From the IMG/VR virus record IMGVR_UViG_3300046512_000365, positions 1-39,381 of that record: 39,381 nucleotides of DNA; one strand, 5' to 3'. This document shows positions 1-39,381 of the stretch, in pieces. The stretch's first letter is position 1. Every line of letters begins with the position of its first letter. This DNA is from a virus. The translations under genes were made by a program, and so were the position numbers. Below the pieces are notes generated by a model. That model had not been told where the DNA came from. It did no database searches and was given only the letters and a program-made list of their open reading frames with translations.

Positions 1-453
1 TCAGGGAACGCGCTTTAGCGTAGCGAACGCGCCAGCCGTACCAGACAGGATCGCCCGCACCTGCGCCCCGCTCGGAAGCGCGAGACCGGTCCCTGCGCCG
101 TTGGCATCGCTGGCCGTCTTGCTGACAAGCTCTAACCAGGTGGAATTGTCAGGCCCCAACACCTGAAGCTTTATCAAACCATAGGTCACCGCCAACTGGG
201 CAAAGATATAGTCGCCGCCATAGACGGTCGCTGCGGCTGACGGCGTGTTGGCAGTCACCAGCGCAAAGCTTTCCTGCTTCCCGGCCGTGGGCAGTGGGCT
301 GGACGGCGTTACTGCTGTCCATGCCCCATCCTTCGGGCCAAAACCGATCGCCGCTCCAGACGCGGCCCCACCCGGCGTTTGGACCTTCGTTTGCGCAAAG
401 GCGGTAGGCGATACGAGCGCTATGGCCAGCAGAATAAAGCAATAACGCTTCAT
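1..453 (-). CDS. Secreted phage protein of unknown function, last gene of the lysis operon
   Basis: The 150-residue protein begins with a clear Sec signal peptide: Lys-Arg, a hydrophobic stretch around residues 5-16, and a signal-peptidase-like Ala-Phe-Ala at about 18-20. The mature part is rich in Gly, Ala, Thr and Ser and looks beta-structured, with no cysteine or catalytic motif that I recognise. Its ATG overlaps the TGA of the upstream small membrane ORF by 4 bp (ATGA), which places it in the same transcript as the lysozyme. It ends exactly at the window edge. It could be a virion or periplasmic accessory protein of the lysis cassette; no function is assigned. Its reality as a gene is well supported by the signal peptide and coupling. 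Confidence 0.75.
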   Translation of the reverse strand: MKRYCFILLAIALVSPTAFAQTKVQTPGGAASGAAIGFGPKDGAWTAVTPSSPLPTAGKQESFALVTANTPSAAATVYGGDYIFAQLAVTYGLIKLQVLGPDNSTWLELVSKTASDANGAGTGLALPSGAQVRAILSGTAGAFATLKRVP

Positions 454-617
454 CCGACCTGCTCCTTCTCTAGCGTTTCCGAAGGGTTGCGTGTTGGAGC
501 CGGGGCGGCGGGCGGGTTAAGTTTGCGGTCGATCCATCCGCGCCCAGCGTCAATCAATGCCCCACCAACTTCAGTGACCAGCGCGACCAGTAGCAGCCGT
601 CCGACACGGCCGAACAT
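450..617 (-). CDS. Small membrane protein of the lysis cassette (holin-like or spanin-like)
   Basis: A 55-residue ORF with one hydrophobic N-terminal segment (about residues 6-24) followed by a charged, Pro/Ala-rich tail. Its ATG overlaps the TAA of the lysozyme gene (TTAATG), and its own TGA overlaps the next ATG, so it is translationally coupled on both sides. Position directly after an endolysin and the one-TM architecture fit a small holin, pinholin or spanin component. There is no lipobox, so an outer-membrane spanin is unlikely. Longer readings of this frame run back through the lysozyme gene in another frame and are not credible. The lysis role is inferred from context. Confidence 0.6.
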   Translation of the reverse strand: MFGRVGRLLLVALVTEVGGALIDAGRGWIDRKLNPPAAPAPTRNPSETLEKEQVG

Positions 618-1156
618 TAACCTATCCCCCGGATGCATTGGTCCATTTCCCAAGTGCGGCGATTTATCAGCCCCTGTACGGGTTGCAGTTTGCCGTTGAT
701 GCGCGCGTTGATGAAACCGCTTGTCACGACCGAAGAGCCGTCCTTGCGCAGCACTACGAAATAAGGACCGGTCGCGAGGCATCCGCCTAAGAGGTCGCCT
801 GCCTTGAACCGGGTGGCGGCCGTCGATCCGCACCACCCGCCGACACCTACGTTATAAGCGGTTGATCCAACCGCGCGCAGGATGCCGCCTTTCCCCTTAA
901 GATTGGGTGCGCACTGAACGACCCCTTCAACATGGGTTAGAGCCTGCCGCTCAAGGCGGACCATGCATTCGGCATCGCTGTAGAATTTGCCGACTTTCAC
1001 GTCATTGGTGTCGCCATAACAGGCGGTCGGAATTTTCGCGATGTCGAGATAGCCGACGTTCTTTTTGCCTTCTTGGTCGCCAATGCCCGTCAGCAAAGCA
1101 GTGGCGGCGGCGGCCGATCCCAGGAGGGCGATGAGCTTGGTTCGATAGTTTGACAT
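617..1156 (-). CDS. Phage lysozyme (GH24 endolysin) with signal-arrest-release N-terminus
   Basis: This is a T4/R21-type muramidase that cleaves peptidoglycan at the end of infection. Numbering from the alternative ATG at 1168, the GH24 catalytic triad is E33, D42 and T48, with exactly the E-x8-D-x5-T spacing of the family, followed by the CYG turn. Residues 12-30 form a weakly hydrophobic Ala/Leu/Gly-rich helix ahead of the catalytic Glu, as in signal-arrest-release endolysins. I prefer the ATG at 1156 because GTGGGGC directly precedes it, the same string that precedes the protease start at 18772; 1168 would add only four residues. It has its own putative activator site upstream (1193-1210) and is followed by a coupled small membrane ORF. 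Confidence 0.88.
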   Translation of the reverse strand: MSNYRTKLIALLGSAAAATALLTGIGDQEGKKNVGYLDIAKIPTACYGDTNDVKVGKFYSDAECMVRLERQALTHVEGVVQCAPNLKGKGGILRAVGSTAYNVGVGGWCGSTAATRFKAGDLLGGCLATGPYFVVLRKDGSSVVTSGFINARINGKLQPVQGLINRRTWEMDQCIRGIG

Positions 1157-1192
1157 GCCCCACGGCATGCCGATAGCGACACGGCGGAACTA

Positions 1193-1210
1193 GTATCCGG
1201 TGGCGGAGAT
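1193..1210 (-). promoter_or_regulatory. Putative late-activator dyad upstream of the lysis genes
   Basis: On the plus strand this reads GTATCCG-GTGG-CGGAGAT; read in the direction of the lysis genes it is ATCTCCG-CCAC-CGGATAC. The gene-proximal half CGGATAC is identical to that of the sites at 18808-18825 and 29928-29945; the distal half matches at 5 of 7 positions. It sits in the only gap in the left late arm around the lysis genes, immediately after the stop of the tail gene, 36 nt ahead of the preferred lysozyme start. Downstream, CTATCGG and GTGGGGCATG are shared with the region before the protease gene. Confidence 0.55.
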
Positions 1211-1959
1211 CAGGCCCATTCTATGACGGAACCAGCCCACCGGCTGACATCGGCGTCTATATCTTCGCGCGCCTGAAAGCGTTCAAAAACGCCGTAGTGA
1301 ATAGCCTCGTTGCGTCCGATAGCAAGGTCTGCGTTTTCAACCAAGAGGACGGGACGGCGCAACCCACGATCGCGCTTAATCGCGTCCAGCCGCGCATTTT
1401 CTGCATCGGTCAGATCAACGAAAGAAAAGGCAAACTGCACCTTCACGACGCCGTCGCCCATGTTGAAGCCGCCGCCCGGCAGATCATTTCGCGTTCCGGT
1501 ATCTATCAGCATCCTGCCTGGTCCGCGTTCCCGGTGCTTTTCAAAAGCTCGCCCAATGACAAGCGCGCCCGCGTAAAATGGGATTGTTCCGCCCTGGTTG
1601 ATGACCACGCGGAAATAGCGAGACGTGACGGTCGTCAGTCGCGCGAAGCAGTGGTGGCGCGGCCCCAAGCTATCGGCCGAGCGCATGAGCGACGGCTCCA
1701 AAATTGTTGCAAGTCCGGTCCCCAAACCCGTACCCGTTTGGATGAACCATGTCCCAGCGGCACGGGCATTAGTGTAGGCGAGGCAGAAGCTATCTACGGT
1801 AACGGGCGCGCCAAAATCGATATCAATATATTGCGTGGAGGCAGACGCAGCGACCCACACTTCCTTGGGATCGGGTGTGGTCAGGTTGGTGAGGCCGGAA
1901 CCGCTTGCTGCGGCCAACGCCGCGATCGGCTCCGGCTTGATGATCAGAACGCCGCTCAT
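1210..1959 (-). CDS. Hypothetical phage tail-tip protein
   Basis: A 249-residue protein with no motif I can name securely. The N-terminal 150 residues look like a beta-sandwich: Gly/Ala/Thr-rich, with an alternation of the type YIDIDFGAPVTVDSFCLAYTN that resembles discoidin-like carbohydrate-binding folds. The C-terminal part is more charged (residues about 165-245). It is ATGA-coupled to the upstream gene and is the last structural gene before the lysis promoter site. In siphophages this location, between the giant tail-tip protein and lysis genes, usually holds tail-tip or receptor-binding accessory proteins. The role is inferred from position only. Confidence 0.7.
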   Translation of the reverse strand: MSGVLIIKPEPIAALAAASGSGLTNLTTPDPKEVWVAASASTQYIDIDFGAPVTVDSFCLAYTNARAAGTWFIQTGTGLGTGLATILEPSLMRSADSLGPRHHCFARLTTVTSRYFRVVINQGGTIPFYAGALVIGRAFEKHRERGPGRMLIDTGTRNDLPGGGFNMGDGVVKVQFAFSFVDLTDAENARLDAIKRDRGLRRPVLLVENADLAIGRNEAIHYGVFERFQAREDIDADVSRWAGSVIEWA

Positions 1960-2318
1960 GCCAGCCGCCTCAATATCGTTAGGGTAGTAGCCTCGACCTC
2001 AGACTGTTCCTCGGCCGCCAGGACAAAGACGCGGACGCCTGCGGCATAGCCGCCATCGTCCGCGTAGAAGGTCATGCGCTTGCCCACCAGATCGATGCGC
2101 AAGCCCGGCACTTCCACCTGATCGATCACCATAGGGTTCAGGACAAAGTTATGCTGTCGCGCCGCCTCGGCCACGGCGTCTGCCTTGAAGTGCAGAGGCG
2201 TCCCGATTTCGCTGGTCACAGCCAGATCGCCCCAGGCCGCGCCGACGGGGTCGGACGTGGTTCCGGCATAACGATACTGGGCCTGCAACCAGCTTGCCAA
2301 GGCGGCATCGACAGCCAT
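1956..2318 (-). CDS. Hypothetical phage protein in the tail module
   Basis: A 120-residue, mostly soluble protein with mixed alpha/beta composition. It starts with ATG just after the stop of the upstream gene (2 bp gap) and overlaps the next gene by 4 bp, so it is part of the late tail transcript. No signal peptide, membrane segment or cysteine cluster is visible. I do not recognise the family. Its place next to the tail-tip genes suggests a tail accessory or assembly factor. Confidence 0.65.
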   Translation of the reverse strand: MAVDAALASWLQAQYRYAGTTSDPVGAAWGDLAVTSEIGTPLHFKADAVAEAARQHNFVLNPMVIDQVEVPGLRIDLVGKRMTFYADDGGYAAGVRVFVLAAEEQSEVEATTLTILRRLA

Positions 2319-2320
2319 GG

Positions 2321-2770
2321 TTATTCAGCTTCAGCCGGTTCGGCCGGTGCAGGCGGCGCTGCTGGGGCTTCTGGCAAGACGGCCGGAGCTTTGGGCGCAG
2401 GGTCGCTGTCCGCGTTGGTCCAGGTCATGCCCATCGGCGCGGGATCGCCCGCGTCACGCTGCATCGCCTGGGCAATACGAGGACCACGATTATCTTCGGT
2501 CAACCCGTGCCAACCGTTCATGCTGGCGAAGGTCATAAGGCCGCCGCAGAGCAGCTTGCCGCTGTTCGAAAGATAGTCGGCATGAGTGTAAAGCGACTCG
2601 CCGACTTCGACGATACGATCGACCGGCGAAGGTCGGCCGCTGGACGTCACCAGCGCGTCGCGAAGGTCGGGCGACAGTGCCGCACCCTCTGTAATAAGAA
2701 AGGTGCTGATGGCGCTCAGCGCCGACTGAATGCTGTCGATATTAGGAAGGGGCATTAGTTTCTCCATCAT
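2321..2770 (-). CDS. Hypothetical phage protein with Pro/Ala-rich tail
   Basis: A 149-residue protein. Residues 1-105 look globular and mostly helical; the last 40 residues are a low-complexity Pro/Ala/Glu stretch. Its start (ATGATGGAG) overlaps the TGA of the giant tail protein, so translation is coupled. The family was not recognised. A disordered acidic C-terminus on a small protein directly after a long fibre protein is compatible with a fibre-assembly chaperone, but nothing in the sequence proves it. Confidence 0.65.
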   Translation of the reverse strand: MMEKLMPLPNIDSIQSALSAISTFLITEGAALSPDLRDALVTSSGRPSPVDRIVEVGESLYTHADYLSNSGKLLCGGLMTFASMNGWHGLTEDNRGPRIAQAMQRDAGDPAPMGMTWTNADSDPAPKAPAVLPEAPAAPPAPAEPAEAE

Positions 2771-5700
2771 GCAAGCAGATAGGTTTCGGTCACATCGATA
2801 GCGCCGCCTGCACCGCTACCCATGCGTGTGACTTCGACGCGAACATCGAAAGCCTTGGTTGTCCCGTGATTGTTGGTGAAGCTGGCCTGGACCGCGCCGA
2901 ACCCAGCTTCTGATGGACCGACAGTGTCGGTGTCTCCGGTGCCGATCGCGGCATAGCTGTTTTGCCCTGCAAGCGAGACGTCGATCCGTGCAGCCATAGT
3001 GCCGTTGTTGCCGCCAGCGTTCACCCGTGCCGCCGCCTCGAAAAAGGCAGTTGCGCCGGGCTGAAGAACGATACGCGCAGCCGACCCATAGCCGTAAGCA
3101 CGGCGGCCGCCTGTAACCAACCCGTTCAGCTTGGAATTTTGCGCCGGGTCCAGATCGGCAAGACTGTTAGAAGTTGCGCCGATGCCTTGACCGGAAAAGC
3201 CTGCTGAAATGCCCAGCTGCGTGATCGCCATCGTCTCGGTGACGGTGGTGGTGCCGTCAGACCGGGTGATGCTGTAGTCCATGCGGATCGCACCATATTG
3301 GAGAAAACTGTTAGTTTCCCACATGCTGATCTGTGACTTGGTTGCGAACGCGCCTTGACCGTTGATCGCGGCGGCCGTGCGCCCCTCGGTCACATTCGCG
3401 CCGCCTTCCTGCGCCCAGAAGCTACTGAGATAGCCCGACCCGCTTTTGTAGATCGTGCTGCTCTCGATATAGCCGTCCGTTTGCAGGCGCTGGGTCCGCT
3501 GCTCGACTGTCACTGTCGATAGGCCGCTATAGGTTGCCCATGCCGACTGGCCCGCAAAGGCTGCGGCAGTGCGCCCCTCGGTGACGTTCGCGCCACCTTC
3601 CTGCGGCCAGCGATTGACTAACGCAATGCCGCTTCCCTGTTGGGTGATGTAGTCCGAGCGCAGAGATTGTTCGCCGGGGAACCCGGGCCGATCGACAGTG
3701 TCCGTTAGATATTGTGGGCGGCCCGTAAACAGCGCATCCGTCCAGCCAAGGCTGGATCGGGTGGCCAGCGCCCCCTGGCCGGAGATGCCTGCCGCAGTCC
3801 GGCCTTCGGTGACGTTTGATCCTGCCTCGGCCGGACGTAATGAAGCGACGGTCTGGCTGGTCGCATAGTAGGTCAGATACTCGGCATAGAGGTTCGTCAC
3901 GGTGCCGTTTGACAGGTCCACGCTGTTCCGCGTGGCAAGCCCGCCCTGGCCAGAGAAAGCCGCTGCGGTGCGCCCTTCTGTGACGTTGGCACCGCCCTCC
4001 ATGGGCCAGCGCTCGGAGAGCAAGCCGCCGCTGCCTTCCGTGGCATAGATGCCCGTGCTGCGGATGTAGCCAGACTCGTCGATACGCGACACGCGGGATG
4101 TTGATGCGGCGAATGTGGCCCACGCTGTCTGGCCGCTGATTGCAGCAGCGGTGTTGCTGCTGGTCTGGTCAGCTCGCGGGTCTTCCGGCCCATCATTATA
4201 GTCTGGCCAACTTGTCTGGCCCGGCGCGATGACCGCCAACATGGTTTCGGTCGCGAAGACATAGGCATCGCCCGGCGTATTGGTGCCGTCGGGCTGGGCG
4301 CGAACCATGAGGCAGGCAAATGCTGCGTCGGGATGGCTGACATCATAGTTGAAGCCGACCCGATCGAAATTGGCAGGCGCGCCCGCATGGCCTCCGCCAG
4401 AGCGCCCGCCCTCGACGTTGGGTGCTACCAGCAGCGTCTGCGCTCGATCGAAAATGAGGCAAAAGACCGACGTGATGCAGCGGTGCCGCGCCAAAAGAGC
4501 GGATGCGTGGAGACGATCACCGTTCTTGACCGGCAAATAATAGAGCGTCGTCAGCCCTGCTTCTTGTGTCCACTGTCCACGCTGCACAAGAATGTCTGCG
4601 TATGTGGACCCGCCACCGGTCCACGCGTTCCCGCCGCAATTGATCTTCGCATACCAGACGTCACGGGCACCCGACCAACTGGCGTCCATGTTGACGCCGC
4701 TTTCCACGCCGATCGCGCTGCCGTTGTTGTTCTGCACGGCCTGCGATGCCCAGGCTTTCGTGCCCAGGGCAAAGCGGCTGTTCACCGCGCGGTTCTGACC
4801 GATCCTGACCTGCTGATTATCGGCGCGGGCCTGCGATGCTGTCGCGCCCCAACCTTGACCCGCAATGGCCGACGCCGTGCGACCCTCCGTGATATTGGCG
4901 CCGCCCTCTTGGGGCCAGAAGTCTCCAAGCCATCCGATATTGGGCTTGTAAACATTGGCCCCGTTGATCTGACCGAGGTCATTCAGGGTAGAGACACGGC
5001 CAGTCGAGCCGGTGAAGGTCGCCCAAGCGGATTGCCCGGCGATCGCCGACGCAGTGTTGTTCTGGGTCCGATTGGAATTGACCTCATCAGGCCACCAGCC
5101 ATTGAGGAAGCCGACATTCGCTTTGAATATCCCGCCGCTTTCCATGTAGCCGTCTTCGCCGATCCGCGAGACGCGCCCAGTCGATCCGGTGAACGTCGCC
5201 CAGGCAGTCTGCCCCATGATGCCCGAAGACGTGCGGCTTTCGGTAATGTTCGCGCCCGGCTCTTGCGGCTTGTAATCCTGCACCGTGCTGCCCTCACTCC
5301 AGGCGAGACGGGACGCGCGCAGATAGTTGGCATCACCGCCATAAGGGGCCAGACGATTGGCGATCGCCCCCCCTAACTGGCTGTCGAGGCTCAGATTGCT
5401 GATCGTCGCGAACGCGCCCTGGCCGCTGATCGATGCGGCCTGCCCCAGCGATGTCTTGAAACCGCTGAGCGTCGCCGTCGGGCCACCATTGCTTTCCAGC
5501 AAATTACCGCTGCCGAAGAACAGGCTGTTCAACGACGAAAGACCGCCGAAGCCAGTCAGGAATCCCGAACCATTTGCAAGCGACGACAAGGTGGCAAGCG
5601 CGCCCTGGCCGGTAATGGCGGACGCGGTGTTGACGCTGGTCTGATCGGCGACCGGGTCGGCCGGGCCGTCATTATAGGCTGGCAGTTCTATCTGTCCGGG

Positions 5701-8361
5701 CTGGACCTTCGCCAGCATCACTTCGGTTGCGAAGATGTAAGGATCTGCCTCACCGGTCGGCAGCATTCGCACAAGAAAGACGGCGTAGCGGGCATTTGGC
5801 GCTGTGATGTCGGTGCAGCCGCCAACGCGATCGAACTCGGCCGGGTCACCGCCATTGTACGCACCGCCATCCCGACCGCCGATCCAGCTTGGCGCATTTA
5901 CCAGCCCGCCGCCTTCATCTAGGATGATAACGAACACCTGGGCTTTACACCGGTGCCGCGCGACCAGGGCTGCACAGGCGATCGTCTCGCCAGCCTTCAC
6001 CGGCAGCGCAAACAGCTTCATGTCGGCCGCGCTTGCGCCGCCCCAGGGCGACCGGGTGATCAGCCCTTCCGCATAGTTGTTGCCGACATCATTCCACGGC
6101 GCACCATTGGTATTGACCCGTGCCCAGAAGACATCGCGCTTGCCGCTGAAGTCGGACGACAGGTTGACCCCTGACGTAACGGTGAAAGGCTGGCCGTTCT
6201 GCGTCCCGGTGCCGCTTTGCCATCCATAGGTGCCGCGCGTGAAGCGGCTGTTCACAGCGCTATTCTGGCCAAGGGCAACGCGGCGATTATCGATCAAGTT
6301 CTGCGCGGCCGTCGCGCCAAAGCCTTGGCCAAAGATGGACGCGGCCGTTCCAAGGCCAGTAATGACCGACCCATCCGTTAGCCATTGGTTGTTGGCCTCG
6401 TTGACCATGCCGCCGCTGATGCCCAGGCGGACGCGATCGGTGCCAGCGAGCGAACCGAAGCCCGTCAGAAAATTGGAGCCGAAGCCCAGCGACGACAGCG
6501 TCGCCAGCGAGCCTTGCCCGAAAAAGCCGCCTGCGATGCCTAGCGACGTGATGATCCCGCCGTCCGTCAACCACTGGTTCTGCGCTTCGTTGACCAGGCC
6601 GCCTTCATAGCCCAGGCGGATATTGTTGCGTCCGGCCAACCCGCCGAAGCCAGTGAGAAAACCAGAGCCTAAGCCCAGCGACGACAGCGATGCCAGCGCG
6701 CCTTGCCCCGTAAACCCGCTCGCGATCCCCAGCGCCGTCTTGAACGCAGACAAAGTCGCCTGCGCGCCACCAGCGCCTTCCAGCAGATAGGGCGAGCCGA
6801 AGAACAGGTTGCCCAGCCCGGCGAGCGAGCCAAAGCCGGACAGAAGCGGCGAGCCGAACGCCAACCCCGACATGGTCGCCAGCAGGCCTTGGCCCGCGAA
6901 CGCAGCGGCGACGCGACCTTCGGTGATGTTCGCGCCAGCTTCGCCCGGCCGGAGCGCTTGGATCGTGGTACCGTCGAGATAGCGGCCGAACCCTGCCGAC
7001 ATATATTGGCCATTGATCAGGTTGGACGGGTCGATCGCGGCGGGCAGGCTGGTGATGTGACTGCCGAACAGGATGTCATTGCGGGTCGCCAATGCGCCCT
7101 GGCCCGCGAACGCGGCCGACGTGTGACTGCTCGTGACGTTCGCGCCGCCCTCAGCAGGCTTCAACTGCTCCAGTGTGGTGCCGTCAGCGTAGGACACGCC
7201 TGCTGCCAAGATATCGGCTGCGATCTCGCCGTCGTTCATCTGGCGATGATTGCGGTTATAGCCCAGGCGGCGCGTTTTCGTGGGTGCGAGCGTCTTTACT
7301 CGACCAAGGAAACGGCCTTGCAAGACCTCTGCATCGCCGTTCCACGACCATTCGCGGATGTCGATCGCGCCCGTCGTTCCGAAACGCCACATGAGCGACA
7401 GCGGCAGCAACACGCGATCCAGCGCCGCCGCTGTCGTCTCCGTGTCGTCACCGATATGCAGACCCGCGACGGCCGGGCGCAACGCGATGGCGTCAGCCAG
7501 ATTGACGATCGCCGGACCGCCCGCCGCCGCTAACAGACGCGCCGCGATTTGCGCCGCCGTCTCCACATAGCCGCCGACATTCTCGCCCTGCACGTCGGCC
7601 GTCAGCGGGCCACCTTGGGGTTGGGTCCACCATTTGACGCAGTTGATCGACGGGGCGACCATGCCGCCGCCCTGGGGCGGGGTCGAAGCGATCAGCGCAT
7701 CCAAGGTCGCGGCGATGCTACCCTGCCAGCCCAGCACCGCCTGATAGCCATCACGCCCCATATGGCGAACGACCGGGATGGACTGCGATGGCCGGGCCGG
7801 ATCGCCGAACTCATAGATGTTATGAGCGGCCAGCAGCACGCGGCCTTCGAAGTTGGCGCAATAGCCATAGCTGCGCCGCTTGACCCGGCCCTCGCACACC
7901 GCGTCGCCCTCGATGCCGCCCGTGCCCGCGAACCACGACTGGATAGCGGGCTTGTTCAGCGAGACGCCAAAGTCTGCGACCGTAATCTGAAGGCGGCCGT
8001 CCTTGACCGTCGCGTCCGCGATAGTGCCGGTCAGAGTGCGACCGACGCCCGCATATTCCTCGCCCGCGTCGACTTCGATCCGGGCACCTTTCCAATACAG
8101 GGCCGCATAGGCACGCAACAGCGCAGGATCGCCCGGCGCGAACTCGATCAGGCTCACGGTTGGCAGGGCTGCCCCGGTCCAGCCATTTTCATCAAAGCCC
8201 AGGGCGGAGGCGAAACGCGGCTCACGGATGCCACCGGCCCGATAATGCAGGCCGTCCAGATAATAGGGCAGATGGCTACCGCCCGCCGCCATCGCCACCA
8301 GGCCCGTTGCGCCGGTCGCGGGATTGCGCGGCCACGCGCGGATATAGGCGACGCGGCTCAT
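2767..8361 (-). CDS. Giant tail-tip/fibre protein with hub-like N-terminus and about 16 GQ-repeat modules
   Basis: An 1864-residue protein. Residues 1 to about 390 form a non-repeated domain resembling DUF2163-type tail hub/host-specificity proteins of siphophages and gene-transfer agents, with Cys pairs around 156-168. From about 416 onward it is built of short modules with a core like xxGQ[GST]xxAT, often preceded by GGANVTEGRTAA; I count about 16 cores, the last near 1725. Inserted among them are two homologous modules of about 220 residues (roughly 688-910 and 1177-1403), each starting near GQN-AVNSRF and ending near DP-ADQTS-NT. The last 135 residues are a separate beta-rich domain. It is probably the receptor-contacting component at the tail tip. 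It overlaps the tape-measure gene by 4 bp. Confidence 0.85.
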   Translation of the reverse strand: MSRVAYIRAWPRNPATGATGLVAMAAGGSHLPYYLDGLHYRAGGIREPRFASALGFDENGWTGAALPTVSLIEFAPGDPALLRAYAALYWKGARIEVDAGEEYAGVGRTLTGTIADATVKDGRLQITVADFGVSLNKPAIQSWFAGTGGIEGDAVCEGRVKRRSYGYCANFEGRVLLAAHNIYEFGDPARPSQSIPVVRHMGRDGYQAVLGWQGSIAATLDALIASTPPQGGGMVAPSINCVKWWTQPQGGPLTADVQGENVGGYVETAAQIAARLLAAAGGPAIVNLADAIALRPAVAGLHIGDDTETTAAALDRVLLPLSLMWRFGTTGAIDIREWSWNGDAEVLQGRFLGRVKTLAPTKTRRLGYNRNHRQMNDGEIAADILAAGVSYADGTTLEQLKPAEGGANVTSSHTSAAFAGQGALATRNDILFGSHITSLPAAIDPSNLINGQYMSAGFGRYLDGTTIQALRPGEAGANITEGRVAAAFAGQGLLATMSGLAFGSPLLSGFGSLAGLGNLFFGSPYLLEGAGGAQATLSAFKTALGIASGFTGQGALASLSSLGLGSGFLTGFGGLAGRNNIRLGYEGGLVNEAQNQWLTDGGIITSLGIAGGFFGQGSLATLSSLGFGSNFLTGFGSLAGTDRVRLGISGGMVNEANNQWLTDGSVITGLGTAASIFGQGFGATAAQNLIDNRRVALGQNSAVNSRFTRGTYGWQSGTGTQNGQPFTVTSGVNLSSDFSGKRDVFWARVNTNGAPWNDVGNNYAEGLITRSPWGGASAADMKLFALPVKAGETIACAALVARHRCKAQVFVIILDEGGGLVNAPSWIGGRDGGAYNGGDPAEFDRVGGCTDITAPNARYAVFLVRMLPTGEADPYIFATEVMLAKVQPGQIELPAYNDGPADPVADQTSVNTASAITGQGALATLSSLANGSGFLTGFGGLSSLNSLFFGSGNLLESNGGPTATLSGFKTSLGQAASISGQGAFATISNLSLDSQLGGAIANRLAPYGGDANYLRASRLAWSEGSTVQDYKPQEPGANITESRTSSGIMGQTAWATFTGSTGRVSRIGEDGYMESGGIFKANVGFLNGWWPDEVNSNRTQNNTASAIAGQSAWATFTGSTGRVSTLNDLGQINGANVYKPNIGWLGDFWPQEGGANITEGRTASAIAGQGWGATASQARADNQQVRIGQNRAVNSRFALGTKAWASQAVQNNNGSAIGVESGVNMDASWSGARDVWYAKINCGGNAWTGGGSTYADILVQRGQWTQEAGLTTLYYLPVKNGDRLHASALLARHRCITSVFCLIFDRAQTLLVAPNVEGGRSGGGHAGAPANFDRVGFNYDVSHPDAAFACLMVRAQPDGTNTPGDAYVFATETMLAVIAPGQTSWPDYNDGPEDPRADQTSSNTAAAISGQTAWATFAASTSRVSRIDESGYIRSTGIYATEGSGGLLSERWPMEGGANVTEGRTAAAFSGQGGLATRNSVDLSNGTVTNLYAEYLTYYATSQTVASLRPAEAGSNVTEGRTAAGISGQGALATRSSLGWTDALFTGRPQYLTDTVDRPGFPGEQSLRSDYITQQGSGIALVNRWPQEGGANVTEGRTAAAFAGQSAWATYSGLSTVTVEQRTQRLQTDGYIESSTIYKSGSGYLSSFWAQEGGANVTEGRTAAAINGQGAFATKSQISMWETNSFLQYGAIRMDYSITRSDGTTTVTETMAITQLGISAGFSGQGIGATSNSLADLDPAQNSKLNGLVTGGRRAYGYGSAARIVLQPGATAFFEAAARVNAGGNNGTMAARIDVSLAGQNSYAAIGTGDTDTVGPSEAGFGAVQASFTNNHGTTKAFDVRVEVTRMGSGAGGAIDVTETYLLA

Positions 8362-11300
8362 AGCTGTTGCACCCGATAATAGTCGCCCAGCATCGCGCCG
8401 CCGCTCGTGCCGCCGCTGCTATTCGCCCCTTGTCGCGTCAGCGCCTGGAGGGACTCGTCGATGCTGGACAGATAGTCCACCTGCTGCGCCGAGAGATCGT
8501 TGGCCTTGTCGAGCTTGGTGTTGGTCGCAACCTGCTCTCCCTGCGCGGCCCTGATCCGTTCATTTTCGGCCTTGATGACGGCTTCGGCAGCATCAATCGC
8601 AGTCGTGCGATCAGCCGCATATTCGCTGCCTGCCGTGCCCAGATTATCGCGGGACAGTTCGACAAGCGATCGCGTCAACGACGCCAGCTTATCTGCTGCG
8701 CCGTCTTTACCTTCCTCGGCATCGGCGCGGGCGGTGGCGATCTGGCCGAGCAGCGCGGTGCGCTGGTCCATCACGGAGCCTTCCGACAGATTGCCGAACT
8801 TCATTTCATCAAGGAAGGCCTGAAGCGATCCGACGCGGTCGGTCAAAATCTGGTCGACCAGGGCGGCGCGATCTTCCGCATTCTTCTTTTCGATCGCGAC
8901 TACGTCGAAGCCGTACTGGTTCGCGATGCGCAGCCGCTCTTTGGCTTGCACTTCGAACGCTTTGAATGCAGCGGCCATTTCACTGCCCAGACCACCGAGC
9001 AGATTTTCTACGTCTTGCACCTTCAGGGCTTCGGTCAGCGCCTGATTGATGTCGGTCGATGAGCGGAGCGCGCGGGATACCGCGTCGGACAAGCCCGTAA
9101 CCGCGCCCTGGGAAACGGCCAGTTGAATGGCATAGGCGATGGCACCAGCCTGATCGTCATCAAACTCCGTCGCCCCCTTGGCGGTTTTCAGCGAGCCTGT
9201 GCCAGTGCGGACTCGCCAGTCGCCATGGCGCTGGCCGATTGTCACGTTGAACGCGCCGATCGCGCCGCCCAACGTGTTGGCTATCTGCGCCAGGCCATCT
9301 TGCACGCTATCGGCCGCGCCGGATGCCGCCTGCCTGAATTGCGAGCTATTACCTGACAACGATGCATCGCCATCAACGCTGGTGATGTTTGCAGCGCCGG
9401 TCTTGGTCTTCTTGAGCAGGCCGCCCACCACGCTGCCCACGATCCCGCCCGCGATCGAGCCTATTGGCCCCGCGAACGACCCGAGCGTTTTTGACAGCAA
9501 TTCTTCTGCGGCCGCGCCGCCGATCGCTCCGCCAAGCATGCCGCCAGTGCCGCTACCCCTGACACCGAACATGCCGGTAGCTAGCCCGCCCGCCATGCCG
9601 CCCACCGCGCCATAACCCGTTACCTTGCCGAGCGTTTCGCCCAGCGATTTGTTGAATAGCCCCTTGTCACCGAAGATATCGGTGAAGACAGATTGCAAGC
9701 CGCCTTTCAGGTCGTCGAAGACGCCTTCGAACCCCTCGCGAAACCCGCTCTTCAATTCCTTCAGAAGGTCAGGCTTGCTGCCGGTAACGGTGATGGACGT
9801 GTCGTTCGGATCGAAAGCCTTACCGTCGTCGCCGACGATCCATCCAGCGGGAACGGCAGTGGACGCGCCGGTAATTTGCCCGGTCGCGGTTGCCGCCGCC
9901 TTGCCCAGGTCAAGGATGTCCCTCGACGTCTTATCGATATTTTTCGATGCACCACCGACAGCATCGGCCAGCTTATCGCCTGCCTTGCTGATCTTGTCGC
10001 CGCCCGTGATCTGGTCTTCAAGGTCGCGGAACAGGCCACCGAACAGCTTTTCCGTCGCGACTTCCGAAAACAGGCGGTCGAACACGTCCAGGCTGCGCTT
10101 GGCAAAATCGCCCAGCGCCTTCGGCCCGTCCTGGCGCAAATCCTGAAGCGTCAGGCGGACATTTTCCCGCATGTCTCCGATAGCGGAAAGGAAGACCTGC
10201 TGGACCTGCTGCTGGACGCGCATTTCGCGCGTCTGCTGGCGCATGACCTCCAGATTGTCATAAAGCGCACGGACTTGATCAGCCGTAACCCCGCGCCGCG
10301 CGAGGGCACTGGCAAGCTGGTCCTCGCTTTCCACGCCCATCTTGTCCATGAGCGAATAGGTAAGTTGCAGGGCATCGGCGTCCGCATAGCGACCGGCCAC
10401 CTGCAATTTGCCTAGCTCGATCTGGCGCTGCTGGCTTGTGAGCATGTCCAGAAACGGGCGGACCAGGCTCTCTTGGATGACGGGCTTCAACGCCTCGGCA
10501 TCGCCCTTGATCTTGGCGAATTCAGCCCGCTGTGCCGCCGTCAGATTTTTCGATTTGGCGAGGCGCTGGTTGATATCGTCGACAAGCGCATCGATCGAAC
10601 GGGTCGCCTGCGCCGCGCGATCGATGTCGCGAGGCGCAGTGTCATATTCGCTGGAGAGCCGGGCGACTGCCTCGGCGGCCCGATCGCTGAAATTCGCCAG
10701 ACGTTCGGCCTCGCGCGCCGCCTTCTCTGCGCTGTTGTCCTTCTTTGGCTTGCGGCGATCGGGCTGGCGCAGCCCCGGCGCAAGCTCGCCATCGGTCAGC
10801 GACTTGTCGATCAGCGCGCTGGTGGCTTCCTTCGCGGTCGAAGATGCGAGGTTGACGATATACTGGCGAAATTCGTCGGCCGTGGTGTTTGCGCCGGAAA
10901 AGTCGATCTTCTCGCTCTTGGCGAGGATATCCATTAGGGCATCGCTGCGTTTTGACGCATCCGTCAGCCGCGACGCGATTTGCGCCTGCCGTGCCAGCCC
11001 GCTGATCGCGCTGCCTTCGAAGCTCGCACCAACCTGCCCACCGGCATAACCCGCCCCCGCGATCGGCGTGGCACGAACGGTGCGGATGTCCCGCGCCGCC
11101 ACGGCCAAGCCATTGGTCGCGTCCAGCCGCTCTTTCTGAGCCTCCGCTCGCAGATTGATCGCCATCAGCCGGGCGTTGATCAACAGCAATTCATTCTGCG
11201 ATTTGATCTTGCCAGTGGTCAGGTCAAACATCTGGCCAAGAAGGCCTTGCGCATCCGCCAACCCACTCGCACCGATCTTCGCGACGTCGGCCGCCTCGCC

Positions 11301-11984
11301 CGCTTTCAGCAGGGTCGATACCAACGTCGATCCGATGGCGACCGCGACACCAAGGGCGATGCCCCACGGCCCGCCCAGAAACGAGGCAAGACCGGCAAGC
11401 TTGCCCTTGGTGCCCTCGGCCGACTGCGCGATCAGCGCGATGGCTGACGCCAACTGGCCCGATTGCTGCGCAAAAATGACGCTAAGCCGCGATCCACTTG
11501 CATAGCTTGCGGCGATATCCTGCACTTGGAAGCCGACCTGCTGCCAGCCAATGCGTTGAAGGCCCAAGTTGCGGGTGACGACATCGGACGCTTCGGCCTG
11601 GCGCTTTGCCGCCCGGACTTGCGCTTCCGATCGCGTGGACAGGTCGGTAAGCTGGAAAGCCGCCTTTCGCGACTCGGTCGCCATCGCCCCTACAGACGTG
11701 GCTGCTCGGTCCAGCACCCCGCCCATGTCGCGCGCGCCTGCCGAAACACCCCGGTTGGAAATGGCCAGCGCGTTGTTTGCTTCGGTCGATGTCCTGGCGG
11801 TGCTGGCGGCCGACTGTTGCGCGTCAGCGGCGCTGCCAGTGGCCTGCGACAGATCCCGCGCAGCTTCGGCCGCGCCCTTCTGCGCGGTGCGGAGCAGGTC
11901 CAGTTCTGCCCTGGACAGCTTAAGCTGGCCAACCAGGCCGGAACCATCCGCGTTAAGGCGAACGCCGACGACGATCTGGGTCAT
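8358..11984 (-). CDS. Phage tail tape-measure protein
   Basis: A 1208-residue protein that sets tail length and is ejected with the DNA. It shows the usual tape-measure layout: a coiled, Ala/Gln/Arg-rich N-terminus, hydrophobic segments around residues 165-235, long helical stretches rich in Ala, Asp, Lys and Arg, and a second Gly-rich membrane-like region around 800-870. It lies directly downstream of the DUF1799 chaperone and upstream of the tail-tip gene, the standard siphophage order. At the rule of thumb of about 0.15 nm per residue the tail would be near 180 nm. It is coupled to both neighbours by 4-bp overlaps. Confidence 0.93.
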   Translation of the reverse strand: MTQIVVGVRLNADGSGLVGQLKLSRAELDLLRTAQKGAAEAARDLSQATGSAADAQQSAASTARTSTEANNALAISNRGVSAGARDMGGVLDRAATSVGAMATESRKAAFQLTDLSTRSEAQVRAAKRQAEASDVVTRNLGLQRIGWQQVGFQVQDIAASYASGSRLSVIFAQQSGQLASAIALIAQSAEGTKGKLAGLASFLGGPWGIALGVAVAIGSTLVSTLLKAGEAADVAKIGASGLADAQGLLGQMFDLTTGKIKSQNELLLINARLMAINLRAEAQKERLDATNGLAVAARDIRTVRATPIAGAGYAGGQVGASFEGSAISGLARQAQIASRLTDASKRSDALMDILAKSEKIDFSGANTTADEFRQYIVNLASSTAKEATSALIDKSLTDGELAPGLRQPDRRKPKKDNSAEKAAREAERLANFSDRAAEAVARLSSEYDTAPRDIDRAAQATRSIDALVDDINQRLAKSKNLTAAQRAEFAKIKGDAEALKPVIQESLVRPFLDMLTSQQRQIELGKLQVAGRYADADALQLTYSLMDKMGVESEDQLASALARRGVTADQVRALYDNLEVMRQQTREMRVQQQVQQVFLSAIGDMRENVRLTLQDLRQDGPKALGDFAKRSLDVFDRLFSEVATEKLFGGLFRDLEDQITGGDKISKAGDKLADAVGGASKNIDKTSRDILDLGKAAATATGQITGASTAVPAGWIVGDDGKAFDPNDTSITVTGSKPDLLKELKSGFREGFEGVFDDLKGGLQSVFTDIFGDKGLFNKSLGETLGKVTGYGAVGGMAGGLATGMFGVRGSGTGGMLGGAIGGAAAEELLSKTLGSFAGPIGSIAGGIVGSVVGGLLKKTKTGAANITSVDGDASLSGNSSQFRQAASGAADSVQDGLAQIANTLGGAIGAFNVTIGQRHGDWRVRTGTGSLKTAKGATEFDDDQAGAIAYAIQLAVSQGAVTGLSDAVSRALRSSTDINQALTEALKVQDVENLLGGLGSEMAAAFKAFEVQAKERLRIANQYGFDVVAIEKKNAEDRAALVDQILTDRVGSLQAFLDEMKFGNLSEGSVMDQRTALLGQIATARADAEEGKDGAADKLASLTRSLVELSRDNLGTAGSEYAADRTTAIDAAEAVIKAENERIRAAQGEQVATNTKLDKANDLSAQQVDYLSSIDESLQALTRQGANSSGGTSGGAMLGDYYRVQQL

Positions 11985-12274
11985 CGCGCGGCCCTCGCAA
12001 ATTCAGCAAGAGCGGCGCGTTCCATCAACTGGATGTCCGCAAACATCGCCGGAGAGAAGGGCAAGCCCATATTGTCAGCCGTGGGCCGGATTACATCATA
12101 GCGAATGCCCAGGCGCGCGCCGGTCATCCCATGGCGGTCCCACTGGGTACCAAGCGCGGCGAATAGCGAGAAAGAGAGCGCTTCGTCGGGGGCGAGGACA
12201 ATTTCGCCCGGCCGATCGACCGTGCCTGCGAGCCGGTCCAGCATCCATTGCGGCATAATGGCGGCACGGGTCAT
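11981..12274 (-). CDS. DUF1799-family tail assembly chaperone, downstream part (T-like)
   Basis: A 97-residue protein resembling the DUF1799 family, which occupies the lambda gpT-like position next to the tape-measure gene. It may be made in two ways. It has its own ATG with AAGGA about 11 nt upstream. The frame is also fully open upstream to the slippery heptamer at 12340-12346, so a -1 shift by ribosomes on the preceding gene would yield a G-T style fusion through a linker of about 24 residues. The conserved core (DEALSFSLFAALGTQW) is Trp/Leu/Phe-rich. Its stop overlaps the tape-measure start. Confidence 0.82.
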   Translation of the reverse strand: MTRAAIMPQWMLDRLAGTVDRPGEIVLAPDEALSFSLFAALGTQWDRHGMTGARLGIRYDVIRPTADNMGLPFSPAMFADIQLMERAALAEFARAAR

Positions 12275-12336
12275 GGGGTCTTCGTTCCTTCGGGTCGCGC
12301 CGCCGCGCCCGCTGGCCCAAGCGCGCGCGGCGGCTT

Positions 12337-12747
12337 TCAGTTTCCCGCGCGGACCTCGGCGCGGCCCGCCCGGCAGTCGGCGTAGGCGGACAAAATGGAG
12401 GGGAAGACATTGGGAACGCGCAGCAACGTGGCGAAATTGGCCTCATTGAACGGCCATGCTTCACCGTTCGCGCCAGCCACCAGCCGCCAATCGCTGACGA
12501 TCGGCATCAGGCCGCGCTGCATGAGGACGCTAGGCGTGGGACGATCCACAGGAGCCTTGTCCGCGTCGTCCGCTTCCTGTTTCCCGGCGAGAATAAGGTT
12601 GGTCGTGCGCGCGAAATCGTCGATCGCGTCCTCGTCGAGAATGCGGAACCGCAGTTCGATCTTGTTTTCGATGACCGCGCCATCCTCCGTGACGCCCGCA
12701 AATAACACAGGCCACCAGACAAGGATTTCAGGAACGACTTTGAACAT
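12337..12747 (-). CDS. Tail assembly chaperone, upstream part (G-like)
   Basis: A 136-residue protein encoded between the tail tube and the DUF1799 gene, the position of lambda gpG or TAC proteins that coat the tape measure during tail assembly. The chosen start at 12747 is preceded by AAGGA with 9 nt spacing; the longer reading to 12816 overlaps the tail-tube gene and is less likely. The last codons before TGA are GCG GGA AAC, containing the X-XXY-YYZ heptamer G GGA AAC, so a fraction of ribosomes is expected to shift -1 into the next gene. There is an acidic patch (residues 46-65) and a conserved-looking VPNVFPSIL motif near the C-terminus. Confidence 0.82.
   Translation of the reverse strand: MFKVVPEILVWWPVLFAGVTEDGAVIENKIELRFRILDEDAIDDFARTTNLILAGKQEADDADKAPVDRPTPSVLMQRGLMPIVSDWRLVAGANGEAWPFNEANFATLLRVPNVFPSILSAYADCRAGRAEVRAGN
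12340..12346 (-). promoter_or_regulatory. Slippery heptamer for programmed -1 frameshift
   Basis: On the minus strand the last sense codons of the G-like gene are GCG GGA AAC followed by TGA. GGGAAAC is in the correct phase (G GGA AAC) for tandem slippage to GGG AAA; lambda uses GGGAAAG at its G-GT site. After slippage the codons continue CTG AAA GCC GCC without a stop down to the ATG of the DUF1799 gene at 12274, in frame. I checked each codon from 12340 to 12274. The downstream sequence is very GC-rich (12293-12330), which could form stimulatory structure. Confidence 0.82.
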
Positions 12748-12781
12748 GGACGATGATCCTTGGGAATAGGTAGGGAAGCCG

Positions 12782-13720
12782 CTATTTCGCGGTGATTGTG
12801 AAGTCCGCCGATCCACCCTCGACCGTGTGACGCAGAGCGAGTGTCCACATCAGCGTGTCGTCTTCGTTGCTTTCGGTGATGTCGGTCACCTGCACCTTGG
12901 TAGACGCGGCCTGGAAAATATTGCCCGCCGCTCGGCCATGGATGAGCGACCAGTTGACGAGACTGCCCGTGCGCAGGGTCTGGATGTAGTTTTTGGTCGC
13001 GATGTCTGGCGCTTCGATGACCGCCGTCGAGGTGAAGCTGTGATTGCCACGGCGGACATAACGCTTGCCCACGAGGTTGCGCATGGCCGTGGCAACACCG
13101 GCGTCGGCGCGCCAAGACCGCAGGGCGGGCGCATGGCCGTCCAACAGGAAATCGGTATTGTCGATATTGACCTCAAGTGGCTGCTTCCAGCGCGTCATGT
13201 CGGGCGCGCCGGGTGCAGTCTTGTCGAACGGGGTCGCGGCCGGGATCAAACCCATCCAGTTGAAGCCAATGAATGGATAAGCGCCTGCCGTGAAATCGAG
13301 CGTGAAACTGCCAACCATGCCCACAGATTTCCGGCGTTGGTCACTCATGAAATCATATTGGCTAAGCGAAGTGGCGTTGACGCCCGGCGCGGCGAAGTTC
13401 TGCACCGCATCCTGTCCTGCCGTCAGCACCGGTGCAGCCATGCCGCAACCCTCCAGCAGTTCCATCCAAGCTGGAGCAGTGCCAGCCGTGCCGGACCCTG
13501 CGATCTCAACCTCGTAAGTAGTGGTACGCCGCTCGTTGCTGGGCACCGAGGCGAGCGCGCCGAACACGCGCGTATCGAGATTGCGCTCGATCCGGTCCAT
13601 ATCGACAGGCTTGCCGGAATAATTTCGCGTCAGAATGCCGTTGGCAGCGGCCGTAGGCACGATATCCACGCCGTAGGTGGCTTCTTTTTTCGCAAGGACG
13701 ACTGCGACCCAATCAACCAT
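12782..13720 (-). CDS. Phage tail tube (major tail) protein
   Basis: A 312-residue protein rich in Thr, Gly, Ala and beta-strand patterns, located between the tail terminator and the tail chaperones, as expected for the major tail tube subunit of siphophages. The N-terminus (WVAVVLAKKEATYGVD) is typical of tail tube proteins, and the C-terminal half contains Ig-like beta repeats ending in a Thr-rich strand. The start ATG at 13720 has GGAG about 9 nt upstream. A gap of 34 bp separates it from the chaperone gene. There is no sheath gene next to it, supporting a non-contractile tail. Confidence 0.83.
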   Translation of the reverse strand: MVDWVAVVLAKKEATYGVDIVPTAAANGILTRNYSGKPVDMDRIERNLDTRVFGALASVPSNERRTTTYEVEIAGSGTAGTAPAWMELLEGCGMAAPVLTAGQDAVQNFAAPGVNATSLSQYDFMSDQRRKSVGMVGSFTLDFTAGAYPFIGFNWMGLIPAATPFDKTAPGAPDMTRWKQPLEVNIDNTDFLLDGHAPALRSWRADAGVATAMRNLVGKRYVRRGNHSFTSTAVIEAPDIATKNYIQTLRTGSLVNWSLIHGRAAGNIFQAASTKVQVTDITESNEDDTLMWTLALRHTVEGGSADFTITAK

Positions 13721-13928
13721 TGGTGTTCTCCGTGTTCAGGTCGAGCCAGGCGTCTGGATCGACATTCGGGTCGGGCTTGCCCAATTCCGACAAAGCGCGA
13801 TCCCGCGCAGGGCCGGACAGCGGCAAGCCGTACTCGTCCAATTGACGACCCATCGCGTCCGTCGGGCGCGGCCGAGTGGGCTGTTCCTGGGTCGTTTCAA
13901 CCGTCATCTTTGCTGTCCGCCGCCTCAT
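13713..13928 (-). CDS. Small hypothetical protein of the tail operon
   Basis: A 71-residue hydrophilic protein, rich in Pro, Asp, Arg and Asn, probably largely disordered. Its ATG at 13928 overlaps the upstream stop (ATGA); an internal ATG at 13907 is an alternative. It overlaps the tail-tube start by 8 bp. No family was recognised. The compact overlaps on both sides support that it is translated. Confidence 0.6.
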   Translation of the reverse strand: MRRRTAKMTVETTQEQPTRPRPTDAMGRQLDEYGLPLSGPARDRALSELGKPDPNVDPDAWLDLNTENTNG

Positions 13929-14347
13929 TGACTTTGCTTCCGAATGTGAGATGAAGCCTTAAAGGTGATCAGCCACGCCACCCGGTATCCGTCGGTGGAG
14001 ATCAGCCTCCCCCCGCCATATTCCGTAGGGCGCGACGCCTCTGGGTGGGTCCAACCGACCAGCGCGTCGATCACGCGATCCACATCCCGCTTGAGGCTGT
14101 CGTCGATCGCATGGCCGGTGCGCTTCTGCCCCTCCACGACCACGATGATCCCAAATGTCTCATCGACCTTCTGGTCTATTACCCCGCTCATGCGGTTGGG
14201 CAGGGCGCTATCGCCCTGCGGCACTACGAACAGGGCGGGCACCGCGCGTGGCGCTTCCGTCAGGCCTGCCCATTCGAGCAAGCCACTCACCGTTTTGAAC
14301 CCGGCGTAGTCAGTGAGATGATCAACGATCGGCTGTTGGGCGATCAT
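13925..14347 (-). CDS. Tail terminator-like protein (Mu gp37 position)
   Basis: A 140-residue protein with the order and size of phage tail terminator/minor tail U-like proteins, which cap the tube and join tail to head. It starts with a helix (VDHLTDYAGFKTVSGLLEW), followed by beta strands including an IIVVVEGQ segment and a C-terminal VAWLITFKA strand, the usual layout of that fold. Upstream is the Mu G-like virion morphogenesis gene, overlapped by 4 bp. The assignment combines position, length and fold pattern. Confidence 0.7.
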   Translation of the reverse strand: MIAQQPIVDHLTDYAGFKTVSGLLEWAGLTEAPRAVPALFVVPQGDSALPNRMSGVIDQKVDETFGIIVVVEGQKRTGHAIDDSLKRDVDRVIDALVGWTHPEASRPTEYGGGRLISTDGYRVAWLITFKASSHIRKQSQ

Positions 14348-14853
14348 GTGCCTTCCTTTGCAAACAGGTCGCGGACGAAATCGGTCATCACCTCCCCGAC
14401 CGTCCGCTCTTCTTCCGGCCCGAAGCCGACATATTGGCGCTTGGGCATGACGACCTGGGCGACGAGGCGGCCGCCGAACGACAGCGCCTTCTTCTCGCGC
14501 GGCTTGATCGTCCCGCCCTCATTGTGGATGCGCGCATATTTGGCAGGGCCAGCGGTCTTCAGGACGCCGACCTGCGCAAAGTCCGATCCGAAATCTGGTA
14601 CGACGGCGTTGAGCAAGTGCCGGTCAAGCTGGAGCAATGGGCGTTCCGGATCGACATTGCCGCGCCGTTTCGTCCAAGGCGCGCCGAACGGATCGCGTTC
14701 CTGGGCGAAACGGCCCCGCACATGGTCCATCCACTCTCCGGCAATCTCGCCCATGGGCCGCCGCATGTCCGCGCCTTCCTTGACGGCGCGGGACAGGGCA
14801 GCGTCGAGAGCCGCATCATCGAGCTTGACCGTGAGGTCGAACCCGGCGCTCAT
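14344..14853 (-). CDS. Phage virion morphogenesis protein (Mu gpG / tail completion family)
   Basis: A 169-residue protein resembling Phage_tail_S/Mu gpG proteins, needed to complete tail and head joining. It shows the family layout: an N-terminal helix pair with a GEIAGEWMDHVRGRFAQERDPFG segment (about residues 36-58), a W-KRRGN turn, LLNAVVP, a Tyr/Ala-rich IHNEGG segment, and a basic K-KALSFGG strand. It lies between the DUF1320 connector gene and the terminator-like gene, as in Mu-type phages. Overlaps of a few bases at both ends show tight coupling. Confidence 0.85.
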   Translation of the reverse strand: MSAGFDLTVKLDDAALDAALSRAVKEGADMRRPMGEIAGEWMDHVRGRFAQERDPFGAPWTKRRGNVDPERPLLQLDRHLLNAVVPDFGSDFAQVGVLKTAGPAKYARIHNEGGTIKPREKKALSFGGRLVAQVVMPKRQYVGFGPEEERTVGEVMTDFVRDLFAKEGT

Positions 14854-15578
14854 CAGTAACCCGCCAATCCGTCGGGATAGGCTCGACGGCCGGGCACGAT
14901 CAGGATCGGGTTGTCGCTGACTGCCTGCGCAGGCGGGGTCGCGACAGGGATTGGCATCGTGCCGGACTGGATGCGCTCCAACATCCGCGTTGATGCCTGC
15001 GCCTGCTTCTCTATCCCATCGGGCGCACCGGCCGGATAGAGCGCCGCCATCGCAAGATCGCCCACGATCTTCTTGACGATCAGCGGTACGTCCACCAGCG
15101 GCACCGCATATAGCGCGGCGATATGGGCATCGGCCGTCGCCTGAGCGTTGACCAGGGCATTGATCAGCATCGCGCGATCGACCCGGCCGGACCCGTCAGC
15201 GTCGGTGGCCCGCACAATTTCAGGCAGGCCAAAGCGCGCGATGAAATCAGCGATCGACAGATAGGGCGCGCCGCCATCGGGCATCGCCCAGACGGCGTCG
15301 ATCACGACGATTTCCAGTTCCGTTTCAGCGCGCTGACCATCGGCATCGTCAGCAACAGCCGTGATAAGATAACGCTCACCATCCGTCCCCCCGGCGATGG
15401 CGAGCGTTACCGCACCGGCGAAAAGCTGGGGCACGACTCCCAACTCCGCCGCGCCCGCGACCAGCCCTCTGGCCACGGAGCCGACCGAGTGCAGCGCCGT
15501 GATAGTCGACACACCGTTGAAGGTGATCGACCGGCGCAACTCATCGGCCGGTTGCTTCAGGATCGTTTCAAAGGCCAT
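14853..15578 (-). CDS. DUF1320 (Mu gp36-like) head-tail connector with extra N-terminal domain
   Basis: The protein is 241 residues if read from the ATG at 15578, which I prefer because it overlaps the preceding small membrane ORF by 11 bp; the longer reading to 15656 runs through that ORF. The C-terminal part, from about YLSIADFIARFG onward, matches the Mu gp36/DUF1320 pattern, including the DGSGRVDRAMLINALVNAQATAD segment with later helices. The N-terminal 100 residues form a beta-rich domain not present in Mu gp36 and recall phage fibre/tail adaptor domains. It may be a fusion of two connector-region proteins. Confidence 0.78.
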   Translation of the reverse strand: MAFETILKQPADELRRSITFNGVSTITALHSVGSVARGLVAGAAELGVVPQLFAGAVTLAIAGGTDGERYLITAVADDADGQRAETELEIVVIDAVWAMPDGGAPYLSIADFIARFGLPEIVRATDADGSGRVDRAMLINALVNAQATADAHIAALYAVPLVDVPLIVKKIVGDLAMAALYPAGAPDGIEKQAQASTRMLERIQSGTMPIPVATPPAQAVSDNPILIVPGRRAYPDGLAGY

Positions 15579-15774
15579 GAAAGCCCGCGAAAAACGGGAC
15601 GATGGCGACCACCATCCAGAAAACGAGGGCAAGGCCGAAAATGCCAGCCCCGCCATCGAATAGGCGCGATGGCCATGCTTGGCGGGCTGGCGTCATCAGC
15701 CACGACGCGCCGAGCATGACCAGTAGGCCAAGCGCTGTCAGCGCCACAGCCAGACACAGCATGGGCGACATCAT
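15568..15774 (-). CDS. Small two-helix membrane protein inside the head-tail operon
   Basis: A 68-residue protein with two strong hydrophobic segments at about residues 5-27 and 42-65, separated by a short basic loop (R-QAWPSR). It overlaps the gene upstream by 4 bp (ATGA) and the DUF1320 gene downstream by 11 bp, so it is part of the structural transcript. It has holin-like size and topology but lies far from the endolysin. A role as second holin, antiholin or envelope-interacting factor is possible; no family was recognised. Confidence 0.65.
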   Translation of the reverse strand: MMSPMLCLAVALTALGLLVMLGASWLMTPARQAWPSRLFDGGAGIFGLALVFWMVVAIVPFFAGFHGL

Positions 15775-16337
15775 TTCGCGGCTGCCTTAGCCTTACGAAC
15801 AGGCTTTTCCTGTGCGGTGCCTGCCGCAATCGTCTCAACAGGGGACACGGTCGTAACAGGCTGCATACCTGCAGCGGGCTGCGCATTCGCTTCCTCGGCG
15901 GGTTCGGCGTCGGCAGAGCCGTCCAGGGAGACGATCCCGCTGAGCAGCGCTGGGCCGAGGCGACCCTCTCCAACACGGGCGCTCAGCTCGTCGAGCAGCG
16001 CATCGTTGGGAAAATCGACCAAAACGTCGTCGGCCTGATCGGGAAGACCTTCACCGACGAAAAAGACAAGGCCGCCCAAGTCTCCGATAGCGTCGACCAA
16101 TGCGTGTCGATCGGTGACTGCTACCACGGCGATAGGCGGAAGCAGGCGATCTTCCATCGACGACCAGTCCAGATCGATCGTAACGTCGGCGTCGGTCGGC
16201 ACAACGGCATCCATGTCGAGCAGGTCGAGCGCCACACCTACAGATAACGCTACGACTTCCCCGATCCCTACTGGCCTCCGCTGACCGTCTGCGCGGGGCA
16301 GGCCACGAACCGGTGTCTTCACTTCAAAATTCTGCAT
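15771..16337 (-). CDS. Hypothetical acidic protein between capsid and connector genes
   Basis: A 188-residue acidic protein. Its N-terminal 130 residues are globular with several hydrophobic strands; the last 55 residues are low-complexity Ala/Pro/Glu and end in a very basic Lys/Ala tail. It occupies the place of the FluMu HI1506-like gene in Mu-type phages, between the major capsid protein and DUF1320, but I cannot confirm homology by eye. A basic Lys/Ala tail is compatible with DNA or capsid-interior binding. Confidence 0.65.
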   Translation of the reverse strand: MQNFEVKTPVRGLPRADGQRRPVGIGEVVALSVGVALDLLDMDAVVPTDADVTIDLDWSSMEDRLLPPIAVVAVTDRHALVDAIGDLGGLVFFVGEGLPDQADDVLVDFPNDALLDELSARVGEGRLGPALLSGIVSLDGSADAEPAEEANAQPAAGMQPVTTVSPVETIAAGTAQEKPVRKAKAAAK

Positions 16338-16411
16338 GGGGAAGCTCCTGATCTAAGGGGAGATGCTGGCGGGGGCAGTGCAGCGCCCCCGCCAGACCAG
16401 AGGCGCAAGGA

Positions 16412-17341
16412 TCAGAGCGCGCCTTGGAACAGGAACCCGGCGTCCGCGCCGACCAGCTCGGCAGAAAACTCGTCCAGCACGTCGTTCTTCCAGCTTCGGA
16501 TGTCGCCATCCCAGCGCGCCTGCTCGACAAGAGGGTGGCCGCGAAGCTGATAGGTGTAGCCAAAGCTGGGCAGCGGCATCTGGCGCTGACCCTTCGGCGC
16601 CACCCAGGCGAGGATCGCATCATTGCCCCAGATATCGACAGTACTACCGTCGGCCTGGTCGTAGATGCCATCGCCCGACACGACATTCTCGATGTCGAAG
16701 TATGACGCCATCATCGCCAACGTGATCGACGAAGAATTGGTGTATTTGAAATGACCGAGCAGCATCGGATGCTTGCCGAGTGCGCTGTTAAGGCCACCGG
16801 GCAGGACAAGGGTATTGGGACGGCGGCCGATACGCTTGCGGATAACTTCCTTGGCGTCGAACACCTGTTCCTTGGGATTGCTGTCCGGGTCCGACCATTT
16901 ATAGTCACCAGCCAGCGCAGTCTTGTTGGATGCAGCGTAGGAAGTCGCATTACGCGCCACTTCCGCGCGCTGGATTTCCTTCTCCATCGCCACCACGGCC
17001 AGCACCGTATCAACCGCGATCTGTTGCAGATCGATGCCGGGCACTGCGCCAGCTTCCTGCTGGAATTCGATAGGGGTTACCGCCGACAGCGCTTCCTGAT
17101 GAAGCGAGACCGCCTTGCCCTCATAGCCAAACTCCAGCGCGGCGATCGTCCCGCCCGGCGCGCGGCGGGTCCGGCGACGACGGAAACTGGATCGGTCGAA
17201 CTCGATCCGCTTGGCGGCCCTGGTGGGCATTTCAACTACGGGAAACAGGGCTTCGCCGACGAAATCGGCATTGGTATAGCCACGGGCGTGTTCGGTCAGG
17301 ATCGGATCGACGACGCGCGTCTGGGCACCATTCATGGACAT
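16412..17341 (-). CDS. Major capsid protein
   Basis: About 310 residues. I place the start at the ATG at 17341, which has AAAAGG about 9 nt upstream, rather than the TTG at 17359. The sequence has the layout of HK97-type/DUF-type phage coat proteins: an N-terminal arm with VDPILTEHARGYTNADFVGEALFPVV, a Gly/Arg-rich E-loop region (RRRRTRRAPGG), a long backbone helix rich in Ala/Val (AVDTVLAVVAMEKEIQ), and C-terminal strands with WAPKGQ-like and SWKNDVLDEFSAELV segments. It lies after the decoration and protease genes, the standard Mu I-to-T gene order. Confidence 0.87.
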   Translation of the reverse strand: MSMNGAQTRVVDPILTEHARGYTNADFVGEALFPVVEMPTRAAKRIEFDRSSFRRRRTRRAPGGTIAALEFGYEGKAVSLHQEALSAVTPIEFQQEAGAVPGIDLQQIAVDTVLAVVAMEKEIQRAEVARNATSYAASNKTALAGDYKWSDPDSNPKEQVFDAKEVIRKRIGRRPNTLVLPGGLNSALGKHPMLLGHFKYTNSSSITLAMMASYFDIENVVSGDGIYDQADGSTVDIWGNDAILAWVAPKGQRQMPLPSFGYTYQLRGHPLVEQARWDGDIRSWKNDVLDEFSAELVGADAGFLFQGAL

Positions 17342-17450
17342 AAGGATCGGCCTTTTCAAAGGAAATGAGTGGAAGGCCGTTGCGCCGCCTGGATTGGGAC
17401 AGGCCGCCTCCCTTGGGCAGTATTCGGGCGACCGTCATCGCCGCCCGATC

Positions 17451-17792
17451 TCAGGTTTTGAGAAGGATTTCGATCTTCTGCCCGTCAGCGGCGGCGGCCG
17501 TCACCGCGATGCCGTCGAGCGGTCCGGCGCCGCCGCGCGCAATGGCCTTGCCACTGCCATCGGCGGCGGCCTTGACCTCCGCACCGGCCGCAATCGCGCC
17601 TCCCGCCTCGACGATCGTCGTGCCCAGCACATCGACGGCGAATGCGTCTCCGATCGCGGCGGGGTATTGCGACACGCCCAGCGCCTTGGACCCCGACGCG
17701 CATTGCTGGCCGGTCATCAAGCCCACAAAGCGGGCCGCTGCGACCGCCGCTGCCGCGACTTGGGTCATGGAGAAGATGCTTGTTTTCTGCAT
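17451..17792 (-). CDS. DUF2190-family capsid decoration protein
   Basis: A 113-residue, Ala/Gly-rich protein matching the DUF2190 pattern: strands of the type RFVGLMTGQQCASG and GVSQYPAAIGDAFAVDVLGTTIVEAGGAIAAG, and a C-terminal DGIAVTAAAADGQKIEILL. These small beta-barrel proteins decorate and stabilise the capsid surface. The start has a strong ribosome-binding site (AGAGGAAAC upstream of ATG 17792). It sits between protease/scaffold and major capsid genes, as usual for this family. Confidence 0.85.
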   Translation of the reverse strand: MQKTSIFSMTQVAAAAVAAARFVGLMTGQQCASGSKALGVSQYPAAIGDAFAVDVLGTTIVEAGGAIAAGAEVKAAADGSGKAIARGGAGPLDGIAVTAAAADGQKIEILLKT

Positions 17793-17827
17793 GTTTGTTT
17801 CCTCTTGGGAGATAGCGGGAAGCTAGA

Positions 17828-18772
17828 TCAGGCCGCGCCTTGGGCGCGCTTGACCGCGTCGATCCACGACATTCCGGCATTGTCCTGCTGGATCGTCTTG
17901 GCGCGGGCGTGGAGCGCAGCCTGTTCGGGATCAACGTCGTAGCCTTCGGGCGCGGCAAAGCTGGTGTAGGACTTGTCGTCCTTCGGCTTCATCCCATGCT
18001 CTGCGAACGAGACGAGCGGCATGGCACTGTCGAACAGCTTCTTGAGCGCAGCGGCCGGGGTCATGTCCCCCGCCTCGCCGAAGCTGACGACAGCCGTAGC
18101 GTCGAGATGGTCAAGCACGCCAACCAGCAGCGCCCGCCCAGCGGGAGCAAGTTTTGCGGCCCCGCTCAGCCCTTCGGCGAAGCTGACATTACCGGCATGC
18201 AACGCGGCCACAGCCGCTTTGTGCGCGGCCTCTTCCCGCTCGGCAATCTTGCGCTCACGCTCGTCGAGCGCAGTGACGCGCTCGGCGAAACTCGCCTCAT
18301 TCATAATGTTGTCCTTACTTTCTGAAAAATCGAAGGTGGCAGCACCATCGTCGGCACCGTCTGCGAACTGGACGGTGCCCAGCCCCTTGATGCCCGGCGC
18401 ATGCGCGCCCAGAAAACCGATGTGCTTGAGATACCAAGTCCCCGGCTTGGGATTGGCGGCGTGTTCGGGTGGGTAGAAGCGCGCCGAAACCTTGGCATAT
18501 TGCTTCTTGCGGACGGCTTCGGCGAAGGCCGGTTCCACGTTTGCCGGACGGGCGACCAGTTCACCATTCTCGACGACCAAGCTATCGACCCAGCCATAGG
18601 CTGGATCGTCCAAGGCCGGATGACCAATTACCAGGGGGGCGGGATCGCTTTCGCGGTCGTAGGCGGCAGCCATCGCAGCGAACATGGCTTCGCTGAACGA
18701 TACCGCGACACCTTCGTTCGAAGTGAAGGTGCCGATGCGAGCAAGCCGAATGGTGGGGGGCGTCTGATCCAT
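17828..18772 (-). CDS. Mu I-like head maturation protease/scaffold
   Basis: A 314-residue protein of the Mu-like_Pro family. The N-terminal 150 residues contain the family's PLVIGHPALDDPAYGWVDSLVVENGELVARP segment, including the catalytic-looking GHP motif, and KVSARFYPPEHAANPKPGTWYLKHIGFLGAHAPGIKGL. The rest is a charged helical scaffold-like region. It is the first gene of the left late arm, transcribed leftward, with the CGGATAC dyad 35 nt ahead of its ATG. In Mu this gene follows the F gene directly; here F is 17 kb away on the other strand. Confidence 0.88.
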   Translation of the reverse strand: MDQTPPTIRLARIGTFTSNEGVAVSFSEAMFAAMAAAYDRESDPAPLVIGHPALDDPAYGWVDSLVVENGELVARPANVEPAFAEAVRKKQYAKVSARFYPPEHAANPKPGTWYLKHIGFLGAHAPGIKGLGTVQFADGADDGAATFDFSESKDNIMNEASFAERVTALDERERKIAEREEAAHKAAVAALHAGNVSFAEGLSGAAKLAPAGRALLVGVLDHLDATAVVSFGEAGDMTPAAALKKLFDSAMPLVSFAEHGMKPKDDKSYTSFAAPEGYDVDPEQAALHARAKTIQQDNAGMSWIDAVKRAQGAA

Positions 18773-18807
18773 GCCCCACCGATAGCGGGGGCAGACAAGT
18801 CGGCCGT

Positions 18808-18825
18808 GTATCCGTCATCGGAAAC
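18808..18825 (-). promoter_or_regulatory. Putative late-activator dyad upstream of the left late operon
   Basis: The plus strand reads GTATCCG-TCAT-CGGAAAC; in the direction of the protease operon it is GTTTCCG-ATGA-CGGATAC. The two halves are inverted repeats at 6 of 7 positions with a 4-bp spacer. The gene-proximal half is identical to those at 29939-29945 and at 1199-1193 on the minus strand. It lies 35 nt ahead of the first gene of a 14-gene operon. This resembles the dyad sites upstream of Mor- and C-activated promoters in Mu. Site function is inferred. Confidence 0.6.
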
Positions 18826-18886
18826 GGGGTCGATCTGCTATCGCCTTGACCTCAGATCGCAGGACTAGGCGGCGATTGCAAGCGGG

Positions 18887-19027
18887 TCAGATCAGCCGCG
18901 ATGCCAGTTCGATCAGAAACTGGGCGGTGCCTATCACCACCATCGCCGCAACGATGGCGGCGGACAGGCGACCCCGCCGCGTTTCACGGGGGTGTTCAGC
19001 GTCGCGATCGGACCAATCGTTGGGCAA
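18887..19027 (-). CDS. Possible small single-TM protein (TTG start)
   Basis: A 46-codon frame with strong high-GC third-position bias: a charged N-terminus (PNDWSDRDAEHPRETRRGR), then one hydrophobic helix (AAIVAAMVVIGTAQFLIEL). This Arg-rich-then-membrane order would give an N-in topology. Only a TTG start is available because in-frame stops lie just upstream, and AAGG is too close to it to be a good ribosome-binding site. It is followed by the late-activator site. The coding bias makes me think it is real or a recently damaged gene. Confidence 0.4.
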   Translation of the reverse strand: MPNDWSDRDAEHPRETRRGRLSAAIVAAMVVIGTAQFLIELASRLI

Positions 19028-19051
19028 GCCTTATCATGCACCGCCATAGGG

Positions 19052-19243
19052 TTATGGAATAGCCTCTATTTGCCCGTGGGCATCTTGCCCATGGGGGGCG
19101 AAGGCGTTTTTGGTAGTTGGGTAGCCCCCGCCCTTTATCGGCGCTCTACGGGCGGGAAAAACCGGCCCGCGTTGCAGAGCCATCATGTGCGCCCCCGCAA
19201 TAGCGATCGTGGCGACGCGCTGGGCCTGCCGGATCAGGTTCAT
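19052..19243 (-). CDS. Possible small ORF overlapping the gene upstream
   Basis: A 63-codon frame starting with ATG and preceded by GGGG at 5 nt spacing. Its first 26 codons have strong G/C third-position bias, better than the frame of the overlapping ORF (19146-19475) over the same bases. The C-terminal half (Pro/Gly/His-rich, with HGQDAHGQ) looks less coding. No family was recognised. It may be a real overlapping gene, or the sign of a frameshift in the upstream ORF. Confidence 0.35.
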   Translation of the reverse strand: MNLIRQAQRVATIAIAGAHMMALQRGPVFPARRAPIKGGGYPTTKNAFAPHGQDAHGQIEAIP

Positions 19244-19475
19244 CGATGCCCCATTTCCCGCTTAGCCCGTCAGGACCATCATCGGTATGGATGACCATGC
19301 AATAGGGCTTATTGAGCGTTGCCGCCAACGCTGCCGTAACAAGCTTGATCCTCTTGTTGATATCGACCGAGTCGGCAGGCGTCGCCGGTTTGAATTCGGG
19401 TTGTTCCCGAAGGACCGTGCCGAATAGCGACGCAATCTCGTCATCAGGCATCCGGCGCATCAGTATGCCAGCCAC
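19146..19475 (-). CDS. Hypothetical protein downstream of the YozE-like gene
   Basis: A 109-residue ORF overlapping the YozE-like gene by 16 bp. Residues 1-75 look like a normal soluble protein (MPDDEIASLFG, DINKRIKLVTAALAATL, YCMVIHTDDG); the last 35 residues are Arg/Gly/His-rich and lack coding bias, because a different frame appears to take over at about 19243. It may have a short true C-terminus or be frameshifted. It is likely co-transcribed with the YozE-like gene under the GTTC-N7-GTTC box. Confidence 0.5.
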   Translation of the reverse strand: MAGILMRRMPDDEIASLFGTVLREQPEFKPATPADSVDINKRIKLVTAALAATLNKPYCMVIHTDDGPDGLSGKWGIDEPDPAGPARRHDRYCGGAHDGSATRAGFSRP

Positions 19476-19693
19476 TCTAATTCAGCATCTTCAAGAGCGA
19501 CGTGCATGTCAGGGTCCGCCTCCAGCTTATTGAGACGGGCAGCGACGTCGCTAAAGGCGCCAGAGATGGGATAGCGCGGATCACGATGCGCGGCCTTGGC
19601 CAGATCACCTACAGGATCGTCACGCTTACTTTGCCCTAGGAGCCATGTGGCAAAGCACGGCTTAGGGGCGGAATCGGGTGCAAAATGCTTCAT
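19460..19693 (-). CDS. YozE-like (SAM-like fold) small protein
   Basis: A 77-residue protein with the YozE_SAM_like signature: FATWLLGQSKRDDPVGDLAK, a short linker, then D-RYP and a helical C-terminus ending in DAELEWLAY. The conserved core W-L-Q-RDDPVGDLA is visible at residues 17-33. The biochemical function of the family is unknown to me. The gene is the first of a leftward block between the late operon and the repressor, with four GAAC half-sites upstream that include a GTTC-N7-GTTC SOS-type box, suggesting induction by DNA damage. Confidence 0.7.
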   Translation of the reverse strand: MKHFAPDSAPKPCFATWLLGQSKRDDPVGDLAKAAHRDPRYPISGAFSDVAARLNKLEADPDMHVALEDAELEWLAY

Positions 19694-19734
19694 CTTTCGT
19701 CACTCCTTTCGACTCGAACGAGAACAAAGATATA

Positions 19735-19749
19735 GAACATATCAGGAAC
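19735..19749 (-). promoter_or_regulatory. Putative alphaproteobacterial LexA (SOS) box
   Basis: On the minus strand the sequence is GTTC-CTGATAT-GTTC, an exact match to GTTC-N7-GTTC, the LexA box of alphaproteobacteria. Two further GTTC half-sites follow (at 19725-19722 and 19719-19716). The box lies about 42 nt ahead of the ATG of the YozE-like gene, in the range where LexA would block RNA polymerase; TATATC between the box and the gene could serve as the -10. Four GTTC units in 34 bp is unlikely to be chance in this GC-rich DNA. Confidence 0.6.
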
Positions 19750-19878
19750 AAATTGGAGTCAGGCAAGGCCATTTCGTCCGTGGGGTTCCCGTGCCAATGC
19801 AGGACATGTCGATACGAAAGACGGTGCGGCGCGCCAAAATGCCCGATATGGCGCTCGTGGTTAAGATGAGGTGATGCC

Positions 19879-20310
19879 ATGCGTAAGGCGAAGCGCGCTG
19901 CGCTGACGATGATTGCAACCATGGTTTTGGCGGGATGTTCTAATTCTGCCGAGGTCACGACACCGCTTTCAAGTCGAGTAAAAGCGGATGTTCTGCAAAC
20001 CTATGCTGGATCGAAGGGAGCGTCGGACATCAAAGTGCTGGCTATGTGGCGCGCAGACGCGATCCCCGAGGGACAAATTATTTGCGGTGAGTTAGAAGCC
20101 CCGGCGGAATTAAAAGCACATCGCCAGTCGCTTAGATTTTTAGACGACCGAAGCAATGGATATGCTCAAGTGGAATTTCATGAACTATGGGCCGGATCAC
20201 CCATGGCAACAAGAATAGTGGACACCAATAAAGCGCTGTTCAACCAAACATGGGACCAGCATTGCAAGCCGTTCAGCCCACTAAAGCCTTGGTGGAAATT
20301 CTGGAGTTAG
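19879..20310 (+). CDS. Predicted lipoprotein (moron)
   Basis: A 143-residue protein with a lipoprotein signal: basic RKAKR, a hydrophobic helix, then LAGC, with Cys20 the expected lipidated residue. After that comes a soluble domain ending in an aromatic PWWKFWS tail. Codon use is clearly more AT-rich than in flanking phage genes. It is on the opposite strand from its neighbours on both sides, has its own upstream region, and its stop overlaps the repressor stop (convergent, 4 bp). This fits a lysogeny-expressed moron, for example a superinfection-exclusion lipoprotein. Function is inferred only. Confidence 0.72.
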   Translation: MRKAKRAALTMIATMVLAGCSNSAEVTTPLSSRVKADVLQTYAGSKGASDIKVLAMWRADAIPEGQIICGELEAPAELKAHRQSLRFLDDRSNGYAQVEFHELWAGSPMATRIVDTNKALFNQTWDQHCKPFSPLKPWWKFWS

Positions 20311-21044
20311 AGGGACTTTCCTCCCCATACGACACGGCCAATCAAATTGAGCGTATCGTCCCGTTCAAGGTCAACCAACCTGTCAAATCGCTCGTAATCG
20401 CGATTGTCGCTGGTGATCAATAAGCGCCGGGTGCTCGGAAAATGAACGCGTTTGACCATAAGTTGATCGTTCATTCGCAGCACGAATATGCCGTCTACCG
20501 GCTGGCGGCGATTGATGTCGAACATCACTAAGTCATCGTCGTTCACAGTGGGCGTCATACTGTCGCCCTTCACCTTCACGATCCGAAGCCCTGAAACGTC
20601 GCCGAACTTCTTTCGAAGCCAGCTTTCCGGAAAGCCCATGCTCTCGACCGACTCGGCGGCTTCGACAGCGTTGACACCCCCGCCAGCCGATACAGTTACA
20701 TCATGCAAGGGTACGAAACGCACAGGGAAGCTGCTGTTCTGAGCCGCTTCGGACTCTCCCGCATTCACGGCCTTGGTCTGATCGGCAGTAGTCGCGCTTC
20801 CAATCGAAGTCCGCATCGCATGCAAATATTCGTCAACGATCCCGGTTTTTAGATACTGATCTAACGCTGCCTTGGCATCTCCGCTGGCCGCGCTGGCCAC
20901 CTTATTGATCCTGTCCAGCGTCAACGTGCTTTCGCCCGCCAACATCCGTTGAAGGGTCGCGTAAGCAATACCTGTTTTGCGCGCTGCATCTTTCTGCGTC
21001 CCCATGTCGCGGACGGCAGCTTTCACCCACTCCAGCAGCGTCAC
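20307..21044 (-). CDS. Phage repressor with HTH and S24 autocleavage domain
   Basis: A 245-residue CI/LexA-type repressor. Residues about 14-50 form a helix-turn-helix (TQKDAARKTGIAYATLQRML). The C-terminal S24 domain has the serine at S162 in GDSM and the lysine at K198 in MVKRV, with Ala120-Gly121 as the likely self-cleavage bond. It should hold the prophage silent by binding the AACATC/GATGTT operators next to its gene and be inactivated through RecA after DNA damage. It is divergent from Ner and the transposase. It is not the small Mu c-type repressor that lacks a peptidase domain. Confidence 0.9.
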   Translation of the reverse strand: MTLLEWVKAAVRDMGTQKDAARKTGIAYATLQRMLAGESTLTLDRINKVASAASGDAKAALDQYLKTGIVDEYLHAMRTSIGSATTADQTKAVNAGESEAAQNSSFPVRFVPLHDVTVSAGGGVNAVEAAESVESMGFPESWLRKKFGDVSGLRIVKVKGDSMTPTVNDDDLVMFDINRRQPVDGIFVLRMNDQLMVKRVHFPSTRRLLITSDNRDYERFDRLVDLERDDTLNLIGRVVWGGKSL

Positions 21045-21061
21045 GCGACATCCCTCACGAA

Positions 21062-21127
21062 AACATCATTATGATGTTGACATCTTAGTTGATGTTTAAA
21101 TATAGGCTTCAACATCGTTTTGATGTT
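21062..21127. promoter_or_regulatory. Three palindromic repressor operators
   Basis: Between the divergent repressor and Ner genes lie three inverted repeats with the half-sites ACATC and GATGT. O1 is AACATCA-TTA-TGATGTT (21062-21078), O2 is ACATC-N6-GATGT (21080-21095), and O3 is AACATC-N5-GATGTT (21111-21127). O1 and O3 have a 5-bp spacer between the ACATC/GATGT halves; O2 has 6. They cover the rightward -35 and the sequence just before the Ner ribosome-binding site. Two more AACATC half-sites follow at 21389 and 21398. S24 repressor and Ner are the likely ligands. Confidence 0.8.
21077..21106 (+). promoter_or_regulatory. Early rightward promoter
   Basis: A perfect TTGACA (21077-21082) is followed after 18 bp by TATAGG (21101-21106), or after 17 bp by ATATAG. 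The promoter drives Ner and the transposase operon. Its -35 overlaps the end of O1, and O2 fills the spacer, so repressor bound at O1/O2 would exclude RNA polymerase. The matching leftward repressor promoter could not be placed with confidence. Confidence 0.65.
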
Positions 21128-21137
21128 AGGGGGCCAA

Positions 21138-21386
21138 ATGGATTGGCATAGCGAAGATGTTAAGGCTGCGATCCGGAAGCGTGGATCAACCCTCACTGCC
21201 TTAGCCAAATCCAACGGCATCACGCTCCAGGCGCTGTCCCGCGCTATCCTTGAGCGCTCGTCCGCTCGCGCTGAAAACATCATTGCCGAATTCATCGGGG
21301 TCCATCCCATGCAAATTTGGCCGTCCCGCTACGACGGGAAGGGTGAAAGGCTGTCGCTGCTGGAAGCCCAACAGGTGGCAGCATGA
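21138..21386 (+). CDS. ner: Ner-like DNA-binding regulator
   Basis: An 82-residue protein of the Nlp/Ner family, which in Mu shuts down early and repressor transcription. It shows the family's layout: MDWHSEDVKAAIRKRGSTL, then a helix-turn-helix (LAKSNGITLQALSRAIL), RA-NIIAEFIGVHP-QIWPSRY. The ATG at 21138 is preceded by AGGGGG; a TTG at 21120 would add six residues but lies inside operator O3. It is the first gene of the early operon and divergent from the repressor. Its stop overlaps the start of a Cys-rich 34-residue ORF. Confidence 0.88.
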   Translation: MDWHSEDVKAAIRKRGSTLTALAKSNGITLQALSRAILERSSARAENIIAEFIGVHPMQIWPSRYDGKGERLSLLEAQQVAA

Positions 21387-21487
21387 ACAACATCACTAAC
21401 ATCAAATGTGCGTGTTGTTCACTATGCGTTTACACTATTCGCGCGCAAGGTGGAGTCAAAATGGCACAACCTGGAGCAGCGTCATGA
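21383..21487 (+). CDS. 34-residue Cys-rich ORF between Ner and the transposase
   Basis: ATG overlaps the Ner stop (ATGA), and its TGA overlaps the transposase ATG (ATGA), so it fills the gap between the two genes exactly and would couple their translation. The peptide carries a CxCCxxC cluster (C9, C11, C12, C15) that could bind a metal, followed by a short basic segment and a Gly/Ala/Ser end. Two AACATC operator half-sites lie inside its first codons. It may be a coding leader controlling transposase synthesis or a small regulator. Too short for composition tests. Confidence 0.45.
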   Translation: MNNITNIKCACCSLCVYTIRAQGGVKMAQPGAAS

Positions 21488-23298
21488 ACGTCGCTGGGGG
21501 GAACGCCACACATCTCAATGCGCAAGAGATTGCCGATCTGCGCCTCGCGGGTTTGCCGACGACAAAGACTGGCGTTCGGGTCCGTGCGACCGGCGAAGGC
21601 TGGCCTTTTGAACTGCGCAAGGTTCGCGGTGGGAACGCTTGTTTTTACACCATCGCGGGTCTGCCTTTAGCAGCGCGCGAAGATCTGTTCGGACGTCGTG
21701 CCGACGCTGCGCTGTCGGCCATGCGCCCCGTTGGCCGTCCGAAAGGCGACTGGTTCGATCGTAATCCTGATGTTGCTGATGCGGTGCTGGTCATACTCGC
21801 CCAGCACAAACATGCGTCAACTCGCGTTATGGAACTGCTGAGAGCGCAGTTTAGCAGCCTTCCTTCGCTGCGGAGCCTCAAGCGCTACATTCTGCGTATC
21901 GAGCGTGAGCAAAAAGTCCTGCTCACCGCCGAACGTGATCCCGACAAGTTCAAGTCGATGTATCGCCCGGCGCTCGGTCGCATGGACGCCACAGTCTCTT
22001 ACGCCCACGAAATGTGGGAAATCGACACGACCAAGGCCGATTTGATGTGCACTGATGGCCGCAAGGCGATCCTGGGCATCATCGACCGCTGGAGCCGCCG
22101 CGCCCGCTTCCTCGTCGTTGAAAGCGAAAGCGCGCAGTCGGTCCGTCAGATGCTGGTCAGCACCATGCTCATGTGGGGCGTGATGCCTGCCATTCTGAAG
22201 GTCGATAACGGATCGGGCTTCATCAACGCTTCCATCATCGCGTCGTTGGACGCGGTCGGGATCAAGCTGGACGCATGTTTACCCGGCCATCCCGAAGACA
22301 AGCCGCATATCGAGCGCGTATTCGGCACCTTCAATCGCGAACGCGCGTCGATGCTGAAGGGCTTTACCGGCCACAATGTCGCCCAGGCGCAGCAGTTGCG
22401 CGCCCGCGCCAAAAAGAAAACGGGCCGTGCGGTTGTCGAGGCCGGGATCGACAGCGCCGAGTTGCAACGCATTCTCGATGCTTGGGTCGACGGCACCTAC
22501 CATCAGCGCAAGCACAGCATGATCGGCATGCCTCCCATGGAAAAGTGGCAGCGGTCGCCTGAATCAGCCCGCGCCGCACCGTCGGAAAGCCTGCTCAAAA
22601 TCGCCTTCAGCGCAGTCATCGGCTCTGCATCAGTCGGGAAACGCGGTGTCCGTTGGAAGAACGGCCGGTACTGGGCCGACACGCTCATCCCGTACATGGG
22701 TCAGCAGGTAATGCTGCGCTGGGACGAGGGCGACTATGGCGCGCTGTATGTCTTCAACGACGCTGGCGACTTCATCGACACCGCGCTCAACGTGGAGCGC
22801 CAAGGTTTTTCGCAGAAGACCGTAGCGCTGGCGGCGCGCCGGGAAATGAACAAGTTTCTCGAAACGCAGCGCGCCGAGCTTCGACAGAAGAAAACGTCTT
22901 TTTCGATCGACAAGGCCATGGACGCAGTCCTGCGCAATGAGGCCGAACAGGCAGGTAAGCTGGCGCATTTCCCCCGGCCGACAGAAGCCCGCTCCACCCC
23001 GACGATGGACAGCATAACTCATGCGCCGGTCCCGGAGGTGCCAGACACGTCGCGTATCGATGCCCTGATGGCGCATCCTGCGCCGAAGAAGGCAGCGCTC
23101 CGCACCCCGGCCGAAAAGATGGCGGAAGCCGACGCCGTCATCGCTGCCGCCGCGCGCGGTGAAACGGTGGACGCAGACGCCCTGGGCCGCGCCCGCCTCT
23201 ACGCCACCACCGCTGAATATCGCGCCGAAAAGACGATGGTCGTCGCCTTCGGCTCACCCGCCATCGCCCCGGCCGAACGTCGCCAGGGTGCCGCCTGA
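21484..23298 (+). CDS. MuA-type DDE transposase
   Basis: The enzyme that integrates and replicates the phage by transposition. I start at the ATG at 21484 (GGAG about 11 nt upstream, overlapped by the small ORF); the longer reading to 21406 adds 26 residues unlike the family. Using that longer numbering, residues 35-95 form the MuA-type winged DNA-binding domain (LNAQEIADLRLAGLPTTKTG, then EGWPF and FYTIAGLP). The catalytic residues are D207 (EIDTT), D267 (KVDNGSG) and E303 (PHIERVFGTFN). A beta-barrel Mu transposase C-domain and a charged C-terminal tail that may contact the MuB ATPase follow. Confidence 0.95.
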   Translation: MNVAGGNATHLNAQEIADLRLAGLPTTKTGVRVRATGEGWPFELRKVRGGNACFYTIAGLPLAAREDLFGRRADAALSAMRPVGRPKGDWFDRNPDVADAVLVILAQHKHASTRVMELLRAQFSSLPSLRSLKRYILRIEREQKVLLTAERDPDKFKSMYRPALGRMDATVSYAHEMWEIDTTKADLMCTDGRKAILGIIDRWSRRARFLVVESESAQSVRQMLVSTMLMWGVMPAILKVDNGSGFINASIIASLDAVGIKLDACLPGHPEDKPHIERVFGTFNRERASMLKGFTGHNVAQAQQLRARAKKKTGRAVVEAGIDSAELQRILDAWVDGTYHQRKHSMIGMPPMEKWQRSPESARAAPSESLLKIAFSAVIGSASVGKRGVRWKNGRYWADTLIPYMGQQVMLRWDEGDYGALYVFNDAGDFIDTALNVERQGFSQKTVALAARREMNKFLETQRAELRQKKTSFSIDKAMDAVLRNEAEQAGKLAHFPRPTEARSTPTMDSITHAPVPEVPDTSRIDALMAHPAPKKAALRTPAEKMAEADAVIAAAARGETVDADALGRARLYATTAEYRAEKTMVVAFGSPAIAPAERRQGAA

Positions 23299-23339
23299 CA
23301 ATCGCCTTTCAACTCCATTGCACGACCGGAGAAGAACTC

Positions 23340-24113
23340 ATGAATAGCCTCGCCTCCCAGCCACGCCTGGACTTAAACGACGGACCACGCGGCAATGCGC
23401 CGCTCACCAACATGGCCCTTGCCCTGCGCACCATTATGGAATGCGAGGATGCCGGGCCGGACAGTTCGACGCGGATCGGGCTGCTCTATGGCTTTTCCGG
23501 CTACGGGAAGACGGTTTCGGCAGGCTTCGTCGCCGCGCGCACCGGCGCGGCCTACATCGAAGCTAAATCGGTGTGGTCTCAGCGCTCGCTACTGGAGGCG
23601 ATCGCCGAAGAGTTGGGCATTACCCTGCTCGAAAAAACGGCGTCCAGGCTCCTGCGCCAGATCGTGGATCAGCTTAATCATGAGCCACGCCACCTCATCA
23701 TCGACGAGGCCGACCACATCGTAAACAAGCGATCGGTCGAAATCATCCGCGACATTCACGACAGCACCCCGATCGCCATCATGCTGATCGGCGAAGAGGC
23801 GCTGCCCAAAAAGCTGAAAGAGTGGGAGCGGTTTGACAATCGCGTTCTGATAGCCACCGCCGCGCAGCCAGCCTCGATCGAGGACGCCTACAAGCTGCGC
23901 GACCATTACTGCAACCGCGTCCGCGTCGCCGATGACCTGGCCGAGCATTTTCAGCAGGGTTGCAAGGGCATCACCCGCCGTATCGTCACCAATCTGCGCA
24001 CCGCCCAGCGCGCAGCCGCCGAAGAAGGCACGGGCGAAATCGATCGCAAATGGTGGGGCAATCGCCCGATTGCAAACGGCGACGTTCCAGTGCGCCGCCG
24101 CGAGGTGGCGTGA
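23340..24113 (+). CDS. MuB-type AAA+ ATPase (transposition target selector)
   Basis: A 257-residue ATPase with Walker A GFSGYGKT (51-58), Walker B LIIDEAD (119-125) and a later sensor region (LIGEEALPKKLKEW). MuB binds DNA as an ATP-dependent filament, picks the target and activates the transposase. It follows the transposase by 41 bp and precedes a coupled small ORF by a TGATG overlap. The C-terminal third is basic and helical, as in MuB-type/TniB-type proteins. Confidence 0.92.
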   Translation: MNSLASQPRLDLNDGPRGNAPLTNMALALRTIMECEDAGPDSSTRIGLLYGFSGYGKTVSAGFVAARTGAAYIEAKSVWSQRSLLEAIAEELGITLLEKTASRLLRQIVDQLNHEPRHLIIDEADHIVNKRSVEIIRDIHDSTPIAIMLIGEEALPKKLKEWERFDNRVLIATAAQPASIEDAYKLRDHYCNRVRVADDLAEHFQQGCKGITRRIVTNLRTAQRAAAEEGTGEIDRKWWGNRPIANGDVPVRRREVA

Positions 24114-24391
24114 TGGCTGGCATGGACCTTCTGGCAGCAAACTTCGAAACGGATATCGATCCGCGAACCAACGCGCCGCGCATCCGCTTCAATTTCCGCA
24201 ACGGGTGGACCGGTTCGCTCGCGCTGCTGATGATGCGACCGAACGGCATGGATGCGATGCTCGCTTCCGTCGCGGCATGGCCCACGGGGAACATGTCGCA
24301 TGACGTGATTGTGCGTGGTCCTGCCGAAGCCTTCCCCGACGAAGCCATGGCTTGGTTAGATGACGTCCGCTGCTGGGAACCCATGCCGTGA
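24113..24391 (+). CDS. Hypothetical early protein
   Basis: A 92-residue protein starting at the TGATG overlap with the MuB-like gene; the longer reading back to 23960 lies in the ATPase gene. It is a soluble protein with RIRFNFRNGWTGSLALLMM and WLDDVRCWEPMP segments. No family was recognised. It is followed by a GTG-started gene with 4-bp overlap, so it belongs to the early operon. Confidence 0.65.
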   Translation: MAGMDLLAANFETDIDPRTNAPRIRFNFRNGWTGSLALLMMRPNGMDAMLASVAAWPTGNMSHDVIVRGPAEAFPDEAMAWLDDVRCWEPMP

Positions 24392-24996
24392 GCGCCACCG
24401 CAACGCCGCGCATGCGCGATCCCGAACTGGCTGCATGGACGATCCTGCGATTTGCGCAGGCTCCGATCCGGCTTGCCGACATCATACTGGCCAATGACGC
24501 GGGCATGGTCCGCCCCAGTCTGGCCGAAACAATTCATCTGCTCGATCGCTGGCGCGGGGCTGGCCTGATCGACCGGATCGAAAAGCCGGAGTCCTACATC
24601 ATGCATGCAGAGGCGCGGAATTTCCGCGACCCGCCCGCCGTTGGGGAGGCGGCGCGCGCACCCAAACCACGCTCGACGCGCCAGCGCATCTGGTCTGCCG
24701 TGCGCGTCATGAAGCGGTTCGACCTAGTCGAAATCTGCTTTGCCGCCACGGTCGAGAAGCGCGCGGCGCGCCGCGTCCTCAACCAGCTGACGCGCGCTGG
24801 CTATCTGGCCCGCACCGACCGGGCTGGTGACGATCAGCCACGCTGGCGACTGACGCGCCCGTCTGGGCCGCGCCATCCCGATGTCGAATATGTCGGACGC
24901 ACCGTGGTCGCGCTGGTCGATCGCAACAGCGGGGAACGCTTCGCCCTGCTTCCGAACCAAAAAATTTTAGCCGCGGGAGTTAAGCATGTCTCTTAA
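24388..24996 (+). CDS. Hypothetical early protein with winged-helix-like segments
   Basis: A 202-residue protein with a GTG start overlapping the upstream stop. It shows two segments that look like winged helices: one near residues 30-65 (LAETIHLLDRWRGAGLIDRI) and a second at about 95-155 (KRAARRVLNQLTRAGYLARTDRAG), each with the helix-then-basic-wing look of DNA-binding domains. It could be an early regulator or replication helper. No specific family is named; comparable proteins occur after MuB in alphaproteobacterial Mu-like phages. Confidence 0.65.
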   Translation: MSATATPRMRDPELAAWTILRFAQAPIRLADIILANDAGMVRPSLAETIHLLDRWRGAGLIDRIEKPESYIMHAEARNFRDPPAVGEAARAPKPRSTRQRIWSAVRVMKRFDLVEICFAATVEKRAARRVLNQLTRAGYLARTDRAGDDQPRWRLTRPSGPRHPDVEYVGRTVVALVDRNSGERFALLPNQKILAAGVKHVS

Positions 24997-25366
24997 TGCC
25001 TCCAGTACGAATGCAGAACGCGCGGTCGCCGCATGGGGCGATGAAATGCCCGCTTGGGTCCGCCTTCTCGCCAGCGCCTGCGATATCGACAATCAGCGGG
25101 TGGTCGGCGATCGTCTCGGCAAATCGAGCGGCTACATCAGCCGCCTCATCAATCGCAGTTATGCCGGTAGCTATGCCGAGGCCGAACGGCTCGTTCGGGC
25201 GGCCTATGGCGGCGAAGATGTAGAATGCCCGCTGTTCGGCCCAATCCCGCTGTCCAGTTGCATGCGCGCGCGCCGCCGAAAGGGACCGCCGCGCAACCAG
25301 CTTCACCATCAATATGCATCGGCCTGCCCGACTTGCCCAAACAATAGCGACGGAGCGGAGGCATGA
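24986..25366 (+). CDS. HTH protein with Cys-rich C-terminus
   Basis: A 126-residue protein overlapping the gene upstream by 11 bp. Residues 20-65 form a helix-turn-helix-like unit (DNQRVVGDRLGKSSGYISRLINRSY). This is followed by CPLFGPIPLSSC and a basic stretch and, at the end, CPTCP, giving four cysteines that could hold a zinc ion. Proteins with the same HTH plus CPLFG motif are, to my recollection, common in Mu-like phages of alphaproteobacteria and usually annotated as transcriptional regulators. Target unknown. Confidence 0.7.
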   Translation: MSLNASSTNAERAVAAWGDEMPAWVRLLASACDIDNQRVVGDRLGKSSGYISRLINRSYAGSYAEAERLVRAAYGGEDVECPLFGPIPLSSCMRARRRKGPPRNQLHHQYASACPTCPNNSDGAEA

Positions 25367-25518
25367 TTGCGCGCCTCATCGTCACGGCCCGCGCGCTGGT
25401 CTCCGATCGGAACGTCCAAAGCGGACAGGTCGAGATGCGTATCGCGCTGGCGCAGGCCGCCCTGGTCGGCGTCCCAGTCGTGCTGATCGGCCTCGCATTC
25501 ATGGCGGTGCTGCCATGA
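25363..25518 (+). CDS. Small membrane protein
   Basis: A 51-residue ORF, ATGA-coupled to both neighbours. The first 28 residues are amphipathic and basic; residues 29-50 form one membrane helix (AQAALVGVPVVLIGLAFMAVL). No family was recognised. Coupling on both sides and clean coding bias support it as a gene. Confidence 0.6.
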   Translation: MIARLIVTARALVSDRNVQSGQVEMRIALAQAALVGVPVVLIGLAFMAVLP

Positions 25519-25721
25519 AGCCCGGCCCCCACACTGACTACCGGGCGATGTTCGCCGAGCGCGGACATGTGGTCCTCTACCGCCAGACCCAGACCAATCA
25601 CTGCCCCGGTTGCGGCGGCAGCGCATGGCACGTCGGCCGCCAGAGTGCCGAATGCGCGCGATGCGCCACCGCCATTCCCCTGTTTTCGCCGGTCGTAACC
25701 GGCCTCACCAAGGAAGGATAA
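25515..25721 (+). CDS. Small zinc-ribbon-like protein
   Basis: A 68-residue protein starting at the ATGA overlap with the small membrane protein. It contains CPGCGGSAWHVG at about residues 30-41, then CARC at about 52-55, a classic four-cysteine zinc ribbon. It may bind DNA, RNA or a protein partner. Similar single-ribbon proteins are frequent in phage early operons; no specific role is assigned. Confidence 0.65.
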   Translation: MKPGPHTDYRAMFAERGHVVLYRQTQTNHCPGCGGSAWHVGRQSAECARCATAIPLFSPVVTGLTKEG

Positions 25722-25725
25722 GATA

Positions 25726-26289
25726 ATGGCCGTTTCCCGGCGCAAAGCGCCAAAACAAGAAGCCCCGCAGACGATCGAAGAAGCGGTCGCTCTGCTCACT
25801 GAATATCGCGACACCGCCGACAAGCTCGACGAATTGAAGGCGGACGCGGCCAGTTCCATCGCGAAGATCGAGGCTGTCCGCGATGAATTCGCGGCCCCGC
25901 TGGATCAGCGGTTGAAGGACGTGTTCCGCCAATTGCGGGCATGGTGGGGCGTAGCGGCGCCATCCATGACGGAAGGTAAGCGCAAGTCCATCACGCTGGC
26001 AGGCTGCACAATCGGCGAGAGGAAGACGCCGCCGTCGCTCAAGCATGAAGGCTTGAAGGTCGGCGATCTGGTCGAGGAACTGGCGACGCTCGGCATGGAC
26101 GAACTGGTCAAGCTGACCGTGTCCCTGGACAAGCAGGCCTGCATCAAGGCGATCAGCGCCGGTGACCAGCTGGGACAACTCCTGCTCTGGATCGGCGCGC
26201 GCAACCATCAGGCCGAAGAGTTCTTCATCGACCGCCCAGACCGCAAGGATGCGCCGGAGCAGGTGTCGGTCGAGGAGATCGCAGCATGA
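25726..26289 (+). CDS. DUF3164 protein
   Basis: A 187-residue protein of the DUF3164 family, found in Mu-like phages in the early region. It shows the family's charged helical N-terminus and central segment (KRKSITLAGCTIGERKTPPS), followed by helices and a final acidic tail with ERPDRK-like EEFFIDRPDRKD. An AAGGATAAGATA stretch precedes the ATG. The molecular function is unknown to me. It overlaps the next gene by 4 bp. Confidence 0.82.
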   Translation: MAVSRRKAPKQEAPQTIEEAVALLTEYRDTADKLDELKADAASSIAKIEAVRDEFAAPLDQRLKDVFRQLRAWWGVAAPSMTEGKRKSITLAGCTIGERKTPPSLKHEGLKVGDLVEELATLGMDELVKLTVSLDKQACIKAISAGDQLGQLLLWIGARNHQAEEFFIDRPDRKDAPEQVSVEEIAA

Positions 26290-26549
26290 CCCCTGTGATG
26301 TTCGCTCGCCTTCAAGCCGCTTCCGACTTCGTCCTGGCCGAACTGGCAAAGAAGACTTCTCCCAAGGACATCATTGCCGGATTAATCGCCGATCACCGCG
26401 CCTTTTACCGTCGCGGCGATCCCAACACCCTGCGCGTGGCAGGCGTCACGGCCACCTGCACCACCTCTGAAGACCAAGGCCTGCTTCGCTATTGGCAGCG
26501 CAGCGCCACTGTCAAGATCACGACGGAGAACGCCGATGGCCACGCTTAA
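26286..26549 (+). CDS. Hypothetical early protein
   Basis: An 87-residue soluble protein, ATGA-coupled to DUF3164 and overlapping the following zinc-finger gene by 14 bp. It has an N-terminal helix (LQAASDFVLAELAKK) and a C-terminal beta-rich part (TLRVAGVTATCTTSEDQGLLRYW). No family was recognised. Confidence 0.62.
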   Translation: MTPVMFARLQAASDFVLAELAKKTSPKDIIAGLIADHRAFYRRGDPNTLRVAGVTATCTTSEDQGLLRYWQRSATVKITTENADGHA

Positions 26550-26736
26550 CCGCTGCACCTGCGGGCGCATCCCGCACTTTCGCTATCGGCCCACGCGGGA
26601 AGGCACCGTCATCACGACGGTCGCCTGCCCGAACCTTGGATGCGAGGCTCTTGGTCCTTCGGTGGAGGATTTCGAGCGCAATGCCGCCCTTGCCGCCGAC
26701 CAGTGGAACCGCCTAGGCGGGAGGAAGGCTGCATGA
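26536..26736 (+). CDS. Lar-like small zinc-finger protein (possible anti-restriction)
   Basis: A 66-residue protein with two metal-binding pairs, CTCG (about 8-11) and CPNLGC (about 31-36), followed by a helix with NAALAADQWNRLGGRK. A zinc-binding pair, a second Cys pair and a terminal A-xxxWN-R motif is the layout of Lar (restriction-alleviation) family proteins, which modulate type I restriction in lambdoid phages. The match is by pattern, not by alignment, so it is a candidate. It sits in a dense early operon. Confidence 0.55.
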   Translation: MATLNRCTCGRIPHFRYRPTREGTVITTVACPNLGCEALGPSVEDFERNAALAADQWNRLGGRKAA

Positions 26737-26924
26737 CCCGTCTGGAACGTATCGCCGAAATCGAAGGTCTAGCCCGCTCCCGCGCACTGTCCGACACCGA
26801 ACTGGATGAGTTTGCCCGGCTCGAAAAGTGGCGTGAAGTTAGACTGCATCGCCTGCCTGGACGGATTGCGGCCTGCGAGGCGAAGCTGGCGCGCCTGCGC
26901 CAGGACATGGCGGCGCTGCTATGA
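26733..26924 (+). CDS. Small coiled-coil protein
   Basis: A 63-residue highly charged helical protein that starts at the ATGA overlap with the preceding gene; the longer reading to 26640 lies inside that gene. It is nearly all helix (RIAEIEGLARSRALSDTELD, then RIAACEAKLARLRQDMAALL), compatible with a coiled coil. No family was recognised. Confidence 0.6.
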   Translation: MTRLERIAEIEGLARSRALSDTELDEFARLEKWREVRLHRLPGRIAACEAKLARLRQDMAALL

Positions 26925-27118
26925 TCCGCGTCTACATCATTGCGGCCGACACGCCTGAACGGTTGAGCTTCGCCTTCCACCGCAGGCCCGGTGGCCGCGC
27001 TCGCCCGATCGAGGCGCTGCAAGAGATCGTCGAAATTCCTGACCTCGCCAATCCGACGCGCATGCGCGCTTTGGCAACCGAGTTTCACCATCATTTCAAG
27101 GAGAAGGGCCGTGGGTGA
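26921..27118 (+). CDS. Small hypothetical early protein
   Basis: A 65-residue basic protein, ATGA-coupled to the coiled-coil gene and overlapping the next ORF by 8 bp. It has a short N-terminal beta strand (MIRVYIIAAD) and a C-terminal helix (RALATEFHHHFKEK). No family was recognised. Confidence 0.58.
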   Translation: MIRVYIIAADTPERLSFAFHRRPGGRARPIEALQEIVEIPDLANPTRMRALATEFHHHFKEKGRG

Positions 27119-27362
27119 GATACATCATGCCCGTGCCAACGGAATTTTCACTCGTGTTGGCGACGCCGTCGCACCTGATGGACAAACCGGCATCGGTTTC
27201 ACTGTCATCAATGGCACGATCGTAATTTCGATCACGAAAGACGGTGTTGGGTTTGCTGCTGAACTACAGGGCGATGACATCGATATCGCAGGCGGCATGT
27301 TCGCCGACGCGGTCGTCAAAGCCACCTGTCATGACGCCCCCAGCCTGCGGAGCGTCCAATGA
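27111..27362 (+). CDS. Small hypothetical early protein (GTG start)
   Basis: An 83-residue beta-rich protein starting at GTG, with AAGGAGAAGGGCC just upstream as an excellent ribosome-binding site; the GTG lies within the end of the preceding gene. The sequence alternates hydrophobic residues (GIGFTVINGTIVISITKDGVGFAAEL), suggesting a small beta barrel. Overlaps the next ORF by 4 bp. No family was recognised. Confidence 0.55.
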   Translation: MGEIHHARANGIFTRVGDAVAPDGQTGIGFTVINGTIVISITKDGVGFAAELQGDDIDIAGGMFADAVVKATCHDAPSLRSVQ

Positions 27363-27547
27363 GCGACAGCCATATCAGCATCTACGCTGATCGTCGTTTC
27401 GTGAAGGTCAAATCCTTCGCCACGGCCTCCCGCCCGAAGGCGACCAGCGTGAAGGTAGAATTCGAAGTGACCAACAGTTGGGCGCTCGAAGAGCTGATCC
27501 GCTGCCTGCACGCTGCGCAACATCCCAAACAGGACGAAATCCTATGA
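27359..27547 (+). CDS. Small hypothetical early protein
   Basis: A 62-residue protein, ATGA-coupled to both neighbours. It has a basic beta-strand N-terminus (HISIYADRRFVKVKSFATAS) and a helical C-terminus (WALEELIRCLHAAQHP). No family was recognised; it lies directly before the LexA-like DNA-binding gene. Confidence 0.58.
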   Translation: MSDSHISIYADRRFVKVKSFATASRPKATSVKVEFEVTNSWALEELIRCLHAAQHPKQDEIL

Positions 27548-27816
27548 CCCCGGAAATGCGCCGGACCCTGACCATCTATCAGGAGCATTATGCTGCGCAT
27601 GGCGTCGCGCCCACTTTTCGAGAGGTGGCCAAGATAGAAGGCCTCGCTTCAACGCAGAGCGTACATCGCCGCGTGCATGCTCTGGTGGAGGCCGGGCTGC
27701 TGGTGAAAGGCCACGGCCATAGCCGGTCGTTTCTCCCCGCTGGCGTCGATCTGACCAACGTGTCGACCGACCAACTTCGTAGCGAGTTGGAAAAGAGGGA
27801 GGCGCGCCATGGCTGA
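27544..27816 (+). CDS. Stand-alone LexA-type DNA-binding domain
   Basis: A 90-residue protein resembling the N-terminal winged-helix domain of LexA: an opening helix (RRTLTIYQEHYAAHGVAPTFREVAK), the HTH (GLASTQSVHRRVHALVEAGL) and the wing (LVKGHGHSRSFLP). In LexA the matching order is GYPPTRREIA, then S-SAVHEHLKAL and the basic wing. The S24 peptidase domain is absent, so it cannot self-cleave. It overlaps GemA by 8 bp. It may bind host LexA sites constitutively or regulate phage genes; this is inferred from domain content. Confidence 0.78.
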   Translation: MTPEMRRTLTIYQEHYAAHGVAPTFREVAKIEGLASTQSVHRRVHALVEAGLLVKGHGHSRSFLPAGVDLTNVSTDQLRSELEKREARHG

Positions 27817-28513
27817 ACCCCGCCGCGCCCGCGCCGCCAAACCATTCAAGCCGGTCGCCGATCGCGGCGCTGTCCGTCTGATGACGGCCATCCGTGCCGC
27901 CTGTAAGCGACAGGCGATCGACGACGACATGCGCAAGGAGATACAGGCCAGCCTTATCGGCAAGGCCAGCATGTCCGACATGTCCCTTGCCGAACTGGGC
28001 AGGCTGCTTGATCATTTCAACAAAGGCTGGAAAGGCCCAATGGGTCACCGCGCCCATATCGGTAAGATCAAGGCGCTCTGGTGGTCTCTCTACTGGCTGG
28101 GCGCGATCGACGAGCCGGGCGACCGCGCCATCTCCGCATTCGTGGAACGGCAGACGGGCGTATCAACACTCAAGTTCCTCGACCATCGCAAGGCGCATTC
28201 TGTCATCGAAGCGCTTAAAGGGTGGCTGGGGCGTGTCGGCGTTGAGTGGCCAGATGCAGAAAAGATCAGTCGGATAGCAGACTGTACGCCGGGCTTTACC
28301 GATCAGATGGCTGAGCGCCATGCGGTTCTGACGGCGATCGACGCTGAACTGCATCGCGCAGGCGACCTGCGCACCCATTATGCGATCTACCTTCCAGCCG
28401 CCCTCAACCTTGCTCCAAACCATCATTTCTGGTCGGCCGTCGAACTGGATACGGGCATCCGACTGCTTGGCCGCAAGCTGCGCCGCCTGAAGGGCAAGGA
28501 GGCGCACGGATAA
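27809..28513 (+). CDS. gemA: GemA-like regulatory protein (DUF1018)
   Basis: A 234-residue protein with the DUF1018/GemA layout: a basic N-terminus, SDMSLAELGRLLDHFNKGWK (the family's core), then KIKALWWSLYWLGAIDEPGD and later QTGVSTLKFLDHRKAHSVIEALKGWL. In Mu, GemA (gp16) is an early protein that modulates host gene expression and DNA gyrase-related supercoiling. Here it precedes the Mor-like activator directly (1-bp overlap), as in Mu-type phages. Confidence 0.88.
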   Translation: MAEPRRARAAKPFKPVADRGAVRLMTAIRAACKRQAIDDDMRKEIQASLIGKASMSDMSLAELGRLLDHFNKGWKGPMGHRAHIGKIKALWWSLYWLGAIDEPGDRAISAFVERQTGVSTLKFLDHRKAHSVIEALKGWLGRVGVEWPDAEKISRIADCTPGFTDQMAERHAVLTAIDAELHRAGDLRTHYAIYLPAALNLAPNHHFWSAVELDTGIRLLGRKLRRLKGKEAHG

Positions 28514-28989
28514 TGGCTCGCCACTTCACGATGCGCCCGGAACAACTGCCCATTCCTGAGGATACGAAGCCGCATGCCAGCTGGCCCCCGCTCATGCTCG
28601 ATATGGCGGCGCATATCGGTGCATATGCTACTCTGTGCATCGTGGACGCCTTTGCAGGCCAGTATATCTATATTCCGGTGGATGCCTCGCGCAGCCCGTT
28701 TGAGGACATCATCGGCCGGGAGAAGGCCGCAGTCCTGGCCCATGTCTATGGTCGGGAACGCCTTCCCATCCCAACAGGACGACATGCCCTATCCCGCGCG
28801 CGTCGCGCTGGCGTCATCGCCCTGGTGCGCGCCAATCGTATGACAGTCAGCGAAGCGGCCGCGCGCCTGCGCACACCTGTTCGGCATCTATCGACCTTGA
28901 TTAATCAGACCGACGAAGGCACAGATGCCGAACCAGCAATTCTTCTCCAGCGCACTCGCGATGCGCGACAGTTAGATATGTTTGATTGA
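28513..28989 (+). CDS. Mor/C-family late transcription activator
   Basis: A 158-residue protein of the Mor transcription activator family. The N-terminal dimerisation half has DMAAHIGAYATLCIVDAFAGQYIYIP (about 30-55), the family's signature; the C-terminal half has a helix-turn-helix (ANRMTVSEAAARLRTPVRHLSTLIN, about 108-132). Mu has two members, Mor and C, acting in sequence; I see only this one here, at the end of the early operon, so it probably activates all late promoters directly. The palindromes at 29928, 18808 and 1193 are its candidate sites. Confidence 0.9.
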   Translation: MARHFTMRPEQLPIPEDTKPHASWPPLMLDMAAHIGAYATLCIVDAFAGQYIYIPVDASRSPFEDIIGREKAAVLAHVYGRERLPIPTGRHALSRARRAGVIALVRANRMTVSEAAARLRTPVRHLSTLINQTDEGTDAEPAILLQRTRDARQLDMFD

Positions 28990-29025
28990 CATCGCGGGGC
29001 CGTACTATTCAACTTGGCACCCGAA

Positions 29026-29856
29026 CTATCCATGCCCGGCCTTCAAAGCAGCATCGAGATTCTCAAATAGTTTGACTTTGGCATGTCGCTTTAGGCTTTT
29101 AAGACTGCCTGCAACTGCTTCAGCTACTGCACGATTGATAATGATAAACGGCGGCCAATTTATGACAGGGAGCTTTGTGGGAATAAGCTGAATGAAACCA
29201 GGTACAGCGTCTAACGAGAGATCCACCTCTCCTTTAATACAAAGCGCAAATATAAAGACACCTCCAAATCCGATCGCAAAAGTCTTTACATTTTTGCCGC
29301 CAACATGGTTGGCAATTTGACTTTTCATGGAAGCCTCAGCGAATTGCGTCTGATAATAAGAATGAACCATGATATCGTCACAAAACGCCATAACGAGTTG
29401 GATACCAGCTGGAATGGTACGGTTCGCATAAAAAGCTGAGCGCTCTTCGGGGGTGAAGATCGGTTCTGAATTAGTCCAATCCAGAACCATGATCTTAAAT
29501 ACAAGATATTCGGCAAGAAGCGTTTGATCCGCAGGTTTAAGCGCAACATGACTGCCAGTCATCATACTGCCAAAGATCGACTTAATTTTTACCTCATACG
29601 AACTCATCCAGCCACTGTTGCACGTTCGACAAACGCGCTTGATCGAGACTTTTGCCACTGATCCTTGGCGGTGACGTTCTGCTGTCCGTGACATGATCGC
29701 TTTCGTCACAGGCGCGTCAAATGTAAGCTGGATGTGACGCGGAAATTTTGGCATCAGGTCGTGCGACCATTTTGGCCACACATGCTCACCGCTATTGGCG
29801 GATGAGCCGCAAAAAATGCACAACTTCTGGCCATGTTTGAAAGCCGGTTTCGCCAA
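29026..29856 (-). CDS. HNH-like zinc-binding cargo protein (moron)
   Basis: A 276-residue protein with a compact N-terminal metal-binding core: CIFCG (13-17), then GEHVWPKW about 8 residues later, then C-TCNSGWMSSYE. This is the CxxC ... EHxxPKW ... CxxCN order of HNH-type zinc proteins. The remaining 180 residues form an alpha/beta domain unknown to me. The start is TTG with an excellent GGAGGAG 6 nt upstream. It is AT-rich compared with the phage genes and lies on the opposite strand between the activator and the right late operon, a typical moron site. A superinfection-defence role is possible but not shown. Confidence 0.75.
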   Translation of the reverse strand: MAKPAFKHGQKLCIFCGSSANSGEHVWPKWSHDLMPKFPRHIQLTFDAPVTKAIMSRTAERHRQGSVAKVSIKRVCRTCNSGWMSSYEVKIKSIFGSMMTGSHVALKPADQTLLAEYLVFKIMVLDWTNSEPIFTPEERSAFYANRTIPAGIQLVMAFCDDIMVHSYYQTQFAEASMKSQIANHVGGKNVKTFAIGFGGVFIFALCIKGEVDLSLDAVPGFIQLIPTKLPVINWPPFIIINRAVAEAVAGSLKSLKRHAKVKLFENLDAALKAGHG

Positions 29857-29894
29857 CTTGCACTCCTCCGCTTCCTCTTTAGAACTAAGCGTAG

Positions 29895-29912
29895 CCTACA
29901 TGAGTGTGTAGG
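29895..29912. other. Short hairpin upstream of the cargo gene
   Basis: CCTACA-TGAGTG-TGTAGG is a perfect 6-bp stem with a 6-base loop. It lies 39 bp ahead of the cargo-gene TTG and 15 bp before the late-activator dyad. No T-run follows on either strand, so it is not a typical terminator; it may be an operator for the cargo gene. Besides this and the dyad, the interval 29857-30049 holds no clear gene other than a possible 14-codon leader. Confidence 0.35.
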
Positions 29913-29927
29913 ATATCTCTAAACCAA

Positions 29928-29945
29928 GTATCCGGTGTCGGATAC
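29928..29945 (+). promoter_or_regulatory. Putative late-activator dyad upstream of the right late operon
   Basis: A perfect inverted repeat, GTATCCG-GTGT-CGGATAC, 7 bp on each side of a 4-bp spacer. It lies in the divergent gap between the cargo gene and the terminase/portal operon, 104 nt ahead of the first gene. The gene-proximal half CGGATAC also occurs, with the same spacer length, before the protease operon and the lysis genes. TAGTAC follows closely, also echoing TAGTTC after the lysis site. Confidence 0.65.
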
Positions 29946-30012
29946 CACTAGTACGCGCGCGCGAGCCCCACTGTGGACCAGCCTTAAATAGCTGTTTTCC
30001 TCGGGGGTTATC

Positions 30013-30057
30013 GTGTCCGTTCGTCTTCATACCCAGCCGGGCGCGACCAATGCCTAG
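30013..30057 (+). CDS. Possible 14-codon leader ORF
   Basis: GTG preceded by CGGGGG with 5-nt spacing opens a 14-codon frame ending in TAG at 30055-30057, which overlaps the DUF2730 start (ATG at 30050). The overlap could couple translation. The peptide is basic with no known motif. It may be only a chance ORF. Confidence 0.25.
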   Translation: MSVRLHTQPGATNA

Positions 30058-30406
30058 CTGGGCCAGCATCATCATCGATCTGTGGCCGATTGCGTCCACC
30101 ATCACCCCCCTTATCCTGCTCGCCGGGTTCTTCTGGCTGCGTACGAAGTTCCCCTTGAAGGAGGATTTCGATAAGCTCGTCGGTATCGTCGACAAGATGG
30201 GCGACGAACAGATCGCCTGCTCGGCCCGTCTTACGGCTGTAGAAAAAGACCAGATCAGCGAGCCGACGCGCGTCCAGCTTATGGCGGGAATGAACGTGCT
30301 GTCCGGCAAGGTAAGTCGCATCGAAGGCCAGACGGAAGGCTTACAAACCCAGCTATCGACGGCCAACGACTATCTTCAGATCATCGTCGAGCGAGGTATC
30401 AAATGA
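30050..30406 (+). CDS. DUF2730 membrane-anchored phage protein
   Basis: A 118-residue protein with one N-terminal transmembrane helix (about residues 8-29: LWPIASTITPLILLAGFFWL) and a long helical, coiled-coil-like C-terminus (LVGIVDKMGDEQIACSARLTAVEKDQ and later LSGKVSRIEGQTEGLQTQL). This is the DUF2730 layout found near the start of the late region in Mu-like phages. Its role is unknown; an envelope-anchored lysis or assembly factor is plausible. It overlaps the next gene by 4 bp. Confidence 0.78.
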   Translation: MPSWASIIIDLWPIASTITPLILLAGFFWLRTKFPLKEDFDKLVGIVDKMGDEQIACSARLTAVEKDQISEPTRVQLMAGMNVLSGKVSRIEGQTEGLQTQLSTANDYLQIIVERGIK

Positions 30407-30702
30407 TGATCCCCGCGCCGATCCTTCCGCTTGTCCGCCGCTCGATCCTCGACCTCATCAACGATGTGGGCGGCGAGGAAAATGACGACGTCCTGACCAT
30501 CATGTTGACGGGGCTTGGCCACCGCTTCCCGCGTCCGGCCGTCGCAGAGCAGATGCGTTGGCTGGCGGACCACGACATGAAGCTGCTCGAAATTACGGAT
30601 ATCGGCTCTTACGTCGTTGCGGCAATCCTGCCGAACGGGCGCGAGGTAGCCGAGGGCCGCCTGAAACTGGACGGCATCTGGCGTCATAAGACGGGCCGCT
30701 GA
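30403..30702 (+). CDS. Winged-helix phage protein (VpaChn25_0724-like)
   Basis: A 99-residue protein with a winged-helix pattern: helices RSILDLINDVGGEENDDVLTIML and RPAVAEQMRWLADHDMKLLEI, then strands SYVVAAILPNGREVAEGR. Proteins of this size and pattern occur between DUF2730 and DUF3486 in Mu-like phages. It may bind DNA during packaging. The assignment combines pattern and position. Confidence 0.72.
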   Translation: MMIPAPILPLVRRSILDLINDVGGEENDDVLTIMLTGLGHRFPRPAVAEQMRWLADHDMKLLEITDIGSYVVAAILPNGREVAEGRLKLDGIWRHKTGR

Positions 30703-30703
30703 C

Positions 30704-31249
30704 ATGGCCCGCAAATCGTCCATGAAAACCCTGCCGTCCGGCATCCAGGCGGCAGTCATCCAGGCCATGGAGGGCGGCGCTACAATCGACGAGATTGTCG
30801 CGAAGCTCGACACCCTGGGCCACCAGCGCTCGCGCTCGGCCGTAGGCCGCTACGCCAAGGAATATGGCCAGATGGCCGCCCGTCAGCGTGACATGCGTTC
30901 GGCGGCCGAAGCCTTCGCCGGTGAGTTTGGCGGGGCCGACAACGTAGAGGGCAAGCTGCTGGTTCAGATGCTGACCAGCATGGGCGCGCGCATGGTTATG
31001 GCGAAGGCAAACAGCGATGAGGATGAAGAACCAGACGCGCTGGAATTCTCGCGCCTGGCTAAAGCCACCAAGGATCTGATTGGCGCTGCAAAGACCGACT
31101 CAGAACGTGACGCGAAAATCCGTGAAGAGGTGCGGAAAGAAGAGCGGCAGCGCGCATCCGACGATGCAGTCAGTGCCGCCCGCGCCGCTGGTGCGTCCGA
31201 CGCGACCATGGACGCGATCAAGAAGAAGCTGCTGGGCCTCGCGGAATGA
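30704..31249 (+). CDS. DUF3486 small terminase subunit (Mu gp27-like)
   Basis: A 181-residue helical protein of the DUF3486 family, thought to recognise phage DNA for packaging. Residues 9-50 hold the HTH-like segment (LPSGIQAAVIQAMEGGATID, EIVAKL, SRSAVGRYAKEYG). The middle carries an acidic stretch (NSDEDEEPDALEFSRLAKAT), and the C-terminal third is highly charged. Its stop overlaps the next start by 4 bp. Confidence 0.83.
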   Translation: MARKSSMKTLPSGIQAAVIQAMEGGATIDEIVAKLDTLGHQRSRSAVGRYAKEYGQMAARQRDMRSAAEAFAGEFGGADNVEGKLLVQMLTSMGARMVMAKANSDEDEEPDALEFSRLAKATKDLIGAAKTDSERDAKIREEVRKEERQRASDDAVSAARAAGASDATMDAIKKKLLGLAE

Positions 31250-31491
31250 CGGACCTGTTTTCCGCCCTGGACCGCCTAGCCGACCCGCCGATCGCGGGCT
31301 TGACCGTCGATGCCGTACCGCCCCAGCGCCTGGAAGCGGCCATCGCCTATCTGCGCCATAAGGGCATTCGCGTGTCCACCTTCATGCTGGGCGACAGCCC
31401 GATCCCGCGTTACGCGGTGTCCGCCTATCTCGGTTCGGCATTGGCTTGCCAAGTCGTCGGCATGGCCCGGCTGAAAGGCATGGGCCTGTGA
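31246..31491 (+). CDS. Hypothetical protein between terminase subunits
   Basis: An 81-residue protein, ATGA-coupled to the small terminase and overlapping the GTG of the large terminase by 4 bp. It looks globular (AAIAYLRHKGIRVSTFMLGD, then YAVSAYLGSALACQVVGM). No family was recognised. Lying between two packaging subunits it may act in packaging. Confidence 0.65.
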   Translation: MTDLFSALDRLADPPIAGLTVDAVPPQRLEAAIAYLRHKGIRVSTFMLGDSPIPRYAVSAYLGSALACQVVGMARLKGMGL

Positions 31492-33026
31492 GTCTCGCCG
31501 ACGTCAAAATCCTGCTGCCCTATCAGTCGTCGGCGATAGCGCTCAGCCATGCCAACATGCTGCTGGTGATCGAAAAATCACGACGCACTGGCATCACCTA
31601 CGGTTTTGCGGCCGACGCCGTCCTAACCGCCGCCCCGGCCAAACGGCCTGAAAACGTCTATTACATCGCCTATAATCTCGACATGACGCGGGAATTCATC
31701 GGCTATGTCGGTGACTTCGCGAAAGCGTTCGACGAGGTCGCCAGCGCGTCGTCGGAATTCCTGTTCGATGATGGATCAGAAAAGGGCGTCAAGGCGCTCC
31801 GGGTGGATTTTCCGTCCGGCAAGGCCGTTATCGCCTTGTCGTCCAAACCGCGATCTCTGCGCGGTATGCAGGGCAAGGTACTGATCGACGAAGCGGCTTT
31901 CCATGACGAGTTGGAAGAACTGCTCAAGGCAGCCATGGCGCTTACCATGTGGGGCAGTCATGTGGTCGTCATCTCAACCCACGACGGCACCGACAACGCG
32001 TTCAACACGCTGATCGAAGAAATCCGCGAAGGCAAGAAGGAGGGCGCTGTCATGCGCCTTACCCTCGCCGACGCCTTAGCGGACGGCCTTTACAAGCGTA
32101 TCTGCCTTCGCACCGGCGTACAGTGGACCCCGGAAGGCGAGAGGGCGTGGGAAGCCTCGCTTCGCAAGCGCTATGGCGACGCGGCTGAAGAAGAACTAGA
32201 CGTGATCCCGTCGAAGGGGTCGGGCGTCTATCTATCGCGCGCAACGATCAAGGCCGCCATGTCGGCCGACCTGCCCGTCGTGCGCCTTGCATGCCCAGCA
32301 GGCTTCGAGCAGCAGCCGGACGAGTTCCGTCAGGACTTCGTGCGCGAGTTCCTAGAGGACAATATCGGGCCGCTGCTACGCCGGTTCGATCCCCATCGTC
32401 GATCCTTCTTCGGCCAGGACTTTGCGAGGGTCGGCGACGTGTCGCCGATGGCGTTCGGCCAACATGATGAGCATCTGAACCTCATCTGCCGGTTCATCCT
32501 CGAAATGCGGAATGTCCCATTTCGCGAGCAGGAATTCGTCCTCAACTGGATCACCGAGCGCGTCCCGAATTTCTGCGCGGGTAAGATGGATGCGCGCGGC
32601 AATGGCTCAGCGCTGGCGGAATATGCCCAGCAGAAATGGGGAGCGGCCCGCATCGAGGCCGTCATGGCCAGCGACAAAACCTATCTGGCTTTCATGCCCA
32701 AACTGAAGGCAGGGCTAGAGGACCGCACCTTTACCATTCCGCTCGACGAGGGCGTGATGGAAGACCTTCGCATGGTCAAAAAGGTGAAGGGCGTTCCCAA
32801 AATCCCTGACGCCTCGACCAATTCCAAGGCCGATGGGGACAAGGGCAAACGCCATGGCGATAATGCCATCGCCCTCATGCACCTGATCGCGGCGGCCGAC
32901 GAGGATGCCGGGCCGATGGAGGTCCACACGCTGGGCGTCGGCCGCACTAGCGCCCCTGAGACCATCATTACCACAACCGGCTTCGGCACCGTCGGCCGCC
33001 GGTCCAACGGATTGTCCATGCAATGA
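31488..33026 (+). CDS. Large terminase subunit (Mu gp28-like)
   Basis: A 512-residue packaging motor and nuclease. I start at the GTG at 31488 overlapping the upstream stop; the longer reading back to 31446 lies in that gene. Residues 29-39 (EKSRRTGITYG) are the Walker A-like motif, and 131-140 (VLIDEAAFHD) the Walker B with catalytic Glu. An ISTHDG coupling motif follows. The nuclease domain has FFGQDFARVGD near residue 306 with the first metal-binding Asp, and later acidic residues near KRHGDNAIALMHL. Overlaps the portal gene by 4 bp. Confidence 0.93.
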   Translation: MSLADVKILLPYQSSAIALSHANMLLVIEKSRRTGITYGFAADAVLTAAPAKRPENVYYIAYNLDMTREFIGYVGDFAKAFDEVASASSEFLFDDGSEKGVKALRVDFPSGKAVIALSSKPRSLRGMQGKVLIDEAAFHDELEELLKAAMALTMWGSHVVVISTHDGTDNAFNTLIEEIREGKKEGAVMRLTLADALADGLYKRICLRTGVQWTPEGERAWEASLRKRYGDAAEEELDVIPSKGSGVYLSRATIKAAMSADLPVVRLACPAGFEQQPDEFRQDFVREFLEDNIGPLLRRFDPHRRSFFGQDFARVGDVSPMAFGQHDEHLNLICRFILEMRNVPFREQEFVLNWITERVPNFCAGKMDARGNGSALAEYAQQKWGAARIEAVMASDKTYLAFMPKLKAGLEDRTFTIPLDEGVMEDLRMVKKVKGVPKIPDASTNSKADGDKGKRHGDNAIALMHLIAAADEDAGPMEVHTLGVGRTSAPETIITTTGFGTVGRRSNGLSMQ

Positions 33027-34576
33027 GCAAGCGTCCTTCGCCTTACCGCTCCGTCGGCCGCGCGGCGGTGGCAAAGCCCGCGCCTGAATTGCAGAACGAG
33101 ATCGCCAGCACCCGCGACGGTCGCGACATCACCCAGCCTTGGGTGCGCGGCCTGCGTGAGGCCAAAGACCCGAAGCTGGCGACCGCCGTCGATTGGGGCG
33201 CCTACGACATCGTGTTCAACGATGATCAGGTCTTCTCGACCATGCAACAGCGCATCGGCGCTGTCGTGGCGCGCGACTGGAACGTCATTGCCGGTGAAAC
33301 CGAAGACCCCCGTGCCGAAAAGGCGGCGGAAGCCTTCGACACGATGATGAAGCGCCTGCCGTGGGACCGCGTCACCCGCAAAATGCTGATGGCCAGTTTC
33401 TATGGCTACAGCGTTGCCGAACTGATGTGGGGCTATCGCGATGGCCGGTTCGACGTCGTGGGGATCAAGGTGCGTCATGCGCGCCGGTTCCGCTATGACG
33501 ACGAAGATCGCCTACGCATGCTCACTCCCACGAATATGCAGGGCGAAATCATGCCCGACCGCAAATTCTGGGTGCATGCGGTCGGGGCGGCCGACGATGA
33601 TCAGCCATATGGGCATGGGCTGGCGCACTGGCTCTACTGGCCGACGCTGTTCAAGCGCAATGGCATCCGTTTCTGGAACATCTTCCTCGACAAGTTCGGG
33701 ACGCCGACCGCCAAAGGCACCTATCCGCGCGGATCGAGCAAAGAAGACATCAACAAGCTGCTGATGGCGCTTCAGGCTATCGCCACCGACAGCGGGTTCG
33801 TTGTGCCAGATGGCATGGCGGTGGAGCTGCTCGGCGCGGCACGATCGGGTACGGGCGACTATCACCAGCTTTGCCTCTACATGGACGCGGCCATCGCAAA
33901 GATCGTCCTCTCGCAGACGATGACCACGGATAACGGCTCGTCTCGCTCGCAGGGTGAAGTCCATGCCGACGTGAAGCTGGAAGTGGTCAAGACCGACGCC
34001 GACGATCTGACCGACAGCTTCGCTCAGGTCGCGCGCTGGTGGACCGACTTCAACTTCGGCCCCGATGTGGCCGCGCCGATCGTGCGCCGCATCGTCGAGG
34101 AAGAAGAGGACGCCAAGGCCAACGCCGAAACCGACAAAATCCATGGCGAGAATGGCTGGGTTCGAACCGAAGAGAGTTTCCAGGACACCTATGGCGAAGG
34201 CTTCGTTCGCCGCGACGACAAGGATGCACCGACGGGGTCGCAGCAACCTACCAAAGCGGAGCCACCCGGCGCTGCCAACGATGATGTCACGCCCCCCGCA
34301 ACAGCAGCTAGTTTCGCAGAAGACGATGACCATGACAACGCTGACAGCATCGTCGATCGCATGATTGCCGAGGATGGCTACCGAGTCGCAAGCGCCATGA
34401 CCGGGACGCTCGTCGATCGCCTGCTGTCCGCCGATAGCGAAACCGAAGCCCGTGCGATCCTCGCCGATGGCCTGGGCATCATGGACGAGCAGCCGCTTGT
34501 CCAGGCCTTGGAACGAGCCGGTTTCGCAGCCCAACTTGACGCTGCCACCCAGCGTCCCACTCAGGGAGAAAATTGA
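33023..34576 (+). CDS. Portal protein (DUF935, Mu gp29-like)
   Basis: A 517-residue portal of the DUF935 family. Family features include [44 protein letters not shown], the [11 protein letters not shown] segment, and [23 protein letters not shown], followed by GTGDYH and the [22 protein letters not shown] region. The C-terminal 150 residues are acidic and partly low complexity ([20 protein letters not shown]), then end in a helical domain. It follows the large terminase and precedes the GapR-like gene with a TGATG overlap. Confidence 0.93.
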
Positions 34577-34818
34577 TGTCGTCAGGGAATGTCGCCGGAG
34601 AGCAGTTGCGTCTGCTGATCGAACGTATCGAGCGCCTGGAAGATGAAAAGAAGGGCATCGGCGACGATATCAAGGACGTCTATCTTGAAGGAAAGGCGAC
34701 TGGCTACGACACGAAAATGATGCGTGAGGTTATCCGGTTACGGAAGATGGCTCCGCACGACCGTCAAGAAATGGAAGCCATCCTTCAATCCTATCTGGCT
34801 GCGCTCGGAATGGAATGA
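34576..34818 (+). CDS. GapR-like (DUF2312) DNA-binding protein
   Basis: An 80-residue protein closely matching the DUF2312/GapR family, chromosome-structuring proteins of alphaproteobacteria that clamp overtwisted DNA. The layout is visible throughout: [20 protein letters not shown], then [29 protein letters not shown], then [12 protein letters not shown]. It is located inside the late head operon, between portal and Mu F-like genes, with overlapping starts and stops. I start at the ATG at 34576 overlapping the portal stop. Possible roles are DNA topology during packaging or replicative transposition, or interference with host GapR. Confidence 0.88.
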
Positions 34819-36023
34819 TGAGCGACCAGCTTGGCTACTCTATCTTCCTGAAGCCTGACGACGTCGTCCGCGCCTTCAAGGCGCGTGGCGCGTTGCAACA
34901 GACTGTCCGTTGGTCGGAAATGATGCATGGCGACCATGCAGTCGGCTTCACCGTAGCCAAGATCGCCAAGCTGGACCTCCTTCGCACCATGCGCGCGTCG
35001 ATCGATGACGTTCTGCGCAACGGCGGCACCTATGAAGGCTGGAAAGCAGGCATACTGCCCGTTTTGAAAAAGGCGGGATGGTGGGGCGCGGTCACCAATG
35101 TGGAACTGACGGGCACGGACGAAACCGTCATCGTCAACAATCGCCGCCTGCGGACCATCTACAACACCAACGTCCGAATGAGCATGGCGACAGGTCATTG
35201 GGCGCGTATTCAGCGTCAAAAGGACGTACTTCCCTATCTCCGCTACTTGCCATCGTCGTCGGAGCATAAGCGCCCGCTCCATAAGACCTGGTATGGCATC
35301 TTGTTGCCGGTGGATCATCCTTTCTGGCAGACGCATTTCCCGCCCAACGGCTGGGGCTGCAAATGCCACTTCGAGCAGGTTTCCGAGCGCAAGATGCGCC
35401 GCATGGGCTGGGCCGTCACACCCGACCAGCAGCTTCCGCAAGGTTCGCGTCAGTTTTACCCTGCAAACGGCGACACCATCACCGTGCCAGACGGCATTGA
35501 CCCTGGCTTTAGCTACAACCCTGGCACTGCCCACCTTCGGGCCGTCGCGGCGAAGGCCGCCAACTCGATCCAACAGGCGCTTGATGCGGGACTTGAGGAT
35601 GCAGCGCGATTGACGCTGCGGCAGATTGTCGACGACGTCGCCTTTGAGCAGTTCGTTGCATTGCCGAACCCCGGCTTCCCGGTGATGATCCTCAACCAGC
35701 AGCTTCAGGCTGCGATCGGGGCAAAAGCTCGTCTGGCGATCTTGTCAGATACGACCGTTGCAAAGCAGATCGACAAGCGGCCCAATTTGACGTTGGCGAT
35801 CTATCGTCAGTTACCCACCCTTTCAGATCGCGCGGACATCGTGGCGTTGGACGGTGAGAACGTCCTTATATTCGCGCGGGAGGCGAACGGACAATGGACC
35901 GTCGCCATCATGAAACGGACAGCAAGCGGTCAAGGCCTGTTTGTCACCAGCGTCCGGTCGCAGAACGCCAGCAGTTTACCCCGACTGCTCAAGGGGACGG
36001 AGATCATCGTTGATCGTCGGTGA
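34815..36023 (+). CDS. Mu F-like head morphogenesis protein with RNase-like C-terminus
   Basis: A 402-residue minor head protein of the Mu F/SPP1 gp7 family. Residues 110-200 carry the family's core: [48 protein letters not shown] (a His and Cys pair typical of the domain). The C-terminal 120 residues (from about 285) form a separate alpha/beta domain: [40 protein letters not shown], then [20 protein letters not shown]. This resembles the barnase/EndoU/colicin-like (PBECR) nuclease domains seen fused to Mu F-like proteins. Nuclease function is inferred. Confidence 0.85.
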
Positions 36024-36219
36024 GGAAGTACGACGCGCGGCGAGGACTTGCATCCCTCGCATGACGCTACGTCGGCCTAATGGCCAGCGTGCTACGGCCG
36101 CAAGGTTCACCGTGTCACGCGCGTCGCCAGTACCTTGTATCAAAAACTTTGAACAAAATACAGTGGCGCGCTCACCCTTATCGCTGCACAAAAGCATAGT
36201 TGAATATCGTGGGGGCCTA
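36024..36219. other. Intergenic region between F-like gene and membrane moron
   Basis: About 200 bp with no convincing gene. The frame of the downstream gene stays open through it but begins inside the F-like gene and reads as an Arg/Pro-rich, non-protein-like peptide. Composition changes here from phage-like GC-rich to AT-richer, so it is likely a junction where the moron was acquired, and should hold its promoter. I could not place a -10/-35 pair with confidence. Confidence 0.4.
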
Positions 36220-37041
36220 ATGTCACAAACCGAGACCAGTTCGAACCGATTTGTGCTGTTTTCTCTGACCGAGGCGGCAGTATTTTTACCTGCGATCCAT
36301 TTCGCTGCCACCATAACATACCTTTATGCCTACGCTTTGGTATACGGCAGCGGCATGATCAACATGGTTTCCTTCGCCGACGTAGGAAGCACGGCGATAC
36401 GCGCCATGCCTAATGTGTACATCAGCGCTCTTGTGACAGTATTTCTGACTAACGTGGTTGCACCTAAGTTTCAGCGGAAAGCGCTCATTACAGATCAGCG
36501 CTCGGGCGTCTCTAAGGGGATTTTGGTCGCGGTAGGCCTCATTTTGGCCATTGCGTTCATTACGCCGGCTATCGGTATGTGGCTTTCCTATAGAAATGGA
36601 GGGGCGCCGTTCCAGCCTATTATGTTGGCAACTCCGTGGATTACTTTGCTGAGCGCTTTTGGCTTTGGATTGACCGTACACCTTAAACTCGCTCGCCCCG
36701 CGTTCGTGTGCATAATGTTTCTGATGACCGTGTTCGCAATGTCGAGCTACCGTGGCGGTGAAGCCGCGCAAGACGATAAGTATGCAACGTACGGTGATCC
36801 CCTGTATCGGCGTGCTAAGTGCAAAGGGAACGAGATCCTCAATTCCATCGGCGATGGCTTCCTCATCCTTAAACCCGACGGATATCAGCAAATTGTAAAC
36901 GGAGAATGCGCAGCCCGATTTGATATGCCCCCCCGCAAATGGTGGGATGCCAAACTCAAGCGGGATGCCAAACTCAAGCAGGATGCAAGAGCTAAAGAGC
37001 GCAAGCGAAGCTCAGTTCCGCGCGAACCAACGAAAAAATAA
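36220..37041 (+). CDS. Multi-pass membrane protein (moron)
   Basis: A 273-residue protein starting at ATG 36220 behind GGGGG with 4-nt spacing; the longer open frame upstream is not coding. It has about five transmembrane helices in residues 10-185 (for example LTEAAVFLPAIHFAATITYL, GILVAVGLILAIAFITPAIG, AFVCIMFLMTVFAMSSY), then a periplasmic or cytoplasmic domain with two cysteines and a very basic tail made of an 18-bp tandem repeat (DAKLKR DAKLKQ). It is AT-rich compared with phage genes. Family unknown; a superinfection-exclusion or envelope-modifying role is possible. Confidence 0.7.
   Translation: MSQTETSSNRFVLFSLTEAAVFLPAIHFAATITYLYAYALVYGSGMINMVSFADVGSTAIRAMPNVYISALVTVFLTNVVAPKFQRKALITDQRSGVSKGILVAVGLILAIAFITPAIGMWLSYRNGGAPFQPIMLATPWITLLSAFGFGLTVHLKLARPAFVCIMFLMTVFAMSSYRGGEAAQDDKYATYGDPLYRRAKCKGNEILNSIGDGFLILKPDGYQQIVNGECAARFDMPPRKWWDAKLKRDAKLKQDARAKERKRSSVPREPTKK
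36944..36979 (+). repeat. 18-bp tandem repeat in the membrane-protein gene
   Basis: GGGATGCCAAACTCAAGC occurs twice exactly in tandem (36944-36961 and 36962-36979), followed by a degenerate third copy. Because the unit is 18 bp, changes in copy number would add or remove six charged residues without breaking the frame. It encodes the basic C-terminal tail. Confidence 0.85.
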
Positions 37042-37062
37042 TCAGCCGCTGGAAGGCGGAGG

Positions 37063-38034
37063 ATGGAGCGCTCCAACGCTCCAAGCCGACGGACATCACC
37101 CGTCATGATCCGACCGGCGCCAGCCGGAACCATCCCGCCATCCAACGTTGGACAGCGAGATCAAATAGAGAACATCGTGATAGAGTCGAGTCCATTTTCA
37201 CCCGTGCAGCACAACGTATGCAACGATAGTGCAGCGGCACTTCAATCCGTTTGCCCAGTCCGTCCGGTTGCCCCCTATATCGGCGGCAAGCGTAACCTAG
37301 CGAAGCGTATTATTGCCCGCATCAACGCCACACCGCACACCACCTATGCGGAGGTCTTTGTTGGGATGGGTGGCATTTTCCTCCGGCGCGACCAGCGACC
37401 CCAAGCTGAAGTTATCAATGACTGGTCGAAGGATGTCTCTACATTCTTCCTCGTCCTCCAGCATCACTATGTGGCTTTCACCGACATGATCCGGTTCCAG
37501 ATCGCATCGCGAGCCAATTTCGAGAAGCTGCTGGCAACCCCTGGTGAATCGCTGACGGACATGCAGCGAGCGGCCCGCTTCCTGTATGTCCAGCGGATGT
37601 GTTTTGGCGGGAAAGTGGATGGTCGCCACTTTGGCGTAGCCCCCAGCAGGCCGAGCCGGTTCGACGTGACAAAAATCCAGCCGATGCTGGAGGCAGTGCA
37701 TGAGCGCCTCGCCCCGGTCACTATCGAACGGCTCCGGTGGCAGGACTTCCTGCGCCGGTACGATCGCCCCGGCACTCTCTTTTATCTCGACCCGCCATAC
37801 TTCAATTCGGAAGGGGACTATGGCGGTGGCATGTTCAGCCAAGCCGAATTTGTCGAAATGGCGGATATGCTGAGACACCTGAAAGGGCGCTTTATCCTGA
37901 GCTTGAACGACCACCCGGTCGTTCGATCCATCTTTGCTTATTTCGCTATTGAGGGGGTAGAAACCACCTACCAGGTCAGCGGAAATGGTCGCGCACAAAA
38001 GGCGCATGAACTCATCATCTCGACGCCGTCGTAA
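37063..38034 (+). CDS. D12-class DNA adenine methylase (Dam-like)
   Basis: A 323-residue N6-adenine methyltransferase of the D12 class. Motif I-like PYIGGKRNLAKRI begins at residue 71 and the catalytic DPPYF motif is at 243-247; between them lie FVGMGGIFLRRDQRPQAEVINDWSKD and the RFLYVQRMCFGGK segment of the family. The start at 37063 has GGAAGG six bases upstream; ATG 37105 and GTG 37177 are alternatives, since the first 60 residues do not look conserved. It is at the right end of the phage, the place of mom in Mu, and may protect phage DNA from restriction. Confidence 0.87.
   Translation: MERSNAPSRRTSPVMIRPAPAGTIPPSNVGQRDQIENIVIESSPFSPVQHNVCNDSAAALQSVCPVRPVAPYIGGKRNLAKRIIARINATPHTTYAEVFVGMGGIFLRRDQRPQAEVINDWSKDVSTFFLVLQHHYVAFTDMIRFQIASRANFEKLLATPGESLTDMQRAARFLYVQRMCFGGKVDGRHFGVAPSRPSRFDVTKIQPMLEAVHERLAPVTIERLRWQDFLRRYDRPGTLFYLDPPYFNSEGDYGGGMFSQAEFVEMADMLRHLKGRFILSLNDHPVVRSIFAYFAIEGVETTYQVSGNGRAQKAHELIISTPS
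37064..37083 (+). promoter_or_regulatory. Hairpin over the methylase start
   Basis: TGGAGCG-CTCCAA-CGCTCCA is a perfect 7-bp stem that contains the start codon region of the first possible ATG (37063). In mRNA it would hide that start and could favour the ATG at 37105 or act as a translational brake. In Mu the mom gene at this place is controlled at translation by Com; the parallel is only suggestive. Confidence 0.35.
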
Positions 38035-38408
38035 TGCTCAAATCGCTTTCCACTTTCGCTTTCCACTTTGGGTTCCCTCTGCGGCCCCCGAGAGGATAAG
38101 CAAGCGCCCGGTAATCTGCGCCAAATGCAAAGTGGAAAGCGATTTTTACAGAAAGTGGAAAGTGCCCACGGATTTCTGCCATTTTCCAAGCACCAGGAAG
38201 GCTCCTTTGCCGACCAGACCGCAAAATGCGCCAAAAATTATCCAGTTGCCACCGCGCTGTCTTCAAACGCGCGAAACGCCCATTTTCCAGGCATCTCATC
38301 CCGATATGTCCCGCCTAGGCCCCCAATATCCCGCATCAATCGAAGTGGGTAATAAATGGCGCGGCACACGGATCAGGTTTGGTACCCCGAAATGATGATC
38401 CGTGCTTG
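38035..38408. other. Right-end non-coding region, candidate phage end
   Basis: No credible gene is present between the methylase and the small host ORF. Open frames here (for example 38015-38299 on the minus strand) only reflect repeat-derived sequence. The region holds the 13-bp repeats described separately and two further related motifs, GCCATTTTCCAAGC (near 38178) and CCCATTTTCCAGGC (near 38278). The phage right terminus (expected ...CA) should lie between about 38165 and 38408; I could not fix the exact base without the left end. Confidence 0.5.
38044..38164. repeat. Tandem and inverted 13-bp repeats, likely transposase-binding sites
   Basis: CGCTTTCCACTTT occurs twice in direct tandem (38044-38056, 38057-38069). 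Its exact inverse AAAGTGGAAAGCG is at 38129-38141, and AAAGTGGAAAGTG (one mismatch) at 38152-38164, 23 bp further. Two tandem copies followed by two inverted copies near the end of the phage, downstream of its last gene, match the arrangement of multiple MuA-type sites at a transposon end. Equivalent copies would be expected at the unseen left end. Confidence 0.6.
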
Positions 38409-38594
38409 TCATTGGCCGATGCTCCTGCGATATGTGTTCATGAAATGTTCTACCCTTCTTCGCACCCGATCCCCCGGTTCGCGGCCCAGGCGCAGGTCGA
38501 AGACCAGCCGGGGATCGCGCACGCATTGGCGTCCGAATCGGGTGGGTGGGATCTGAAATTCGTGAATGAACTGTTCGATCTTGCGCAGCAGCAT
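38409..38594 (-). CDS. Small conserved-looking host protein
   Basis: A 61-residue basic protein (KIEQFIHEFQIPPTRFGRQC, then DPRLVFDLRLGREPGDRVRR), with an ATG preceded by GGAAGAG. The pattern TRFGR-xxRDPRLVxDLR-GREP recalls small HTH-like proteins I associate with sphingomonad chromosomes. It is divergent from the S24 gene, with that gene's operators in between. It probably marks the host side of the prophage junction; its C-terminal end lies close to the presumed insertion point and could be altered by it. Confidence 0.65.
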   Translation of the reverse strand: MLLRKIEQFIHEFQIPPTRFGRQCVRDPRLVFDLRLGREPGDRVRRRVEHFMNTYRRSIGQ

Positions 38595-38638
38595 GGGCTT
38601 TCTCTTCCCCCGTCAGTGCGACTCGCCCGCTGCGAGTC

Positions 38639-38693
38639 GATAGGTATATTCCTATCTCAAACTCAATTTCCTACTTGTCTAGGAAAATTCCTA
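38639..38693. promoter_or_regulatory. Operator cluster upstream of the host S24 gene
   Basis: Three overlapping or adjacent inverted repeats share the half-site TAGG(AA): GATAGG-TATATT-CCTATC (38639-38656), TTTCCTA-CTTGTC-TAGGAAA (38667-38686) and TAGGAAAATTCCTA (38680-38693). They end ten bases before the S24 ATG at 38704. This is what an autoregulated S24 repressor would bind. The sequence differs from the phage operators (AACATC/GATGTT), so the two repressors should not cross-react. Confidence 0.7.
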
Positions 38694-38703
38694 TCACTAT
38701 GGA

Positions 38704-39381
38704 ATGGATATGGATGAATCGCAGCATGGCCGGATCGCCCTTGATCGACTGATCGTCGAACGAGGGGAAAATTATGCCGATCTTTCCCGGCTGATCGGTC
38801 GCAACCCCGCCTATATTCAACAATTCATCAAACGCGGCACGCCGCGCAAACTGGATGAGGAAGACCGCCGTGTGCTGGCGCGCTATTTCGGCGTGCCTGA
38901 ACAGATGTTGGGCGGCGTGGCTTCGCCGACCGTCGCTGGCGTACCCGCCATGCGCGGCATGCCTGCCGTCATCGTGGTCCCCCGGCTCGCGCTGGGGGCA
39001 TCGGCCGGCCAGGGTTCGCTCGATGAAGATGAACGGGCGGCGGGCGTGATGGCGTTCGATGCGCGCTGGCTGCGTCATCTGGGCGTGCGGCCGCAGCGCG
39101 TATCGATCATCCGAGTGGATGGCGAATCGATGGCGCCAACGCTGAACGACGGCGACGACATCATGGTGGATCATGACGACGATGCCGGTCGGTTGCGCGA
39201 CGGCGTCTATGTGCTGCGGCTGGACGGCGTGCTGATGGTCAAGCGGATCGCCATGGGGCCGCGCCGCGGCTGGTTCAGCGTGGTGAGCGACAATCCCCAT
39301 TATCCCGACTGGACCGACATCGATCCTGCACTGGTGGATATCGTCGGCCGGGTCGTCTGGAGCGGCAGGCGTTTGCACTAA
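38704..39381 (+). CDS. Chromosomal S24/LexA-like transcriptional regulator
   Basis: A 225-residue regulator. The N-terminal helix-turn-helix is around residues 24-45 (YADLSRLIGRNPAYIQQFIK); the S24 domain has the nucleophile S142 (GESM), lysine K180 (MVKRI), and a likely cleavage bond at Ala101-Gly102 (GASAGQG). Codon bias and its own operator cluster fit a long-resident host gene rather than the prophage. It ends at the window edge with its TAA included. It may respond to DNA damage like other S24 repressors. A remnant of another prophage is an alternative. Confidence 0.85.
   Translation: MDMDESQHGRIALDRLIVERGENYADLSRLIGRNPAYIQQFIKRGTPRKLDEEDRRVLARYFGVPEQMLGGVASPTVAGVPAMRGMPAVIVVPRLALGASAGQGSLDEDERAAGVMAFDARWLRHLGVRPQRVSIIRVDGESMAPTLNDGDDIMVDHDDDAGRLRDGVYVLRLDGVLMVKRIAMGPRRGWFSVVSDNPHYPDWTDIDPALVDIVGRVVWSGRRLH

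Follow-up and report, generated by a model that had tools for sequence, protein, structure and literature searches.

A G-like tail assembly chaperone gene and the DUF1799 gene that follows it are very probably joined by a programmed -1 ribosomal frameshift of the lambda G/GT type in the virus record IMGVR_UViG_3300046512_000365, as judged from sequence and from comparison with relatives. The window, the whole stretch of DNA analysed, comprises positions 1 to 39,381 of that record (39,381 nt). A preliminary description of the window had already proposed lambda G/GT logic in a Mu-like siphophage, and this reading is now supported by the conservation of the slip site, a coding signature in the -1 frame, a downstream hairpin, gene order and profile HMM links to known chaperone families.

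Gene context, slip site and overlapping frame

The phage is Mu-like, with Mu transposase domains, a MuB-like ATPase, a Mu portal (PF06074) and Mu F (PF04233), and it encodes a tube protein, not a sheath. Its tail genes follow the order tube, G, DUF1799 and tape measure, which is the same in RcWaterboi and RcapMu (Table 1). By itself, the window G protein matches phrog_569 only. Its homologues (n = 19) match phrog_569 in 18 cases, phrog_313 in 8 and PF08748 Phage_TAC_4 in 3 (best 1.1e-4), and the homologue in RcWaterboi carries the annotation tail assembly chaperone. The profile of G found no solved-structure relative. The DUF1799 segment matches PF08809 at 35.4 bits, above the gathering cut-off of 26, and the long ORF at the tape-measure position has no family match of its own.

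PHROGs names both chaperone halves (phrog_569 and phrog_680) ‘tail length tape measure protein’, a misleading name inherited by many RefSeq phage records. The protease-capsid-tail operon (18772-2767, minus strand) is divergent from MuA/MuB (21406-24113, plus strand) and lies apart from terminase-portal-MuF (31446-36023, plus strand). The same divergent order of MuA/MuB and the protease-capsid-tail genes is found in L003, L005 and L007, and MuA is likewise reversed in L006; the shared order seems to be a trait of the lineage, in contrast to RcapMu, whose arrangement is collinear.

On the minus strand, the G-like ORF ends in GAG GTC CGC GCG GGA AAC TGA and the sequence continues AAG CCG. This confirms the correctly phased G GGA AAC heptamer, touching the stop codon, of the preliminary description. 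Within the window, GGGAAACTGA occurs once where 0.03 copies are expected, and GGGAAAC occurs 7 times where 4.2 are expected. Thus, what is unusual is not the bare heptamer but its occurrence in phase and flush with a stop. A second GGGAAAC inside G (12585-12579) was considered and rejected, since its phase (GGG AAA C) is incorrect and the -1 frame opens only downstream of it.

Read one base back, the same letters give GGG AAA CTG AAA GCC and stay open to 11984, in register with the DUF1799 ATG at 12274. The claim that the -1 frame is open through to this ATG, and in frame with it, is borne out, and the frame extends upstream to 12442. Between the shift and the ATG lies a linker of 22 codons, which starts LKAAARAWASGRGG in the closest relatives and LTAVARAW in RcapMu. 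Comparison of 15 sister pairs over the 42 nt that follow the stop gives 55 substitutions at third, 18 at second and 10 at first positions of the -1 frame. These post-stop substitutions follow -1-frame coding, and the overlapping -1 frame is conserved as protein.

Table 1. Features of the G/DUF1799 region of the window
Feature	Coordinates	Strand	Basis or remark
Tail tube protein gene, upstream neighbour	12782-13720	minus	phrog_290; PF18906 (below gathering score)
G-like tail assembly chaperone CDS, 136 aa, zero frame, ends ...RAGN*	12337-12747	minus	phrog_569 match; homologue annotations
Full open -1 frame	12442-11984, stop 11983-11981	minus	translation
Slippery heptamer GGGAAAC, phased G_GGA_AAC (X_XXY_YYZ)	12346-12340	minus	flush with stop in 83/87 loci
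TGA stop of G, directly 3' of heptamer	12339-12337	minus	flush loci: TGA 78, TAA 5, TAG 0
Slip site and linker, -1-frame coding only; first -1 codon CTG (Leu) at 12340-12338; LKAAARAWASGRGGATRRNEDP	12275-12346	minus	conserved peptide; third-position substitution bias
Predicted stimulatory hairpin, 10+4 bp, dG -33.6 kcal/mol, 5-nt spacer (TGAAA) after heptamer	12334-12299	minus	folding; z -3.3
AAGGAA, possible ribosome-binding site for free DUF1799 protein	12290-12285	minus	10 nt before ATG at 12274
DUF1799 segment (PF08809, phrog_680), T-like C-terminal part of predicted fusion	11981-12274	minus	profile matches
Long ORF, 1208 aa, tape-measure position, overlaps DUF1799 stop	8358-11984	minus	position; length; homologous ORFs in L003 and L009

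Conservation in DUF1799 loci and downstream folding

Searches for homologues with the G protein alone gave no match in IMG/VR, GTDB genomes or INPHARED. Therefore, relatives were sought through the capsid and through a DUF1799 alignment, and the upstream ORF was picked by a bounded search. Nearly all loci were gathered blind to the heptamer, those from L018 to L111 by DUF1799 similarity alone. Together with the window and a pair of Rhodobacter phages, the loci from IMG/VR and GTDB genomes make up a set of 87 that are non-redundant and whose upstream ORF could be identified. In 83 of these 87 loci, the stop of the upstream gene directly follows an X_XXA_AAC heptamer (69 GGGAAAC and 14 AAAAAAC), and DUF1799 is in the -1 frame relative to the upstream ORF in all 87, counts that overstate independence because the loci are phylogenetically related. 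Conservation of the heptamer in homologues had been named beforehand as a check on the frameshift, and its outcome is favourable. In the remaining four loci, the heptamer is also in frame but lies at some distance from the stop (3, 9, 24 or 72 nt upstream). The background of in-frame X_XXY_YYZ motifs in the bodies of homologous G ORFs is 11 in 10,333 codon boundaries (0.11%). The terminal GN of the normal G product is invariant in the 19-sequence alignment, and at GGGAAAC sites the glycine before this asparagine is always encoded by GGA, elsewhere the rarest glycine codon of these ORFs (59/674).

A sample of 13 named phages, T1-like and other enterobacterial phages for the most part, was also inspected; 10 of them, among them HK639, phiES15 and several T1-like phages, retain a heptamer next to the stop. 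Other arrangements were observed in individual phages. The Klebsiella Webervirus phages Call (L120) and KW1.2 (L123) have A_AAA_GTC or A_AAA_GTT followed by TAA at about 1186-1195, with no heptamer; the -1 frame is still open in both, and the A run possibly allows a single-tRNA slip. In Salmonella virus STSR3 (L118, MT500539), the A run at about 1172-1185 is one base shorter than that of its relatives, so that the annotated G gene runs straight into the DUF1799 frame; this direct reading is either a natural fusion or a sequencing error. In the distant relative Leptolyngbya phage Lsp-JY19 (L014, 13235-13259), 15 nt separate the end of AAAAAAC from the stop. Pfam does not identify DUF1799 in its downstream frame, and the -1 reading runs on KLKAAA, as in the window.

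Stimulatory structure beyond the slip site is common, though not universal, in lambda G/GT-type frameshifts, and here folding downstream of the heptamer is stronger than the encoded peptide needs. The window hairpin, absent from the preliminary description, begins after the short spacer given in Table 1. Its exact stem is common to close relatives only; other subgroups have different registers, which is why 36 relatives gave poor column-by-column covariation, and a shuffle test was used instead. As the region is GC-rich and protein-coding, the null consisted of random sequences that preserved both the -1-frame peptide and the codon usage of each locus (synonymous-codon shuffles). Over the first 45 nt downstream in 83 loci, the mean z is -1.3 and 61% of loci fall below -1 (window, -3.3), against z of -0.16 to -0.38 at three control offsets further downstream. 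Several loci have weak downstream structure in this test. A search of the window against Rfam gave no match.

Proposed mechanism and alternative readings

According to the frameshift model, the majority of ribosomes would decode GGA AAC and then stop at the adjoining TGA, yielding the 136-aa chaperone G. A minority, held by the hairpin 5 nt downstream, would slip, the tRNAs on GGA and AAC presumably re-pairing together on GGG and AAA. These ribosomes would read CTG (Leu) next, then the 22-aa linker and DUF1799, giving a fusion of about 255 aa. The junction of the fusion would be ...RAGN-LKAAARAW..., with Asn and not the Lys of a simple -1 translation, and the predicted Glu-C junction peptide is VRAGNLKAAARAWASGRGGATRRNE. 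As putative chaperones, G and the fusion would both act in tail-tube assembly on the tape measure protein. A point against the frameshift is that, in the A_AAA_AAN series in E. coli, heptamers ending in AAC are reported to be less shift-prone than those ending in AAG (PMC5009743).

A chance heptamer, or an apparent frameshift created by sequencing error or a decayed gene, might be suspected given that bare GGGAAAC is not rare in the window. Such explanations are ruled out by conservation, the same phased, stop-adjoining site recurring in independent assemblies and isolates. Free DUF1799 protein could also arise by initiation at its own ATG, through re-initiation or coupling after the G stop, the -1 overlap then being incidental. 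The AAGGAA motif before the window ATG, overlooked in the preliminary description, means that some free DUF1799 protein could be made; an AGGA motif precedes the ATG in L018 and L021 too, and DUF1799 is annotated as a gene of its own in RcWaterboi and others. However, the start codon is not conserved (TTG or CTG in L022 and L029, GTG in RcapMu), and 11 of the 83 flush loci have no ATG, GTG or TTG from the stop to the first ten codons of the DUF1799 match. Conservation as a -1-frame peptide extends to the linker ahead of the ATG, and the heptamer is near invariant, all of which make independent initiation in place of a frameshift highly improbable. A combination, in which the window phage and its closest relatives make the frameshift fusion and some extra free DUF1799 protein from the ATG, is less easily set aside but still unlikely. 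The heptamer and the Shine–Dalgarno-like start are intact together in the window, L018 and L021, but the start is not conserved outside this closest group and free T is not known to belong to the lambda scheme.

The role of the stop codon itself deserves comment within the frameshift model. The preliminary description expected direct contact with a stop to increase slippage, and such a boost is plausible. It is tempting to go further and propose that in the DUF1799 family the abutting stop is itself part of a recoding signal, X_XXA_AAC_TRA, in which slow termination, mostly at TGA read by RF2, would add slippage, although we hold this to be doubtful. The absence of TAG among the flush sites was counted as a pointer in this direction. 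A second pointer is the position that follows the shift-frame Leu, where the amino acid differs between loci (K, I, T, R or S) while the first base of the codon, which is the final base of the stop, is A throughout; any TGA or TAA there would, however, ensure this. A neutral alternative remains, namely a required Leu together with the need for a nearby stop. If the stop did belong to the signal, the G:GT ratio would depend on release-factor supply, and the site would parallel, in the -1 direction, the +1 shift of prfB, which depends on a stop.

Comparison with known systems and implications

In lambda, the heptamer is G_GGA_AAG and the stop lies some codons downstream; the window differs in its heptamer and in the contact with the stop, and lambda T is not a DUF1799 protein. 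What the two have in common is a pair of chaperone products made by a -1 slip before the tape measure gene, predicted in the case of the window. The 30:1 ratio of lambda G to GT, their role and the general mechanism have been reviewed (PMC5009743).

A close parallel is the gp49/gp50 pair of the Rhodobacter phage RcapMu (JN190960; Fogg et al. 2011, as cited in PMC8601537), and a ‘potential -1 frameshift’ is already noted at the corresponding position in the record of that phage. RcapMu is likewise a Mu-like siphophage, with the same gene pair, a DUF1799 partner, GGGAAAC-TGA and a downstream hairpin, but its G is about 20% and its DUF1799 about 30% identical to those of the window, and its late genes are collinear. 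For gp18/gp19 of Burkholderia phage KL1, a published prediction places GGGAAAC immediately upstream of the chaperone TGA, with a stem-loop (PMC3483164). KL1 thus shares the GGGAAAC-TGA contact with the window, and its -1 translation starts GKL, whereas its second segment is Phage_TAC_18 (PF23812) and not DUF1799. The tape measure chaperones of T1-like phages (Drexlerviridae) do have a DUF1799 partner and, in most sampled members, a heptamer flush with the stop; unlike the window, they use A_AAA_AAC (followed by TAA or TGA) instead of GGGAAAC, and the Klebsiella Webervirus members A_AAA_GTY-TAA. A conserved chaperone frameshift has been reported for the T1-like phages Stevie (PMC4319613) and Solomon (PMC8407766). 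In searches of the openly licensed literature, no paper was found that names a DUF1799 frameshift or a family-wide stop contact.

The mechanism is already established in many tailed phages, and the G/DUF1799 site is a clear but ordinary new example of it. Modestly new is the generalisation that contact between heptamer and stop is near-universal in the DUF1799 family. The DUF1799 proteins of proteobacterial siphophages, listed by PHROGs and in many records as hypothetical or, misleadingly, as tape measure protein, are identified as that half of the tail assembly chaperone which would be made by frameshifting. A simple annotation rule follows, namely to check whether the gene ahead of DUF1799 has AAAC immediately 5' of its stop codon. 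The near-universal stop contact also raises the question of how termination competes with slippage.
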